From Pseudomonas chlororaphis (lineage in GTDB: Bacteria > Pseudomonadota > Gammaproteobacteria > Pseudomonadales > Pseudomonadaceae), in contig NZ_MOAL01000004.1 in the NCBI RefSeq assembly GCF_003731765.1, forward strand, positions 2,232,001 through 2,296,000: 64,000 bases of DNA, read 5' to 3'. How positions within the stretch are numbered: the first letter of the stretch is position 1; each line of letters opens with the position of its first letter. This document shows positions 1-64,000 of the stretch, piece by piece. Below the pieces are notes generated by a model. It did not search any database, was not told where the DNA came from, and saw only the letters and a program-made list of their open reading frames with translations. The translations under genes were made by a program, and so were the position numbers.

Positions 1-95
1 TCAGCGTGCCGCTGATGACCCTGATCCTGCCGCCGATCATCGCGATGATGGGCGCCCCGGCCATGGTGCGGATTGTCCGCCTGCTGGGCAGTTGA
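1..95 (+). CDS. tadC: TadC-like pilus assembly protein, C-terminal fragment
   Basis: Only the last 30 codons are in the window, ending in TGA at 93-95. The visible tail is hydrophobic (runs such as LILPPIIAMMGAPAM) and ends in a short basic stretch. This fits the last membrane segment of a TadC/GspF-type inner-membrane platform protein. The assignment rests mainly on position: tadD, tadE, tadF-like and tadG genes follow at once in the same direction, the usual order in Pseudomonas tad loci. The rest of the gene is outside the window. Confidence 0.6.
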   Translation, partial: SVPLMTLILPPIIAMMGAPAMVRIVRLLGS

Positions 96-129
96 CCCCC
101 TTTTTTTCCTTTTTCGGAGCCCGAATACC

Positions 130-993
130 ATGCCTCGTTACCTGCCCTCCCTGCTCTTGCTTGGCCTGCTCACCCTCGGCGGTTGCAGCAGCCTGCCGGC
201 CCTCGGCCCAGCGGACAATGGCGTTGCCGCCCTCACCGGCAAAGAAGCCAAGGAAGCCCTGCGCCTGGCCCGGGTCCTGCGGGACAACGGGCGCCTCAGC
301 GGGGCTTATGAAATCTACGAGCGCATGGACCAGCGTCAGCAACTCAAGGGCGTGTACCTGATTGAGTTCGCCAGCGTCGCGGCCCAGGTCCGCTCGCCCC
401 GGGAAACCTTCGCCCTGTACAACCGCGCCCGCGAAGAACTGGGCGGCAACCTGCAAGCCATGGCCGCCCCCCAGCGCCTGGCCCTGTGCAGCGGCCTGGC
501 CCGATCACGCCTGGCCATGGGCGGCGCGGAACTGGCCGCGCGGGACTTCCAGTGCGCCCTGGACGTCGAGCCGAACAACCCGCAGAACCTGAACGGCCTG
601 GGGGTTGCCCTGAACATCCAGGGGCAGAACCAGGCCGCCCGCGAAGCCTTTGAAAAAGCCCTGGCCATCGACCCGGCCAATGCCGCCGCCACCAACAACC
701 TGGCCTTGAGCTGGCTGGCCAGCGGCGACAGCGCCCGGGCCATCGGCCTGCTCAACCAGCCCCGGGAAGACCGCGAAGCCTCGCTGCAGTTGAACCTGGC
801 CCTGGCCTACGTGCTCGACGGCCACGACGACACCGCGCGCCGGGTGCTCCTGCAAACCCTCGACCCGAGCTACGCCGAGCCGATCCTGCGGGACTTCCAG
901 GCCACCCGTGAACGCATTGCCAACGGCGCGCCCCTGGCCAGTGAGCTGCTGGCCGCCAGCCAGCGCCCGCTGGCCCTGGCCGAGCACAACTGA
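130..993 (+). CDS. tadD: TadD-like TPR lipoprotein of the Flp pilus system
   Basis: A 287-residue protein with a lipoprotein signal: a basic/hydrophobic leader ending in LGGC, with the lipidated Cys at residue 19. The middle (about residues 115-215) has TPR-type helical repeats, for example the 'NNPQNLNGLGVALNIQGQ' and 'PANAAATNNLALSW' stretches. TadD is an outer-membrane pilotin-like lipoprotein needed for secretin function in Flp pilus assembly. The ATG at 130 is chosen because it starts directly at the lipoprotein signal; the reading frame is open further upstream. It lies 34 nt after the tadC stop and 9 nt before tadE, so it belongs to one operon. Confidence 0.85.
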   Translation: MPRYLPSLLLLGLLTLGGCSSLPALGPADNGVAALTGKEAKEALRLARVLRDNGRLSGAYEIYERMDQRQQLKGVYLIEFASVAAQVRSPRETFALYNRAREELGGNLQAMAAPQRLALCSGLARSRLAMGGAELAARDFQCALDVEPNNPQNLNGLGVALNIQGQNQAAREAFEKALAIDPANAAATNNLALSWLASGDSARAIGLLNQPREDREASLQLNLALAYVLDGHDDTARRVLLQTLDPSYAEPILRDFQATRERIANGAPLASELLAASQRPLALAEHN

Positions 994-1002
994 GCCCCGC
1001 CC

Positions 1003-1548
1003 ATGCCCGCAACTTCAAGCCTTTCACCCCTGCGTCGCCTGTGTCGCGACCAGCAGGCCGTCACCGCCACCGAAACCGCGTTCATCCTGCCGGTGCTGCT
1101 GTTCGCGGTGATGATCCTTTTCGAGCTGGCGCGCATCGCCATGATGATCGGTATCGGCAGCCTGGCCCTGGAACACGCGGTGCAGGATTTTCGCCGTGAA
1201 AAAAGCTTCTACCAGAAGAGTCCCGACCTCCTGCAGGCCGACATCGAGACCCGCATGCTGGAGTACAGCTACGGCTTTCTGACCGAGGACAACCTGGAGA
1301 TCGATGTCCTGCCGTTCGACAACCTGCACCTGTTCGGCCAGGACCGTAAAGAGGCCACGCCCGCGGAGAAGGAGCAGCAAGCCCAGAGTTTCAAGTCGCC
1401 GCCGATCCTCAGCGTGACCGTGGACCTGACCCAGACCTTTATCACCCCGTTGCCAGCCCTGTTCGGCCTGGGCAACGGCTTCCAGTACCAATACCGCCAC
1501 CTGCTCGGCAACCTGCCCAGCGAAGACCCCAGCGAGGACGACGCCTGA
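1003..1548 (+). CDS. tadE: TadE-like pseudopilin
   Basis: A 181-residue protein with a short basic N-terminus, then one hydrophobic segment (about residues 22-48) starting with the TadE-like ETAFILPVLLF sequence. Glu24 sits where the conserved +5 Glu of TadE-type prepilins is expected. The rest is a predicted periplasmic domain of about 130 residues. TadE/TadF are minor pseudopilins processed by the Flp prepilin peptidase and are needed for pilus assembly. The stop TGA shares its last base with the ATG of the next gene, so the two are translationally coupled. The residue before the likely cleavage point is Ala rather than the usual Gly. Confidence 0.8.
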   Translation: MPATSSLSPLRRLCRDQQAVTATETAFILPVLLFAVMILFELARIAMMIGIGSLALEHAVQDFRREKSFYQKSPDLLQADIETRMLEYSYGFLTEDNLEIDVLPFDNLHLFGQDRKEATPAEKEQQAQSFKSPPILSVTVDLTQTFITPLPALFGLGNGFQYQYRHLLGNLPSEDPSEDDA

Positions 1549-2147
1549 TGCGCAACCTGCCCCGCCGCCAACGCGGCAACGCCCTGCTGGAAACGGCGCT
1601 GGTCATGCCCCTGCTGGTGGGCACCGCCCTGGTCAGCGCCGACCTGTACAACGTCAGTCAGGCCCGGGCCTACATGGAGCAGTCGGCCCACAACGTCGCC
1701 TCGGTGCTGGCCGCCCAGCCGACCCTGGACGCCGACGGCCTCGACGCCCTGGTGCGCCAGGCCGCTTCGCCCAAGGTCCTGGGGGACTACGAGATGGTCA
1801 TCAGCAAGGTCTCCCTGGACCGCAGCATGACCTGGAAGCCCCTGCAACGGGGCAGCGTCACCGGCATCTGTCCCAGCTACAGCCAGGGCCGGCAGTACGT
1901 CGGCGGCCTGCCCGAGGAAGAGACCCAGGACGCCGACAAAGACGAAGACGGCGTCAGCCAGCGTTCGGTGATCGTCGTGCAACTGTGCCGCAACAGCAGC
2001 GCGCTGCTGCTGGGCAGCGCCTTGCTGATGGATAAAGAGATGGAGGCCCTGGCCTTCAGCCGCATGCTCTATGACGAGCCCGAACTGGATAAACAGCTGT
2101 CCCGGGAAGCCGGCATTGAGGCCGAAGAAAAGGACGACGCCGGTTAA
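1548..2147 (+). CDS. tadF: TadF-like pseudopilin
   Basis: A 199-residue protein whose N-terminus, R9-G10-N11-A-L-L-E15, is a textbook TadE/TadF processing site: Gly at -1 and Glu at +5, followed by a hydrophobic segment to about residue 32. The C-terminal two thirds is acidic and polar with no motif I recognise. It starts on the stop of the upstream tadE gene and is the last gene before the first TTAAG-N4-CTTAA element, so the tadC-F transcript probably ends or is joined by a new promoter after it. The TadF rather than second TadE label is by position. Confidence 0.75.
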   Translation: MRNLPRRQRGNALLETALVMPLLVGTALVSADLYNVSQARAYMEQSAHNVASVLAAQPTLDADGLDALVRQAASPKVLGDYEMVISKVSLDRSMTWKPLQRGSVTGICPSYSQGRQYVGGLPEEETQDADKDEDGVSQRSVIVVQLCRNSSALLLGSALLMDKEMEALAFSRMLYDEPELDKQLSREAGIEAEEKDDAG

Positions 2148-2155
2148 GGCCTTTA

Positions 2156-2169
2156 TTAAGGCTTCTTAA
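2156..2169. promoter_or_regulatory. TTAAG-N4-CTTAA palindrome, copy 1
   Basis: A perfect inverted repeat TTAAG-GCTT-CTTAA, 9 nt after the tadF-like stop and 66 nt before the DUF454 start. Three further copies occur at 2676, 14098 and 20249. Unlike those, no good -35/-10 pair is visible at the matching distance, so it may be a weak site or part of a terminator. Confidence 0.45.
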
Positions 2170-2234
2170 CTGGTGCGCGGGCGGCATCTGACTTTTACTG
2201 CGGACCCTCGCCGCCGTTGCCGCCAGAGCCTGTC

Positions 2235-2669
2235 ATGCCCGCCAAACCCGTGGTTGCCCCTGTCCCCGCCGAACCCCTGCCCGCCGCCCCCAGTCGCGGC
2301 CTGAAACGCCTGGCCTATGTCGTGCTGGCCTACGCCAGCCTGGGCTGCGGCATCCTCGGGCTGTTCGTCCCGGGGCTGCCCACCACCGAATTCATCCTGC
2401 TCAGCGCCTGGGCCGCCAGTCGCGGTTCACCGCGCCTGAATCGCTGGCTGCTGCAACACCGGGTGTTCGGCACATTGCTGCGCAACTGGCGCGACGGCGG
2501 GGTCATCGAGCGCAAGAACAAACTCTACGCCAGCCTCAGCATGCTGCTGTGCCTCGGCCTGCTGCTGTGGCACGCACCGCCTTTGTGGCTGTTGCTCCTG
2601 GCCGGCAGCGGCATGGCGGTGGGTGCGGGCTGGATCTGGTCGCGCCCGGAGCGCCGGGCCGGCTGCTGA
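2235..2669 (+). CDS. YbaN-like DUF454 inner-membrane protein
   Basis: A small (144 residues from this ATG) membrane protein with the DUF454/YbaN pattern: a first hydrophobic segment leading into GLFVPGLPTTEFILLSAW, then an RGSPRLNRWLLQHRVFG-type loop and two more hydrophobic segments near the C-terminus. The family is widespread in proteobacteria and its function is not established. A TTG codon at 2217 could extend it by six residues; neither start has a clear ribosome-binding site. It sits inside the tad locus between tadF-like and tadG. In Pseudomonas, ybaN-like genes have other locations too, so a role in pilus assembly is only suggested by context. Confidence 0.7.
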   Translation: MPAKPVVAPVPAEPLPAAPSRGLKRLAYVVLAYASLGCGILGLFVPGLPTTEFILLSAWAASRGSPRLNRWLLQHRVFGTLLRNWRDGGVIERKNKLYASLSMLLCLGLLLWHAPPLWLLLLAGSGMAVGAGWIWSRPERRAGC

Positions 2670-2675
2670 GGCGTA

Positions 2676-2689
2676 TTAAGCATTCTTAA
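2676..2689. promoter_or_regulatory. TTAAG-N4-CTTAA palindrome, copy 2
   Basis: A perfect inverted repeat TTAAG-CATT-CTTAA that begins exactly 25 nt upstream of the -35-like TTGCCT at 2701. The same spacing is found for copies 3 and 4. The centre is about 54 nt upstream of the inferred transcription start, a usual place for an activator site. The flank (ATGAACC, GGCGATTGCC) is also shared with other copies. Confidence 0.65.
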
Positions 2690-2700
2690 TGAACCGGCGA

Positions 2701-2729
2701 TTGCCTGATATTGGGAATTATTCTTATCT
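2701..2729 (+). promoter_or_regulatory. Promoter of the tadG/exoprotein unit with Fur box
   Basis: TTGCCT (2701-2706), a 17-nt spacer and TTATCT (2724-2729) form a sigma-70-like promoter. A Fur-box-like dyad, TGGGAAT-T-ATTCTTA (2712-2726), covers the spacer and the -10 region, so iron-loaded Fur would block the promoter. The same layout, with the same spacing, occurs at 14123-14151. Inferred start of transcription is near 2736. Confidence 0.6.
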
Positions 2730-2788
2730 TTGCCGCCACCTGCCGAGCAGCGGATGCCCCTCCCGCTCGGCCTGATCCCCCGGCAACG

Positions 2789-2965
2789 ATGAGCCCCGTC
2801 ATGACATTCCCGCTTTCCCGGTTACCCGTCCAACTGCTGCGCCAGCTGCACGCCTGCGCCGGCCAGCAACGGGTGCCGCTGCTGCTGTTGCTGGTCAACG
2901 CGGGCCTGGCCTACGAGGGCCTGTACATCCCCTACGACACGCTGCTGCCGAGCAAACAGCCATGA
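2789..2965 (+). CDS. Small membrane protein coupled to tadG
   Basis: A 58-residue protein from the ATG at 2789 (a second ATG lies at 2801). It has one hydrophobic stretch (RVPLLLLLVNAGLAYEGLYI) and a short polar tail. Its stop overlaps the tadG ATG by four bases (ATGA), which strongly suggests it is translated. An upstream reading-frame extension to 2711 is discarded because that position lies before the inferred transcription start. No homologue is recognised. In P. aeruginosa a small uncharacterised gene also lies next to tadG, so it may be a minor tad component. Confidence 0.55.
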   Translation: MSPVMTFPLSRLPVQLLRQLHACAGQQRVPLLLLLVNAGLAYEGLYIPYDTLLPSKQP

Positions 2966-4551
2966 CGCGCCGCTACCAGCGTCTGGTGGCCGGCCTGCGC
3001 CGCCAGGCCGCGCGCCTGGCGGTCGAAGAGCACGGCGGCGTGGCACCGTTCATGGTCCTGGCCATTGGCGGCGCCCTGCTCGCCACCGCCTACGCCATCG
3101 ACCTGGCGCGCATGACCAACAATGCTGCGCAAATCAAGCGTGCCACCGACGCCGCCGCCATCGCCATCGGCAACCAATTGCTGATGGACAGCCGCAGCAC
3201 CCCCGAGCAACTGAGCAAAATGGCCTGGGGTTATGTGCAGAACAACCTGGGCATGGACAGCGACCTGTTTGAACAGATCACCTACGACTCGATGAAAGTC
3301 ACCCGCGGTGGTGGCGGTGACAGCCCGGTGACTCTGCGCGTGGACATCAACCTCCAGGCCCAAGCCGCGCTGATCGGCGGCGGTGCCGTGCAACAGCAGG
3401 TGCATTCGACCTCTGAAGTGCTGTCACGGCCCACCGAAGTGGCGCTGATCCTGCCCACCACCCTCTCCGAAACCGAACCCGACCTCGCCGCCCTGCGCCG
3501 CCTGGGCAAGTCCCTGGCGGACAACCTGCTGGGGGAAGACGGCGAGCAGGACGAGAGCAACAAAGTCTGGCTGTCACTGATCCCCTACAGCCAGGCGGTG
3601 AATGTCTACGACGCCAAGGACCCGCAGCGGATCAACCGCTGGGCCGCCCCCGGGGCGTTGAACCCGGTGGAACTGCGCAGCCTGTTCCGTACCGGCTACG
3701 CCAGCCTGGCCGACCGGCGCATACCCGATCGCCGGGCCAACCTGCTGTGCATGTACCGCGGCCTGGGCCTGGGTCAGAACTACTACTGGGACCAACCGCC
3801 CGAAGGCCAATTCAAGGTCTACTACCGCCACGACCTGCCAGAGAACGGCAGCCCCGGTGCGCCGGCCATTTCCTGGCGCGGGCCCAATCCGGACTTCGGC
3901 CAGGCCGACGGCGTGGTGGACACCCGCTGGATGGTCGCCGACAAAGGTTGCCCGAATGCCGCCCTGCTGCCCCTGACCCAGGACCGGGAGAAAATCGACC
4001 AGCGCCTGGATCAACTCTCCACCCGCTTCAACACCAACTACGCGATCGCCATGGGCTGGGCCGCCATGTCCCTGTCACCGAACATGCGCGGCCTCAATGG
4101 CTGGGGCGACAGCGAGCGCCCCCTGGATTTCAACCAGGACGGCAACGCCGACAACGTCAAGATCATTGTCATGCTGGCCAACACCACCGGTAACTGGTTC
4201 GACACCGACGCGTACAACAGCGAAGTCGGCCAGGCGATCGACGGCCAGAGCAACACCACCTCGGCCAACGATGTGGCCGGTCGGCGCTTCCAGCGGCTGT
4301 GCGACAGCTTTCGCGCGCGCAACCTGAAGTTCTATTTCATCGGCGTGCGCCCCGGCGACCCCAAGGATTTCGGCCGCCAGCTGTTCGACAAGGTCGCCAG
4401 CCCCGGCCTGCGCATCTGCACCAACGGTGAACAGAACATGGTCTTCGCCGACGCCGAGAACTTCGCCGACGGCGAACGCGAGATCAACGGTTTGCTCCAG
4501 GACATCGCCGACAAGATCAAACACGAGCGCTACGCCCGCCTGATCGAGTGA
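2962..4551 (+). CDS. tadG: TadG-like pilus assembly protein
   Basis: A 529-residue protein. After a basic start comes EEHGGVAPFMVLAIGGALLATAYAIDLARM, the TadE/TadG-type N-terminal membrane segment (about residues 22-50), followed by the NAAQIKRATDAAAIA stretch usual in TadG. A large periplasmic region follows, with a von Willebrand-like C-terminal part (EVALILPTTLSETEPD near 155-175, VKIIVMLANTTGNW near 395-410). TadG is an envelope protein of the Flp system. It overlaps the small protein upstream by 4 nt and is followed after 53 nt by the giant exoprotein gene, with no terminator between, so both are probably on one transcript. Confidence 0.85.
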   Translation: MTRRYQRLVAGLRRQAARLAVEEHGGVAPFMVLAIGGALLATAYAIDLARMTNNAAQIKRATDAAAIAIGNQLLMDSRSTPEQLSKMAWGYVQNNLGMDSDLFEQITYDSMKVTRGGGGDSPVTLRVDINLQAQAALIGGGAVQQQVHSTSEVLSRPTEVALILPTTLSETEPDLAALRRLGKSLADNLLGEDGEQDESNKVWLSLIPYSQAVNVYDAKDPQRINRWAAPGALNPVELRSLFRTGYASLADRRIPDRRANLLCMYRGLGLGQNYYWDQPPEGQFKVYYRHDLPENGSPGAPAISWRGPNPDFGQADGVVDTRWMVADKGCPNAALLPLTQDREKIDQRLDQLSTRFNTNYAIAMGWAAMSLSPNMRGLNGWGDSERPLDFNQDGNADNVKIIVMLANTTGNWFDTDAYNSEVGQAIDGQSNTTSANDVAGRRFQRLCDSFRARNLKFYFIGVRPGDPKDFGRQLFDKVASPGLRICTNGEQNMVFADAENFADGEREINGLLQDIADKIKHERYARLIE

Positions 4552-4604
4552 TTGCCCCGCTTCTTCCATTCGCCTGCCCGCCCCCTTCAACAAAGGATTC
4601 CGCC

Positions 4605-7600
4605 ATGACTGCGCCCACTCGCTCCAACCGCCCGCGTCTTTCGACCCTGGCCCTGGCCCTCGAACCACGGATGATGTTCGATGCGGCGGCAGTCGCCACC
4701 GGCGCCGAAACCGCGGCCCAGGCCGAAGCCCAGCAAACCGGCAACCAGGCGCCGACCCTCAGCGCCGACGCCAGCCACGCCACCTATACGGTGGGCCAGT
4801 CGGACGCCACCGGGGTCGAGGTGTTCAAGAACACCAGCGCCTCGACCGTGGACAGCGGCCAGGCCTTCGACACCCTGGTGATCACCGTGGACAGCAGCAA
4901 CAGCCAGGAAGCCCTGGTGATTGATGGCAAGACCATCCAGCTGACCAGCGAACTCAGTGGCGTCACCGAAAATAACGCTTACTCCTATCAGGTCAGCACG
5001 TCGGGCGGCCAGACCACGGTGTCGCTCTTCCTCTCCTCGTCCGACGCCAACAGCGCCGCCGACCTCAAGACGCTGGTCGACGGCATCCGCTACAAGGCCC
5101 TGGACACCAGCATCGACAGCGGCGCGCGGACCATCACCCTGAGCAGCCTCAAGGACGACGGCGGCACCGCCGATGGCGGTACAGACACCACCGCGCTCAA
5201 CCTCAGCTCCAGCATCAACCTGGTCAACGACACCAACCGCCCGCCGGTGCTGGTGGACGCCGGGGTGCCCGACCTGGCCCAGGCGCAAAACATCAAGGAC
5301 CTGGGCACCAGCAAGGAAGTGGTGTACTCCGCCGACGGCAAGCACCTGTATGCCGCCGGCGCCAACGGCACCCTGGTGACCTTCGCTGTGGACGAACACG
5401 GCAACCTGACCACCGAACAGGTGCTGAAGAACGTCACCGACCTGGGCACCCTCAACGACCTGACCCTGAGCGCCGATGGCAAGTCGCTGTACGCCTTGTC
5501 CGGCAGCAAGATCATCACCCTCAATGTCGCCGGCGACGGCCAGCTCAGCTACGCCGCCAGCACCTCCGCCGGTGGCAACCTGATCAGCCTGGCACTGTCC
5601 GAGGACGGCAAGCAGCTCTATGTCACCAACCAGTACGACGGCCTGGCGGTGTTCGAACGCAACACCGAGACCGGGGCCCTGGGCACCACCGCCGTGCAGC
5701 GTCTCAATGAAGGCGCCCTGGGCGGGGGCCGTTCGCGCACCGTGCTCAGTGTGGGCGACTACGTGTACGTGGTCTCCAACACCAGCGTGGTGACCCTGGA
5801 ACGGGGCAGCGACGGCAAGCTCACCAAGCTCCTCGACGGCACCCTCAGCGTGGGCATCAGCAGCAGTACGCCGACCACCCTGACCGCCTCCGCCGACGGC
5901 CGTTTCGTCTACCTCAGTGACGCCAGCAACGGCGTGATCAAGGTGCTCGAATTGCGTGACAGCAGCGACGGCAAGGAACTGGTGCTGGTGGACAGCACCC
6001 AGCTCGGCGGGGTCAGCAGCCTGGCCCTGTCCAGCGACGGCCAGCGCTTGTTCGCCACGTCCAGCAGCGGCGGCACCCTGAGCGTGTACCGGGTCGGCAG
6101 CGACGGCCGCCTGACCCTCACCGGCACCCTCAGCGACGTGCCCGGCGCCGTCACCGTCAGTACCTCCCCCGATGGCCAGTCGGTGGTGGTAGGCGGCACC
6201 GGCCTGAACCGCTTCAGCGACGTGCAGACCTACATCAGCGGCAGTGACAGCACAGTCGCCAGCGGCGTGACCCTGAGCGACGTCAACCTCGACAAACTCA
6301 ACGCCGGTCAGGGCAACTACCAGGGCGCCAGCGTCACCCTCGAACGTACCGGTGGTGCCTCCAGCGACGACAGTTTCGGTTTCAAGACCGGCAGCGGCCT
6401 GAGCCTGTCCGGCGACAAGGTGCTGAAGAACGGCGTGGAAATCGGCACCTTCAACCAGAGTGGCGGCACCCTCACGATCACCTTCAGCACCCAGCTCACC
6501 AGCGCCGAGGCCAATGCCGTGCTGCACCAGGTGACCTACCACAACAGCACCTCGCCCGACGGCACCCTGATCAGCCTGAACCTGGTGGCCAACGACGGCG
6601 AACTGAACAGCCGGGCCCTGGTCCTGACCTTGCTGCTGAGCAATAACAGTGCGCCGACCCTGACCACCACCGTGGTCAGCCACACCCCCTACGACACCGC
6701 CACGGTGCAGACCCCACTGTTCAGCGACACCGCGGTGAACACCGGTGAAGTCGGGCAAACCATCCTGTCCCTGGACCTCAAGGTCAGCGGCCTGGTAAAC
6801 CCGGCCAACGAATTCCTGATGGTCGACGGCACCCGCATCGACCTGTCCCAGTCCGGCAGCGGCACCACGGCCAGCGGCTACAGCTACAGCTATGTGCGCA
6901 ACGGCAGCACTGCCACCCTGCACATCAGTCGCGACAGCGGCATCAGCAGCACCGCCGTGCAGAACCTGGTCAACGGCATCGCCTACGTCAATGACAGCGC
7001 CAGCGCGGTCAGCGGCAGCCGCACCTTCACCCTGGCCACCCTGCGCGACGACGGCGGCACCGCCAACGGCAGCAGCGACAGCCGCGACCTGAACATCAGC
7101 ACCACCCTGGCCATCGCCGTGAACAACGCGCCCCAGGCCCAGGTCGACGTCAGCGTGGACACCAACCTCTACTACTTCAACGGCAGCCTCAGCGGCTACA
7201 CCGACTACGTCAGCGGCGTGACCCTGTCCAGCGACGGCAAGACCCTGCTGGTGATCGGCAACAGCGGCAGCAACACCAGCGGCATCAGCTACCTGCGGGT
7301 CTACAGCCGCGACCCGCTGACCGGCGCCCTGAGCCTGACCCAGAGTTTTACCCAAGGCAGCGTGGACAACCCGGACACGGTGGCCATCGAAGTCAACGGC
7401 CTGAACACCATCAGCACCGTCACGGTTTCCGCGGACGGCAGCCTGGTCTACGTGGCCGGCTACAGCACCGCCAACTCGGTGACCAGCGCCAGCCTGCTGC
7501 TGTTCAAGCGTGACGCCAACGGCACCCTGACCTTCGATTCGGTGGCGGCCAGCGGCACCAGCGGCCTCAATGCACCGATCAGCGAAATCGTGCTGTCCGC

Positions 7601-10600
7601 CGACGGTCAATCGCTGTACACCATCAACGGCGTCAACCCCCACGACGTCAGCACCGGCAAGAGCGAAGTGGCGATGTTCAGCCGCGACCCGAACAGCGGC
7701 GCCCTGACCTTTATCGGCTCCTATGTCGGCGGCAGCGCGGCCCTGGGGCTCAACGTGCCCACCGGCATCGTGGTGTCCGGCGATGGCCGGTCGGTGTACA
7801 TCAGCAACGCCAGCAGCGCCATGATCACCGTGCTCTCCCGGGACCCGGCCAGCGGCGTCCTGACCTACGTCAGCGCGATCACCCAGGCCAGCATCGCCGC
7901 CAGCGCCGACGCGGCCAACCAGCCCACCGACCTGCGCTACCTGCAGAACCTGCAAGACATCGTGATTTCGCCCGACAACAACTTCGTCTACGTGTCCTCG
8001 GGCAGCTACGCCTTTGTCTCGATCTTCCAACGCCAGGCCGACGGCAGCCTCAGCTACGTCGGCTCGGTGGACACCTACAACACTAAATACTCCAACTCCC
8101 TGGCCCTGCGGGAAATGGCCCTGTCTGCCGACGGTAAGACCCTGTACGTCAGCACCTACGGCGGCCAGTCGCTGTTGGTGTTCAGCCGCGACCTCAGCAC
8201 CGGCAAGCTGACCTTCGTCGAGAACCTCAAGGGCAACAAGAACTACAACCACCTGACGGTCAGCAGCGACGGCCTCAACCTGTACACCGGCACCTCCAGC
8301 TTCATCAGCGGCCTGGACATCTTCTCGGCCAAGGCCAACGGCGACTACAGCGAACAACAGCCGACGGTCTTCGCCGAACACCTGGACTTTTCCGACATCG
8401 ACCTCGATGCCCTCGACAACTACCAGGGCGCGAGCATCACCGTGGTGCGCAACGGCGGCGCCAACAGCGACGACCTGTTCGGCTTCAGCACCGGCAATGG
8501 CCTGAGCCTGGAAGGCGGCCAGATCCTCCTCGACAACCAGCCGATCGCCGAGGTCAGCAACAGCGGCGGCACCCTCAAGGTGACCTTCAGCGCCGAGGTC
8601 ACACAGGAGCAGGTCAACCAGGTCCTGCATCAGCTCACCTACGCCAACGGCGCCGACAGCCAGCCGGCCCGGGTCGACCTGCAAATCAGCTTCAGCGACG
8701 GCAGCAAAAGCGTCAGCAGCGGTCTGACCCTGCTGCTCAACCAAGCCCCGGAGGTTGGCAACCCGGGCTACGGCCTGCCGGCCGCCACCGGCAACAGCCC
8801 CTACACCGTGACCCTGCCCAGCGACCTGTTCAGCGACGCCGAGGGCGACAGCCTGACCTGGGACCTCAGCGGCCTGCCGGCCGGGATGAGCTTCGACGCC
8901 GCCACCCTGACCCTGTCCGGCACCCCATCAGGGTTGGGTGTGGGCGAGCATCTGCTGACCCTGAGCGTGGTCGACAGCCTGGGCAATGCCACCGAACGAC
9001 AGATCAGCCTGCAGGTCACCGCCGACCCCAGCCAGGTGCCGAGCCTGGGTGGCGACTCCAGTTCCCTGGAGTACGGCGGCAACACCGATGGCAACGTCCC
9101 CGGCAGCGACGGCAGCGTGCTGGCCGGGGCCAAGGACACGGTGGTGTCCGGGGACGGCAAGTACCTCTACGTGGTGAGCATTTCGCCGGACGGCCCGTCC
9201 TCGGTGAGCGTCTTCAGCCGCGCCGCCGACGGCAGCCTGACCTGGGTCCAGAGCCTGTCCGACAGTGCCATCGCCGGCCTGGCCGGCGCCCTGAAAGTCG
9301 TGGTCAGCGCCGACCAGAAATCCCTCTATGTGATCGGCAGCGACGCCAACAGCCTGCTGGTATTCAGCCGTGACAGCGACAGCGGCCAACTGACCCTGCG
9401 CTCGACACTGGCCGGCCCGGCCGACAGCAGCATCACCGCCGTCGCCAGCCACGGCGACCAGGTCTATGTGGCCAGCGGCGACAGCGTGCGGGTCTACCAG
9501 CAACAGAGCGACGGCCAACTGACCCTGCTGCGCACTTATCAGGATGGCGTCGGCGGCATCGACGGCCTGCAAGGGGTGCAGCACCTGCTGGTGTCCGCCG
9601 ACGGCCGCTTCCTGTTTATCGGCGCCTCGGGCGACAACAGCATCGCCACGGCCATGGCCATCAACAGCGACGGCAGCCTGACCCTGATCAACACCCTGGT
9701 GGGCGGCAGCGCCGACAGCACTTTCTTCATCCAGGCCTTGAGCGTATCGGCCGACGGCAAGACCCTCTACGCCCTGAACAACGACACCCAGCAGACCCTG
9801 GAAATCCTCGCCATCGGCGCCGACGGGCGCTTAAGCCTGGTCAGCAGCCTGGCGCTGGACGGCAGCGTCACCGACATCCAGGTCGCCGCCGACGGCAGCG
9901 CACTATTCGTGATCGGCAGCGAGATTCAGGTGTTCAAACGCGACAGCGGCGGCCAACTGACCCTGCAAGGCAGCTTCGACCGCTGGGACAACCCCTGGGG
10001 CATCGGCTTTGCCGACCTCACCAGCGTGTCCCTGAGCCCGGACGGCAAGCAGCTGTACATCAGCGGCTCGGTGGACTGGAACGAAACCTTGCTGGTGCTC
10101 AATATCGGCCTGCCGGAAGTCACCTACACCGAAGGCGACGCCGCCATCGCCCTGTTGCCCAGCGGCACCCTGAGCGACCCGCAACTGGATGCGGCCGGCG
10201 ACTACAACGGCGCCAGCCTGACCATCGGTCGCGACGGCGGCAGCAACGCTGCCGACACCTACGAGTTCATCGCCGACAACGGCCTGACCCTGAGCAACGG
10301 GCAGATCTTCAAGAACGGTGTGGCGATCGCCGACTTCGTGGACAACAACGGTGTGCTGACGGTGACCTTTATTGCCGCCACCAGCCCGGCGGATGCGCGC
10401 AACGTGCTGCGCCAGATCGCTTACCGCAACAGCAGCCAGGACCCCACCGCCCAGGGCGCCGGGCCGAAGTTCGCGATCCAGCTCAACGACGGCGACAACA
10501 ACAGCGCCAGCGTGCGGGTCAAGGTCAACCTGGTGGGGGTCAACGATCCGGCGATCCTCGACAGCACCGTGCTCGACCCGACCCTGGCCGAGGACAACGA

Positions 10601-13600
10601 GTTCGTCAGCCTGTTCAAGGACACGCAGATCGACACCATCGAGGCCGAGCAGAAAATCTGGCACGTGGTGCTGACCCTGGACGCCGCCAACGCCCACGAC
10701 TTGCTGCGGGTCGGCGGCGACAAGATCGTCCTCGACAGTGCCACCAGCGGCACCGCCCAGACCGCCAGCGGCCTGAGCTACAGCGTGTCCATCAGCGGCG
10801 GCGTGACCACCGTGACCCTGTACCTGATGCGTTCCGCCGAGCAGACCGCGGCCCTGATCGACGGCATCGGCTACAACAACAGCGGCAGCGGCCTGAGCGG
10901 CACCCGCACCATCGGCCTGAGCATCAATGAATACACCGATGGCCAGAGCGGCGAGACCCGCACCACCCTGGCCGAGTCGGTCAAGGTCACCCTGACCGGC
11001 CCCAGCGAGCCCAACAGCCCACCGGTGCTGGACGGCGGCGCCACTGTGGACTACACCGAGCGCAGCGAACCGGTGCTGATCGCCCCGGGCGTCGTGGTCC
11101 AGGACGCGCAGATGGACCGTTTCAACAACGGCCTGGGCAACTACAACGGCGCCACCCTGACCATCACCCTGGGCAGCGGCAGCACCCACCTCGACCACCT
11201 GGGCTTCAACGCCGGCAACGGCCTGACCCTCAATGGCACCGCGCTACAGAAAGACGGCGTGACCATCGGCCAGTTGAGCAACGCCGACGGCGTGCTGAGC
11301 ATTCGCTTCAACGACGACGCCGGGACCATTCCCACCACCGCCGACGTGCAGAACGCCCTGCGCCAGATCACCTACGCCAACGACAGCCACACCCCGGTGG
11401 CCAGCGTCGCCATCAGCGTGATCCTCGCCGACCGCAGCCTGGCCTCCAGCACCCTCAACCTGACCATCGCCATCACCGCGATCAACGATCTGCCTGTGCT
11501 GACCCAGGACCCACTGCTGTCCCAGGGCGACCTGGCGATCCTGCAGAACCTGACCCAGGTCCCGGGGCTGGGAGCCCTGACCCAGGTCAGCTTCTCCACG
11601 GACGGGCGCAGCGTCTACGTCAGCGATGGCAGCGGCGCCATCGCCCAACTGTCCCGGGACCCGCTGACCGGCCAACTGAGCTACGTGAAAACCCTGGCTG
11701 CCACCGGCCTGGAGTCGATCCAGCAACTGCTGGTGTCCCAGGACGGCAGCCAGGTCTACGCGGTAGGCGGCAGTGGCGAGAACGTCATTGTGGTGCTGCA
11801 GCGCGACCCGGCCACCGGAGCCTTGAGTGTCGGCCAGAGCCTGGTCAACGAGGACAGCAACAACTATTCGCTGTTCAACCCCATCAGCCTGCAGGAGTCG
11901 GCAGACGGCAAGCACCTGTACCTGCTCACCGACAACGGCATCACCGTGCTCAACCGCAGCAACGGCCAGTTGAGCTACCTGGAGAACCTGGGCAACGACG
12001 CCTGGTCCGCGCCTTACCAGCACCAACCGGTGGCCCTGGTGGTGGCCGGCGACTATGTGTTCGTGGTCACCGACCCAGCCTCGAGCAACTTCGCCAACAC
12101 CCTGATCGCCTACAAGCGCGGGGCTGATGGCAGCCTGAGCGTGGCCGGCTATGTGCGCGACACGCAAACCGACAGCGGCGGCAAGACCGTGTCCATGGCC
12201 GATCCGAAACACCTGGCGGCCTCCGCCGACGGGCAACTGATCTACGTGGCCGGGACGAATTCGGTGCAGGTGCTGCGCTTCAACGCTGCCGACGGCAGCT
12301 TCACCGACCTGGGGATCCTCGCCAGCGGCCTGGGCAACGTCAGCGACATGGCCCTGTCGGCCGACGGCCAGTTGCTCTACGTCAGCAGCAGCGACGGCAG
12401 CTTGCAGCGCTACAGCACCGCCAACCAGCAACTGACCCTGGTGGACACCCTGCGCGGCAGCGATGCCGCGGCCCTGGTCAACGCCGGGCAGATCAGCCTC
12501 AGCAACGACGGCGGCGTGGTGGTGCTGGGCAGCGGCCTGGCCGTGCTGCAAGCCGAGGCCATGGACCCGGTGCAGTACGAATTGGGCGCCGAGCCGGTGC
12601 CCTTTGCCGACCACCTGACCCTGTCCGACGCCGAGTTGGACGCGGCCAACAACGGCGCCGGCGACTATCAGGGGGCGAGCATCAGCGTCAGCCGCAGCCC
12701 GGTGCCGTCCAGCGACGACCACTTCGGTTTTGTCGATGGCAACGGCATTCGCCTGGTGGACGGCCAGTTGCTGCGCGGCAATGAGGTGATCGGCACCTTC
12801 GTCGACAACGGCGGCCAACTGACCCTGACCTTCAGCGCCAGCGTCAGCACCCTGGAAGCCCGCACGATCCTGCGCCAACTGACCTACGCCAACAGCGCCG
12901 AGGATGTACCCAGCGTCAGCCTGAGCCTGAGCGTGGTGCTCAATGACGGCCAGGCCGACAGCCCGGCCCAGGCCGTGGCCCTGGACGTGCGCGGCGTCGA
13001 ACCCAACCTGCCACCGGTGGTCAACCCCGGCAGCTATGTGCCGCCGAGCGCGGTGGTCGGCCAGCCGTATCAGGTGGTACTGCCGGCCAACCTGTTCAGC
13101 GACCCCAATGGCGACCCGCTGACCCTGAGCCTGGACAACCTGCCCGACGGCCTGAGCTTCGACCCGGCCACCCGCACCCTGTCCGGCACCCTGGAGAGCG
13201 TCGGCCGCCTGACCCTGACCCTTGTGGCCACGGACCCGTCGGGGGACAGCGTGTCCCGCGAGCTAACCCTCAACGTCAAGGCTGTCGCCGTGACCAGCAG
13301 CGCTGTCGACAGCACCACCCCGGTGGTACCGCGCGACGGCCAGGGTTGGAGCGCCCCAGCCCCTGTGGCCGGGCGCGACCAACCGATGGGCGGCTTTGCC
13401 CCGACCCCGGTGTGGAGCAGCCCGCTGTCCAGCAGCAGCGCCAGTACCAGCGCCAACTGGCTGGGCCTGGGCAGCCTCAATGGCCTGCCGGACGATCAGG
13501 ACCTGAGCGGCCTCAATCGCGGCCTGTCGTCACTGGAGGACTACAGCGGTCGCCTGGTGCGCCTGAGCGATGATTCAAGCAGTGGCCTGAGCGCCACCCG

Positions 13601-14069
13601 CAGCAGCCTCGGCGCCCTGCTGAGCGTCGAGCAAGGCAGCCTGCTGACCCGTTTCCAGTTGCCCGACGGCTTGTTCAGCCACGCCGGCGGACCACTGGAA
13701 ATCAGCCTGCACCAGGCCAACGGCCAGCCCCTGCCCGGCTGGATTCGCTTCGATGGGCGCAGTGGCCTGATCCAGGTCGAAAGCCGGCAACTGGCGGAAC
13801 TGCAACGCTTGCAGCTGCGGCTGGTGGCCCGTGACGCCGCCGGGCATCGGGTGGAAATCCCGGTGCGCCTGCAGGTCAGCGAGGATGGCGCCGCCACCCT
13901 CCAGGCCAGCCCCGCCGAAGCGCCGGCCAGCGAGAGCCAGGCCGCGAGCCAGGCGGCCCTCGACAGCCATCTGCAAGCCAGTGGCCAGAGCGGCGTGTTG
14001 GCGCGCGGCCAGGCACTGTTGCAAGCACTGTTCGGCACGGCCCCGGGCGACGATAAAAACGCCGCCTGA
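4605..14069 (+). CDS. Giant LEPR-leader exoprotein with beta-propellers and cadherin/Ig-like repeats
   Basis: A 3154-residue protein starting at the ATG preceded by AAAGGA; a GTG at 4548 overlaps the tadG stop but has no such site. There is no Sec signal. Residues 19-26 read LEPRMMFD, followed by an Ala-rich stretch, the LEPR-XLL leader known from very long repetitive surface proteins. Then, in approximate residues: X domain 72-207, propeller A 222-542 (SADGKxLY-type repeats, as in lactonase/YVTN propellers), Y domain 543-678, X 685-838, propeller B 848-1248, Y 1253-1377, Ig/cadherin-like 1378-1475, propeller C 1502-1835, Y 1837-1978, X 1980-2135, Y 2138-2295, propeller D 2302-2651, Y 2653-2798, Ig-like 2800-2892, Ser-rich linker, Ig-like 3005-3095, Ala/Gln-rich tail. 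No RTX nonapeptides are seen, so it is not a standard type I substrate. A surface adhesin or matrix protein exported by the genes downstream is the likely role. Confidence 0.85.
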   Translation: MTAPTRSNRPRLSTLALALEPRMMFDAAAVATGAETAAQAEAQQTGNQAPTLSADASHATYTVGQSDATGVEVFKNTSASTVDSGQAFDTLVITVDSSNSQEALVIDGKTIQLTSELSGVTENNAYSYQVSTSGGQTTVSLFLSSSDANSAADLKTLVDGIRYKALDTSIDSGARTITLSSLKDDGGTADGGTDTTALNLSSSINLVNDTNRPPVLVDAGVPDLAQAQNIKDLGTSKEVVYSADGKHLYAAGANGTLVTFAVDEHGNLTTEQVLKNVTDLGTLNDLTLSADGKSLYALSGSKIITLNVAGDGQLSYAASTSAGGNLISLALSEDGKQLYVTNQYDGLAVFERNTETGALGTTAVQRLNEGALGGGRSRTVLSVGDYVYVVSNTSVVTLERGSDGKLTKLLDGTLSVGISSSTPTTLTASADGRFVYLSDASNGVIKVLELRDSSDGKELVLVDSTQLGGVSSLALSSDGQRLFATSSSGGTLSVYRVGSDGRLTLTGTLSDVPGAVTVSTSPDGQSVVVGGTGLNRFSDVQTYISGSDSTVASGVTLSDVNLDKLNAGQGNYQGASVTLERTGGASSDDSFGFKTGSGLSLSGDKVLKNGVEIGTFNQSGGTLTITFSTQLTSAEANAVLHQVTYHNSTSPDGTLISLNLVANDGELNSRALVLTLLLSNNSAPTLTTTVVSHTPYDTATVQTPLFSDTAVNTGEVGQTILSLDLKVSGLVNPANEFLMVDGTRIDLSQSGSGTTASGYSYSYVRNGSTATLHISRDSGISSTAVQNLVNGIAYVNDSASAVSGSRTFTLATLRDDGGTANGSSDSRDLNISTTLAIAVNNAPQAQVDVSVDTNLYYFNGSLSGYTDYVSGVTLSSDGKTLLVIGNSGSNTSGISYLRVYSRDPLTGALSLTQSFTQGSVDNPDTVAIEVNGLNTISTVTVSADGSLVYVAGYSTANSVTSASLLLFKRDANGTLTFDSVAASGTSGLNAPISEIVLSADGQSLYTINGVNPHDVSTGKSEVAMFSRDPNSGALTFIGSYVGGSAALGLNVPTGIVVSGDGRSVYISNASSAMITVLSRDPASGVLTYVSAITQASIAASADAANQPTDLRYLQNLQDIVISPDNNFVYVSSGSYAFVSIFQRQADGSLSYVGSVDTYNTKYSNSLALREMALSADGKTLYVSTYGGQSLLVFSRDLSTGKLTFVENLKGNKNYNHLTVSSDGLNLYTGTSSFISGLDIFSAKANGDYSEQQPTVFAEHLDFSDIDLDALDNYQGASITVVRNGGANSDDLFGFSTGNGLSLEGGQILLDNQPIAEVSNSGGTLKVTFSAEVTQEQVNQVLHQLTYANGADSQPARVDLQISFSDGSKSVSSGLTLLLNQAPEVGNPGYGLPAATGNSPYTVTLPSDLFSDAEGDSLTWDLSGLPAGMSFDAATLTLSGTPSGLGVGEHLLTLSVVDSLGNATERQISLQVTADPSQVPSLGGDSSSLEYGGNTDGNVPGSDGSVLAGAKDTVVSGDGKYLYVVSISPDGPSSVSVFSRAADGSLTWVQSLSDSAIAGLAGALKVVVSADQKSLYVIGSDANSLLVFSRDSDSGQLTLRSTLAGPADSSITAVASHGDQVYVASGDSVRVYQQQSDGQLTLLRTYQDGVGGIDGLQGVQHLLVSADGRFLFIGASGDNSIATAMAINSDGSLTLINTLVGGSADSTFFIQALSVSADGKTLYALNNDTQQTLEILAIGADGRLSLVSSLALDGSVTDIQVAADGSALFVIGSEIQVFKRDSGGQLTLQGSFDRWDNPWGIGFADLTSVSLSPDGKQLYISGSVDWNETLLVLNIGLPEVTYTEGDAAIALLPSGTLSDPQLDAAGDYNGASLTIGRDGGSNAADTYEFIADNGLTLSNGQIFKNGVAIADFVDNNGVLTVTFIAATSPADARNVLRQIAYRNSSQDPTAQGAGPKFAIQLNDGDNNSASVRVKVNLVGVNDPAILDSTVLDPTLAEDNEFVSLFKDTQIDTIEAEQKIWHVVLTLDAANAHDLLRVGGDKIVLDSATSGTAQTASGLSYSVSISGGVTTVTLYLMRSAEQTAALIDGIGYNNSGSGLSGTRTIGLSINEYTDGQSGETRTTLAESVKVTLTGPSEPNSPPVLDGGATVDYTERSEPVLIAPGVVVQDAQMDRFNNGLGNYNGATLTITLGSGSTHLDHLGFNAGNGLTLNGTALQKDGVTIGQLSNADGVLSIRFNDDAGTIPTTADVQNALRQITYANDSHTPVASVAISVILADRSLASSTLNLTIAITAINDLPVLTQDPLLSQGDLAILQNLTQVPGLGALTQVSFSTDGRSVYVSDGSGAIAQLSRDPLTGQLSYVKTLAATGLESIQQLLVSQDGSQVYAVGGSGENVIVVLQRDPATGALSVGQSLVNEDSNNYSLFNPISLQESADGKHLYLLTDNGITVLNRSNGQLSYLENLGNDAWSAPYQHQPVALVVAGDYVFVVTDPASSNFANTLIAYKRGADGSLSVAGYVRDTQTDSGGKTVSMADPKHLAASADGQLIYVAGTNSVQVLRFNAADGSFTDLGILASGLGNVSDMALSADGQLLYVSSSDGSLQRYSTANQQLTLVDTLRGSDAAALVNAGQISLSNDGGVVVLGSGLAVLQAEAMDPVQYELGAEPVPFADHLTLSDAELDAANNGAGDYQGASISVSRSPVPSSDDHFGFVDGNGIRLVDGQLLRGNEVIGTFVDNGGQLTLTFSASVSTLEARTILRQLTYANSAEDVPSVSLSLSVVLNDGQADSPAQAVALDVRGVEPNLPPVVNPGSYVPPSAVVGQPYQVVLPANLFSDPNGDPLTLSLDNLPDGLSFDPATRTLSGTLESVGRLTLTLVATDPSGDSVSRELTLNVKAVAVTSSAVDSTTPVVPRDGQGWSAPAPVAGRDQPMGGFAPTPVWSSPLSSSSASTSANWLGLGSLNGLPDDQDLSGLNRGLSSLEDYSGRLVRLSDDSSSGLSATRSSLGALLSVEQGSLLTRFQLPDGLFSHAGGPLEISLHQANGQPLPGWIRFDGRSGLIQVESRQLAELQRLQLRLVARDAAGHRVEIPVRLQVSEDGAATLQASPAEAPASESQAASQAALDSHLQASGQSGVLARGQALLQALFGTAPGDDKNAA

Positions 14070-14087
14070 GCCCCCGCCCCGCCTACG

Positions 14088-14121
14088 CCCGGGTTCATTA
14101 AGGATTCTTAATGAACCCGGG
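14088..14121. promoter_or_regulatory. Perfect 15-bp-arm palindrome containing TTAAG-N4-CTTAA, copy 3
   Basis: Arms CCCGGGTTCATTAAG (14088-14102) and CTTAATGAACCCGGG (14107-14121) are exact reverse complements around the 4-nt loop GATT. The inner TTAAG-N4-CTTAA (14098-14111) matches the other operator copies and is 25 nt upstream of the -35-like TTGCCC. The hairpin lies 18 nt after the exoprotein stop, so it could also act as a transcription stop, although no T-tract follows. Confidence 0.65.
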
Positions 14122-14122
14122 A

Positions 14123-14151
14123 TTGCCCGATAGTGAGAATTATTCTTATCT
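14123..14151 (+). promoter_or_regulatory. Promoter of the export operon with Fur box
   Basis: TTGCCC (14123-14128), a 17-nt spacer and TTATCT (14146-14151). The dyad TGAGAAT-T-ATTCTTA (14134-14148) is a 7-1-7 Fur box with 6 of 7 symmetric pairs and overlaps the -10 element. The inferred transcription start (about 14158) excludes the ATG at 14111 as the start of the next gene. Confidence 0.65.
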
Positions 14152-14218
14152 TTGCCGCCAATCGGCCCAGCCACGCCAAGAGGGCGGCCCGCTCCAGCCT
14201 TTTTTCAGGGGAATACAT

Positions 14219-15907
14219 GTGATCAAGCAGCAACCGCCCGCCACCGCCAAACGCCTGCCGCTGCGCCTTGCCGTCGGCCTGGCCGCGTTCACCTTGAGTG
14301 CCTGCGCGGTGAAGCCGGAACCGGTGAGCCTGGACCAGCAGATGGCCCAGGCCAGCGCCGACCGGGCCTCGATGTTCGACGGCCAGGAGCCGGTGACCCG
14401 CCCCATCAGCCTCGAAGAAGCCATGGCCCGGGCGGTCAAGTACAACCTGCAACAACGCCTGGGGCTGATGGAACGCGCCCTGGAAGATAACCTGTTGGAC
14501 GTACAGAACCTCGACATGCTGCCCAAGCTCGCCGCCCGCGCCGGCTGGCGTGGCCGGGACAACATCTCGGCTTCCTCCAGCCAGTCGATCCGCACCGGCA
14601 ACCAGTCCCTGGAGCCGTCCACCAGCCAGGACCGCGGCACCCGCAGCGCCGACCTGCAAATGTCCTGGAACGTGCTGGACTTCGGTCTCGGCTACTTCAG
14701 TGCCAAGGCCCAGGCCAACAAGAGCCTGGCCGCCGAGGAACGTCGGCGGCGGATCGTCGCCGACATCATTGCCCAGGTACGCAGCGCCTACTGGGAAGCC
14801 GCCACCGCCGAACGCCTGAAGCCCGACGTGCAACGGGCCCTGGTGGAAGCCCGTGGGGCCCTGGCCCATGCCCGGCAGACCGAGCAGCAACGCCTGCTGG
14901 CGCCGCTGGACGCCCTGCGTTTCCAGAAAGGCCTGCTGGAAATGGTCCGCCAACTGGAGGCCGTGGACGGTGAACTGGCCAATGCCAAATCCCGCCTGGC
15001 GGCGCTGATGAACCTGCCACCGGCCAGCGACTATCGCCTGGTCCTGCCCAGCGAGCAGCAGTTGAACCAGCCGACCCTGGCTTACCGCCTGGATGACCTG
15101 GAAGCCATGGCCATGGTCAAGCGCCCGGAAGTGCGTGAAGAGAGTTACCTGGCGCGCAACGCCGTGCTGGAAACCCGCTCCGCCCTGCTGCGCCTGTTGC
15201 CCGGGGCTTCGCTGTTCGTCGGCACCAATTACGACAGCAACAGCTACACGGTGAACAACCACTGGGCCGACGCCGGGGTCCAGGTCAGCTGGAACCTGAT
15301 GAGCGTGCTCTCCTACCCGGCCATCGTCCGCGCTGGCGAAGCCCGCTCGGCCGTCGCCGATGTGCGCCGCCAGGCCCTGCGTATGGCGGTGCTGACCCAG
15401 GTCAACGTGGCCTGGCAGCAGTACCAACAAGCCAGCGTGCTGTTCGACCGTTCCAATGAGTTGCAACGCATCCAGCGCGGCATCCTGACCCAGACCGAAA
15501 GCGCGGTGCAAAGCGACGCCCAAACCCTGGTGGAACGGGTGCGTACGCGCACCGAGACCGTGCTCGCCACACGCATTCGCGACCGCAGCTATGCCCAACT
15601 GCAAAGCGCCTACGGCGCGGTGTACCAGGCCGCCGGCCTCGACCCGCTGCCCGAGCGCCTGAGTGGCGACAGCATCGCCAGCCTGAGCCAGGCGATCCTC
15701 GACAACAGCCTGGCCCTGGCCCAAGGCAAGGCACCGGTGCCGTCCCTGCCCGCCAGCCAGCCGAGCCCTGTCGCCAGTGTGTTCCCCGTGGCCCAGCCGT
15801 CGCGTCCGGTGAGCGCCCCGGTGCAACAGGTGGACCTGTGGAACAGCCTCGGTTCCCTGCAAGGCGCGCCTCTGCTGCCGGTGGCTGCACCGACCCGCCA
15901 ACGTTGA
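14219..15907 (+). CDS. TolC-family outer-membrane lipoprotein
   Basis: A 562-residue protein starting at GTG 14219, seven bases after an AGGGG ribosome-binding site. The signal ends in TLSAC with the lipid Cys at 29. The body has the long coiled-coil helices of TolC/OEP proteins, with the two-fold repeat visible: ISLEEAMARAVKYNLQQRLG near 62-81 and a second half starting with the 'SYTVNNHWADAGVQVSWNLM' stretch near 341-360. A Gln/Pro-rich tail of about 60 residues follows. It would form the outer-membrane channel for the adaptor proteins encoded next. It is the first gene of the operon driven by the 14123 promoter. It could instead serve a drug-efflux pump, but no RND or ABC pump gene is nearby. 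Confidence 0.85.
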   Translation: MIKQQPPATAKRLPLRLAVGLAAFTLSACAVKPEPVSLDQQMAQASADRASMFDGQEPVTRPISLEEAMARAVKYNLQQRLGLMERALEDNLLDVQNLDMLPKLAARAGWRGRDNISASSSQSIRTGNQSLEPSTSQDRGTRSADLQMSWNVLDFGLGYFSAKAQANKSLAAEERRRRIVADIIAQVRSAYWEAATAERLKPDVQRALVEARGALAHARQTEQQRLLAPLDALRFQKGLLEMVRQLEAVDGELANAKSRLAALMNLPPASDYRLVLPSEQQLNQPTLAYRLDDLEAMAMVKRPEVREESYLARNAVLETRSALLRLLPGASLFVGTNYDSNSYTVNNHWADAGVQVSWNLMSVLSYPAIVRAGEARSAVADVRRQALRMAVLTQVNVAWQQYQQASVLFDRSNELQRIQRGILTQTESAVQSDAQTLVERVRTRTETVLATRIRDRSYAQLQSAYGAVYQAAGLDPLPERLSGDSIASLSQAILDNSLALAQGKAPVPSLPASQPSPVASVFPVAQPSRPVSAPVQQVDLWNSLGSLQGAPLLPVAAPTRQR

Positions 15908-15913
15908 CCTTCA

Positions 15914-15939
15914 CCCCGGCCGGCCCTGAACGGCCGGGG
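15914..15939. terminator. GC-rich hairpin between TolC-like and adaptor genes
   Basis: CCCCGGCCG (15914-15922) pairs perfectly with CGGCCGGGG (15931-15939) around an 8-nt loop. Only a weak T-containing stretch follows, so it is more likely an attenuating or mRNA-stabilising hairpin within the operon than a full terminator. Confidence 0.4.
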
Positions 15940-15970
15940 TTCTGCCGTTATTCCCGAGATCCACTCCAGC

Positions 15971-16774
15971 ATGCCTAGCCTTCGCCTTATCGCCCCGCCC
16001 CTGTGCCTGTTGCTGGCCGTCGCCAGCGCCACGGCCCGGGCCGAAGAACCCGCGCCCCTGGCGCCACCGCCCAGCCTGGGCAGCAGCCTGGTGGACAGCC
16101 AGCCGCAACTGCGGGTGCAGCTCAGCGCCAGCCGGCGCACGGTGCTGTCCAGCGAACTGTCGGGGAAGATTCTCGAACTTAACGTCAAGGAAGGCGCGAG
16201 CTTCACCAAGGGGCAGCGCCTGGTGACCTTCGACTGCGCCGTGCACCGCGCGCAATTGACCCACTCGGTGGCCGCCGAAGCCGCCGCGAGCAAAAAGCTC
16301 GAGGTCGCCAAGCGCCTCGACAAGCTGCAATCGATCAGCGTTTCCGACCTGTCCCAGGCCCAGGCCGAAGCCAACATGGCCCGGGCCCAAAGTGGCGTGG
16401 GCCAGGTCATGGTGCAGCGCTGCGCGATCAACGCACCGTTTTCCGGGCGGGTGGCCGAACGCAAGGCGCAGCCCGGGGAATACGTGGCCGAAGGCAAGGA
16501 GCTGCTGGCGATCTATGACGACAGCGCCTTTGAAGTGGAACTGATCGTGCCCTCGCGCTGGATGGCCTGGCTCAAGCCCGGCCACCCGTTCAAGGTGCGC
16601 CTGGAAGAAACCGCCGGTGAATACCCCGCCGAAGTCACCCGCCTGGGCTCGGTGATCGACCCCATCAGCCAGTCGATCAAGGTCTTCGCGCGCATCACCA
16701 ACAACAACCCGCACCTGCTGCCGGGCATGAGCGGCAACGCCCTGTTGACGCCACCCGACGCCCCCCAATCATGA
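15971..16774 (+). CDS. Periplasmic adaptor (membrane fusion) protein
   Basis: A 267-residue protein with a Sec signal peptide cleaved after ARA (about residue 24). It has the split biotinyl-lipoyl domain typical of RND-type adaptors: ELSGKILELNVKEGASFTKGQRLVTFD (about 58-85) and, after a short helical hairpin, INAPFSGRVAERKAQPGEYVAEGKELLAIYD (about 155-185), then a beta-barrel and a C-terminal part ending in LLPGMSGNALL. It is short for the family. The ATGA overlap with the next gene (16771-16774) shows tight coupling. It probably bridges the TolC-like channel and the two inner-membrane proteins that follow. Confidence 0.8.
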   Translation: MPSLRLIAPPLCLLLAVASATARAEEPAPLAPPPSLGSSLVDSQPQLRVQLSASRRTVLSSELSGKILELNVKEGASFTKGQRLVTFDCAVHRAQLTHSVAAEAAASKKLEVAKRLDKLQSISVSDLSQAQAEANMARAQSGVGQVMVQRCAINAPFSGRVAERKAQPGEYVAEGKELLAIYDDSAFEVELIVPSRWMAWLKPGHPFKVRLEETAGEYPAEVTRLGSVIDPISQSIKVFARITNNNPHLLPGMSGNALLTPPDAPQS

Positions 16775-18111
16775 GTGCCGCCCAGCCCCTGCCGACCAAC
16801 AATGTGCTGGCCGAGCTGCTGCAACTGGAGCAGCGCCTGCGGGCCGCCGCCAGCTTCGAAGAGCTGGGTTTTATCCTGGTCAACGACAGCCGCCTGCTGC
16901 TGGACTATCGCCAGGCGCTGCTCTGGCGCTGCGACGAACAGCGCCTGCAAGCCCTGTCCGGCCTGGCCCTGGTGGAGCGCGATGCGCCCTTCAGCACCTG
17001 GCTCAACGGCCTGTGCCGGCAATGGCAGGCGGCGGATAACGCGCAGTCGATCCACGCCATCGACAGCCGCGACCTGGCCGCCGCCGACGCGCCGCTGTGG
17101 GCCGAACACTTCCCCCGGCTGCTGCTGTGGCTACCGATCAAGGGCCGCGACGGCCAATTGCTGGGGGCCTTGCTGCTGGCCCGGGAGCAACCCCTGAGCA
17201 ATGCCCAGCAGCAGTTGCTGACGTTGTGGCTGGACGCTGCCGGGCATGCCTGGCAGGCCTTGCTCAAACCGGCCAGCGGCGGCCTGGGGCGACCGACCCT
17301 GAACCGGCGCAACCTGCTGATCGGCCTGGGCCTGCTCCTGGCCCTGCTGCTGGTGCCGATTCGCCAGTCGGTGCTGGCCCCGGCGGAGATCGTCGCCCTG
17401 CACCCCAGCGTGCTGCGCGCACCCATGCAAGGGGTGGTGGAGCGCATCCTGGTGCAGCCCAACCAGGCGGTCAGCGCCGGCCAGGCCCTGGTGCAACTGG
17501 ACGCCCGCGAACTGCAAAGCCGCCTGGAGGCCTCGCGCCAGGCGTTGTCCATCAGCGACGCCGAGTTCCGCCAGGCCCAGCAGCAAGCCCTCAGCGACGA
17601 GCGCAGCAAGGCCAGCCTGGCGGTGTTGCAAGGCCGTCGCGAACAGGCCCTGAGCGACGTCGCCTACCTGCAGGAAAACCTCAAACGCACCCTGATCACG
17701 GCACCCCGCGCCGGGGTCGCGGTGTTCGACGACCCCAGCGATTGGATCGGCCGCCCGGTGTCCCTGGGCGAGCGCATCATGTCGGTGGCCGAACCGCAGC
17801 AGGCGCAGCTGGAAATCCAATTGCCGGTGGGCGACGCCATCGAGCTGGCGCCCGGTGCCCAGACTTTGCTGTTTCTCAACACCGACCCTTCGGCGCCGCT
17901 GCCGGCGACCTTGCAGCGCCTGTCCTATCGCGCCAGCCCCAGCGCCGACGGCAGCATGGCCTATCGCCTCAAGGCCGAGTTCGATGAAACCGACCCACGG
18001 ATCCGCGTCGGCCTCAAGGGCACGGCCAAGGTCTATGCCGGTCGCGCCAGCCTGATCTACTACCTGCTGCGCCGGCCCCTGGCCACCGCGCGCATCTGGC
18101 TGGCCCTGTGA
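16771..18111 (+). CDS. GAF-like domain fused to a membrane-anchored HlyD-type adaptor
   Basis: A 446-residue protein. Residues about 10-165 have a GAF-like pattern (FEELGFILVNDSRLLLDYRQALLW; LLLWLPIKGRDGQLLGALLLAREQ; QQLLTLWLDAAGHAWQAL) and precede the membrane segment at about 181-199, so they should lie in the cytoplasm. The C-terminal half is HlyD-like: lipoyl half-motif APMQGVVERILVQPNQAVSAGQALVQLD, a coiled-coil hairpin, and ITAPRAGVAVFDDPSDWIGRPVSLGERI. A sensory cytosolic domain on an adaptor is unusual; the ligand is unknown. It overlaps its neighbours by 4 nt on both sides, so a fixed stoichiometry with them is likely. It could couple export to a cytoplasmic signal or recognise the substrate. 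Confidence 0.75.
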   Translation: MSAAQPLPTNNVLAELLQLEQRLRAAASFEELGFILVNDSRLLLDYRQALLWRCDEQRLQALSGLALVERDAPFSTWLNGLCRQWQAADNAQSIHAIDSRDLAAADAPLWAEHFPRLLLWLPIKGRDGQLLGALLLAREQPLSNAQQQLLTLWLDAAGHAWQALLKPASGGLGRPTLNRRNLLIGLGLLLALLLVPIRQSVLAPAEIVALHPSVLRAPMQGVVERILVQPNQAVSAGQALVQLDARELQSRLEASRQALSISDAEFRQAQQQALSDERSKASLAVLQGRREQALSDVAYLQENLKRTLITAPRAGVAVFDDPSDWIGRPVSLGERIMSVAEPQQAQLEIQLPVGDAIELAPGAQTLLFLNTDPSAPLPATLQRLSYRASPSADGSMAYRLKAEFDETDPRIRVGLKGTAKVYAGRASLIYYLLRRPLATARIWLAL

Positions 18112-20225
18112 GCGCAGCGCCAAGCCTGCCGGCCCTGCGCCAGGAACTGCTGCTGCACGACGGCCCGCAACACCGCGACGGCTCGCCCTCCTGGACCCTG
18201 GAAGACCCGGCCCGGGGGCAGTTCTTTCGCCTGGGCTGGGTCGAGGTGGAGATCCTCGGCCGCTGGGGCCTGGGCCAGCCCGAGGCGATTGCCCAGGCCA
18301 TCAGCCAGTCCACCACCCTGGAGGTGGAGAAGGACGACGTCGAGCAGTTCAAGGGCTTCCTGCACAGCAACCAGCTGTTGCAGTGCCAGGGCCAGGAGGA
18401 CAACGCCCGACTGGCGCGGATCGCCGCCGGGCAGAAAACCGGCTGGGGCCGCTGGCTACTGAAAAACTACCTGTTCGTGCGCATCCCACTGCTGCGCCCA
18501 GACCGTTTTCTGGAGCGCAGCCTGCCCTGGGTCGAGCCCTTCTACAGCCGGCGCTTTCTCCAGCTGACCCTGGGCGCCGGCCTGCTGGGCCTGTTCCTGG
18601 TGGCCCGGCAATGGGACAGTTTCCTGCACACTTTCCTGCACTTCTTCACCCTGGAAGGCGCGGCCCTGGCCGGCCTGACCCTGTTTCTGACCAAGGTCCT
18701 GCACGAGCTGGGGCACGCCTACACCTGCAAGCGTTTTGGCGGACGGGTGGCGACCATGGGCGTGGCCCTGCTGGTGATGTGGCCCGTGCTCTACACCGAC
18801 ACTTCGGGGGCCTGGCGCCTGCGCCGACAGCAGCAGCGCCTGGCCATCGGCGCCGCCGGCATGCTCACCGAACTGGCACTGGCGGCCTGGGCCACCCTGC
18901 TCTGGAGTTTCTTGCCGGACGGCATGTTGCGCAGCGCAGCGTTCATGCTCGCCACCACCACCTGGATCCTCACCCTGGCGATCAACCTCAGCCCCTTCAT
19001 GCGCTTTGACGGCTACTTCCTGCTGTCGGACCTGCTGGAGGTGCCGAACCTGCAACAACGGGCCTTCCGCCTGACCCGCTGGCGCGTGCGCGAATGGCTG
19101 TTCGCCTTTGACGAGCCGCGCCCGGAGCGCTTCGAACCCTGGCTGGAACGGACATTGGTGGCGTACTCCATCGGCACCTGGATCTACCGCTTCTTCCTGT
19201 TCCTGGGGATCGCCCTGCTGGTCTACCACTTCGCCTTCAAGCTGCTGGGCATCGCCCTGTTCGTGGTGGAAATCCTCTACTTCCTGCTGATGCCCATCGT
19301 CAACGAACTGCGCGAGTGGTACGCCCGGCGCAAGGACTACCGAATGAATCGCCATAGCCTGAGCACCCTGCTCGTCGTCGCCGGCCTGCTGTTGCTGGCG
19401 TGCATTCCCTGGAGCGGCAGCGTGCATGCCCCGGCGTTGCTGCGGGCCGAACAGCAGGCCGTGCTGTATGTGCCGGTGGCGGCGCGCCTGGAGCGCATCG
19501 AGGTGACGCCAGGGCAATCGGTCAAGGCCGGCCAGGCGTTGTTCCGCCTCGACGCCCCGGACCTGCGCCAGGAACTGCAAAGCCTCGACCGGCGGATCCT
19601 GACCCTGCAATGGCAGAACAGCTTCCAGGTGCTCAACCGGGAAACCGCCGCCAACCTGCTGGTGGTGCGCCAGGAACTGGCCGCCGCCCAGGAACGCCAG
19701 CGCCTGTTGCGCCAGCAGATGCAGCAACTCACGGTGTACGCGGCCTTCGACGGGGTGCTGGCGGACCTGGCCGAACCCCTGGAGCCCGGCGAATGGCTGG
19801 CCGCCGGTGAATGGCTGGGCACCTTGGTCGGCACGCAAGGAGCGCGGGTCGAAGCCTTTGTCGAAGAGCAGGACCTGGCGCGTCTAGAGCCCGGCAGCCG
19901 CGCGCGCTTCTACCCGGAAAGCCTGTCCCGCGCGCCCGTCGACCTGCACCTGGAAAGCCTCGGGCAAACCGCCGTGCGACGCCTGACCTCGACCCCGGAG
20001 CTGGCGTCGGTGTACCAGGGGGCGATTGCCGCGACCCTGGATCACGAACGGGTGCCGCAACCGGAGAAAGCCCTGTACCGTGCTCTGCTACGCCCGGACC
20101 CGAACACCCCGAGCCCGACCCTCAGCCTGCGCGGCACCGTGCTGCTGGAGGGGCAGGCACAAAGCCTGGCGATGCGCGTCTGGCGCAGTGTGCTGGCCAT
20201 CCTGATTCGCGAATCGGCGTTTTGA
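18108..20225 (+). CDS. M50-type membrane metalloprotease fused to a HlyD-like adaptor
   Basis: A 705-residue protein starting at GTG 18108, inside the ATGA-like overlap. Residues about 25-95 form a small domain resembling PqqD/RRE folds (FRLGWVEVEIL; DDVEQFKGFLHSNQLL). About 150-435 is polytopic, with the M50 zinc motif HELGH at 199-203 and the second motif NLSPFMRFDGY (N294, D301), both intact. Another membrane helix near 418-434 leads into a periplasmic HlyD-like region: lipoyl half VTPGQSVKAGQALFRLDAPD, a coiled coil, then YAAFDGVLADLAEPLEPGEWL. Relatives are called 'peptide zinc metalloprotease' or HlyD/M50 proteins. Context suggests it is the inner-membrane core of the exporter. Whether it cleaves the LEPR leader, or is only a channel, cannot be told. 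Confidence 0.8.
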   Translation: MSAAPSLPALRQELLLHDGPQHRDGSPSWTLEDPARGQFFRLGWVEVEILGRWGLGQPEAIAQAISQSTTLEVEKDDVEQFKGFLHSNQLLQCQGQEDNARLARIAAGQKTGWGRWLLKNYLFVRIPLLRPDRFLERSLPWVEPFYSRRFLQLTLGAGLLGLFLVARQWDSFLHTFLHFFTLEGAALAGLTLFLTKVLHELGHAYTCKRFGGRVATMGVALLVMWPVLYTDTSGAWRLRRQQQRLAIGAAGMLTELALAAWATLLWSFLPDGMLRSAAFMLATTTWILTLAINLSPFMRFDGYFLLSDLLEVPNLQQRAFRLTRWRVREWLFAFDEPRPERFEPWLERTLVAYSIGTWIYRFFLFLGIALLVYHFAFKLLGIALFVVEILYFLLMPIVNELREWYARRKDYRMNRHSLSTLLVVAGLLLLACIPWSGSVHAPALLRAEQQAVLYVPVAARLERIEVTPGQSVKAGQALFRLDAPDLRQELQSLDRRILTLQWQNSFQVLNRETAANLLVVRQELAAAQERQRLLRQQMQQLTVYAAFDGVLADLAEPLEPGEWLAAGEWLGTLVGTQGARVEAFVEEQDLARLEPGSRARFYPESLSRAPVDLHLESLGQTAVRRLTSTPELASVYQGAIAATLDHERVPQPEKALYRALLRPDPNTPSPTLSLRGTVLLEGQAQSLAMRVWRSVLAILIRESAF

Positions 20226-20248
20226 GCGGCGCGACCCTCACGCCAACA

Positions 20249-20303
20249 TGAAGCCTTCTTAATGGTTTGGCGATTGTCCGCAAGGCGCGGCTGTCGCCAT
20301 CAT
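20249..20303 (+). promoter_or_regulatory. TTAAG-like palindrome copy 4 and promoter of the heme oxygenase gene
   Basis: TGAAG-CCTT-CTTAA (20249-20262, one mismatch in the left arm) lies 25 nt upstream of TTGTCC (20274-20279), which is followed by an 18-nt spacer and CATCAT (20298-20303). The flank ATGG..TGGCGATTG resembles copies 2 and 3. No Fur box is seen here. Confidence 0.5.
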
Positions 20304-20342
20304 GAACCCCTCTTTTTGATCAGCGCTGCGGAGCCGTTTTCC

Positions 20343-20930
20343 ATGACCACGCCCACCCTTGAGGCCCCTGAACTGTCCCGGGCCAAACGCCTGAAAGCCG
20401 CCACCCGTCGCGACCACGACAGCGTCGACAGCCTGGTGATGCAAGCCCGGCCCTTTGAAAGCCGTGAACGCTACGCCCAGTTCCTGCGTTTGCAGCACGG
20501 TTTCCATGGCGCCATCGATGCCCTGTACCACGACCCCGAGCTGAACCGCCGACTGCCCGGCCTGGCACAACTGCCGCGCTTCGAAGCGGTCAAGCGCGAC
20601 CTCGGCGACCTCGGCCTCGAGGTGCCGGCCAACCCGGCTCCGGCACCGGTCAACGGCCCCTTCGAAGCCCTTGGCTGGCTGTACTGCAGCGAAGGCTCGA
20701 ACCTCGGTGCGGCCTTCCTGTTCAAGGAAACCCAGCAACTGGGCCTGGACCAGGACCAGGGCGCCAGCCACCTCGCCGCCCACCCGGACGGCCGTGGCCT
20801 GCACTGGCGGCAATTCGTCGCCCTGCTCGACAGCCAGGAGCTGAACGAACAGCAGGAACGCCAGGCCATCCAGGGCGCCATCGACGCCTTCGATTTCTAC
20901 CGTGACACCCTGCGTCGGATCTTCTACTGA
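20343..20930 (+). CDS. Heme oxygenase (HemO/PigA family)
   Basis: A 195-residue protein of bacterial heme-oxygenase length. The N-terminal helix carries the proximal heme ligand in RRDHDSVDSL (His25, matching the His of PigA), and the distal region reads EALGWLYCSEGSNLGAAFLF, with the LGWL..EGS.LGAAFLFK pattern of Pseudomonas HemO. It would open heme with O2 to biliverdin, CO and Fe2+ in the cytoplasm. The start is the ATG after a GGAG site; upstream in-frame codons precede the inferred promoter. Heme oxygenase genes in Pseudomonas usually sit next to a heme receptor and sigma factor; here it follows the export operon and shares its operator type. The next gene is convergent, only 6 nt away. 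Confidence 0.85.
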   Translation: MTTPTLEAPELSRAKRLKAATRRDHDSVDSLVMQARPFESRERYAQFLRLQHGFHGAIDALYHDPELNRRLPGLAQLPRFEAVKRDLGDLGLEVPANPAPAPVNGPFEALGWLYCSEGSNLGAAFLFKETQQLGLDQDQGASHLAAHPDGRGLHWRQFVALLDSQELNEQQERQAIQGAIDAFDFYRDTLRRIFY

Positions 20931-20936
20931 CGCCTG

Positions 20937-22694
20937 TCAGTCGACAAAGGCCAGGCTCGCCCGGGCTCCGCGCACGCCCTGCAAGGCCTGCCCGGCCCGG
21001 GGCAGCAGGTAGCTGAAGAAGAACCCTGCCGTTTCCCGCTTCAGCGACCGTTGCGGATCATCCGCCGCCAGCGCCCCGGCCACCCGCGCACTGCGGGCCC
21101 AGGCAAAGGCGAGCAAGGCCTGGGCACACAGGCCGAGAAAATCGCCCGCCGCCCGATAGGGGTACTCGGGGTCTTGCCGGGTGTATTCGGCGACCTCGGC
21201 GTACAGCGGCCGCAACTGCCCACAAAGCTCCGCCAACTGCCCGGCAAAGCCTGCACACTCGGGCCAGTCACTGCCCTCCACAGCTTCCTGCTGCAACACC
21301 TCCAGCAACAGCCCAAAGGCCCGGCCCTGGTCCCCCAAAACCTTGCGCAGCAGCAAGTCATTGGCCTGAATTTCGTTGCTGCCTTCGTAAATCATGGCGA
21401 TGCGGCTATCACGCAAGGTCTGTTCGATGGCGAACTCGCTGACGTAGCCGTAACCGCCAAAGACCTGCAAGGCCTTGCTCGCCAGGACAAAGCCCTGCTC
21501 GGTGAAAAACGCCTTGATCACCGGAGTCAGCAGTTCACTCAACTGCCCGGCACGCTCACGGGCTTGCGCCTCGGCACCGTGCTCGGCCTCATCCAGCAGG
21601 TGCGCGGCCCAATAGCCGATGGCGCGCATGCCTTCGCTGAGGGCGCGCAACTCCAGCAAGGTGCGGCGCATGGCCGGGTGAAAGTGGATCGGGTCGACCG
21701 CCTCGGCCGCCACCCCTGAAGGACGGAGCGGCGCACGCATCTGCCGGCGTTCCCGGGCATAGCTGGCAGCGTTTTGCCAAGCCGCCTCGGCATGCCCCAG
21801 GCCTTGTAGGCCGACATGCAAACGCGCCGAATTCATCATCACGAACATCGCCGCCAAACCGCGATTGACCTCGCCGATCAACCAGCCTCGGGCCCCTTCG
21901 AACACCAGGGAACAGGTGGCGCTGCCCTTGATCCCCAGCTTGTGTTCGAGGCCGTCGCAGGTCACGCCGTTGGCCTCGCCCTGCTCCCCGAGCTTGGGCA
22001 CCAGGAACAGGGAAATACCCCGGCTGCCAGCGGGCGCCCCCGGCACCCGAGCCAGCACCAGATGGACAATATTCGCCGTCAGGTCGTGCTCGCCGCCGGA
22101 GATAAACAGCTTGTTGCCCGTAAGCCGATAACTGCCATCGTCCCGGGGTTCGGCACGGCAACGCAGCAGGCCGACATCACTGCCGGCCTGGGGCTCGGTC
22201 AGGCACATGGTGGGCAGGGTTTCGCCACTGACGATCCCCGGCAGATAACGCGCTTGCAGCCACGGCGCACCGTGGCTCTTGAGGCACAGGTAGGCGCCGT
22301 GGGCGATGCCGGTGTACATGGCCCAGCCGTGGTTGCTGGCGTAGAGCATTTCTTGCAGCGCCGCGTCCAGCACCTGGGGCAGGCCCTGGCCACCCAGGGC
22401 TTCGGCACAGGCCAGGGCCGGCCAGCCGCCCTCTACATAGGCCCGATAGGCCTCGGCAAAACCGTCCGGGGTGCTGACCCGGCCCTCGCTCAAGCGGCAA
22501 CCCTGGCGGTCGCCGCTAGCGTTCAAGGGCGCCAGCACGCCGCTGCTGAAACGCCCGGCCTCGTCCAGCACCTGCAGCGCCAGGGGCAGGTCCAGGCTCT
22601 CGAAGGCCGGGCTGCGGCCCCAGGCCTCGGGGGCCTGCAACCAGTGTTCAAGGACAAATTGCATATCGCGCAGGGGCGCCTGATAGCTCCACAT
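20937..22694 (-). CDS. acd: Acyl-CoA dehydrogenase of the ferulate cluster
   Basis: A 585-residue acyl-CoA dehydrogenase of the long type with a C-terminal extension. Visible signatures are CLTEPQAGSDVGLL (FAD/substrate site), KLFISGGEHDL, and IYEGSNEIQANDLL, whose Glu is at the catalytic-base position. The start at 22694 (MWSYQAPLRDM) is favoured by a GAGG box six bases upstream; an ATG at 22706 is possible. It is the last gene of the minus-strand run ech-vdh-fcs-thiolase-acd, an arrangement I recall from ferulate clusters of other Pseudomonas (aat and acd). Vanillin production does not need it, so it may act on a side chain in a beta-oxidative branch or on related acids. Confidence 0.8.
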   Translation of the reverse strand: MWSYQAPLRDMQFVLEHWLQAPEAWGRSPAFESLDLPLALQVLDEAGRFSSGVLAPLNASGDRQGCRLSEGRVSTPDGFAEAYRAYVEGGWPALACAEALGGQGLPQVLDAALQEMLYASNHGWAMYTGIAHGAYLCLKSHGAPWLQARYLPGIVSGETLPTMCLTEPQAGSDVGLLRCRAEPRDDGSYRLTGNKLFISGGEHDLTANIVHLVLARVPGAPAGSRGISLFLVPKLGEQGEANGVTCDGLEHKLGIKGSATCSLVFEGARGWLIGEVNRGLAAMFVMMNSARLHVGLQGLGHAEAAWQNAASYARERRQMRAPLRPSGVAAEAVDPIHFHPAMRRTLLELRALSEGMRAIGYWAAHLLDEAEHGAEAQARERAGQLSELLTPVIKAFFTEQGFVLASKALQVFGGYGYVSEFAIEQTLRDSRIAMIYEGSNEIQANDLLLRKVLGDQGRAFGLLLEVLQQEAVEGSDWPECAGFAGQLAELCGQLRPLYAEVAEYTRQDPEYPYRAAGDFLGLCAQALLAFAWARSARVAGALAADDPQRSLKRETAGFFFSYLLPRAGQALQGVRGARASLAFVD

Positions 22695-22766
22695 GGGCAA
22701 CCTCATCGACGGGTAGATAGGGAATGAAACAGCACCGGGCCCGCCACTTGGGACGGGCCCGAACCG

Positions 22767-24008
22767 TCAGCCGCGCCAGGCCGGGTTCTCGATCAACAGG
22801 GCCATGCCCTGGCCGCCGCCGACACAGGCAGCGGCGATGCCGTAGCGCAGGTTGTCCTCGCGCAACTGCCGGGCCAGGGTCAGCACCAGGCGCAAGCCGC
22901 TGGCGGCCAAGGGATGGCCGAGGGCGATGGAACCGCCACGCGAGTTAAGCCGGTCGAGGTCCAGTTCCAGGGCCTGGGCCACGGCCAGCACCTGGGCGGA
23001 TTGCGCCTCGTTGATTTCCACCCGGCCGATATCGCCCAGGCTCAGGCCGCTGCGCTGCAACAGCAACTGGATCGCCGGGGCCGGGCCGATGCCCATGAAC
23101 TCCGGCGCCACGCCCACTACTGCGCTGGCCAGCAGATGCGCCAACACCGGGCGGCGGGCTGAAGACGCGCGCCCGACCAGGGCCGCCGCCGCACCATCGA
23201 CCACTGCGCAGCTGTTGCCGGCGGTCTGCACCCCGCCCTCATGCACCGCCCGCAGGCGCGCCAGGGCGGCCATGTCCGTGGGCCGTGGGTGGCTGTCGAC
23301 ACTCACCGCGTCCACGCCCCGTGGCAGGCGAATGCCCCGCGAGGCATAGCCCGGCAACTCGAACGTCTGCGCCTTGACCGTCACCAGTTCCGGGACGAAC
23401 CAGCCGTCGGCCTGGGCCTTGAGGGCCCGCTGATGACTGTCCAGGGCGTATTGGTCCACCGCCTCGCGGCTCAGGCCGTGGCGCCGCGCCAGGTTGTCGG
23501 CGGTGGTGATCATGTCCACGGCAGGCGCCGGATCGTAGAGCGCCTCCCAGAGAAAGTCCTTGAACTCCACACCCGCCCCCAGGCGAAAACCGCAGCGGTG
23601 GGTGTAGGCGGCAATCGGGTTGCGTGACATCGACTCAGCAGCCACACACAGCGCCAGTTGCACACCGTCATCCAGTTGCCTGGCGGCCTGGCGCAAGAGT
23701 TCGAAACCGGTGGCGCAGATGCGCTGCACCCCCAATGCCGGAACCTCTTGCGCCACGCCACTGTAAAGGCCGATATGCCGCGGTAGCAGGTAAGCGTCGA
23801 AACTGGCCTGGGCCATGGAGCCGGCGAGCACGCTGTCCACGCCGGCCGGGTCCAGGGCAGCCCGGGCCAGGACCTCGCGCCCGACCTTGATCCCCAGGTC
23901 GATGGGCGACACCTGGGCCAGCGCCCCGCCCAGGTCGACCCAGGGCGTGCGCACGGCGTCCAGCAGTGCGGCATCGGCGAAGGCCGAGTACTGGCCGCCC
24001 GGGTTCAT
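22767..24008 (-). CDS. aat: Beta-ketothiolase / acetyl-CoA acyltransferase of the ferulate cluster
   Basis: A 413-residue thiolase. The nucleophile Cys98 lies in RICATGFELL; the C-terminal His and Cys motifs are NSRGGSIALGHPLAASG and AAACVGGGQGMALL. It therefore has all three thiolase active-site blocks. The ATG at 24008 overlaps the fcs stop (ATGA, 24005-24008); the frame is open upstream, but that part runs through fcs. The substrate is not shown by sequence; linkage to fcs suggests an aryl beta-ketoacyl-CoA, as proposed for the aat gene in other ferulate clusters. Confidence 0.85.
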   Translation of the reverse strand: MNPGGQYSAFADAALLDAVRTPWVDLGGALAQVSPIDLGIKVGREVLARAALDPAGVDSVLAGSMAQASFDAYLLPRHIGLYSGVAQEVPALGVQRICATGFELLRQAARQLDDGVQLALCVAAESMSRNPIAAYTHRCGFRLGAGVEFKDFLWEALYDPAPAVDMITTADNLARRHGLSREAVDQYALDSHQRALKAQADGWFVPELVTVKAQTFELPGYASRGIRLPRGVDAVSVDSHPRPTDMAALARLRAVHEGGVQTAGNSCAVVDGAAAALVGRASSARRPVLAHLLASAVVGVAPEFMGIGPAPAIQLLLQRSGLSLGDIGRVEINEAQSAQVLAVAQALELDLDRLNSRGGSIALGHPLAASGLRLVLTLARQLREDNLRYGIAAACVGGGQGMALLIENPAWRG

Positions 24009-25888
24009 GGCCGTGGCCCGGCACGCAGGATCGACGGCTCCAGGCCGCGATACAACGCCTCGACTTTGTCCGCGCGCCACTGCAACACCGCCCGCTGGTT
24101 GATCGATCCCTTGTCGGTGATCTCGCCACGGTCGATGGACGCCGGCTCGTCGAGCAAGGCAATCCATTCCAGGCGGCTGGCGTTGCCATTGGCATCGCGA
24201 TTCAGGCGTTGCAGCCACTCGGCGAACCACTGGCGCACCGGCACGCTGGCCAGAACCTGGGCATCGCTGGCCTCGGCTCCAAGGCCCGACAGGCGTCGGC
24301 ACTCGAACAGCCGTGGGAACACCAGGGCGCCCAGGCATTCACGGTCCGGCGCCGCGACCACCAGGTCCTGCACATAGGGCGAGCCTTCCAGCACCGCGCG
24401 ATTACGCAGCGGGCCGACACTGACAAACACCCCGGAAGACAGTTTGAAGTCCTCGGCAATGCGCCCGTCGAACATCAGGCCCAGCTGTGGGTCCCGGGGG
24501 TCAGCGAGCTTCAGGGCATCGCCGGAGCAGTAGAAACCCTGCTCGTCGAACACCTCTGCGGTCTGCTGCGGCGCACGCCAGTAGCCGGGCATGATGTGCG
24601 GCCCGCGAAAACGCCCTTCGAGCTTGCCGTCCACCGGCACCAGGCGCACTTCACAGCCCGGTGCAGGCAGACCGATGTAACCGGCCATGGACAACGGCCC
24701 GGTGGTGAAGGTGCACGACGGCGAGGCTTCGGTCATGCCCAGCCCGGCCATCATGCGGATGCGTTCACCACAGTGCTGTTCGGCGACCCGATCGAGGCGG
24801 TCCCAGATGCTCTGGGACAGGCCGGCGGCAGCGAAAAAGAACAGGCTGATCCGGGCGAAAAAGCGCTCCCGCAGATCCGCATCCTGCTCCAAGGCATTGA
24901 CCAACTCTTCCCAGCCCTTGGGCACGGTGAGGTACGCGGTGGGCGACACCTCCTTGAGGTTGCGCAGGGTTTCGGCGAAGCCCTGGGCCGTGGGCTTGCC
25001 GTCGTCCAGGTAAAAGGTCCCGCCGTTGTAGAGCACGATGCCGACGTTGTGGCTGCCGCCAAAGGTGTGGTTCCACGGCAGCCAGTCCACCAGCACCGGG
25101 GGTTCTTCACCGAACACCGGGAAGGTCTGCAACAGCATCTGCTGGTTGGCGCAGAGCATGCGCTGGGTGGTGACCACCGCCTTGGGCAGCTTGGTCGAGC
25201 CCGAGGTGAAGAGGAACTTGGCGATGCTGTCCGGGCCGGTGGCGGCAAAGGCCGCTTCCGCCTCGGCCGCACCGGGTTGTTCGAGCAGGCTGGCGAAACT
25301 GGCCTGGGTGCGCCCGGCGATCTGCCCGCGCAGGGTAATCAACGGCGTCTCGGGCGGCAGCACTGCGTTGATCGCACGCTCGAAGGCTGCCGCCTCGCTG
25401 ACGTAGACCAGCCCCGGCTGCAACAGATCGCAGACATGGCGCAGCTTGGCGAAATCCTGGGACAGCAGCGAATAGGCCGGCGACACCGGGCAATAGGGAA
25501 TCCCGGCGTACATGGCGCCCAGGGCCATCTGCAGGTGTTCGATGTCATTGCCCGAGAGCAAGGCCAGGGGCCGTTCTGCGGACAAGCCGTAACTCAACAG
25601 GCTTTGGGCAATGGCGCGGACACTGTCGAGCATCTCGGCGTAACTGACCCGGCGCCAGTCACCGTCGGCCTGGCGGGCAGCGATAAAAGTCTGTTGCGGG
25701 CGCACCTGGGCCCAATGCAGCAAGCGGTCCAGCAGGCGCTTGGGCAATTCGCCCAAGGCTTCCTGAGAGCGCATGTGCAGCACGCCCTGCTCTTCGGTGA
25801 CCTCGACCGCCGCGCGACCGATGGACACCTGGCGATAGCGCGGGGCGCTGGCCGGGGTGTGGGATGGCGATCTGAATTCGGAACTCAC
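24005..25888 (-). CDS. fcs: Feruloyl-CoA synthetase
   Basis: A 627-residue AMP-forming acyl-CoA ligase. The P-loop-like motif FTSGSTKLPKAVV is near residue 225, with VDWLPWNHTFGG and GLGMTEASPS further on and FDGRIAEDFKLSSGVFVSVGP near the C-terminus, all typical of hydroxycinnamate-CoA ligases of this family. It activates ferulate, caffeate or p-coumarate with ATP and CoA. The GTG start at 25888 is chosen because a GGAGG box lies eight bases upstream; that box sits inside a longer frame beginning ATG-ATG at 25906. AANAANAA motifs (possible Hfq/Crc sites) occur about 85-100 nt upstream (25972-25988). Operon with the thiolase by overlap. Confidence 0.9.
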   Translation of the reverse strand: MSSEFRSPSHTPASAPRYRQVSIGRAAVEVTEEQGVLHMRSQEALGELPKRLLDRLLHWAQVRPQQTFIAARQADGDWRRVSYAEMLDSVRAIAQSLLSYGLSAERPLALLSGNDIEHLQMALGAMYAGIPYCPVSPAYSLLSQDFAKLRHVCDLLQPGLVYVSEAAAFERAINAVLPPETPLITLRGQIAGRTQASFASLLEQPGAAEAEAAFAATGPDSIAKFLFTSGSTKLPKAVVTTQRMLCANQQMLLQTFPVFGEEPPVLVDWLPWNHTFGGSHNVGIVLYNGGTFYLDDGKPTAQGFAETLRNLKEVSPTAYLTVPKGWEELVNALEQDADLRERFFARISLFFFAAAGLSQSIWDRLDRVAEQHCGERIRMMAGLGMTEASPSCTFTTGPLSMAGYIGLPAPGCEVRLVPVDGKLEGRFRGPHIMPGYWRAPQQTAEVFDEQGFYCSGDALKLADPRDPQLGLMFDGRIAEDFKLSSGVFVSVGPLRNRAVLEGSPYVQDLVVAAPDRECLGALVFPRLFECRRLSGLGAEASDAQVLASVPVRQWFAEWLQRLNRDANGNASRLEWIALLDEPASIDRGEITDKGSINQRAVLQWRADKVEALYRGLEPSILRAGPRP

Positions 25889-26048
25889 GTGCTTGTCCTC
25901 CATCAAGGCACGCCGGCGCCAAGCCGCACGGGGCGACGGGCTGTCCTGGCGTGGCAGCCGGTGGCTGCAGCCTTGTTATTGTTATTTCTGCCTTGCACGG
26001 GGGCGACGGGCTATTTAGCCAGCCCGCGCCCAACGCGGCGACGCCTGC

Positions 26049-27497
26049 TCAGATCGGGTAATGCCGTGGGCCGTTCTGCAACGTCACCCAGCGCAACTGA
26101 GTGAAGTGCTCGATGGACGCCTTGCCGCCAAAACTGCCGTAACCACTGGACTTGACGCCGCCAAAAGGCATTTGCGCCTCGTCGTGCACGGTGGGGCCGT
26201 TGATGTGGCAGATGCCCGACTCGACCCGCTGCGCCAACGCCAGGGCCCGCCCGGTGTCACGGCTGAAGATCGCCGCCGACAGGCCGAACTCGGAATCGTT
26301 GGCCAGGCGCAGCAGCTCTTCATCACCCTCGCCACGCAGCACCACTGCCACCGGGCCGAAGGACTCTTCGCGGTACAGGCGCATCTCTGGGGTCACGCCG
26401 TCCAGCAGGGTCGCTTGCAGGATGCTGCCGGCCAACTGCCCGCCAGCCACCAGGGTTGCGCCTTTGCCGACGGCATCGTCGATCAGCAACTTGATCCGCT
26501 CACCGGCGTGGCTGTCCACCAGGGAGCCGAGCACCGAGCCTTCGGCGTTGGGGTTACCGGCGGGCAAGGTGGCGATCTTCGCCGTCAGCTTGGCGACAAA
26601 GGCATCGGCCACTTGGGCATCGACGATCAGGCGCTCGGTGGACATGCAAATCTGCCCCTGGTTGAAGTAGGCGCCAAAGGCCGCGGCCTCCACTGCCGCG
26701 TCCAGGTCGGCGTCCGCCAGCACCAGGAACGGCGCCTTGCCCCCCAGCTCCAGCAGCGCCGGTTTCAGGTGGCGGGCCGAGAGTTCACCGACAATCCGCC
26801 CGACATGGGTCGAGCCGGTGAAGTTGACCCGGCGCACTGCCGGGTTGGCGATCAGTCGCTCGACAATCGCCGGGGCGTCCTTGGGGTCGTTGCTGATGAC
26901 GTTGACCACGCCGTCACCCAGGCCGGCGTCTTGCAGCACCTGGCCGATCAAGCGGTGCACCGCCGGGCTCAATTCCGACGCCTTGAGCACCACCGTATTG
27001 CCACAGGCCAGGGGCATGGCGATGGCACGGGTGGCAAGGATCACCGGGGCGTTCCACGGGGCGATACCCAGCACCACGCCGCAGGGTTGGCGCAGGGCCA
27101 TGGCAAAGCTGCCCGGCACATCGGAAGGAATGACTTCGCCATTGATCTGGGTGGTCATGGAGGCCGCTTCACGCAGCATGTTGGCCGCCAAATGCACGTT
27201 GAAGCCATACCAGTTGGCCATGGCGCCGGTCTCCCCGGCGGCGGCGATGAATTCGCCGCTGCGGGCCTGCAATTGTTCGGCGGCACGCAACAAACGGGTG
27301 CGCCGCTCATTGGGCGCCAAGGCGGCCCAGGCGGGGAACGCCGCTTGCGCAGCGGCCACGGCGGCGTCGGCATCGTCCAGGGTGGCCGCGGCGACCCGCG
27401 ACACCACTTCACCGGTCACCGGGTTACGCCGTTCAAAGGTTCGACCGTCGCGGGCGGGGCACGACTGGCCGCCGATCAACAGGGGCACGTCCAGCAT
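26049..27497 (-). CDS. vdh: Vanillin dehydrogenase
   Basis: A 482-residue NAD(P)-dependent aldehyde dehydrogenase, close to Pseudomonas Vdh proteins. Seen are PWNAPVILATRAIAMPLACGN, the catalytic Glu in LLELGGKAPF and the catalytic Cys in FNQGQICMSTERL, and the C-terminal MPFGGVKSSGYGSFGG. It oxidises the vanillin or 4-hydroxybenzaldehyde released by Ech to the acid. A ribosome-binding site (AGAGG) precedes the ATG, and GACAATAA just before it is one mismatch from the AANAANAA consensus. It lies between fcs and ech in one direction. Confidence 0.9.
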   Translation of the reverse strand: MLDVPLLIGGQSCPARDGRTFERRNPVTGEVVSRVAAATLDDADAAVAAAQAAFPAWAALAPNERRTRLLRAAEQLQARSGEFIAAAGETGAMANWYGFNVHLAANMLREAASMTTQINGEVIPSDVPGSFAMALRQPCGVVLGIAPWNAPVILATRAIAMPLACGNTVVLKASELSPAVHRLIGQVLQDAGLGDGVVNVISNDPKDAPAIVERLIANPAVRRVNFTGSTHVGRIVGELSARHLKPALLELGGKAPFLVLADADLDAAVEAAAFGAYFNQGQICMSTERLIVDAQVADAFVAKLTAKIATLPAGNPNAEGSVLGSLVDSHAGERIKLLIDDAVGKGATLVAGGQLAGSILQATLLDGVTPEMRLYREESFGPVAVVLRGEGDEELLRLANDSEFGLSAAIFSRDTGRALALAQRVESGICHINGPTVHDEAQMPFGGVKSSGYGSFGGKASIEHFTQLRWVTLQNGPRHYPI

Positions 27498-27614
27498 GGT
27501 GATTCCTCTTTATTGTCTTTATCGGGAATTCGTTCGAGGGGCTCACAGTAGCGCCAAGGCACGGGGGCGAACAGCCGGCGCCCCTCGAGGTTCACCGGCG
27601 CGCCCCGCTCGGTC

Positions 27615-28445
27615 TCAGCGCTTGTAGGCCTGCAAGCCGGGCTTGATGCTCTTGTCGTCGAGGAACTGCTTCATGCCCTGTTCACGACCGCCTTCGGTGT
27701 CCAGCAGACGCGACTGATCGAGCTTGGCGTACAGGTAGTCTTCGTTCTGCTCCCAGGTCAGCTCGCGGCAGCGCTTGAAGCCGTGCTTGGCAGCACGCAG
27801 CACCACCGGGTTTTTCTCCAGCAGGTTGCGCGCCAGGTCGATGGTCACTTCCCGCAGTTGGGCCAGGGGCACGCTTTCGTTGACCAGGCCCATCTCGGCG
27901 GCTTTCTGCCCGCCGAAGGTTTTGCCGGTCATGATGTAGTACAGCGACTGGCGGTGGCCCACGGTGTCGGCCATGGCCTTGCTCACCAGGTTGCCCGGCG
28001 GGATGCCCCAGTTGATTTCCGACAGGCCGAAGGTGGCCTCGTCGGCGCAGATCGCCAGGTCGCAAGCCACCAGCGGGCTGAAACCGCCACCAAAGCACCA
28101 GCCGTTGACCATGGCGATGGTGGGCTTGGCGTACATGCGCAGCAGTTTCCACTGCCATTGGGAGGCTTCGCGGCGGATTTTTTCCTGGAGGATTTCCGGG
28201 CCGGCGTCGACTTCACGGAAGTATTCCTTGAGGTCCATGCCCGCGGTCCAGGATTCACCGGCACCGGTCAGCACCAGCACGCCGGCGTCCGCGTCCTGCT
28301 CCAGGGTTTCCAGCACGTCGATCATTTCCCGGTTCAGGGTCGGGCTCATGGCGTTGCGTTTTTCCGGGCGATTGAGGATCACCCAGGCAATGCCTTCCTC
28401 GAGTTCGACTTTGACGGTGCTCCAGCGGCCTTCGTATTTGCTCAT
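27615..28445 (-). CDS. ech: Feruloyl-CoA hydratase-lyase (4-hydroxycinnamoyl-CoA hydratase/lyase)
   Basis: A 276-residue crotonase-fold enzyme, full length and nearly identical in my memory to the P. fluorescens AN103 HCHL. The residues known to matter in that enzyme are all present: Met70, Ser123, Glu143, Trp146 and Tyr239. It hydrates feruloyl-CoA and then splits the product to vanillin and acetyl-CoA. It is the first gene of the minus-strand pathway, with a clear promoter at 28484-28512 and an AAGAACAA motif near its ribosome-binding region that fits Hfq/Crc control. Confidence 0.95.
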   Translation of the reverse strand: MSKYEGRWSTVKVELEEGIAWVILNRPEKRNAMSPTLNREMIDVLETLEQDADAGVLVLTGAGESWTAGMDLKEYFREVDAGPEILQEKIRREASQWQWKLLRMYAKPTIAMVNGWCFGGGFSPLVACDLAICADEATFGLSEINWGIPPGNLVSKAMADTVGHRQSLYYIMTGKTFGGQKAAEMGLVNESVPLAQLREVTIDLARNLLEKNPVVLRAAKHGFKRCRELTWEQNEDYLYAKLDQSRLLDTEGGREQGMKQFLDDKSIKPGLQAYKR

Positions 28446-28483
28446 GGTGTGTGCTCTCTTGTTCTTGGCTTGACGATGGGTAA

Positions 28484-28519
28484 AAACTAAACCGGCGAAT
28501 TAGTTATGTCAATTAACTA
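28484..28519 (-). promoter_or_regulatory. ech promoter with overlapping dyad (probable MarR operator)
   Basis: Read on the minus strand: TTGACA (complement of 28507-28512), 17-nt spacer, TAGTTT (complement of 28484-28489). On the plus strand the dyad TAGTTA-TGTCAAT-TAACTA (28501-28519) covers the -35 box. A MarR protein bound here would block ech until its inducer, expected to be a hydroxycinnamoyl-CoA thioester as for FerR-type regulators, releases it. Confidence 0.7.
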
Positions 28520-28658
28520 TTAATCAAATTAACCAAATATTTTCAGCACCCGGATCACGGCAAGGGCAGATGGATGTGCGACAAGCCGTAGCTATCGCCG
28601 AGCAACCTCGGCAAACTAGATAGCCTTGTTAACCGCCCACCTGAGGATTACCCCCGCA

Positions 28659-29147
28659 ATGGCCAAGTCGTCCAAGCTCGTCGCCCCCACCGAAGCCCTC
28701 GCCGTCGCCGCCGACACCCAGGCGCCGCTGGACTCCGCGCTGGACGACCTGATCGGCTACGCCATGCGCCGGGCCCAGTTGAAGCTGTTCCAGAACCTCA
28801 TCAGCCGCCTGTCTGCCCACGACCTGCGCCCCGCACAGTTCTCGGCCCTGGCGATCATCGAGCAGAACCCGGGGCTGATGCAGGCGGACCTGGCCCGGGC
28901 GCTGGCCATCGAGCCGCCCCAGGTGGTGCCGCTGCTGAACAAACTGGAAGAACGGGCGCTGGCGGTCCGCGTGCGCTGCAAGCCGGACAAACGCTCCTAC
29001 GGGATTTTTCTCAGCAAGACCGGCGAGACCCTGCTCAAGGAACTCAAACAGATCGCCGCCCAGAGCGACCTGGACGCCACGGCCGCCCTCGACGAGCAAG
29101 AGCGCGAGCAACTGCTGCGGCTGTTGAAGAAGGTTTATCAGGACTGA
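28659..29147 (+). CDS. MarR-family regulator of ferulate catabolism (FerR-like)
   Basis: A 162-residue MarR protein, divergent from ech. The winged-helix region is seen in QADLARALAIEPPQVVPLLNKLEERALAVRVRCKPDKRS (two blocks). The ATG at 28659 follows a GAGGA site; an in-frame upstream TTG at 28626 has none. Its place and type match FerR/HcaR-like repressors that respond to hydroxycinnamoyl-CoA thioesters. The dyad at 28501-28519 lies between the two genes and would serve ech control and autoregulation. Confidence 0.8.
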   Translation: MAKSSKLVAPTEALAVAADTQAPLDSALDDLIGYAMRRAQLKLFQNLISRLSAHDLRPAQFSALAIIEQNPGLMQADLARALAIEPPQVVPLLNKLEERALAVRVRCKPDKRSYGIFLSKTGETLLKELKQIAAQSDLDATAALDEQEREQLLRLLKKVYQD

Positions 29148-29154
29148 AGCGCGA

Positions 29155-29185
29155 GGCCGGCACGCCCCTGACGGAGCGGCCGGCC
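29155..29185. terminator. Hairpin between convergent MarR and porin genes
   Basis: GGCCGGC (29155-29161) and GCCGGCC (29179-29185) are exact inverted arms in the 45-nt gap between two convergent genes. It could end transcription from both sides; T-tracts are weak. Confidence 0.45.
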
Positions 29186-29192
29186 CCCTGCC

Positions 29193-30503
29193 TTACCAGA
29201 TCGGCAGGCTGTAGGTCACCAGGAAACGGGTCTGGTTTTCATCGCGAAAGGCCGCACCGGCCGGGAAGTCATTGCGGTAGATCGATTTGCGCGCCACCAG
29301 CCCGACGTTTTTCAGCGGGCCACTCTGCACCACATACCCCAACTCCATCTGGAACTCCCGTTCCTTGCGGTCCTCGGCGTTCAACGACGCCAGCTCGATG
29401 TGGTCGCCGCGCACATAGCGCAGGCGGCTCTTGAGCCCGGGCACCCCGGCGGCGGCAAAGTCGTAGTCGTAGATGGCCTGCCAGGTGCGCTCCTTGGCGT
29501 TGAGAAAGTCCGAACTCATGGTCAGTTCGCTCATGCCCATCAACTCGGTGCCGGACACATAAGGCGTGGCCGTGTCACCGCTGGCGTGCATGTAGCCCAG
29601 GCTCAGCCGATGGCCGCCGAAGCGGTAGCCGAACAGCGCCGAGAGGTTGCGGTTGTCCACCTTGCCGGCCTTGGCGCTGCCGTCCTCGTCACTGAAAAAG
29701 CTGCGCAGGTCGGTGGTCAGCACGCCGTCGCCGAGCTTGAGGTTGTGCAGCAGGGCCAGGGTGTCCTGCTGGTACAGGTCCGCCACTTCAGCGTGGTAGG
29801 CGCGCAGGCTGAGGTCCGGATTGACCTGGTAATCACCCCCCAGGTAGGCCATGTGCGAGGTGGTCGCCGTGGCTTTGAAACGCCCGTTGGGCGAGGCAAT
29901 GCTCATGGGCTGGTAGTCGGTGGAATCGCGCTTGTTGATGCGGTCGATGTAGCCGGCGTTGAGGGTCAGCCCTTCGATGTCCTTGGAGCTGAGGATGGTC
30001 CCGCGAAAGGTCTGGGGCAGCAGGCGTGACGGGCTGGCAAAGGCAAACGGCAGGAAGATCGACACGTCGCCGGTCTTTACCGTGGTCTGGGCCAGGCGCA
30101 CCTTGGCGGTCAGGCCCAGGCGCGAGTATTCGTCGGCGGCGCGCTTGTCGCTCTTGCCCACCGGCAGCAACTCGGTGCCGCTGCGGTCCGGCGAGGAGTC
30201 CAGCTTGAGCCCCATCAGCCCCCGGGCGTCAAGACCGAACCCCAGGGTGCCCTCGGTGTAGCCCGATTCCATGTTGAAGATAAAACCCTGGGCCCATTCC
30301 CGGGCGGCGGTCTTGGCGCCATCGTCCTTGTAGTCACGGTCCAGGTAGTAATTGCGCAGCGTCAGGGTGCCGTGGCTGTCATCGATAAAGCCGGCGGCCA
30401 GCAACTGCGGGGAACACAGGCTCAAGCCGAGCAAGGCCAGGCAAGGGGCGCGTAGAGGGATGGCGAAGGGCGCCGCGGGGGCGTCCAGAGGGAGTCTTGG
30501 CAT
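29193..30503 (-). CDS. OprD-family porin
   Basis: A 436-residue outer-membrane porin. After a signal ending in LLAAG, the mature part begins GFIDDSHGTLTLRNYYLDRDY, the standard OprD start; the C-terminus is a strand ending in Trp (TRFLVTYSLPIW). OprD porins pass small carboxylates and amino acids. Being next to the aromatic-acid importer and the ferulate genes suggests uptake of hydroxycinnamates or vanillate. The ATG at 30503 was chosen as the start of the signal. AACAACAA/AACAATAA motifs lie directly upstream (30517-30533), as expected for Hfq/Crc control. Confidence 0.85.
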   Translation of the reverse strand: MPRLPLDAPAAPFAIPLRAPCLALLGLSLCSPQLLAAGFIDDSHGTLTLRNYYLDRDYKDDGAKTAAREWAQGFIFNMESGYTEGTLGFGLDARGLMGLKLDSSPDRSGTELLPVGKSDKRAADEYSRLGLTAKVRLAQTTVKTGDVSIFLPFAFASPSRLLPQTFRGTILSSKDIEGLTLNAGYIDRINKRDSTDYQPMSIASPNGRFKATATTSHMAYLGGDYQVNPDLSLRAYHAEVADLYQQDTLALLHNLKLGDGVLTTDLRSFFSDEDGSAKAGKVDNRNLSALFGYRFGGHRLSLGYMHASGDTATPYVSGTELMGMSELTMSSDFLNAKERTWQAIYDYDFAAAGVPGLKSRLRYVRGDHIELASLNAEDRKEREFQMELGYVVQSGPLKNVGLVARKSIYRNDFPAGAAFRDENQTRFLVTYSLPIW

Positions 30504-30632
30504 GTTCGATGTCCATTTATTGTTGTTGTTTTTCGCTCGGTCCCGGCCTGGGTCGGGCCGGTCCGTGGACAGAGAATGGAAACAGCCGGGGGATGTCGTC
30601 AATCGCCAGTAGCCGATAATCGAACATTAATA

Positions 30633-30650
30633 TTGTTATCTATTTAACAA
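30633..30650. promoter_or_regulatory. Dyad TTGTTA-N6-TAACAA between porin and importer
   Basis: A perfect 6-6-6 inverted repeat in the AT-rich gap between the divergent porin and MFS genes. The GTTAT..TAAC core resembles the ech operator, so it may be a second target of the MarR regulator. The 324-nt gap holds no gene. Confidence 0.45.
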
Positions 30651-30735
30651 ATACATTTCAGACAGATGTTCAACCTACTGATTTTAATAGGTTTAACACG
30701 CACAAACAGGCATCAAATAGATTCTGTTCTTTTTT

Positions 30736-30754
30736 TAGTTATCTTTGTTAATCT
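30736..30754. promoter_or_regulatory. Half-conserved copy of the ech operator
   Basis: TAGTTATCTTTGTTAATCT matches the ech operator TAGTTATGTCAATTAACTA at 12 of 19 positions, including the whole left half. It lies 74 nt before the MFS start. Confidence 0.4.
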
Positions 30755-30801
30755 TAATTTCGACCTGTCACGGCGCCCGTTCGCCCCAGGCCCAGCACCA
30801 C

Positions 30802-30815
30802 AACAAAAACAATAA
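30802..30815 (+). promoter_or_regulatory. Hfq/Crc-type A-rich motifs before the MFS gene
   Basis: AACAAAAA (30802-30809) and AACAATAA (30808-30815) both fit AANAANAA and end a few bases before the CGAGG ribosome-binding site of the next gene. In Pseudomonas such sites let Hfq-Crc block translation of catabolic genes when better carbon sources are present. Confidence 0.55.
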
Positions 30816-30827
30816 CGAGGTTCCGCC

Positions 30828-32045
30828 ATGGATCACCCATCACGTCGTACGACGCTGACTATCGCTTTGTGTTTTATCGTCGCGCTGATCGAAGGTTTTG
30901 ACCTGCAAGCCGCCGGCACGGCCGCCGCGGGCCTGCGCCAGACCTTTGCCCTGGACCCGAAAATGATGGGCTGGGTGTTCAGCGCCGGGATCATCGGCCT
31001 GCTCCCCGGGGCCTTCTTCGGCGGCTGGATCGCCGACCGTATCGGACGCAAGAAAATCCTTGTGGGCGCGGTACTGCTGTTCGGCGTGTTCTCGCTGTGC
31101 ACCGCCTATGTCGGCAGTTACTCGGGCCTATTGCTGGTGCGCTTCATGACCGGCCTGGGCCTGGGCGCCGCCCTGCCTAACCTGATCGCCCTGTGCGCCG
31201 AAGCGGTGGGCGAGCAACGCCGCGGCACTGCCATCAGCATCATGTACGCCGGGGTGCCCCTGGGCGGTGCCCTGGCGGCCGTGGTGGCCATGTTGTTCAC
31301 CGATCATTGGCAAGCGACCTTCATCATCGGCGGCCTCGCACCCCTGCTGGTGGCGCCGCTGATGATCCTGCTGCTGCCCGAGTCAAGCGCCTTTCGCCAG
31401 CAACAGGGCAACCCCGGCGTGGCCCGCAGCTCCACCGGCCAGGCGCTGTTCGGCGAAGGCCGGGCGCGCACCACCCTGGCGTTGTGGATGAGCTACTTCT
31501 TCACCCTGACCGTGATGTACATGCTGCTCAACTGGCTGCCGTCGCTGCTCCTGGAGCAAGGCTTCAGCAAGCCCCAGGCGGGCATGGTGCAGATGCTGTT
31601 CAACATCGGCGGCACCCTGGGCTCATTGCTGGGCGGCCTGCTGCTGGACCGCTGCAACGCCATCAAGGTGGTGCTGTTCGTCTACGCCGGCCTGCTCGCC
31701 GCCCTGGCCGGGGTCGGGCTGTCGGTGGGCATTGTGCCGATGGCCAGCGCAGGCTTTGCCGCCGGCCTGTTCGTCATGGCCGCGCAACTGGTGCTGTACG
31801 CCCTGGCACCGCCGTCCTACCCCACCGCTGTGCGGGCTACCGGGGTGGGCGCGGCAGTGGCCATCGGTCGCCTGGGTTCGGTGGCCGGGCCCCTGGCGGC
31901 CGGGCAAATCCTCGCGGCGGGCGCCGGCACCACCGGCGTGCTGCTGGCCACCTCCCCCGGCCTGGTCATCGCCGCCCTGGCCGTGATCACCGTGATTGCC
32001 CAGCCACAGGCCAGTCGTCCGGCCAGCGCCAACACCACCGGCTGA
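30828..32045 (+). CDS. MFS aromatic acid importer (AAHS-type)
   Basis: A 405-residue transporter with 12 likely membrane segments. The first segment has GFDLQAAG (the GxDxxxxG-type motif of aromatic acid:H+ symporters) and the loop between segments 2 and 3 has GGWIADRIGRKKIL. The pattern is close to MhpT/HcaK-like carriers for phenylpropanoids and hydroxybenzoates. It probably brings ferulate or related acids across the inner membrane, paired with the porin encoded divergently. Confidence 0.85.
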   Translation: MDHPSRRTTLTIALCFIVALIEGFDLQAAGTAAAGLRQTFALDPKMMGWVFSAGIIGLLPGAFFGGWIADRIGRKKILVGAVLLFGVFSLCTAYVGSYSGLLLVRFMTGLGLGAALPNLIALCAEAVGEQRRGTAISIMYAGVPLGGALAAVVAMLFTDHWQATFIIGGLAPLLVAPLMILLLPESSAFRQQQGNPGVARSSTGQALFGEGRARTTLALWMSYFFTLTVMYMLLNWLPSLLLEQGFSKPQAGMVQMLFNIGGTLGSLLGGLLLDRCNAIKVVLFVYAGLLAALAGVGLSVGIVPMASAGFAAGLFVMAAQLVLYALAPPSYPTAVRATGVGAAVAIGRLGSVAGPLAAGQILAAGAGTTGVLLATSPGLVIAALAVITVIAQPQASRPASANTTG

Positions 32046-32140
32046 TCCTCTGCCGGGTGCCAGCACCGCTGCCGGCGAGGGCTGAGCGGCGGTGTCCCCG
32101 GCGGTAACGAGGAGCAACGGTGGCGTTATGCAAGGGCGGG

Positions 32141-33040
32141 TTACGGGGAATCACCCGCCCACAGCCAATTCCACAGCCCCGGTAGGTGCACGCTTTGCCC
32201 GCTGTTGCGCACGGTGCGGGCCATGGCGGCGCGTTGCAGTTGGGCGGTGTCGTCGTAGAAGGGCATGGCGGCGGTGGTCACGCCGGTGGCGCGGGCACTG
32301 TCCATGAGGATCTGCAAATACTCCTGCAGATGCCGGGCGGTGTAGCGGTTCAGGTCATGAAAGGTCACCACCACTGGAATCACCCCGTCCACCTCCGGCA
32401 AGGCGCCGACAGCGATCTGCTCGCGCACCTCGGACAACTGCCGCAGCAGGTTGGCGCGGCGGCGCGGGCTGGCGGTGATGCCCCAGACCTTGCCGTCATT
32501 GGCACTCAAGTCGGTCAGCAACACGTGCAGCCCATGGCGCTGGTAGGCGGCAAAGGTGCGCTTGTCGTAATTCCAGAACGGCGGGCGCAGCAGGCTCGGC
32601 GGCGCGCCGGTGATCGCTGCAAGGTCGCCAGTGCCATCGCTCAGCGACTGTTCGAGTTGCTGCGGGTTCAGGGAGCGGTGGTTGCTGTGCCACGGGGTGG
32701 CGGTGTGGAACCCCAACAGGTGCCCGTCCGCATGTTCCCGGGCCATCAGTGCCCGCCCGATTTCGCTGCCACCGGCACGCGGGGCGCGGGTCTGGAGGAA
32801 AAACACCGCCTTGATCCCCGGCAACAAGGGGTTGTGCGCCAGGTCGTTGAGAACCGACTCGGTCGGGTTGAACAGGCTGGAGGCGCTGGGGCCATCATCG
32901 AAGGTCAGCAAAAAACGGATCGGCGGTTGCGCCTGCAAGCGTTGCTGGGTTTGCGCGGTCAACTCGATCGGCGCGCTGATGCAACCGCCCAGGCCCACGG
33001 CGATGGCCAATGCCCCTAACAGGGCGACAAGGTGTTTCAT
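32141..33040 (-). CDS. Polysaccharide deacetylase-family lipoprotein
   Basis: A 299-residue protein starting with a lipoprotein signal ending in GLGGC (Cys20). The NodB fold is shown by FLLTFDDGPS (metal-binding Asp pair), FHTATPWHSNHRS with the His pair, and RPPFWNYD further on. Such enzymes remove acetyl or related groups from cell-wall or exopolysaccharides in the periplasm. It stands alone between the importer (convergent) and a long non-coding stretch; no link to the aromatic genes is apparent. The frame is open to 33151 but the lipoprotein signal sets the start. Confidence 0.8.
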   Translation of the reverse strand: MKHLVALLGALAIAVGLGGCISAPIELTAQTQQRLQAQPPIRFLLTFDDGPSASSLFNPTESVLNDLAHNPLLPGIKAVFFLQTRAPRAGGSEIGRALMAREHADGHLLGFHTATPWHSNHRSLNPQQLEQSLSDGTGDLAAITGAPPSLLRPPFWNYDKRTFAAYQRHGLHVLLTDLSANDGKVWGITASPRRRANLLRQLSEVREQIAVGALPEVDGVIPVVVTFHDLNRYTARHLQEYLQILMDSARATGVTTAAMPFYDDTAQLQRAAMARTVRNSGQSVHLPGLWNWLWAGDSP

Positions 33041-33261
33041 GGTGGTGGCGTCAATCCGGAGCGAGTACGACACCCGATGCAACGCCGGCGTGGCGTTGTG
33101 GCCCGGACGGGTGCCAGGTCGGCACCCTGCTCCGTCGCTCGCGACGGTCACTCAAGGTGCGGTATCACTCTCTCCTTGAGCGGGGCCAACAGTGTATGTG
33201 TGCAATGACGCTTGAGCCCCAGGGCCCAATGAGCAAGCCCTGCGCGAGCGATAGGACTGGC

Positions 33262-33291
33262 GCCCGGGCCCGGAGTTCAACGGGCCCGGGC
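33262..33291. other. Perfect 11-bp GC hairpin in a gene-free stretch
   Basis: GCCCGGGCCCG (33262-33272) and CGGGCCCGGGC (33281-33291) pair fully around an 8-nt loop. It lies in the 450-nt gap 33041-33490, where no reading frame looks real on either strand. Without a T-tract it is not a standard terminator. Confidence 0.4.
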
Positions 33292-33402
33292 ACTCATTCA
33301 AACCCGGCCGGCAGGCCCTGCTGCATAAATTTCCTACAAAGCTTACAGAATCGTCTGACTTGCCTCTCCAGCCCCTCAACGACATAGTCTCGCGGGCCTC
33401 AA

Positions 33403-33480
33403 TGGCGGCTGTACGCGGGGGATCCTCAGATCTGCCCAGGTGGCTAGGCGAGGCGGTTCGCCTACCTGCGTACAGCGCCA
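33403..33480. other. 78-nt structured element (possible RNA) downstream of the ggt-like gene
   Basis: The ends TGGC-g-GCTGTACGC (33403-33416) and GCGTACAGC-GCCA (33468-33480) form a 13-bp stem with one bulged base. Inside it TAGGCGA (33445-33451) pairs with TCGCCTA (33458-33464), flanked by CAGG/CCTG. I do not recognise it as a known riboswitch, tRNA or sRNA. It starts 10 nt past the stop of the neighbouring gene on the minus strand. Confidence 0.4.
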
Positions 33481-33490
33481 CCCTACAGCT

Positions 33491-37010
<3,520 letters not shown>

Positions 37011-37012
37011 GC

Positions 37013-37786
37013 TTAGCGTCCCCGCAGCAGTTTCAGGGTGTGGCGGCCGAACATGCGGCTGCTGGCCGGCGGTGGAGTGGGCCGGTCCGATTGGCCGAAG
37101 CGCTGTTCCAACCAGCGCTGGAAGAAGCCCCAGAGCGTGGTCAGCAGCAGGAAGTAGAGCGCCACCACCAGGTACAGCTCGAACACACGGAAGGTTGCCG
37201 AGGTCACCATCTGTGTGCTCAGCAGCAACTCCTGCACGCCGATCACGCTGACCAGGGTGGTGTTCTTGAGCATCACGTTGAATTCATTGCCCAGGGGCGG
37301 AACGATCACACGCAACGCCTGGGGCAGTACGATGCGCCGCATCAGCTTGCCGAAGGTCATGCCCAGGGAACGCCCAGCCTCGTACTGGCCCTTGTCCACG
37401 GCGCCAATGCCGGCGCGGATAATCTCCGACATGTAGGCGCCTTCATTCAGGCCCAGGGCGATGATCGCCGCCTGGATATTGCCCGGCACCACCAGCCCGA
37501 ACAGCTCCAGGTCTTCGAAGCGGAAAATCCCCCCGGCCGCCAGGGCGGTGTAGAGAAAGACGATCTGCACCAGCAGCGGCGTGCCGCGCATCAGCCACAC
37601 GTAAAAACGCACCGGCCAGTTGAGCAAAGGGTTGCGCGACAGGCGCATAAGCGCCGCCGCCAGACCCAGGGCACAGCCCATCAACATCGCCAGCACACTG
37701 ATCAGGCAGGTCAGCCAGAGCCCGGTGAGGTACACGCCGCTGGGCTGCAACAGGTACTGCCAAAACACATCCCAATTGAAGTTCAT
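37013..37786 (-). CDS. PAAT-family ABC importer permease
   Basis: A 257-residue inner-membrane protein with about five membrane segments. It has [15 protein letters not shown] and the EAA loop [33 protein letters not shown] (in two blocks), standard for polar amino acid permeases. Only one permease gene is present, so it presumably forms a homodimer. The gap to the preceding binding protein is 12 nt and to the ATPase 2 nt. Confidence 0.9.
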
Positions 37787-37798
37787 CAGGGGCCCGCC

Positions 37799-38605
37799 TC
37801 AGTCGAGTGTGTCGCTGGCCACGTGCCATTTGGCGAGCAACTGGGCATAGCTGCCGTCGCCGCGCATGTCGCTGACAATCTGCTGCACCGCCGCCGTCAG
37901 TTGTCGGTCGTCCTTGCGAATGCCCAGCCCGGTGAGAATCCGACTGAAGGCTGGCACCCCTTCTTCGAACAACTCGGGGGCCATGGCCGCGTAATAGCCG
38001 GCGGTTTCCACCGTGGTGCCGTAGGCGTCGACCTGGCTGATGCGCAGGGCCTGGAAGGCGTCGGTGTCGGTGTTGTAGACCACCAGCTTCATGGGGGGCT
38101 TGCCGGCTTTGGCCAGGGTTTCGTTTTGCGCGTCGAGCAAGGTTTTGATGGTCGAACCGTTGAGCACCGCGACCTTGTGCCCGGAGAGGCTGTCCAGGGT
38201 CTTGATGCCTTTCGGGTTGCCCTTGGGCACCACCACCGACTGGCTGGAATACATGTAATTGACGATGTCGATCACCTCGCGGCGCTCGGGCTTGTCAAAC
38301 AGTTGGTCGACGATCATGTCGCACTGCTGGGCGAGCAACGCCGGCAGCAACCCGGAGAACGGAATCACCCGCCACTGCACCTGTTTGTTGCCCAGGCGCT
38401 TGGCGATTTCCAGGCCCAGGTCGACGGTCAGGCCCTTGGGTTTCTGCGCCTCGTCAAAGGACACCAGGGGCGGTGAATCCATGCCCGAGCAATAGGTGAG
38501 CTTGTCGACCTTTTGCAGCCGCTCCGGCACCACGGGCGCGGCAAGCGCCCACTGTGCGCAAAGGCCTAGGGATAGCGCAGCCAGCAAGGCGCTTGGTTTA
38601 TGCAT
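37799..38605 (-). CDS. Family 3 periplasmic amino-acid-type binding protein
   Basis: A 268-residue protein with a signal ending ALAAP. The mature part has the family 3 pattern: PPLVSFDEAQKPKGLTVDLGLEIAKRLG, then FSGLLPALLAQQCDMIVDQLFDKPERREVIDIVNY (in two blocks). It is the first structural gene after the GntR regulator and should serve the PAAT permease. Ligand unknown; basic amino acids or opine-like compounds are plausible. Confidence 0.85.
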   Translation of the reverse strand: MHKPSALLAALSLGLCAQWALAAPVVPERLQKVDKLTYCSGMDSPPLVSFDEAQKPKGLTVDLGLEIAKRLGNKQVQWRVIPFSGLLPALLAQQCDMIVDQLFDKPERREVIDIVNYMYSSQSVVVPKGNPKGIKTLDSLSGHKVAVLNGSTIKTLLDAQNETLAKAGKPPMKLVVYNTDTDAFQALRISQVDAYGTTVETAGYYAAMAPELFEEGVPAFSRILTGLGIRKDDRQLTAAVQQIVSDMRGDGSYAQLLAKWHVASDTLD

Positions 38606-38685
38606 GACCAGACACTCCAGTTCGTTGATTAACGGGGGCAGTACTCAAAGTCACAACACCGTCGGGCTCGGGCCCGCTTCTGGGT

Positions 38686-39357
38686 CTACTTTTTTTCGCT
38701 TTGCAGAAACTTGATCAGCTCCGGCACCGTGCCTTCGATGTGCTCACGCACCACCGCCTCGGCCCGCTCGGCATGGCCGGCGCGGATCGCGTCGAGGATC
38801 ACCGCGTGCTCCTGGCGCGCGCTCATGGGCTTGTCGACGTGTTGCAGCCACAGGCGCATGGGCGCCTCGATCAGCGAGTACAGGGCCGAGATCTGCTTGA
38901 GCAACCGTGGCCGGCCGCTGAGGCTGCACAGGTATTCGTGGAACTTGCGGTGACGGCTGACCCACTCGGCGCTTTCGTCGCGGTAGTCATCCATTTCGTC
39001 GAGCAAGCGCTCCAGGGCCGCCAACTGGCGCTCGCCGATATGCGCCACCGCCACCCGCACCGCCAGCCCTTCCAGGGCGCTGCGCATCTCGAACACTTCG
39101 TGCAATTCGTCGATGTCCAAGCCACTGACAATCGCCCCGCGGTTGGGCCGCAGCGTCACTAGGCCCTGGGCATCAAGACGGCGAAAGGCTTCACGCACCG
39201 GCATCCGGCTCATGCCGATTTCCCCGGCAATATCTTCGGCAATCAGCCGATCGCCCTTGCAATAACGGCCGCAGCAAATGGCTTCCAACAGAAAGTTGTA
39301 AGCCTCCTCCTCGGCCGTCAGGGGCTGACGTTCAACATAAGCGGGAGCGAATTGCAT
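38686..39357 (-). CDS. GntR/FCD-family regulator of the importer operon
   Basis: A 223-residue regulator: a winged helix (LIAEDIAGEIGMSRMPVREAFRRLDAQGLV, two blocks) followed by an all-helical FCD ligand domain with the metal-site residues in HRKFHEYLCSLSGRP and the C-terminal QEHAVILDAIRAGHAERAEAVVREH. The ATG at 39357 has an AAGGTG site at proper distance; a longer frame to 39387 runs into the operator. It heads the operon in the same direction as the ABC genes and probably controls itself and them through the repeat at 39368-39405. Confidence 0.8.
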   Translation of the reverse strand: MQFAPAYVERQPLTAEEEAYNFLLEAICCGRYCKGDRLIAEDIAGEIGMSRMPVREAFRRLDAQGLVTLRPNRGAIVSGLDIDELHEVFEMRSALEGLAVRVAVAHIGERQLAALERLLDEMDDYRDESAEWVSRHRKFHEYLCSLSGRPRLLKQISALYSLIEAPMRLWLQHVDKPMSARQEHAVILDAIRAGHAERAEAVVREHIEGTVPELIKFLQSEKK

Positions 39358-39367
39358 GGGCAGCACC

Positions 39368-39405
39368 TTTTGAATTTTTGTATCCAATTATCCATAAATT
39401 CAAAA
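39368..39405. promoter_or_regulatory. Inverted repeat upstream of the GntR gene
   Basis: TTTTGAATTT (39368-39377) and AAATTCAAAA (39396-39405) are exact inverted 10-mers. The 18 nt between contain two GGATA-type direct repeats on the minus strand. Probable autoregulatory operator and promoter. The rest of the 417-nt gap to the amidase gene shows only REP and terminator sequences. Confidence 0.5.
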
Positions 39406-39683
39406 ATGCAGAAGCCGTGCCAGGTTTGCGCACTCACACTCAAGTGATTGATTCAGAACGAACAACCACTCAAACCCAGGCGAGGTCGCCTGAAAGCAGG
39501 TGCGCGAAGGCTGGGGGGGACTGCTACCAAATGGCTCAGTGGAAGGCCCATAACGGTGCAGCATGGGGGTTGGGTAACAGTGAGTGATCACAGGGACTCG
39601 CCGTAAGGCCGACACCCTGGGCAGCGATTACCGCAGCAATGGATAGGGACACCCGCCCTTATTGTCAGCGCAGGTGCCAGGGT

Positions 39684-39724
39684 GATCGCTGGCAAGCCAG
39701 CGCCTACAGAAGCCAGCGCCTATG
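39684..39724. repeat. REP-type palindrome pair
   Basis: ATCGCTGGCAAGCCAGCG followed by CCTACA and a second GAAGCCAGCGCCTATGG half. It resembles the short extragenic REP sequences of Pseudomonas and the array at 60614-60730. Confidence 0.6.
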
Positions 39725-39741
39725 GGGGGCAACGGGGTGAT

Positions 39742-39764
39742 AGGCGCCGCAGTCGGCGGCGCCT
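39742..39764 (-). terminator. Terminator-like hairpin after the amidase gene
   Basis: AGGCGCCGC (39742-39750) pairs with GCGGCGCCT (39756-39764) around five bases, 11 nt past the amidase stop on the minus strand. No strong T-tract follows. Confidence 0.5.
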
Positions 39765-39774
39765 GGGTGGGGAG

Positions 39775-41235
39775 CTAGAGGTGGGAAGGTAGACAAGCAT
39801 TCACCGGGGGCAGCCGGTGGCGCCAGGGCCGGGCTTGCTCCAGTTGCGCGGCCAGGGCCAGCAACGTGTGCTCCTCACCAAACCGCCCGGCAAAGTGCGC
39901 GCCCATGGGCAAGCCGTTATCGCTCCAATACAGAGGCACAGACATCGCCGGTTGGCCGCTGGCGTTGAACAAGGCGGTAAAGGGCGAGTAGCTGTGAAAG
40001 CACTCAATCAGTTGCTCAAGGCTCAGGCTGTCGTCTTGCAGGTCCAGTTCGCCGATGGCCACCGGCTCGCGGGCCAGGGTGGGGCTCAGGATCAGGTCGT
40101 AATCCTGCATAAACACCGCCAGTTGACGACCCAGGGCATGGATCCACTCCACCGCCGCCGCGTACTGCGCGCCACTGACCTGGCCCTTGTCGCGCAGGAT
40201 GATACGGGTACGGGCTTCCAGCTCCTCGGGCTGCACCGCAACACCGCGCATCTGCCCCAGCAAGTCCAGGTAGTTGCGTGTACTGGCGCCGATGATGGTG
40301 AACACCTGGTCGAGAAACGCCGGCAAGTGCACCGGCAACTGCGCCGGCTCGACCCGGTGCCCCAGGCTTTCGCACAGCCGGGCGGCATCGCGCACCGACT
40401 CCAGGGCTTGCCCGGAGGTGGGCCAAGGGCCCAGTTGCTCCACCAGGGCGATGCGCAGGGGTTTGGGCGGGCGTTGCACAGCGCTGCTGTAAGACGTGGC
40501 CGCCAGCGGCGCGGCATACGGCGCGCCGAGGTCGATGCCGGCGGTGGCGTCGAGCAAGGCGGCGCTGTCACGCACCGACAAGGTGATGGCGTGAGGCGTG
40601 CCCATGCCGGCCCAGCCCTCGCCCACCATCGGCCCGGACGGCAACAGGCCACGGCTGGGCTTGAGACCGAACACTCCGCAGCAGGACGCCGGCACTCGCA
40701 ACGAGCCGCCGCCGTCATTGCCGTGGGCAAAGGGCGTCACTCGCGCCGCCACCAGGGATGCCGCGCCACCGCTGGAACCGCCGGCGCTGTGCGCGGTGTT
40801 CCAAGGGTTACGGGTGGCGCCGAAACGTCGCGACTCGGTGGAGTACGAGGTGCCGAACTCCGGCGACGTGCTGGTGCCGAGAATCAGGCAGCCGGCGCGG
40901 CGCAGGCGGCTCACCACTTCGCATTCAAAATCCGCGCGGAACGGTCCCAGGGCCAACGAACCATTGGTCATGGCCGCGCCCTGGACCGGGGAAAACAGAT
41001 CCTTGATCAGGGTCGGCACCCCGGCAAACACGCCGCTGCGCGCCTGCGGATCGAGGGCGGCTGCGCGGGCCGGTGCATACAGGCGCTCGGCCAGCGCATT
41101 GAGTTGCGGTTCGACCTGTTCCAGGCGAGCGATGACCCCGTCCAGCAGTTCCACCGGCTGCACCTCGCCCCGGCGGACAAACCCGGCCAGGCCGGTGGCG
41201 TCTTGTTGATCCAACAGGTGCTGGATGTCTTGCAT
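39775..41235 (-). CDS. Amidase-signature hydrolase
   Basis: A 486-residue enzyme with the Ser-cisSer-Lys triad in place: Lys78 in PTLIKDLF, Ser154 in AGGSSGG, Ser178 in GNDGGGSLRVPAS. It hydrolyses an amide in the cytoplasm; the substrate cannot be read from the sequence. It is the last gene of the minus-strand group 39775-43451 and lies 16 nt after the MFS gene, so it may act on an aromatic amide imported by it. Confidence 0.85.
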   Translation of the reverse strand: MQDIQHLLDQQDATGLAGFVRRGEVQPVELLDGVIARLEQVEPQLNALAERLYAPARAAALDPQARSGVFAGVPTLIKDLFSPVQGAAMTNGSLALGPFRADFECEVVSRLRRAGCLILGTSTSPEFGTSYSTESRRFGATRNPWNTAHSAGGSSGGAASLVAARVTPFAHGNDGGGSLRVPASCCGVFGLKPSRGLLPSGPMVGEGWAGMGTPHAITLSVRDSAALLDATAGIDLGAPYAAPLAATSYSSAVQRPPKPLRIALVEQLGPWPTSGQALESVRDAARLCESLGHRVEPAQLPVHLPAFLDQVFTIIGASTRNYLDLLGQMRGVAVQPEELEARTRIILRDKGQVSGAQYAAAVEWIHALGRQLAVFMQDYDLILSPTLAREPVAIGELDLQDDSLSLEQLIECFHSYSPFTALFNASGQPAMSVPLYWSDNGLPMGAHFAGRFGEEHTLLALAAQLEQARPWRHRLPPVNACLPSHL

Positions 41236-41251
41236 GGCGATTACTCCAACG

Positions 41252-42508
41252 CTACTTCAACGACGAATAAGGGGATGGCGCAACGGGTTTGAACCGACGC
41301 TGCACCGCGGCCAGGACCCACAGCAGCCCGGCACCGACACTGGCCAGGGCCAGCCAGGCAATGGCGTGGCGCAAGTCACCGGCCAGCGCGGTGGCGGCGG
41401 CCACCACCAAGGGGCTGACGAACTGGCCGAAATACAGGCAGGCGGTAAACCCACCCAGGCCGCGACCCCGGGTGCGGGCGGTCAAGGCCTCCATCACCGG
41501 GGCCATGACGTTGGGCACCAGCAGCCCGGCGCCCAGGCCGTGGATCAGCACCGCGGGCAATACCTCGGAGTAGCTCTGCCCGCGCATCAGCAACCACAGG
41601 CCCAGGCCCAGCAGGAACAACAGCAGCGCGTTGGTGCCGGCACCGCCCAGGCGTCGGCGCAACAAGGGCCAGGCCAGGGAGCCGCCCAGTGTCGCCAGCA
41701 GGCTGAGGCCGGCGGACAAGCCGATCAGGGTACTGGAGGTGACGCCCAGGCTGACCAGCAGGATCGGCGTCTGCACCGGCACCACAAAGCTCAAAACCAT
41801 GCCGCCGAGGATCAAGCCATAGCCCAGCAGCAAGGGCAGCAGCGCCACCCGCTCCGGGCGCTGTTCAGACACCTGTTCCGCGACCTGGAGTGGGTCGCGC
41901 TGGGGCTCCCACAGCACCTTGACCATCGCCGGCACCAACAGCAGCGGCAGCAGGTAGAGGAAGAATGGCAAGCGCCAGGAGTGCTCGCCCAGGGCCCCGC
42001 CAATGATGAAAAACAACGCGCCCACCAGGCCGATGGTCACCACCTGCCGGTTGATGTAGCGCAAGCGTTCCTCGCCCTGCCAGTAGTCGGCGATCAAGGT
42101 GGCGCAGCAGGTCATCACCGCCGCCTCCGCCACCCCGAACAGCAAACGCACCAAGACGATCGACGACAAATCACCCAGCAGCGCCGGCACCGCGCCGAGC
42201 AAGGCATACAGCACCGTGGCGATCACCAGCAGCGCCTTACGCCCGACCCGGTCGGCCAGCCAGCCGGCCAACGGTGCGCACAGGGCAATGGCCAGGGCCG
42301 GGCCGGTGACCGCCAGGGGCACCAGCAGGTCGGCCTGGGGCGTGATCGGGCCGAACTCGGCGCCGAGCTTGGGCAGGATCGGCGCGATCATCACCGAGCC
42401 CATGATGGTCAGGCTGCTGCCCAGCATCAGCACCAGCCCCTCTCGACGCCCGGTCGCCTGGCGCGCAGCCGCCGGCGCCACATGGGCAGTGGAATGCACA
42501 GAAGTCAT
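41252..42508 (-). CDS. MFS transporter of the aromatic alcohol cluster
   Basis: A 418-residue, 12-segment major facilitator. Segment 2-3 loop is GWLADRVGRKALLVI; the start at 42508 has a GAGGAA site. The type resembles multidrug or aromatic compound carriers; the direction of transport is not evident. It sits between the amidase and a Phenol_MetA-type outer-membrane protein in a tight operon (10-16 nt gaps), which suggests uptake of the cluster's substrate. Confidence 0.75.
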   Translation of the reverse strand: MTSVHSTAHVAPAAARQATGRREGLVLMLGSSLTIMGSVMIAPILPKLGAEFGPITPQADLLVPLAVTGPALAIALCAPLAGWLADRVGRKALLVIATVLYALLGAVPALLGDLSSIVLVRLLFGVAEAAVMTCCATLIADYWQGEERLRYINRQVVTIGLVGALFFIIGGALGEHSWRLPFFLYLLPLLLVPAMVKVLWEPQRDPLQVAEQVSEQRPERVALLPLLLGYGLILGGMVLSFVVPVQTPILLVSLGVTSSTLIGLSAGLSLLATLGGSLAWPLLRRRLGGAGTNALLLFLLGLGLWLLMRGQSYSEVLPAVLIHGLGAGLLVPNVMAPVMEALTARTRGRGLGGFTACLYFGQFVSPLVVAAATALAGDLRHAIAWLALASVGAGLLWVLAAVQRRFKPVAPSPYSSLK

Positions 42509-42518
42509 GGTGAGTTCC

Positions 42519-43451
42519 TCAGAAACTTTGCGAGACGCGCAAGGCCACGGTGTAGCCCTCGGCCCGGTTACTGGCGTCGGTCTCTTTGTAGGCATGCAGC
42601 CAGATCGGTGGCAGCCCCGGCTTGAAGTAGCTCAGGGCCGGGCCCACCGCCAACACCCGGGCGCGGTTGCCGCTGGTCAGCCCCGGCGCGTCATCGTCAC
42701 TGAACTGGCGGTAGTAGTAGCCACCGATGCCCGCCGTCCAGGGGCCGAAGTGCTGGCCCACGGCGAACTCGTGGCGATACTCCACGCCATTCTTGTAGTC
42801 GGTGTCCGGGTTGCGGGTGTTGATGTCCACTTCAAAGCTCGACGACACCTCGAAACCGCTGTCGCTGATCCAGGTGGCGTTGAAGATGGGCGAGAAGGTC
42901 CAGTGGTTGAGCCCCGGGGAAATCAACCGGTTCTTGTCGTAGTCGCCGGTTGGCGCCTGGATCTGCAACTGGGTGTTGACGAACAAGTTGGGCGACAGCG
43001 TCCATTGCAGGATCACCGGCAACAACTGCACGTCGGCCAGGCGGAACGGGTCGGCCTCCAGCTTGAGCGGCCCACCCGGGGTCGGCACCTCCACCGAGGC
43101 GTCCATCTTGAAGAACGGCACCACGGTGCCGAAGCCGTACTTGGCGCCGAAGATTTCGTGATCGGTCATGCGCATGTAGGCCAGGCCGATGGACAGCACG
43201 TCCAGGGAGAAATGGTTGTCCAGGGACCGCCCGTGGCGGTCCTTCTGCACGTTGGCCGAGTAGAACGCCGTGCGCAGGCCCAGGGTGCCGAATGGCGTGG
43301 CCGGCGGCATCATCCCGGCGCCGAAGTCGTAGACCCCGACGGCGGTGGTCGGCGCGCCATTTTCAGTGGCCTGCGCCGTGGCGCACAGGCCCAGGCATAG
43401 CAGGCTGAAACAGCCGATGCGGCTCAGGTTGGAATTATTCTTGTCGTTCAT
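42519..43451 (-). CDS. Phenol_MetA-type outer-membrane protein (SphA-like)
   Basis: A 310-residue protein with a signal peptide ending AQATE. The rest is rich in aromatic-bordered beta strands (SLGLAYMRM-like, NHWTFSPIFNATWI, YYYRQFSDDD) and ends in the strand TVALRVSQSF, with a terminal Phe. This pattern is that of the 'MetA-pathway of phenol degradation' family of presumed channels for hydrophobic aromatics. A second member is encoded at 44650-45597. Confidence 0.75.
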   Translation of the reverse strand: MNDKNNSNLSRIGCFSLLCLGLCATAQATENGAPTTAVGVYDFGAGMMPPATPFGTLGLRTAFYSANVQKDRHGRSLDNHFSLDVLSIGLAYMRMTDHEIFGAKYGFGTVVPFFKMDASVEVPTPGGPLKLEADPFRLADVQLLPVILQWTLSPNLFVNTQLQIQAPTGDYDKNRLISPGLNHWTFSPIFNATWISDSGFEVSSSFEVDINTRNPDTDYKNGVEYRHEFAVGQHFGPWTAGIGGYYYRQFSDDDAPGLTSGNRARVLAVGPALSYFKPGLPPIWLHAYKETDASNRAEGYTVALRVSQSF

Positions 43452-43529
43452 CGAAGGCCCCTCCCAATCAAATGGTGTGGGCCATCCTAGTAACGCCCCC
43501 GGTCGGCGGGTTATCCGTTTTCAGCACAG

Positions 43530-44513
43530 TTAGCGACGGTGCAGGGTCTGCGACGGGGTCTCGCCAAACAGGGTGCGGTAATCGCTGGCAAAACGGCTCA
43601 AATGCCAGAACCCCCAGCGTGCCGCCACCTCTTGCACCCCGTGTTCGCGGGTACTGTCGCGCAGTTCGCGACGCACTGCATTGAGGCGCAGCGCCCGCAA
43701 ATACGCCACCGGGTTGATGCCCAGGGTTTCCTGGAAGCAGTACTGGAGTTTGCGTCGGCTGGCGCCGATGTGGTTGCACAGGTCAAGGATCGACAGCGGC
43801 TGGTCCAGGTGCCCCAAGGCGTATTCCCGGGCACGGTCGACCATGCGTTTGCGCGCCGTAGGGTTCAGCGGCGGCGCCTGGTCCGGCGCCACCAGTTCCA
43901 GCAACTGCACCATCACCGCATCACGAATGCCGTGGCGGATCGCCTCGTAACCCAGGAGGTTGGTCCGGTCCTGGTCGGCGCCGGCCAGTTCATCGAACAG
44001 CGCGCTCAGCTCGGCTTGCACCGAAGAACCCGCGAGGCGGTAACACTTGGGAAGATCGGTAATTCGAAACGCCGCGCCCTGGCGCTCCAACAAATGGACC
44101 AGGGCCTGTTCCTCCACTGCCACACCCAGCAAGTCCAGGTGCTCGGGCGTGCGCAGGTCCGGCAGGTTATTGCCATGAGCTACGAGCAGGCTGGGCTCAT
44201 GAATCGGGTGCCCGGAACAGAACACCGGGCCCTGGGCGCTAAAGGGCACGCTGAAGGTAATGGCGCCCTCCCAGGCGGCGCCACTCTTGAGCATGGCCTG
44301 ATTAGAGCGGTCGCGGACCAATTGCATCCAGTCGGCCCGCAGTTCGATCAGCTCACCGTCGAAACGCCCGGGGCTGAGTTGGTCATAACGCACCTGCCAG
44401 CCACCCATGTTCTGCGCGTGCTGGTCGATGTCGCTGGTGTGGAAACGCTGCAACGGCGCGGTCATCAACGCCGCGCCGACGGGCGCCGCAACGGCGCAAA
44501 AAGAACGGTTCAT
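43530..44513 (-). CDS. AraC-family regulator
   Basis: A 327-residue protein with a C-terminal AraC DNA-binding domain: PLSILDLCNHIGASRRKLQYCFQETLGINPVAYLRALRLNAVRRELRD (in blocks) and WGFWHLSRFASDYRTLFGETPSQ. The N-terminal 200 residues resemble the EutR-like cupin-type sensor. Start at 44513, after an AGGA site. It lies among the aromatic genes in the same direction; the palindrome at 44587-44602 upstream may be its target. Confidence 0.8.
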   Translation of the reverse strand: MNRSFCAVAAPVGAALMTAPLQRFHTSDIDQHAQNMGGWQVRYDQLSPGRFDGELIELRADWMQLVRDRSNQAMLKSGAAWEGAITFSVPFSAQGPVFCSGHPIHEPSLLVAHGNNLPDLRTPEHLDLLGVAVEEQALVHLLERQGAAFRITDLPKCYRLAGSSVQAELSALFDELAGADQDRTNLLGYEAIRHGIRDAVMVQLLELVAPDQAPPLNPTARKRMVDRAREYALGHLDQPLSILDLCNHIGASRRKLQYCFQETLGINPVAYLRALRLNAVRRELRDSTREHGVQEVAARWGFWHLSRFASDYRTLFGETPSQTLHRR

Positions 44514-44586
44514 CAAGCTGTCCTGTAAGGCCCGCAAGGCTGACTGGGGCTGCAAGACGCAAATTCCATTCCGCCGCACCCGCTGT

Positions 44587-44602
44587 CGGCACAATTGTGC
44601 CG
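44587..44602. promoter_or_regulatory. 16-bp perfect palindrome upstream of the AraC gene
   Basis: CGGCACAATTGTGCCG lies 74 nt before the AraC start, in the gap to the outer-membrane protein gene. The symmetry suggests a dimeric regulator's operator. Confidence 0.4.
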
Positions 44603-44649
44603 AAAACGGCTAGCCGGGCAGCCATGCCGCGCCGCCCGACCGTTGCGCC

Positions 44650-45597
44650 CTAGAACTTGTGTAACAGGTTAAACACCAGCTTGTTGCCCTCGGTGCGGTT
44701 CTCGGCCTGCTGTTCAAAGTAGGCGTTGACCGACAGTACGTTTTCCTTGCTGAAGGCGTAGAGCACGCCCGGGCCGATGGCCCAGACTTTTTCCCGGCGG
44801 CCGCTGACGGTGTGGCCGTCGACTTCGGTGTCGGTGATCTGCTTGAGCCAGTAGCCGTTGAGCCCGGCGCTGAATTGCTCGCTGAAGGCGTATTGCAGCG
44901 TCAGGTTGGCGTGCAGGGCCTGGCCGGCCTGGGTGTCGCTGACGTCGCCAAAACCGGCTGCCGGGTCGTCGTTCTTGCCATTCCACAGGTACATGAAGCG
45001 GCCGCTGGCCGACCACTTCGGGCTGAACCAATAGGTGGCGGCGTAATAAGGGTTGAACGACCAGAAGTTGCTGCCGGGGTTGATCGAACGGTTGCGGTCG
45101 TAGGCGCCGACCGGCACCGAGACATCGGCCTCGACGCGCTGGGTCAGCAGCGGGCTGCCATCGGCGCGGATCAGGGTTGGCAGTTGCAGAAAGGCGCCAA
45201 GGATCACGTCGCCAAACCCGGCGCGTGAACTCAAGGCGGCGTTGTTCAGGCCATCGTCGACATCGACATGGGCCAGGGAGGTGTTGATCAGGGTGAAGCC
45301 GGGCATGGCGCCATTGGCCAGGGGCTGGCCGACGTAAATGATCTGGGTGGTGGGCGCCACCACTTCCAGTTGCTGCTTGGGCAACGCCAGCTTGTTGCCG
45401 TTGGCGTCGTTGAAGCGGTTGGCCCGGGAATAGGTCAGGTATTCCTCCAGGTACCAGCCCGGCCCGGCCGGTGCCGGTGAGCCGTCGTAGAAACTGGTAC
45501 TGCCCAGGTTCAGGCCCGGCAGGTCATAGGCCTGGGCGTTGGCGCACAGGGCAACGGAAATCGCGGCCGCAGCGGTCCGCAAGCATGGCTTGAGCAT
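44650..45597 (-). CDS. Second Phenol_MetA-type outer-membrane protein
   Basis: A 315-residue beta-barrel-type protein with a signal ending NAQAY and the family motifs INPGSNFWSFNPYYAATYWFSPKWSASGR (in blocks) and a last strand KLVFNLLHKF ending in Phe. It is related to the protein at 42519-43451 but clearly diverged, so it is not a recent duplicate. AACAACAACAAAAA lies just before its ribosome-binding site, a likely Hfq/Crc target. It follows the dehydrogenase gene by 82 nt, a gap that includes a GC-rich hairpin. Confidence 0.75.
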   Translation of the reverse strand: MLKPCLRTAAAAISVALCANAQAYDLPGLNLGSTSFYDGSPAPAGPGWYLEEYLTYSRANRFNDANGNKLALPKQQLEVVAPTTQIIYVGQPLANGAMPGFTLINTSLAHVDVDDGLNNAALSSRAGFGDVILGAFLQLPTLIRADGSPLLTQRVEADVSVPVGAYDRNRSINPGSNFWSFNPYYAATYWFSPKWSASGRFMYLWNGKNDDPAAGFGDVSDTQAGQALHANLTLQYAFSEQFSAGLNGYWLKQITDTEVDGHTVSGRREKVWAIGPGVLYAFSKENVLSVNAYFEQQAENRTEGNKLVFNLLHKF

Positions 45598-45679
45598 CGT
45601 GAAAGTCCTGTATTTTTGTTGTTGTTCAAGACCCCCGGCGCGGTGAGCCCGCGACCGGGGTTTAACGCCAGTGCGACCT

Positions 45680-46453
45680 TTACACGTAGGTCGCGGCCAG
45701 GCCGCCGTCCACCGGCAGGTTGACGCCGTTGACCCAGCGCGCTGCATCCGAGCAGAGGAAGGCAATCACCGCCGCCACCTCGTCGGCCAGGGCCGGACGC
45801 TTCATGCGCACGCTGTCGCGGGCCACCCGCTCCTCCCCCAGCATGCTCACGAAATCCCCGAGGATCGGCGTCAGCACCGGCCCCGGTGCCACGCAGTTGA
45901 CCCGCACCGAATGGTCACGGAACCAACAGTGGGATTGCTGATAACTCCAGACGATCAGCGCTTCCTTGAAGTACTGGTAGCAACTGCCCTGGGGCACCGG
46001 GTTGGCCGCCAGCCACTGTTGCCCCGCCGCATAGGATTCAGTGGCCGCCAGGGCCTTGTGCAGCGCCAGGCGTTCCGGCCACTGGGCGCCCAGGATCGAG
46101 GCGACGTTGACGATGCTGCCCCCCGGGGTCATGCGCGGCAGCAATCCCTCGCTGAGGTGGCGCAGGCCCAGGTAATTGACTTGGGCCACCGCCTGCACCG
46201 GCGCGGTGCCGGGTACGCCGGCGACGTTGCACAGGGCGTCGATACGTTCCGGCAGGCGTGCCACCAAATCATCGATGCTGGCCGGATCGCCCAGGTCAGC
46301 CTGGAAGAAGCCATCCAGGGTCAGTTGCGGTTCGTGGCGATCGATGCCGATCACCCTCGCCCCCTGGAACTGCGCCAGGCGCGCCAGTTCAGCGCCGATA
46401 CCGGAAGCGGCACCGGTGACCACCAGGGTTTTGTTATGCAGGTTCATGTTCAA
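45680..46453 (-). CDS. calA: Coniferyl-alcohol dehydrogenase (SDR family)
   Basis: A 257-residue short-chain dehydrogenase: cofactor motif TGAASGIG (13-20), an Asp at 38 favouring NAD, and the catalytic Tyr159/Lys163 in CYQYFKEALIVWS. The stretches DALCNVAGVPGTA, CYQYFKEALIVW, RVNCVAPGPVLTPIL and NLPVDGGLAATYV match, from memory, the CalA coniferyl-alcohol dehydrogenase of Pseudomonas sp. HR199. It would oxidise coniferyl alcohol to coniferaldehyde, the substrate of the aldehyde dehydrogenase encoded upstream. AAGAATAA near the ribosome-binding site fits Hfq/Crc control. Confidence 0.8.
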   Translation of the reverse strand: MNMNLHNKTLVVTGAASGIGAELARLAQFQGARVIGIDRHEPQLTLDGFFQADLGDPASIDDLVARLPERIDALCNVAGVPGTAPVQAVAQVNYLGLRHLSEGLLPRMTPGGSIVNVASILGAQWPERLALHKALAATESYAAGQQWLAANPVPQGSCYQYFKEALIVWSYQQSHCWFRDHSVRVNCVAPGPVLTPILGDFVSMLGEERVARDSVRMKRPALADEVAAVIAFLCSDAARWVNGVNLPVDGGLAATYV

Positions 46454-46509
46454 GCCCTCTTATTCTTGTCTAGGCAGGGTTGTGGTGCAGGCATGCGCGA
46501 TGGTGAACG

Positions 46510-47985
46510 TCAGAACGGATAGGCCGGCGGAGTGTTTTTCACCGTGACCCATTGCCATTGGCTGTACTCGTCCCAGTCCGCCGGGCCGCCGACGCTGCCG
46601 CCATTGCCCGAGGCGCCACGCCCGCCGAAGGGGTTGACGCACTCGTCGGCCACGGTCTGGTCGTTGATGTGCAGCAACCCGCACTGCAGGCGTTCGCCGA
46701 TGGCCATGGCGCGGCCCACCGACGGCGAAATCACCGCGGCAGCCAGGCCGTATTCAGTGCGGTTGGCCAACTCGATGGCTTCTTCATCGCTGGCAAAACT
46801 CACCACCGTGGCCACCGGGCCGAACACTTCGTCTTCGAAGGCGCGCATGCCCGGGCGCACACCGCTGAGCACCGTCGGCTGATAGAACAGGCCGTGGGAC
46901 TCGCCCCCCGCTTCCAGGCGCGCGCCGGCGTCCAGGGTGTCCCTGACAATCTGCTCCACCCGCTGCAACTGCCGGGCGTTGATCAACGGCCCCAGGGCGG
47001 CCTCGCCCCGTGCGGCATTGCCCACGGTCAGGGCCCGGGCCTTATCCACCAGCTTGCGCGTCAGGGCGGCGGCGATAGATTCATGCACCAGGATCAAGCC
47101 ACTGGCCATGCAGATCTGCCCCTGGTGCAGCCAGGCGCCCCAGGCGGCATTGCTGGCGGCCAGGTCCAGATCGGCGTCTTCAAGAATGATCAGCGGGTTC
47201 TTGCCGCCCAACTCCAGGGCGACCTTTTTCAGATGCCGCCCGGCCACCTCGGCCACTTTGCGCCCGGCGCCGGTGGAGCCGGTAAAGGCGATCATCCGCA
47301 CATTGGGGTCACGACACAGCGCCTCGCCGGCATCCGCCGCCCCCGGCAACACCTGCAACAGGCCCTTGGGCAAGCCGGCGGCCTCGAACAAACGGGCAAT
47401 CAGCAAGCCGCCGCTGATGGGGGTCTGCGGGTCGGGTTTGAGCACCACTGCATTACCCGCCGCCAGGGCCGGGGCCACCGAACGCAAGGACAGGATCAGC
47501 GGGAAATTGAACGGCGAGATCACCCCGACCACGCCGTGGGGCTGGCGCCGCGCATAGGACAAGCGCCCCGCTTCGCTGGGCAACACCAAGCCGTGGGGCT
47601 GGGACAGCAACCCTGCCGCCTGGTGCAGCAACACAATGGCTTCGCGCACTTCATGCTCACCCTTGAACAGCGCGCCGCCGGTTTCCCGAGCGACGTACAG
47701 GGCCAGTTCGTCGAAAGATTGCTGGGCCCAGCCAGCCGCTTTGCGGAATACCTCGGCACGCTGGCGTGGTCCCAGGGCCGCCCAGGCCGGCTGAGCCAGG
47801 GACGCTGCACGGCAAGCGGCAGCAATATCGGCCGGGTCGGCCATAGCGCTGTGCATCAGCACCTCGCCGGTCGCCGGCTCGATCACCGCTTGCACCGGGG
47901 CCGACCCGGGCACCCAGTCGCCATTGAACAGGCATTGGGACTCAAGGGCCCGCCGCAGAAATTGAGGGGTTTCAGACACAGACAT
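46510..47985 (-). CDS. Aromatic aldehyde dehydrogenase (coniferaldehyde/benzaldehyde type)
   Basis: A 491-residue aldehyde dehydrogenase with Glu in ALELGGKNPLIIL and the catalytic Cys in LHQGQICMASGLI, and SPFNFPLILSLRSVAPALAAGN in the cofactor region. It resembles benzaldehyde dehydrogenases more than the shorter CalB-type coniferyl-aldehyde dehydrogenases. With the coniferyl-alcohol dehydrogenase next to it, coniferaldehyde to ferulate is the likely step, feeding the ferulate pathway 20 kb away. The start at 47985 has a GGGAG site and a sigma-54 promoter lies 76-90 nt upstream. Confidence 0.85.
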   Translation of the reverse strand: MSVSETPQFLRRALESQCLFNGDWVPGSAPVQAVIEPATGEVLMHSAMADPADIAAACRAASLAQPAWAALGPRQRAEVFRKAAGWAQQSFDELALYVARETGGALFKGEHEVREAIVLLHQAAGLLSQPHGLVLPSEAGRLSYARRQPHGVVGVISPFNFPLILSLRSVAPALAAGNAVVLKPDPQTPISGGLLIARLFEAAGLPKGLLQVLPGAADAGEALCRDPNVRMIAFTGSTGAGRKVAEVAGRHLKKVALELGGKNPLIILEDADLDLAASNAAWGAWLHQGQICMASGLILVHESIAAALTRKLVDKARALTVGNAARGEAALGPLINARQLQRVEQIVRDTLDAGARLEAGGESHGLFYQPTVLSGVRPGMRAFEDEVFGPVATVVSFASDEEAIELANRTEYGLAAAVISPSVGRAMAIGERLQCGLLHINDQTVADECVNPFGGRGASGNGGSVGGPADWDEYSQWQWVTVKNTPPAYPF

Positions 47986-48060
47986 TGCACACTCCCGGTT
48001 CTTGTAATTGTCTTCGTCGTCGCGGCCCCAAGGGCTCACACAACGCCGTACCAGGCCTTG

Positions 48061-48075
48061 AGCAAGGGCTGTGCC
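48061..48075 (-). promoter_or_regulatory. Sigma-54 promoter of the aldehyde dehydrogenase operon
   Basis: On the minus strand the sequence is GGCAC-N5-TTGCT (complement of 48071-48075 and 48061-48065), with the -24 GG and -12 GC elements correctly spaced. The divergent gene encodes a sigma-54-dependent activator, which makes the assignment stronger. Confidence 0.65.
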
Positions 48076-48200
48076 GGTTTCGCCACGGCGCTTGCAGATG
48101 ACACGCCGACCGCTCTACCTCAAGCCTTTGCACGATGGAACCAGTGACTCATCGCCCGTCCCGGGTGACCCCTGCGACGGCCGCGCTTGTTCAATTGATA

Positions 48201-48219
48201 AAGTTATGTTTAATAACTA
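48201..48219. promoter_or_regulatory. Ferulate-operator-like dyad upstream of the XylR-type gene
   Basis: AAGTTATGTTTAATAACTA contains the perfect dyad AGTTAT-N5-ATAACT and matches the ech operator TAGTTATGTCAATTAACTA at 15 of 19 positions. It lies 47 nt before the activator's start, where a repressor could control it. Confidence 0.5.
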
Positions 48220-48265
48220 TCTCACCAATTGCTCATATCGATCACTGCGTTCCAGGGGCATCACA

Positions 48266-50029
48266 ATGACAACTCCCCACTGCCCGCTGCCCGACCACCA
48301 GGTGGCCAGCGAACCCTACCGCCCACGGGGCGACAGCAGCGAACTCAGCGCCAGCAGCTCACCGACACCGGCCGAACTCAATGACTGCCTGTTTTTCTCC
48401 CCCGACGACGGGCGCATCTGGCTCAACGACCAGCGCATGCTGTTGCTGCACAGCTCATCCTTTGGTGCCCTGCGCCGAGAGATCATCGAACGCCAGGGCC
48501 TGGAGCAGGCGCGCGGGCTGTTCACCCGCACCGGCTATGCCTCCGGGGCGCGGGATGCGCGGCTGATCCGTGAGCGCTGGCCCCAGGCCGATGCGGCGGC
48601 GGTGTTTCGCGCCGGCACCCACCTGCACAGCCTGGAAGGCATGACCAAGGTCGAGCCGCTGCACTTCAAGTTCGACGCCGACTCGGGCTTCTACGAAGGC
48701 GAGTTCCTCTGGCACCACTCCTGCGAAGCCGACGAACACGTGGCCGCCTACGGCATCGGCCAGGACCCGGTGTGCTGGACCGAGCTGGGCTACGCCATCG
48801 GTTTCGTCAGTTGCCTGTTTGGCCAGATGGTGATTTTCCGCGAGGTGGAATGCCGCGGCATGGGCCACGCCAACTGCCGGGTGCTGGGCAAGACCGCCGC
48901 CCAGTGGGGCGATGTCGAGCAGGACCTCAGCTACCTGAATGTCTCGCCGCTGCCGGCGCTGGCCGCCCCGGTCCCAGCGGCCAAACCATCCGCCGTCATC
49001 GCCCCGGCCTCCAGCCAGCAGCCGCTGATCGGCACCAGCGCAGCGTTCAATGCCGCCACCCAAGCCCTGCAGCGCGTGGCGGCGACCCCGGCCACGGTGC
49101 TGATCAGCGGCGAATCCGGCGTGGGCAAGGAACTCTTCGCCCGCCAACTGCACCAACTCAGTCAGCGCCGGGCCGGGCCCTTTATCGCCCTTAACTGTGC
49201 GGCGATCCCCGACAACCTGATGGAGGCCGAACTGTTCGGCGTCGAGCGCGGCGCCTTCACCGGCGCCACCCACTCGCGGCCCGGGCGCTTTGAGCGGGCC
49301 CAGGGCGGCACCTTGTTCCTGGATGAAATCACCTGCCTGAGCCTGGCCGGTCAAGGCAAGCTGCTGCGTGCCCTGCAAGAGCGGGAAATCGAACGGGTCG
49401 GCGGCGGCCACGGGATTGCCGTGGACGTGCGGGTGGTGGCGGCCACCAACATTGATTTGCGTAAAGCGGTGGCCGACGGCGAGTTTCGCGCCGACCTGTT
49501 CTACCGCCTCAACGTCTACCCCATCGCCCTGCCGCCCCTGCGCGAGCGCCGCGATGACATTCCGCTGCTGATCAACGCCTTTCTCCAGCGCTATTGCCAC
49601 GAGTACGCGCGCACCCCGGCCGGGCTGACCATGCGTGCCCTGAAGGTGCTGCTGCGTTATGACTTTGCCGGCAACGTGCGGGAACTGCAGAACCTGATCG
49701 AACGGGGCCTGATCGCCAGCGAAGACGGCCAGGCGATTGACCTGGTGCACCTGTTTCGCAATGAACCTTTACCCGAAGAGGCTTACTCCCTGGATGATCA
49801 TGGCAGCCTGTCCCTGGCCCAAGGGGCAAGCGATCAGGCCCAGGCGACGCTGCTCGACAGCCTGAATCAGCGCGACCCGGACTTCTCCATCGACGGCCTG
49901 GAGTCACGGCTGATCAACGAGGCCCTGGAAAAAAGCGCCGGCAACCTGGCCGCCGCCGCCCGTTTGCTGGGTCTGAGCCGGGCGCAGTTTGCCTACCGCT
50001 TGAAGAAGCACCAGCGCGCCGAGGCCTGA
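48266..50029 (+). CDS. XylR/DmpR-type sigma-54-dependent activator
   Basis: A 587-residue regulator. Residues about 35-145 match the XylR_N sensor, about 150-215 the V4R domain ([27 protein letters not shown], two blocks; [17 protein letters not shown]), then an AAA+ domain with Walker A GESGVGKE near 281, the sigma-54 contact loop GAFTGA near 328, and a Fis-type helix-turn-helix at the C-terminus ([19 protein letters not shown]). It binds an aromatic effector directly and activates sigma-54 promoters such as the one at 48061-48075. ATG 48266 follows an AGGGG site; upstream in-frame codons to 48071 overlap the divergent promoter. Confidence 0.9.
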
Positions 50030-50068
50030 AGCGTTGGCCGGGCCTGGCGCCCGGCCATGAGGCAGGGT

Positions 50069-51076
50069 TTAGAAGCTCAGGCAGATTTTCCCCAGGTGCG
50101 CCCCCGAGGCTTCATGGGCGAAGGCCTTGGCGATGTCGTCGAGGGCAAAGGTGCTGTCGATCACCGGCTTGATGCCGGTGGCTTCCAGGCCACGAATCAT
50201 CTCCAACTGGTGCTGGCGGCTGCCGACAATCAGCCCTTGCAGGCGTTGTTGCTTGGCCATCAGCGCTGCGGTGGGCACCGGACCGGCCCAGCCGGTGAGC
50301 ACGCCAATCAGGGCAATGTGCCCGCCGATGCGGCACGCCGTGATGGACTGCGGCAAGGTGCCCGGGCCACCGACCTCCACCACATGATCGACGCCTCGAC
50401 CACCTGTGAGTTTCAGCACTTCGGCGCCCCACTCCGGCTGCTGGCGATAGTTGATCGTGTGGTCAGCCCCCAACTCACGCACCCGCGCCAGCTTCTCATC
50501 GGAGGATGAGGTCGCGATCACCGTCGCCCCCATGGCCTTGGCCAATTGCAGGGCGAAGATCGACACCCCACCGGTGCCCAGTACCAGTACGCTGTCCCCG
50601 GCCTTGAGGCCGCCGTCCACCACCAGAGCACGCCAAGCGGTGAGCCCGGCGGTGGTCAGGGTCGCGGCCTCGGCGTGGCTGTAGCCGGCCGGCGCGCGGG
50701 TGAACCAGTGGCTGGCCTGCACCACCACTTCCCGGGCGTAACCGTCAACGCCGTCGCCCGGGGTGGTGCTGAAGTCGGCAATGGCCGCACCGCCGTCATG
50801 CCAATGCGGGAAGAAACACGACACCACGTGGTCACCCACCTGAAACTCGCTGACACCCGCGCCCACGGCTTCCACCACCCCGGCGCCGTCCGCCATGGGA
50901 ATGCGGCCATCAGCGGTGGGCAGGGCCCCGGTTACCACCGCGTAATCGTGGAAGTTCAGCGAACAGGCATGCAGGCGCACACGGATCTGCCCGGCACCGG
51001 GTTGGCCCGGGTCGGGCAGCTCGACGCTGTGCAGGTTGTCCAGGGTCGCGGGCAAGCTGAGCTTGATGGCTTTCAT
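50069..51076 (-). CDS. NAD(P)-dependent alcohol dehydrogenase/quinone reductase (MDR family)
   Basis: A 335-residue medium-chain dehydrogenase. It has LNFHDYAVVTG (catalytic zinc Cys replaced, as in the zinc-independent branch), GADGAGVVEAVGAGV-like MADGAGVVEAVG, the cofactor motif VLGTGGVSIFALQLAKAMGA and VDHVVEVGGPGTLPQS. Substrate unknown. It follows the XylR-type gene in convergent orientation and is not clearly part of the aromatic operon. Confidence 0.8.
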   Translation of the reverse strand: MKAIKLSLPATLDNLHSVELPDPGQPGAGQIRVRLHACSLNFHDYAVVTGALPTADGRIPMADGAGVVEAVGAGVSEFQVGDHVVSCFFPHWHDGGAAIADFSTTPGDGVDGYAREVVVQASHWFTRAPAGYSHAEAATLTTAGLTAWRALVVDGGLKAGDSVLVLGTGGVSIFALQLAKAMGATVIATSSSDEKLARVRELGADHTINYRQQPEWGAEVLKLTGGRGVDHVVEVGGPGTLPQSITACRIGGHIALIGVLTGWAGPVPTAALMAKQQRLQGLIVGSRQHQLEMIRGLEATGIKPVIDSTFALDDIAKAFAHEASGAHLGKICLSF

Positions 51077-51174
51077 AAGAAGGGTCTCCGGCAGGCTGAA
51101 ATAAAACCGGCGTCCAGCATAAGAGCGCGTCCGCTCCAGTGCAAAGACGCCGGCCTTGAAGGCGGGTCAGGCCA

Positions 51175-52029
51175 TCAACCGCGCAGGGCGACGGCCACCG
51201 CGTCGGCGATCGGTGTGGTCGCACGACCGATCAAGCGGCTCAGTTGCCGGCCTTCATCGAACAAGGCGCCATGGGCGGCAGCGGCATCCGAATCGGCCAG
51301 CAACTCGGCCACGAACCCCGGCAATCCTAGGCCCAGCAGCGCCGCCTGGAAATCATCCTTTGGCAGGTCCTGGTAAACCACCGGCCGGCCTGATTGACGG
51401 GCCACTTCGGCGGCGAGTTCGCTGAGGGTGTAGGCGCTGTCACCGGCCAACTCATGGACCTGGCCGGCCTGGTCGTCGCGGGTCAGAACCACGGCGGCGG
51501 CCTCGGCGTAATCGGCGCGGCTGGCCGAAGCAATGCGCCCATTGCCGGCACTGCCCATCAGCGCCCCATGCTCCACCGCCGGGCCTACCCCCGCGGTGTA
51601 GTTCTCGTGGTACCAGCCATTGCGCAGCAGCACGTAATCCAGGCCCGACGCCGCCAGGGCCTGTTCGGTCTGCACGTGTTCGGCGGCCAGGCCCAGGCTC
51701 GAGGTGTCGGCGCGCAGCACGCTGGTGTAGGCCAGCAGTTGCACCCCGGCCGCCTTGGCGGCGTCGATCACCACCTGGTGCTGGGCCAAGCGCTGGCCGA
51801 TGGCATTGGAGGAAATCAGCAGCAAGCGCTCAACCCCCTGCAAGGCACTGGCCCAACTCTGTGGCTGGTCGTAATCGGCCTGGCGCACGGTCACGCCTTT
51901 GGCTTGCAGGTCCTGGGCCTTCAACGGGTCACGCACCAGGGCCAACAGCTCACTGGCCGGCACCCGTTGCAGCAGCGCCTCGACCACCAGACGGCCCAAT
52001 TGGCCGGTTGCACCTGTTATCGCAATCAT
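51175..52029 (-). CDS. qorB: QorB/YtfG-like NAD(P)H quinone oxidoreductase
   Basis: A 284-residue NmrA-like protein: cofactor loop ITGATGQLGRLVV at the N-terminus, YTSVLRADTSSLGLAAEH and YVLLRNGWYHENY, as in E. coli YtfG (QOR2). It reduces quinones with NADPH. It is divergent from an HxlR regulator, the same arrangement as ytfG-ytfH in enterobacteria. Confidence 0.85.
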   Translation of the reverse strand: MIAITGATGQLGRLVVEALLQRVPASELLALVRDPLKAQDLQAKGVTVRQADYDQPQSWASALQGVERLLLISSNAIGQRLAQHQVVIDAAKAAGVQLLAYTSVLRADTSSLGLAAEHVQTEQALAASGLDYVLLRNGWYHENYTAGVGPAVEHGALMGSAGNGRIASASRADYAEAAAVVLTRDDQAGQVHELAGDSAYTLSELAAEVARQSGRPVVYQDLPKDDFQAALLGLGLPGFVAELLADSDAAAAHGALFDEGRQLSRLIGRATTPIADAVAVALRG

Positions 52030-52056
52030 CGGAAAAATCCTTGCCTGTAAAAGAAT

Positions 52057-52091
52057 GAGCGCTCACCCTAGCGCTCTAACTAACTTTTAGT
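52057..52091. promoter_or_regulatory. Two palindromes between qorB and the HxlR gene
   Basis: GAGCGCT-N6-AGCGCTC (52057-52076) and ACTAA-CTT-TTAGT (52079-52091). The second resembles the short dyads bound by HxlR/YodB-type redox regulators. Probable shared operator of the divergent pair. Confidence 0.5.
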
Positions 52092-52116
52092 AAGTACGTA
52101 CAAAAAGGTAAGTGTC

Positions 52117-52521
52117 ATGACCCTCCCCCAAGCCCCTGCCTCGCCCTTGTCCGCCAAATTGCGCCGCGGCGAGCTGCTGGATGCGCACTGCCCCTCCCGT
52201 GAAGTGCTCAAGCACATGACCAATCGCTGGGGCGTGCTGGTGCTGGTCATCCTCATCAGCGGCACCCAGCGTTTCAGCGACCTGCGGCGCAAGATCGGCG
52301 GCGTCAGCGAGAAAATGCTCGCCCAGACCCTGCAAGGCCTGGAGGGGGATGGGCTGATCCATCGCGAGTCGCTGCCGGTGGTGCCGCCCCACGTGCAGTA
52401 CAGCCTCACGCCCCTGGGCCGGGAAGCCGCGGTGCGGGTCGAAGCCCTGGTGGACTGGATCGAAGAACAACTGCCGGCCATCATGCAGATCCGCCGCGAC
52501 AAGGCCCTGGTTCAGTCGTAG
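52117..52521 (+). CDS. HxlR-family regulator (YtfH-like)
   Basis: A 134-residue winged-helix protein with the HxlR pattern: CPSREVLKHMTNRWGVLVLVIL (Cys25 at the usual redox-sensing position near the N-terminus), RFSDLRRKIGGVSEKMLAQTLQGLEGDGLI in two blocks, and PPHVQYSLTPLG. It probably represses qorB and itself until the Cys is modified by quinones or oxidants. Confidence 0.85.
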   Translation: MTLPQAPASPLSAKLRRGELLDAHCPSREVLKHMTNRWGVLVLVILISGTQRFSDLRRKIGGVSEKMLAQTLQGLEGDGLIHRESLPVVPPHVQYSLTPLGREAAVRVEALVDWIEEQLPAIMQIRRDKALVQS

Positions 52522-52630
52522 GCACCGCGCCAAGGGCTCAAACACCGGCTTTACAGAGACCGGCGCCTGGGCCAAAGTTCGCCACCGCGCGCGACGCAGC
52601 GCCTGCCCCCTGCTTGCCAAGGATGCCCCC

Positions 52631-53884
52631 ATGGACTGGAACGACCTGCAAAACGCCCTGTTCGACAGCGCCCGAGCGGCCCTCGACACCCTGCTGGAGC
52701 AGGGCATCCCCGCGCCCTACGCCGTAGCGTTCCATGCCAGCTACCGCGAAGAAGAGCGGGTGATCGACCTGCCCTCCCTCGCCGTCAGCAGCGCCGCGAC
52801 CCTGGAGGACGATCACGGCCCGGAACAGCCCGGGGACATCAGCGGCGTACGCTGGAACCCTGCCGATTGGCGCTGGGACTGGGAACTGGATGACTACGCC
52901 AACCCGGCGCTACAGGCCTGGGACTTGCCTTTGCAGAACGAGGCCAACCGCGCCGGCCCGCAGCATTGGCAGGCGGTCGAAGCGCAGTTCGTCGATTGCG
53001 TGGTCCAGGCCGCACGGGCCTTGCGCGAGCACTACAAGGACGATCCCCGGGTGGATCCACACTTTGTGGCCTTGTTCCATGACTTCAATGATGAGGTGGG
53101 CCTGGCCCGGGCCAGCCTGACCGCTGAACTCTTTGCCTGGCACTTCCCCGAAGAAGTCGCCAAAGACCGCCTGCGCGAAGAGATCGCCGCCTTGCCCCAC
53201 GCCGAGCAGGTGAGCTTTTACCTGGACCGCCTGCAGCGTGTGCACAGCATCAGCTCCGAAGAGGCCCAAGCCTGGTTGATCGCCCAAGGCGCCCGAGCCA
53301 GCAGCGCCTTGATCGAACGGCTGCACACGGTCAAGGACGCCTACGCTATCGCACGCATCCTCGGCCTGGCCGGGCATGCCGACGCAGCAGTGATCGAGGC
53401 GCTGCGCCAGCGCCTGGGCAACGCCAAGGAACAACCGACCCGCCATTGGTGCGCCCGGGCCCTGGCCTGTCTGGGTGATGTGGCGTGGTTGCTGGAGCAA
53501 GCCGATGACATCGCGGTCGAAGGGCTGTGTGCGCCCCTGAGCGCCCTCAGTGATCAGCGTGCCCAGCCGGCGCCCCTGGACTACTCCGCGCTGATCACCC
53601 TGCTCGAACAACGCCCGGGCCTCACCGCTGACGTGGAGGAAGCACTCAAGCCCGGCCGTTCGTTCATCACCCTCAACGATCAGGACCTGCCCCAGGCCCT
53701 GCTCGGCCTGACGTCACCGCACCGGGTGATCCGGCGCCACGCCGCCTGCGTGCTGGATAACCGCTGGCTCAGCGAGGCTGCCCAGGCCGAGGCCATCCAG
53801 GGCTTGCTACGGGCCTTGCAGGATCAAGACGTGCGGGTTCGCGAACTGGCGCAGTTGAGCCTCGAAGGCTTGCGTCACTGCTGA
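52631..53884 (+). CDS. DUF4303-like protein with HEAT-type repeats
   Basis: A 417-residue soluble protein. The first 180 residues (MDWNDLQNALFDSARAALDTLL; AVAFHASYREEERVIDLPSLA; WNPADWRWDW) resemble DUF4303. From about 250 onward there are helical repeats of HEAT type, for example SPHRVIRRHAACVLDNRWLS and LRALQDQDVRVRELAQLSLEGL. No enzymatic motif is seen and the function is unknown. It follows the HxlR gene by 109 nt and has no evident link to it. Confidence 0.65.
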   Translation: MDWNDLQNALFDSARAALDTLLEQGIPAPYAVAFHASYREEERVIDLPSLAVSSAATLEDDHGPEQPGDISGVRWNPADWRWDWELDDYANPALQAWDLPLQNEANRAGPQHWQAVEAQFVDCVVQAARALREHYKDDPRVDPHFVALFHDFNDEVGLARASLTAELFAWHFPEEVAKDRLREEIAALPHAEQVSFYLDRLQRVHSISSEEAQAWLIAQGARASSALIERLHTVKDAYAIARILGLAGHADAAVIEALRQRLGNAKEQPTRHWCARALACLGDVAWLLEQADDIAVEGLCAPLSALSDQRAQPAPLDYSALITLLEQRPGLTADVEEALKPGRSFITLNDQDLPQALLGLTSPHRVIRRHAACVLDNRWLSEAAQAEAIQGLLRALQDQDVRVRELAQLSLEGLRHC

Positions 53885-53892
53885 ACGGCTGC

Positions 53893-54846
53893 TCAAACGG
53901 GGCCGGGGCGCACAAAGCACTGCTCGATCACCGGTGCGCCCCACTGCTCCCCGGGCTGTTCCTGCACCAGGCTGAAGCCATTGGCTTCATACAGCCGACG
54001 CGCCACGTCCAGGCCCTTGAAGGTCCACAAACGCGTTGTCACAAAACCCTGTTGGTCGCAGAACGCCAGTGCCTCGGCCAACAGACGCTTGCCCAGGCCC
54101 CGGCCGTGGGCCGACTCATCGAGAATAAAGAAGCGCAGCGTCGCCTCCCCACCCTCGCCTTCACCGTCAATGGCAATCGAACCCAGCACCTGCTCGCCGT
54201 CCAAGGCCAACCACACCTGGTTGCGCGGGTTGTCGAGGCGCCCCGTCAATTGCGCCAGGCCTGTTGCCACCAGGCTTTCAAAAGGCTGTCCGAAACCGGC
54301 CTTGTGGGCGTAGTACGCGGCATGCATCTGGGTGATGTGGCCGACGATGCCCGGTCGATAACCGGCGACGATCTGCGCCGTCTCGGTAACCGGCAGGCCT
54401 TGCCCCAGGCGCTGGGCCTGCAACGCTCCGGCGTAATCGGCGATGCCCGTGCGCACCCGGTGTTGTTGCTCAGTGGTCAGGTGTTCCAGGGCGGCGCCGA
54501 CCTGGGCCCGGGCAAAAGCCTGGATCCCGTCCAGGGTGCCACGACCACTCGGCGTCAGGCGCAAGGTCTTGGAGCGGGCGTCATCCGGGTGGGGGATTTC
54601 CTCGATTTCACCGGCCTCCACCAGCTTGCGCAACAGGCGACTGACGCTGGATTTTTCCAGCCCCAGCAACTGCGCCAACTCGCCGCCCGTCAAGGTGCCG
54701 CGCTCGCCTATCTCCACCAGGGCATGCACCACCGACGGCGGGTAGTCGGTGGCCGCCAGGGTGCTGCGCATAAACCCCAGCTCGCGCACCATCAAACGCG
54801 ACGCCGAACGCAGTTGGTCGATCACAGCGTAAGGATGACTGGGCAT
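53893..54846 (-). CDS. MarR-GNAT fusion regulator/acetyltransferase
   Basis: A 317-residue protein with an N-terminal MarR winged helix (LTGGELAQLLGLEKSSVSRLLRKLVEAGEIEE in two blocks, PDDARSKTLRLTPSG) and a C-terminal GNAT acetyltransferase domain with the acetyl-CoA loop ESAHGRGLGKRLLAEAL. Start at 54846 after a GAGGTG site. Such fusions are common in Pseudomonas; the acetylated substrate is unknown. It is convergent with the DUF4303 gene (8-nt gap). Confidence 0.85.
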   Translation of the reverse strand: MPSHPYAVIDQLRSASRLMVRELGFMRSTLAATDYPPSVVHALVEIGERGTLTGGELAQLLGLEKSSVSRLLRKLVEAGEIEEIPHPDDARSKTLRLTPSGRGTLDGIQAFARAQVGAALEHLTTEQQHRVRTGIADYAGALQAQRLGQGLPVTETAQIVAGYRPGIVGHITQMHAAYYAHKAGFGQPFESLVATGLAQLTGRLDNPRNQVWLALDGEQVLGSIAIDGEGEGGEATLRFFILDESAHGRGLGKRLLAEALAFCDQQGFVTTRLWTFKGLDVARRLYEANGFSLVQEQPGEQWGAPVIEQCFVRPGPV

Positions 54847-55028
54847 GGCGGACACCTCGTAAAAATGATGATTAGTTGTACCGTGCAACCATATAGCCGT
54901 CAACCGCCCAGCATTTTGTAAAACATCCGCGCCCGCCCGCCGACGAAATCCATACGCGCGACCCTGACAGTTCTGTTAAAACGCGACATTGATCCCTCGG
55001 CGGTGACCCTCTTCATGACTGCACCTTC

Positions 55029-55967
55029 ATGACTGCATCCCTGCTCAAGCGCGCCGGTCGGCGCTGGCTTTCCCTGTTGTGCATGGCCGCCCTGCTGGTC
55101 GGCCTGCCCGTGGGTTGCGCGGTGCTGCAACACAAGGAACGCGAACTGCTGTTTCGCATCGAGCCCGGCACCGCCGGCTGGTATCGCGGCCTGCCCAAGA
55201 GCGTCCAGGAACTGGAGCTGACGCCGAAAAGCCTCAAGGCCGGGCAGAACATTCACGCCTGGTGGTGGCCCGCCGCCCGCGCCGACGCACCGGCCATCCT
55301 CTACTTGCACGGGGTGCGCTGGAACCTCACCGGGCAGCTGTTTCGCATCGAACAACTGCATGCCCTGGGCTACTCGGTGCTGGCCATCGATTACCGCGGC
55401 TTTGGCAAAAGCCACGGCGACCTGCCCTCGGAACGCACCGTTTACGAAGACGCACGCATCGCCTGGGAACGCTTCCAGCAACTGCAGCCCAACCCGGAGA
55501 AACGCCTGATCTACGGCCACTCCCTGGGCGGCGCCGTGGCCGTGGACCTGGCCGCCGAACTGGGCAACAAGGCGCGCCAGCAAGGCACGCCCATCCCAGC
55601 TCGCGGGCTGATCATCGAGTCCACCTTCACCTCCCTGGGGGACGCCGCCGCAGCCGTGGCCAAAACGTCGCTGCCAGTTCGCTGGCTGCTGTCGCAGAAA
55701 TTCGACTCCCTGGACAAGATCCGCGACATCGGCATGCCGCTGCTGGTGGTCCACGGCCTGGACGACCGCTACGTACCCTCGCGCTTCAGCCAGCAACTGT
55801 TCAACGCCGCCCTGGAACCGAAAAAACTCCTGCTGGTGCCCGGCGCCACCCACAACAACAGCATGAACCTGGCGGGCAGCAGTTATCGACAGGCCATCGA
55901 CGCTCTGTTGCGAGCACGCCCCGCTAAAGTCGCGGGGCCCTCTGCGGTGCTGGCTCCAACCGGCTAA
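55029..55967 (+). CDS. Membrane-associated alpha/beta hydrolase
   Basis: A 312-residue hydrolase of the YfhR/BEM46 type with an N-terminal hydrophobic segment ending in LPVGC (Cys30, possible lipidation). The nucleophile elbow GHSLGG is near residue 164; the acid and His are likely in HGLDDRYVP and GATHNNSM. The oxyanion stretch is LYLHGVRWNLTG. Substrate unknown, probably an ester in the periplasm or at the membrane. Confidence 0.8.
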   Translation: MTASLLKRAGRRWLSLLCMAALLVGLPVGCAVLQHKERELLFRIEPGTAGWYRGLPKSVQELELTPKSLKAGQNIHAWWWPAARADAPAILYLHGVRWNLTGQLFRIEQLHALGYSVLAIDYRGFGKSHGDLPSERTVYEDARIAWERFQQLQPNPEKRLIYGHSLGGAVAVDLAAELGNKARQQGTPIPARGLIIESTFTSLGDAAAAVAKTSLPVRWLLSQKFDSLDKIRDIGMPLLVVHGLDDRYVPSRFSQQLFNAALEPKKLLLVPGATHNNSMNLAGSSYRQAIDALLRARPAKVAGPSAVLAPTG

Positions 55968-56008
55968 GGCGTCAGCCGCCCCGACGCCATCCCACCCAGG
56001 CGCCTCGC

Positions 56009-56026
56009 CCCGGTCACGCGACCGGG
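56009..56026 (+). terminator. Hairpin after the hydrolase gene
   Basis: CCCGGTC (56009-56015) pairs with GACCGGG (56020-56026) around ACGC, 42 nt after the stop. The T-tract is missing. Confidence 0.4.
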
Positions 56027-56137
56027 CGCGCGCTTAAGCGTTCGTACCTTCGCACAAGCCACCCCGGCGGATTCTGCGCTAAGCACAATTGCCCGGCCGC
56101 GCCCTGCCCGCGCACAGTCAGCCTTCGATCAACAGCA

Positions 56138-57535
56138 ATGGGCACGACGATGAAGCGGTCACTCTGGCTCCAGGAAATAGCCGATGAACTGACGCCGGCA
56201 CCGGCACTTGAGGGTCGGCACTCGGTCGACATCGCCATTCTCGGCGGCGGTTTTGTCGGGCTGTGGACCGCCTTGCGCATCCGTGAACTGGCCCCGGAAA
56301 AGACTGTGGCGATCCTCGAACAGGACATCTGCGGTGGCGGCGCCTCGGGGCGCAACGGCGGCTTTGTCATGTCCTGGTGGCCGAAGATCAGCTCCCTCAC
56401 GGCCCTCTGCGGGCGCGAAGAAGCCCTGCGCCTGGCCCGGGCGTCGGTGCAGGCGATCGATGAGATCGAAGGGTTTTGCCAGGCCCATGGCATCGACGCG
56501 CACTTTCGCCGCGCCGGTTGGCTCTGGACCGCCACCAGCGAGGCCCAGCGCGGCGCCTGGGAAGGTGTGCGGCGCACCTGCGGGCAACTGGGTGAACAGG
56601 TGTTCAGCCCCCTGGACAGCGCCGACGTGGCTCGCCGCAGCGGTTCGTCCCGGCATCTGGAGGGGGTGCTGGAAGCCAGCAACGCCACGGTGCAGCCGGC
56701 GCGCCTGGTCCGCGGCCTGCGGCGAGTGGCCCTGGAACAAGGGGTTCGGATTTTCGAGAACAGCCAAGTCAGCAAAATGGAACCCGGCCAACCCACTCGG
56801 CTGCACACCGAGCACGGCCAGTTACAGGCGCAGCGCGTGGTCCTGGCCACCAACGCCTGGGCCGCCGAGCTGCCGGAACTGCGCCGCAGCCTGTTGCCGG
56901 TGAGCAGCACCATCATTGCCACGGCCCCCATCCCCCAGCGGCTGCAAGAGATTGGCTGGACCGGTGGCGAGGCGATCACCGACTCGCAACTGATGGTCGA
57001 CTATTACCGCACCACCCGCGACGGGCGCATCGTCTTCGGCAAGGGCACCGGGCTGATGTCCTTTGCCAGCCGGGTCGGCCAGCGCTATGACCAGTTGCCG
57101 CAACTGCACGCCGAGGTCGAAGCCGACTTTCGCCGCACCTACCCACAACTGGCGGACGTGGCCATCGAGCACAGCTGGTCGGGGCCGATCGACCGCACCT
57201 ACGACAGCCTGCCGATCTTCGGCCAGTTGAAAAGCTGCCCGGGGGTGGTCTACGGCCTGGGCTGGAGTGGCAACGGTGTCGGCCCCAGCCGCCTCGGCGG
57301 GCGCATTCTGGCCAGCCTGGCCCTGGGCCTGGACGATGCCTGGAGCCACTGCGGCCTGGTCAATCGCCGGGTGCGCCACTTCCCCCCGGAGCCCCTGCGC
57401 TACTGCGGCGGGCAACTGGTGCGCAACGCAGTGCAACGCAAGGAGCGGGCCGAAGCCCAAGGCCGCGCGCCCTCGTGGCTCGACCGCAGCCTGGCGAGCC
57501 TGGCCCCCTCGGGCCTCGAAGACAAAGCCATCTGA
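56138..57535 (+). CDS. FAD-dependent amine/amino-acid oxidase (DAO family)
   Basis: A 465-residue flavoprotein. The dinucleotide motif is VDIAILGGGFVGLWTALRI near 30-48, followed by EQDICGGGASGRNGGFVMSWW; the C-terminal FAD block is GVVYGLGWSGNGVGPSRLGGRIL. The type is close to gamma-glutamylputrescine oxidase (PuuB)-like enzymes. A cupin gene follows after 15 nt and a polyamine-type binding protein lies beyond, which supports an amine as substrate. Neither ATG (56138, 56150) has a strong ribosome-binding site. Confidence 0.8.
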   Translation: MGTTMKRSLWLQEIADELTPAPALEGRHSVDIAILGGGFVGLWTALRIRELAPEKTVAILEQDICGGGASGRNGGFVMSWWPKISSLTALCGREEALRLARASVQAIDEIEGFCQAHGIDAHFRRAGWLWTATSEAQRGAWEGVRRTCGQLGEQVFSPLDSADVARRSGSSRHLEGVLEASNATVQPARLVRGLRRVALEQGVRIFENSQVSKMEPGQPTRLHTEHGQLQAQRVVLATNAWAAELPELRRSLLPVSSTIIATAPIPQRLQEIGWTGGEAITDSQLMVDYYRTTRDGRIVFGKGTGLMSFASRVGQRYDQLPQLHAEVEADFRRTYPQLADVAIEHSWSGPIDRTYDSLPIFGQLKSCPGVVYGLGWSGNGVGPSRLGGRILASLALGLDDAWSHCGLVNRRVRHFPPEPLRYCGGQLVRNAVQRKERAEAQGRAPSWLDRSLASLAPSGLEDKAI

Positions 57536-57550
57536 CCCCGGAGAAACACC

Positions 57551-57895
57551 ATGCCCTCACCCATTCTGTTCAGCGACACCGCGCACCTGCCCCTGGGCCG
57601 GCCCGAACCGGTCAAGGTGCCCCTCGGCACGCCCGTTGCCGAAACCCGACTGTTGGCCCAAGACGCCGGCCAGTCACTGCTGACCGGGGTCTGGGAGTGC
57701 TCCCCCGGACGCTGGCGCCGCCAAGTGCTGGAGCGCGAGTTCAGCCACATCATCGCCGGTCATTGCCGGTTCATTCCCGATGACGGCCCGGCCCTGGAAC
57801 TGCGCGCCGGGGACGCGGTGCTGTTTCCGGCCAACTGCCAGGGCATCTGGGAGGTGCGGGAAACCCTGCGCAAGAGCTTTGTGATCATTCCTTGA
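57551..57895 (+). CDS. Small cupin protein (EutQ/DUF861-like)
   Basis: A 114-residue single cupin: LTGVWECSPGRWRRQVLEREFSHIIAGHCRF in two blocks, then ELRAGDAVLFPANCQGIWEV. Such proteins often accompany FAD amine oxidases of the DAO family; the role is not known. It probably shares a transcript with the oxidase. Its last 11 bases overlap the 3' end of the convergent pucR-like gene. Confidence 0.8.
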   Translation: MPSPILFSDTAHLPLGRPEPVKVPLGTPVAETRLLAQDAGQSLLTGVWECSPGRWRRQVLEREFSHIIAGHCRFIPDDGPALELRAGDAVLFPANCQGIWEVRETLRKSFVIIP

Positions 57896-59390
57896 GTGTC
57901 ACGGCGCCCGGCTCGATGCCCGCGACCTCGGCGCTGCGCAGGGCGAACCAGAGAATCGCCACGTCCTCGGTGGCGTCCAGGGAGCGCCCGGTGATTTCTT
58001 CGATGCGGCGGATGCGATAAACCAGGGTCTGCTTGTGCACGTGCAGCTCCCGGGCCGCGCTCAACCAGGAGCGGTTGTGCTCCAGGAACACCCGCAGGGT
58101 GCGCAATAGCGGCGCGCCTTGCTGCTGGTCGTAATCCGCCAGGCGCCCCAGGACCCGGCGAAAAGTCTGCACCGCGCCGTCCAGGCTTTGGGCCAGCCAC
58201 GGCGCCGTGGCGCCCATGTGTTCGTAACGTGCCAGGGGCTGCTCGGCACAGGCATGGGCCAACGCCAGACGCGCCTCACGCAGGGCCTCCAGGCAACGTT
58301 CGGCATGCCCCAGGGGATTGCTCAGCCCCAGCCAGCTCTGCAACCGCGCCTGGACCTGGGCCGGGGCCGATTCCTGCCAGAGCAAGACCATCAATTCTTC
58401 ACCCTGGACCCGCAACAACGCCTGCACACCGTCGCGGCACAGGCCATCATCCAATTCGCTAAGCTCGCGCCCGGCCCGCGGCGCCACCGCCACCCGCAGG
58501 TTCTGCAGATCGGCGCCAAAGGGCGCCAGGCGCTCGCTCACCTGGCGCGCCGACAAGCGTTGCTGGAACAGGTCATCGAGCAACTCCGAAGCAAGGCGCA
58601 GATGACGTTCGCGTTCCACCTGCAAACGCGCCAACTCCATGCCCAGTACCGCCACCACATGGTGCAACAGGCCGTAATCCGGCAGGTCCGCGCCCTGGGC
58701 CACCAGCACACAGGGACGGCGGCTGGGCACCGCCATCGACAAACCTTCAGCCTCGGCACCGCGCCAGCGTTGCACCACCGGCACGCTGCCCGGCGTGTCC
58801 AGGCGCCCGCGCAAGGCCTCGCGATCAGCCGTGGCCAATCCTTCCAGGCCGGGCAACCAGGGTTCCAGGGTCAGCGGATCGAGCAGTGTCAGCCGCGCCC
58901 GCAGGTCTTTTTCCAGGCGTTGCAACAGTGCTTCCAGGCCCAGCCCCTGAATGCCCATGCGCGCCGTTTCATACACCCGGCTGATGGCTTGCCGACGCTC
59001 AGCTTCCTGCTGCTGGTTGGCCTCGATGATGGCCCGGGTCACCGAAGAAAACGGCACGCCGTACTCGGTCATCAGCAAGGGAAAGCCCAAGGCCTCGGCC
59101 GCCTCCTGCAAGCCCTGCAAGTCGGCCGGGGCCTGCATGCCCTCGCCGATCATCAACCCGGCCAGCCCCGCTTCCTGCAGGTCGCGCACATAACGGCGCT
59201 GCTCCTCGAGCGCCACCGGGATACCGATACCGGTGCTCATCAGTAAATCCCCCGGGCCGAGCCACTGGGCCGGGTCCGCCAACTCGCAGACATGGGCCCA
59301 GCGCGCAGTACGCCCGCGCCCCTCAGCGCCGCTGATCAGCCGCGTGCGCAATTCGGGGGTTTCGACAAGGTCGCTGATGGTCAGGGGCAT
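57885..59390 (-). CDS. PucR-family transcriptional regulator
   Basis: A 501-residue regulator. The N-terminal PucR domain begins LTISDLVETPELRTRLISG with CELADPAQWLGPGDLLMSTG; a GGDEF-like middle region lacks the GGDEF residues; the C-terminal helix-turn-helix is LLRTLRVFLEHNRSWLSAARELHVHKQTLVYRIRRIEEITG (in blocks). It is divergent from the binding-protein gene at 59600 and convergent with the oxidase/cupin pair, so it likely controls this amine-use group. Start at 59390. Confidence 0.85.
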   Translation of the reverse strand: MPLTISDLVETPELRTRLISGAEGRGRTARWAHVCELADPAQWLGPGDLLMSTGIGIPVALEEQRRYVRDLQEAGLAGLMIGEGMQAPADLQGLQEAAEALGFPLLMTEYGVPFSSVTRAIIEANQQQEAERRQAISRVYETARMGIQGLGLEALLQRLEKDLRARLTLLDPLTLEPWLPGLEGLATADREALRGRLDTPGSVPVVQRWRGAEAEGLSMAVPSRRPCVLVAQGADLPDYGLLHHVVAVLGMELARLQVERERHLRLASELLDDLFQQRLSARQVSERLAPFGADLQNLRVAVAPRAGRELSELDDGLCRDGVQALLRVQGEELMVLLWQESAPAQVQARLQSWLGLSNPLGHAERCLEALREARLALAHACAEQPLARYEHMGATAPWLAQSLDGAVQTFRRVLGRLADYDQQQGAPLLRTLRVFLEHNRSWLSAARELHVHKQTLVYRIRRIEEITGRSLDATEDVAILWFALRSAEVAGIEPGAVTLKE

Positions 59391-59599
59391 GGGCTGTTTC
59401 CAGGGTGGCCAGGGTACCGGGGCGAGCAGAATGCCACCGCCGCAGCGGCCCGCACAGCCCCTCATACGGAGGTACTAAGGCCGCCTGCGGAATCTTAACT
59501 TGGTCTGATTGCCGCCCCAGCCCCACACCCCGGAGACTCCAAGCCGCAGGACCACACTGCCTGCCAGGCCTGCGTCGCGCCCTTCTGGAGATCTCAATA

Positions 59600-60616
59600 A
59601 TGAATAAGAAACTGACTCTGCCCCTCATGCTGTTGGCCTCGGCCCTCGGCTGCACCTCGGCCCTGGCCGACCTCACCGTGGTGTCCCATGGCGGCGCCAA
59701 CAAGGACGCCCAGGTGGCGGCCTTCTACAAGAGCTACGAAGCCGAGCATGGCACCCGGATCATCGCCGGTGAATTCAACGGCGAGCTGGCCAAGATCAAG
59801 GTCATGGTCGACACCGCCAGCGTCTCCTGGGACGTGGTGGAAATGGAGCTGCCGGAACTGGCCCGGGCCTGCGACGAAGGCTTGCTGGAAGAATTCAGTG
59901 TCGACCCGCAACTGGCCGCCCAGTTGCTGCCCGGCGCGGCCCAGACCTGCGGCGTGGGCTTCTTCGTCTGGTCCACGGTGCTGGCCTACAACGCCGACAA
60001 ACTGCAGGGCACGCCCCAGGGCTGGGCGGATTTCTGGGACCTGAAGAAATTCCCCGGCAAACGCGGCCTGCGCAAAGGCGCGATGTACACGATGGAGTTC
60101 GCCCTGTTGGCCGACGGCGTACCCAGCCAGGAGGTGTACCAGGTGCTGGGCACCCCCGAGGGCCAGGACCGGGCCTTTCGCAAGCTGGACCAGATCAAGT
60201 CGAGCATCCAGTGGTGGGAAGCCGGCGCCCAGCCGCCGCAATACCTGGCCTCCGGGGACGTGGTCATGAGCTCCGCCTACAGCGGCCGGATCAGCGCGGT
60301 GCAAGCCCAGAGCAACCTGCGCATCGTCTGGGACGGCGGCCTGTATGACATGGACGCCTGGGCCATTCCCCGGGGCGCGAAGAACCGCGCCGAGAGCCTG
60401 AAATTCATCACCCACAGCCTGCAGCCGCAACAGCAGAAAGCCTACGCCGAGCACATCGCCTACGCCCCGGTGAACCAGCAGGCCAACGCCCTGTTGGGCG
60501 AACAACGGCTAAACGTACTGCCCGACCTGACCCACCAACTGGCAATGAACCCCGGCTTCTGGGCCGACCATGGCGAACAATTGGAACAGCGCTTCAACGC
60601 CTGGGCGGCCCGCTAG
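59600..60616 (+). CDS. PotD-like periplasmic binding protein
   Basis: A 338-residue protein with a signal ending ALADL and a mature start TVVSHGGANKDAQVAAFYKSYE. WDVVEMELPELARACDEGLLE, GFFVWSTVLAYN and AYSGRISAVQAQSN fit the polyamine/spermidine-type extracellular binding proteins. A GGAG site precedes the ATG. No permease or ATPase follows: REP elements and a minus-strand gene come next, so the binding protein must work with a transporter encoded elsewhere or act as a sensor partner of the PucR group. The 209-nt gap upstream (59391-59599) holds the divergent promoters; I see no clear motif in it. Confidence 0.85.
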   Translation: MNKKLTLPLMLLASALGCTSALADLTVVSHGGANKDAQVAAFYKSYEAEHGTRIIAGEFNGELAKIKVMVDTASVSWDVVEMELPELARACDEGLLEEFSVDPQLAAQLLPGAAQTCGVGFFVWSTVLAYNADKLQGTPQGWADFWDLKKFPGKRGLRKGAMYTMEFALLADGVPSQEVYQVLGTPEGQDRAFRKLDQIKSSIQWWEAGAQPPQYLASGDVVMSSAYSGRISAVQAQSNLRIVWDGGLYDMDAWAIPRGAKNRAESLKFITHSLQPQQQKAYAEHIAYAPVNQQANALLGEQRLNVLPDLTHQLAMNPGFWADHGEQLEQRFNAWAAR

Positions 60617-60730
60617 GAACCGGCTTGCCAGCGCCTACGAGCAGCAAGATGCCGCGTGAAATCCTGTAGGAGCCGGCTTGCCGGCGATGGCGGTCTTGCA
60701 GGCCTCACCGCTGGCACGCCAGCGCCTAGG
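60614..60730. repeat. Array of REP-type palindromes
   Basis: Three related units: AACCGGCTTGCCAGCGCCTA near 60618-60637, TGTAGGAGCCGGCTTGCCGG near 60665-60684, and the inverted unit ACCGCTGGCACGCCAGCGCC near 60708-60727. The last two face each other as in a REP doublet. They fill the gap between two convergent genes. Confidence 0.7.
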
Positions 60731-60745
60731 GAACGGTGGTGCGAT

Positions 60746-61747
60746 TCAAGGCGCCGTCACCCGCCGTACCGTGCGAAAGCCCACGTGGGCGGTGGCCATA
60801 TCGGCCTCCTGGCGTTCCCGCGCAGCGACTCGGTAACGTTGGCAGTAATTGGCCGCGCAGAGGAACGAGCCGCCTTTGATCACCTGCCGTGGCGGGCCCT
60901 GGATCGGCAGGCGGCGCAGCAGGCCCGGGTCGCCGTTGGCGTGGTTCTGCAGCGGACCGCTGTACTGGTCGCCGGTCCATTCCCAGAGGTTGCCGATCAT
61001 GTCGAACAGGCCGTAGCCGTTGGCGGCGAAACACCCCACCGGGGCCACGCCGGCGTACCCGTCCTCGGCACTGTCGACCAACGGAAACACCCCTTGCCAA
61101 TAATTGGCGGTCGGCCGGCCCTGGTCATCCACCGGGGTTTCGTCCAGGGCCTGGCCCTGGCGCCCGCCCCGTGCGGCGTATTCCCATTCGGCTTCGCTGG
61201 GCAGGTCGTTGCCGCGCCATTGGGCGTAGGCCCGGGCATCGGCCAGGGTCACCAGGGCCACCGGCAGATTGCCAGCGACGCGTGCAGAACCTGGCCCTTG
61301 GGGCTGGCGCCAGTTGGCCCCGGCGACGAGGTGCCACCAGGCCAGAGGCAGGCTGCTGAGCGCGTCCTGGCTCGGCACCTGGAACAGCGCTGCACCGCCC
61401 TCACGTTCGGCGTCGGTGAGGTAACCGGTGGCGGCAACAAAAGCAGCGAACTGGGCCTGGGTCACCTCGGTACGGTCGATCCAGAAATCCCCCACCTGCA
61501 CCGGGCCCATCGGCCGCTCATCCGGGTAGCCCCGCTCACTGCCGGGGGTGTACTGCCCGCCCGTGATGCGCAGCATGCCCGCCAGCGGGTCCGCGCCCCA
61601 ATTCGGTGGCAAGCCGCCATAGACGGCGCAACCCCGGGCATCCCCGAGGCGCGCCAGGGCCGGCGCGGGCTGCCAACGGGCCAGGCCCACGCCCCAGGCG
61701 AGCAACAGCACGCCACCCAGCAGCAGCGCCAGGTGCCCACGCCTCAT
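60746..61747 (-). CDS. Formylglycine-generating enzyme (SUMF1 family)
   Basis: A 333-residue protein with an N-terminal hydrophobic segment, so probably membrane-anchored or exported. The FGE fold is shown by RITGGQYTPGSERGYPDERP, DRTEVTQAQFAAFVAATGYLTDAE (blocks) and NLWEWTGDQYSG. The catalytic Cys pair Cys297/Cys302 in KGGSFLCAANYCQRYR has the same spacing as Cys336/Cys341 of human FGE, so it should be active. It converts the Cys of CxPxR sulfatases to formylglycine. The start overlaps the sulfatase stop by 4 nt (ATGA). Confidence 0.9.
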   Translation of the reverse strand: MRRGHLALLLGGVLLLAWGVGLARWQPAPALARLGDARGCAVYGGLPPNWGADPLAGMLRITGGQYTPGSERGYPDERPMGPVQVGDFWIDRTEVTQAQFAAFVAATGYLTDAEREGGAALFQVPSQDALSSLPLAWWHLVAGANWRQPQGPGSARVAGNLPVALVTLADARAYAQWRGNDLPSEAEWEYAARGGRQGQALDETPVDDQGRPTANYWQGVFPLVDSAEDGYAGVAPVGCFAANGYGLFDMIGNLWEWTGDQYSGPLQNHANGDPGLLRRLPIQGPPRQVIKGGSFLCAANYCQRYRVAARERQEADMATAHVGFRTVRRVTAP

Positions 61748-63408
61748 GGTTGCCGCGGCGCCGGCGGTGCGACCACCCCCACTTGCCGCGCATAGCCCTG
61801 CCAGGCCTGGCGCAGGCGCTCCACCGTGGCCGGTTGGCTGGCGGCCAGGTCATGGCCTTCGCCACGATCCCGAGCCAGGTCGAACAGTTGCCAGTTCAGC
61901 GGCTGCGGCCCATCGCCAAAGCCCACCTGCCCGCGCATGCCCAGCAACTTCAGGTTGCCCTCGCGGTAGTAGAGGTTGCCGAACAGCTCACCGGCCAACA
62001 CCGGCTGCGCGCCATGAATCGCCGCTCCCTGTTGCAACAGCGGCAGCATCGACTGCCCGGTGATCGGGTGCTTGGGCTGGCCGGCATAACGATCCCCCGG
62101 GTCAGGGATAGCCGCCAGAGCGAGAAAGGTCGGCGCCAGATCGTCGACCCGTGCCACACCCCGTTCCAGGCCCTGGCGCCGTAACGCCTGGGGCAGTTGG
62201 ACCAGCGCCGGGACGCTGATCCCGCCTTCCGCCGGGGTGCCCTTGAACAGGCGGAACGGTGCCGCGCTGACCTCGGCCCAACGGGCGCCGTAGTCAATCT
62301 GCGAGCCACGCTTGCCGAGGTTGGCCAGGCGGTTATCGGTGTTCGGGCCCTTGGGGTAGAACTGCTCATGACGCTCGCCGGCCGCGCCGTTGTCGGACAT
62401 GAACACCACCAGGGTGTTGTCCAGTTGCCCGCTGGCCTTGAGGTACTCCAGCAGGCGCCCGACGTTGTGGTCGAGGTTGTCGACCATGGCCGCGTAGATT
62501 TCCATCTTGCGCGCTTCATAGGCGCGGCCCTCGGCGTCGAGTTGGTCCCAGGACGGCAATTGCGGATTGGCCGGCAAGGTGGCTGCCGGGACAAAATCGG
62601 CGCTGATCAGCCCGCGCTGCTTGAGCCGCTCGATGCGCGCCAAACGTACCGCGTCGTAGCCCTGGTCATAGCGCCCACGGTACTTGTCCAGGTAGGCCGC
62701 CGGTGCCTGCAACGGCCAATGGGGCGACGTGAAGGCGGCGTAGGCAAAAAACGGCTGCCCCGCGGCCCGCGGCTGGCTGAGGTAGCTGATCAGCTTGTCG
62801 GTATAGAAATCCGTGGAGTAGAAGTCCTCGGGCAAGGTCACCGGCTGGCCGTTCTCCCGGTAATGCACTTGCTCGATCTTGGTCGGCTCGACGTCGGCAG
62901 GCTTGAAGTGCGAGGCGCCGCCCTCCAGCAGGGTAAAAGACTGCTGGAAGCCGCGGCGATCCGGGCCCTGGTCCGGCTCCAGGCCCAAGTGCCATTTGCC
63001 CACCATGCTGGTGCGGTAACCGCCATCCTGAAGCAACTGGGCGATGGAGTGCACCTGCTGGTTGAGGTAGCCCTCGTACCCCGGCTTGCCACGCTGGAAG
63101 GGTTGCAAGCCTTCGGCCATGCTGCCCAGCCCCGCCAGGTGGTTGTCGGTGCCCGACATCAGCATCGAGCGGGTCGGCGAACAGGTGGGCGCCGCATACA
63201 TGTTGGTCAGTTGCAGGCCGTTGGCCGCCAACTGGTCGAGGTTGGGCGTGTGAATCTCGCCCCCGAACGCACCGAGGTCGGAATAGCCCAGGTCATCGGC
63301 AACGATCAGCAGGATATTCGGCCGCGGCGCCTCGGCGGCCAACACACCCTGGCTGGCCAGGGCCAGCATGGCCCACAGCGGGGCCACAACAGACAAGCAC
63401 TTGAACAC
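61744..63408 (-). CDS. Periplasmic arylsulfatase (Cys type)
   Basis: A 554-residue sulfatase with a signal ending VLAAE. Metal-site Asp pair in LLIVADDLGYSD; the sulfatase signature is Cys76-S-P-T-Arg80, followed by SMLMSGTDNH; MVGKWHLG and FMSDNGAAGE complete the active site. It needs formylglycine at Cys76, which the neighbouring gene would make. It releases sulfate from aryl or alkyl sulfate esters, probably for sulfur supply. It follows the cyclase-family gene by 3 nt. Confidence 0.9.
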   Translation of the reverse strand: MFKCLSVVAPLWAMLALASQGVLAAEAPRPNILLIVADDLGYSDLGAFGGEIHTPNLDQLAANGLQLTNMYAAPTCSPTRSMLMSGTDNHLAGLGSMAEGLQPFQRGKPGYEGYLNQQVHSIAQLLQDGGYRTSMVGKWHLGLEPDQGPDRRGFQQSFTLLEGGASHFKPADVEPTKIEQVHYRENGQPVTLPEDFYSTDFYTDKLISYLSQPRAAGQPFFAYAAFTSPHWPLQAPAAYLDKYRGRYDQGYDAVRLARIERLKQRGLISADFVPAATLPANPQLPSWDQLDAEGRAYEARKMEIYAAMVDNLDHNVGRLLEYLKASGQLDNTLVVFMSDNGAAGERHEQFYPKGPNTDNRLANLGKRGSQIDYGARWAEVSAAPFRLFKGTPAEGGISVPALVQLPQALRRQGLERGVARVDDLAPTFLALAAIPDPGDRYAGQPKHPITGQSMLPLLQQGAAIHGAQPVLAGELFGNLYYREGNLKLLGMRGQVGFGDGPQPLNWQLFDLARDRGEGHDLAASQPATVERLRQAWQGYARQVGVVAPPAPRQP

Positions 63409-63411
63409 GGC

Positions 63412-64000
63412 TCACTCCTCGAAAATTGCCACGGCCCGCACGAACCCCGCCGAGGCCCGGCGGATCTTGTAGGGAAAGCACGACACGGTGAACCCGGTGG
63501 CCGGCAGGCTTTCCAGGTTGGCCAGTTTCTCCATCTGGCCGTAGCCGATATCGCGCCCGGCCTTGTGCCCTTCCCAGATGATCGAGGCATCGCCGCTGGC
63601 ATTGAAGCGCTCGCGGGTGTACTTGAACGGCGCGTCCCAGCTCCAGGCATCGGTGCCCACCACCCGCACCCCACGTTCCAGCAGGTACATCGTCGCCTCG
63701 CGGCCCATGCCGATGCCGGCGTCGAGGTAGCCCGGCTGGCCGAACAGGGCCCCGGCCCGGGTGTTGACCAGGACGATGTCCAACGGCTGCAGCTCATGTT
63801 CGATGCGCGCCAGTTCGTCGGCGACTTGCTGCGCGGTCACCACGTGGCCGTCGGGCAGGTGGCGGAAGTCCAGCTTGACCCCCGCTTGCAGGCACCACTC
63901 CAGCGGCAGTTCATCGATGCCGAAGGCCGGCTGGCCGCCGTCGGTGGTGGATGCGTAATGCCAAGGGGCATCCATGTGAGTGCCGCTGTGGGTGGTGATC
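63412..64000 (-). CDS. Cyclase-family metal hydrolase (KynB-like), N-terminus cut off
   Basis: The gene runs off the end of the window; 196 codons plus the stop are visible. HSGTHMDAPWHY at the cut edge is the family's metal-binding motif (HxGTHxDxPxH); VLVNTRAG, GTDAWSWD and FTVSCFPYKIRRASAGFVRAVAIFEE at the C-terminus agree. Members hydrolyse cyclic amides or N-formylkynurenine. It is the upstream gene of the operon with the sulfatase; a shared substrate is not evident. Confidence 0.8.
   Translation of the reverse strand, partial: ITTHSGTHMDAPWHYASTTDGGQPAFGIDELPLEWCLQAGVKLDFRHLPDGHVVTAQQVADELARIEHELQPLDIVLVNTRAGALFGQPGYLDAGIGMGREATMYLLERGVRVVGTDAWSWDAPFKYTRERFNASGDASIIWEGHKAGRDIGYGQMEKLANLESLPATGFTVSCFPYKIRRASAGFVRAVAIFEE

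Follow-up and report, generated by a model that had tools for sequence, protein, structure and literature searches.

A predicted PqqD-like RRE domain in an M50-HlyD protein of Pseudomonas chlororaphis, a candidate reader of LEPR leaders on giant exoproteins

Introduction

RREs are defined by a βββ-ααα order of secondary structure (PMC12710340), and those of known function bind leaders (PMC7470986, PMC12710340). In daptides, ketone formation was abolished when the RRE domain was removed from MpaB, and the daptide protease MpaP (NF041824) joins an RRE at its N-terminus to an intramembrane site-2 protease and has a substrate whose leader contains a conserved motif (PMC10036551). Kamneva, Poudel and Ward (2015) described loci in which M50-HlyD proteins have HlyD(-GAF) neighbours, in some cases with OEP, and a secretion role was proposed for the M50-HlyD / HlyD-GAF / secondary SecA loci; neither PqqD nor LEPR occurs in the text of that paper, and its examined sections name no cargo (PMC4452313). 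Two further points of reference are the LEPR-XLL domain (NF012209, LEPR-8K), whose L-E-P-R core lies close to the N-termini of very long proteins, and type I secretion (HlyBD-TolC), with its HlyD-type adaptor and TolC-type channel.

The window analysed here, a 64,000-nucleotide stretch of P. chlororaphis DNA, contains a locus that can be compared with each of these. The N-terminal domain of its M50-HlyD protein has a predicted winged fold of about 90 residues like that of PqqD, TbiB1 and TfuB1, and shows PqqD profile similarity, but a site-2 protease and a periplasmic adaptor follow it in the one chain, and its presumed partner is a giant exoprotein rather than a short RiPP precursor. The full protein resembles MpaP but scores 170.6 bits against the NF041824 cut-off of 300, and its system has in addition a C-terminal HlyD domain, a TolC-type partner protein and a presumed cargo thousands of residues long. 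HlyD neighbours are present as in the Kamneva loci; however, the window genome has only one SecA_DEAD match, on another contig, and no secondary one. The exoprotein leader, LEPRMMFDAAA, reaches 11.6 bits with NF012209, below the cut-off of 17, and is a sister type of LEPR-XLL in which [FL]-D-[AG]-A replaces L-L-S-A-D; loci L154 and L155, with LLSAD leaders, exceed this cut-off (28.4 and 37.8 bits). Unlike type I secretion, the cassette has no ABC transporter and its presumed signal is N-terminal.

RREs, their fusions to site-2 proteases in daptides, M50-HlyD loci and the LEPR-XLL motif are already on record separately. We found no paper joining LEPR, PqqD/RRE and M50-HlyD in the mainly open-access literature searched. 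In PMC8939145, where 'LEPR', HlyD and PqqD appear together, 'LEPR' is an author's name, and a possible link to the large Ig-like proteins encoded by plasmid R27 found no support in the literature search.

Results

The start of the RRE-M50-HlyD gene overlaps the stop codon of the HlyD gene that precedes it (Table 1). Pfam identifies HlyD_3 (7.1e-14) and Peptidase_M50 (2.2e-6; 27.6 bits against a cut-off of 27.2) in the protein, and its best NCBIfam match is daptide_HExxH (NF041824; 5.6e-50, residues 57–393), below the cut-off as noted above. It has the elements of a site-2 protease (M50), i.e. HExxH (HELGH at 199) and a downstream N..P....DG (NLSPFMRFDG at 293), placed in membrane helices. We take NLSPFMRFDG to be the third-ligand motif of these proteases; part of it is invariant by selection in the 76-sequence alignment (A4, without L037, L039, L048, L098 and L102), because relatives were retrieved with the pattern MRFDGY[FY][LI]. 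The full-length AF2 model has a pLDDT of 92.1 and a pTM of 0.77, and structure searches with it returned matches to the adaptor part only, a known limitation of the tool with long models. From the N-terminus onward the loops contain 4/0/4/0/8/0/4/1 K+R residues, and the richest of them also holds 8 D+E; this charge distribution suggests that the RRE lies in the cytosol and the HlyD part in the periplasm.

Table 1. Features of the export locus, in window coordinates.
Feature	Coordinates	Strand	Basis
Giant exoprotein, presumed cargo	4605..14069	+	ORF, 3154 aa, likely start ATG 4605
LEPRMMFDA leader motif, exoprotein residues 19–27 from ATG 4605	4659..4685	+	Pattern match G000:C13:2236659-2236687
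TolC-type outer membrane channel (OEP)	14111..15907	+	Pfam OEP 1.9e-24
RND/HlyD-type periplasmic adaptor	15971..16774	+	Pfam/NCBIfam; conserved cassette
Second HlyD-type protein	16771..18111	+	Pfam
RRE-M50-HlyD fusion protein	18108..20225	+	ORF, 705 aa, GTG start
PqqD-like RRE domain (predicted), residues 6–93	18123..18386	+	AF2 βββ-ααα; lasso RRE matches; hhalign vs PqqD
HELGH zinc site, residues 199–203	18702..18716	+	Both H and E invariant, 76 sequences
NLSPFMRFDG motif, residues 293–302	18984..19013	+	Invariant in part, 76 sequences
Periplasmic adaptor (HlyD/MacA-like) part, residues 435–705	19410..20222	+	Pfam; MacA/MexA fold, Z up to 16.8

For the isolated domain, AF2 predicts three strands (10–14, 23–28 and 33–37) followed by three helices (39–46, 53–63 and 70–82; model numbering), with block pLDDT values of 87–93 over model residues 1–80; this is the βββ-ααα order that defines RREs. 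In the full-length model, numbered from Met1, the strands are at 15–18, 29–33 and 38–42 (QFFRL), and the helices at 44–51 (WVEVEILG), 58–68 (PEAIAQAISQS) and 75–87 (KDDVEQFKGFLHS), the last followed by NQLL. The initial annotation had proposed a PqqD/RRE-like domain here on the strength of the spacing of a hydrophobic strand, IL..W, an AIA..I helix and DDVEQF..FL..N.LL, and these features do fall in predicted strands and helices. It had placed the domain at about residues 25–95; the observation holds, but the predicted domain is larger and spans about residues 6–93.

Lasso-peptide RREs with leader take ranks 1–6 in a Foldseek search of the domain model against 350,542 PDB chains (probability 1.00), with a best E of 0.0042 and no match at E 0.001. 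The best PDB matches are TbiB1 and TfuB1, lasso-peptide RREs solved with bound leader (Z 10–11), and the lasso RREs alone pass the VIA caution level of Z 8: 6jx3 at 11.0 (rmsd 2.5, 82 aligned), 5v1u at 10.2 (2.6, 80) and 5v1v at 10.2 (2.4, 81). Other RREs follow at 7.0 (5wgg), 6.9 (4v1v), 4.7 (McbBCD), 4.4 (TglHI) and 3.0 (SkfB), and the best chain besides RREs is 6ejq (Z 5.0). The predicted domain is structurally like known RREs, and the assignment of residues 6–93 to a PqqD-like RRE fold is well supported by the model, these matches and the profile comparison below.

Profile–profile comparison, a check that the initial annotation had put forward, detected homology to PqqD as well. The window protein and 80 close relatives (81 sequences, 77 kept by the program) matched 20 PqqD-family sequences in hhalign with a probability of 86.8% (E 4.3e-6), and a broader set of 28 domains did so with 96.7% (E 4.7e-10), overall values being 86.8–97.0%; the broader set represents loci L001–L032, among the matches listed, without L002 and L003 (adaptor-only) and L016 and L021 (incomplete). 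Reversed or column-shuffled controls gave 0.1–1.0%, the close and broad sets against a MarR winged-helix alignment 0.9–4.5%, and PqqD against the MarR alignment 5.7%. The match of the domain to the PqqD pattern is more than chance; the fold is conserved in the 80 relatives, and certain G, P, D, W and L residues of the domain are invariant in 81/81 aligned sequences.

With Pfam PqqD (PF05402), which single RRE sequences often but not always match, the window protein alone gives no match at E≤1; matches are found in one of the 81 close sequences (0.015) and in six of the 28 in the broad set (best 3.8e-7). Distant M50-HlyD relatives in genomes G009 and G052 lie above the cut-off, and a Pseudosulfitobacter relative scores 26.8 against 23.4 bits. 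Against the PDB, single-sequence search with the window protein found no PqqD/RRE match, the close-family HMM alone found no RRE and only matches at E 0.36–1.4, and the broad profile had TbiB1 as its best match (E 0.0041) with the MarR protein 22oz second (E 0.069). A weak match to AdoMet synthetase (0.019) was taken as chance.

Giant proteins with N-terminal leaders of LEPR type are found chiefly in genomes that carry M50-HlyD. The FD-type pattern was found in 8/369 genomes (1/369 in the reversed control). Seven of these belong to the 15 genomes whose M50-HlyD is closest (p 2.9e-10); in the eighth, G123, a fragment of M50-HlyD lies at a contig end. LEPR-8K at E≤5e-4 is present in 28/369 genomes, 26 of them with M50-HlyD (p 6.9e-22; background 57/369). 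Among 77 carrier genomes the leader was seen in 61 (1/77 in the reversed control), and the 16 lacking the pattern may be incomplete genomes or have variant leaders. Conversely, 13 of 48 genomes above the LEPR-8K cut-off lack M50-HlyD, the match lying on frames <500 aa in nine and on longer frames in four (G076, G093, G213 and G300). Leader type tracks protease clade, and one genome (G303) has both clades and both leader types; the two may have split only once. One such variant leader, LESRQLFDGAA, is encoded by a plasmid of E. coli.

Across the 80 loci, the LEPR-type motif occurs in 14/310 frames of at least 700 aa and in none of 34,417 shorter ones (0/29,589 at 20–99 aa and 0/4,828 at 100–699 aa). 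In the genome search, open frames of leader-bearing proteins span about 500 to >14,000 aa; five of 30 leader loci (L204, L206, L208, L211 and L214) show no motif by the regular expression used. The giant-frame cluster is the most recurrent gene family beside the cassette (51/80 loci; the next family, 10), and a TolC/HlyD conduit accompanies the RRE-M50-HlyD protein. In the window, AAAGGA lies upstream of ATG 4605 of the giant exoprotein gene.

In 58 pairs (genomes with several leaders being paired by judgement), neither RRE nor cleft columns were enriched, relative to the remainder of the protein, in coevolution with leader positions (p 0.24–0.99 for RRE columns among the 35 top scores, 0.11–1.0 for cleft columns). 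The top couplings of leader position 9 (A/G) are to columns of the membrane and HlyD parts. Columns at the β3/α1 border (model 41, 42, 45 and 46) recur among the top scores of leader positions 3, 5 and 6, and position 7 has 46 only; we give these no weight because phylogeny was left in and pairing is not always sure.

Discussion

Co-occurrence, the match of leader type to clade, the likely cytosolic placement and the daptide precedent support indirectly that the domain serves the LEPR leader, as the initial annotation had suggested. The RRE would bind the giant exoprotein's leader as an additional strand in the β3/α3 cleft and thereby bring it to the active site of the site-2 protease, within the inner membrane. 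The protease would then clip the leader in or close to the conserved (F)D-[AG]-A stretch, and docking and cleavage together would commit the chain to the adjoining HlyD/OEP conduit. We regard it as probable, from the models and sequences, that the domain is an RRE acting in this way, the steps from capture to export being those that we infer. An RRE fold co-occurring with a matching tag on giant proteins suggests that giant surface proteins are recognised and exported by a trick of peptide antibiotics. That this amounts to a kind of export system not recognised before, where a fusion of RRE, site-2 protease and adaptor reads and clips a LEPR leader and feeds a HlyD/TolC conduit without an ABC transporter, we put forward tentatively, at a little under an even chance.

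The RRE fold could instead be a structural or docking module only (e.g. for another cassette subunit), with the leader read by the protease, the second HlyD protein or the SecA-like ATPase of the distant clade. This would agree with coevolution not singling out the RRE columns, with leader position 9 coupling most to the membrane and HlyD parts, and with the divergence of RRE sequences in the M50-HlyD family from PqqD. We nonetheless consider it unlikely in view of the leader binding by RREs of known function, the positions invariant in all 81 sequences and the effect of RRE removal from MpaB. A different proposal, that the fusion is a RiPP maturation protease whose true substrate is a short unannotated peptide and the giant protein a bystander, draws on the daptide protease as best NCBIfam match and on about 60% of RREs lying by or in well-characterised RiPP proteins (PMC12710340); the restriction of the LEPR-type motif in the 80 loci to frames of at least 700 aa, the recurrence of giant frames beside the cassette and the accompanying conduit make it very improbable.

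That the N-terminal domain is an ordinary DNA-binding winged helix-turn-helix, its RRE resemblance being generic, has in its favour that the fold is common to RREs and winged helices, that the structure list includes, further down, a phage small terminase (Z 5.0) and MecI (3.8), that a MarR protein is second by sequence, and that helix-turn-helix false positives are reported by RRE-Finder (PMC7470986). The lasso RREs score far above these, the MarR profile comparisons stay at 0.9–4.5%, the βββ-ααα order is the one that defines RREs, and the domain is fused to a membrane protease; we see hardly any chance that this reading is right.

If leader recognition by the RRE is true, the LEPR-XLL motif gains a function and the M50-HlyD loci a substrate, and RREs acquire a non-RiPP job, the recognition of giant exported proteins; RiPP-type leader recognition would have moved from antibiotic peptides to giant-protein secretion. 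In Proteobacteria (the IncF plasmids of E. coli among them) and in Nitrospira, the sequence would then allow the cargo to be predicted.

No ABC transporter is found among the five window genes by Pfam or NCBIfam, and none was found as a conserved neighbour, the most frequent neighbour ATPase, ABC-like by sequence, being present in 10/80 loci. A recurring NTPase family was looked for in the loci of this clade and none was found. SecA as the motor of this clade was rejected, as it lies beside the cassette in 1/80 close loci; it is beside the cassette in three distant-clade loci (L153, L156 and L157) and in L219. As regards transport energy, a SecA-like ATPase accompanies some distant-clade members. 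The second HlyD-type protein of the window has no Pfam GAF match, and a distant-clade relative of it carries a GAF domain.

The N-terminal domain of the M50-HlyD protein has a predicted RRE-like fold

The initial annotation placed a PqqD/RRE-like domain (RRE, RiPP recognition element) at the N-terminus of the M50-HlyD protein, and both predicted structure and profile comparison bear this out. An AlphaFold2 model of residues 6–125 computed from 81 sequences (pLDDT 82.3, pTM 0.68) contains three strands followed by three helices, the order given as defining for RREs in passages of a survey (PMC12710340). A Foldseek search with this model against 350,542 PDB chains gave no match at E 0.001 or better; lasso-peptide RREs solved with leader occupy ranks 1–6 (E 0.0042–0.025, probability 1.00), with sactipeptide-enzyme chains below them. 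With VIA-align, for which Z < 8 may reflect merely a common arrangement, only the lasso RREs exceed 8 (6jx3, Z 11.0; 5v1u and 5v1v, Z 10.2), followed by a sactipeptide enzyme (5wgg, Z 7.0), a heterocyclase (4v1v, Z 6.9) and the RiPP enzymes McbBCD, TglHI and SkfB (Z 4.7–3.0); the best match outside RiPP proteins is a phage small terminase (Z 5.0), and MecI scores 3.8.

Pfam finds HlyD and M50 but not PqqD in the window protein. PqqD matches one of the 81 close sequences (the window and 80 relatives; E 0.015) and 6 of 28 N-domains in a broad aligned set (best 3.8e-7), composed of the window and 27 from loci listed when 369 genomes of the class were searched. In sequence searches of the PDB, an HMM of the close sequences retrieved no RRE, whereas the top hit of the broad-set profile is the lasso RRE TbiB1 (E 0.0041), ahead of a MarR protein (E 0.069) and, in third place, another lasso RRE, TfuB1 (E 1). 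Profile–profile comparison with PqqD, with E-values for single comparisons, gave 86.8% for the close sequences (E 4.3e-6), 96.7% for the broad set (E 4.7e-10) and 97.0% for the 11 most distant N-domains (E 1e-10), as against 0.1–1.0% for reversed and shuffled alignments and 0.9–4.5% for the same sets with MarR; PqqD and MarR themselves compare at 5.7%. Another PqqD-protease-like architecture is seen at locus L127 (G004:C27), a 694-aa frame with Pfam PqqD over cut-off and an M50-region match, whose N-terminus looks cyclic-nucleotide-binding-like by eye.

Topology and the window locus

A full-length model from 76 sequences (pLDDT 92.1, pTM 0.77) has MacA/MexA-type adaptor matches in its C-terminal part, and seven of its helices were assigned as membrane-spanning by judgement. 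The stretches that share the side of the N-terminus contain 4, 4, 8 and 4 Lys plus Arg, those across the membrane 0, 0, 0 and 1. This charge pattern favors the RRE inside and HlyD outside, although the stretch with eight also holds eight acidic residues. HELGH lies at residue 199 and NLSPFMRFDG at 293. The HExxH residues do not vary across the 76 sequences; MRFDGY is also invariant, but the relatives were collected with that pattern.

Although the longest exoprotein ORF opens with GTG 4548, the AAAGGA ahead of ATG 4605 resembles a Shine-Dalgarno sequence and makes this ATG the likely start, which would place the LEPR motif at residues 19–27. The GAF label of the second HlyD-type protein is taken from relatives: Pfam finds no GAF domain in its window copy and finds one in a distant relative.

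Exoprotein and cassette genes in the window
Feature	Position	Strand	Basis
Giant exoprotein	ORF to 14069, likely start ATG 4605	+	ORF
TolC-type OEP	14111–15907	+	ORF, Pfam
RND/HlyD adaptor	15971–16774	+	ORF, Pfam
Second HlyD-type protein	16771–18111	+	ORF, Pfam
M50-HlyD protein	18108–20225	+	ORF, Pfam

Leader motifs co-occur with M50-HlyD genes

In computational searches, 14 of 80 M50-HlyD loci had LE[PQ]R-x-x-[FY]-D-[AG] in the N-terminal 200 residues of a giant frame; across these 80 loci, 42 plus-strand frames of at least 700 aa leave the fetched stretch and have their starts outside it. By frame length, the motif is on 14/310 frames of at least 700 aa, 0/4,828 of 100–699 aa and 0/29,589 of 20–99 aa. 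The corresponding DNA pattern occurs in 8/369 genomes (reversed pattern, 1/369), seven of which are among the 15 with the closest M50-HlyD (p 2.9e-10); the eighth, G123, has an M50-HlyD fragment at a contig end. A slightly wider pattern is present in 61/77 carrier genomes (30/37 plus 31/40; reversed, 1/77), the source of 79 of the 80 carrier loci.

The LEPR-XLL model NF012209 exceeds its cut-off in 48/369 genomes, 35 with M50-HlyD (G123 included) and 13 without; at E ≤ 5e-4 there are 28 genomes, 26 of them with M50-HlyD (p 6.9e-22), 57 of the 369 being carriers at E 1e-30 or better. The window leader scores 11.6 bits, under the 17-bit cut-off. The open frames behind some LEPR-XLL leaders are 12,249 to 14,112 aa long (G240:C84:83224, G053:C1:429854, G107:C1:2506229), and G240 has six matches, the five over cut-off being on frames of at least 5,806 aa. 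Strong matches at G213:C57:21725 and G076:C348:1100 are in genomes where M50-HlyD was not detected, possibly reflecting incomplete genomes or another leader reader.

Leader type follows the protease clade. In 11 genomes with readable leaders ending [FL]-D-[AG]-A, the top M50-HlyD match shares at least 35% identity with that of the window, with G123 included by its fragment and G306 at 37% (leader LEKRIVLDGAA); identity is at most 33% for the 20 genomes whose leaders are LEPR[IL]LLSAD or similar. G303 has both proteins and both leaders and is counted in both groups, and M50-HlyD was not detected in G076 (LEQRVLLSAS) or G120 (LEPRILLDGT, on a 99-aa frame). This match may represent a single evolutionary split. 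A SecA-like protein adjoins M50-HlyD in some distant loci, and at L153, L156, L157 and L219 SecA-like proteins of 655–684 aa are encoded directly 3' of the distant-clade gene. On a Pseudosulfitobacter plasmid, the M50-HlyD protein is annotated as a 'PqqD family peptide modification chaperone' (Pfam PqqD 26.8, cut-off 23.4), with SecA after its gene and, upstream, a 38-kb giant gene with an N-terminal FEPRVLLSAD leader.

Proposed leader recognition and relation to known systems

We infer leader binding, cleavage and transport in a scheme in which, most likely, the cytosolic RRE would capture the LEPR leader as an additional strand, the site-2 protease would trim it, and the exoprotein chain would then cross the HlyD/OEP conduit. 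The proposal that the domain grips the leader and hands the exoprotein on is upheld in part, with the computed fold, topology and co-occurrence in its favor and a leader–RRE coevolution test, which did not favor RRE columns, against it. The latter result leaves room for the leader being read by another part of the system.

RRE-guided leader recognition is of a kind already known, of which the M50-HlyD case would be a variant; that giant proteins have an export system of their own, guided by the leader, is a larger, possible claim. According to PMC10036551, daptides were discovered through RREs joined at the N-terminus to a site-2 protease, together with a motif conserved in the leader, and leader removal was attributed to an RRE-dependent intramembrane peptidase; the window protein matches the daptide protease family at 5.6e-50 but under the family cut-off. 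M50 proteases of other RiPPs are covered in part of a review (PMC10885120). M50-HlyD with HlyD-GAF and a secondary SecA is described in PMC4452313 as a likely secretion locus, and neither PqqD nor LEPR occurs in its text. Passages of RRE surveys (PMC12710340, PMC7470986) discuss many RRE fusions and name none with M50/HlyD, and 'HlyD' and 'peptidase M50' have no occurrences in either survey. Our literature search found no paper linking RREs, M50-HlyD loci and the LEPR leader.

Distribution of the cassette

The best 80 M50-HlyD loci in named genomes range from Pseudomonas and Pectobacterium to Azospirillum and Nitrospira; all four cassette genes are present in the sequence fetched for 58 of them, and the gene for the second HlyD protein in that for 78, several of these sequences stopping at contig ends. 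The giant exoprotein cluster is the most frequent neighbor family of the cassette (51/80 loci), followed by one that by sequence is an ABC-like ATPase (10/80). The window genome has a single M50-HlyD, two further matches spanning the adaptor part only. Three Azospirillum loci (L050, L056, L057) have a split cassette, with OEP and HlyD downstream of M50-HlyD on the opposite strand, then a leader-bearing giant gene. Matches were present in 67 plasmid records, including Escherichia (18) and Citrobacter (8). The E. coli IncF plasmid pABWA45_1 (L218, NZ_CP022155.1 124355–145220) has the same cassette, with M50-HlyD 41% identical, adjoined by a 13.4-kb gene whose product begins with the variant leader LESRQLFDGAA (L221:183-500).
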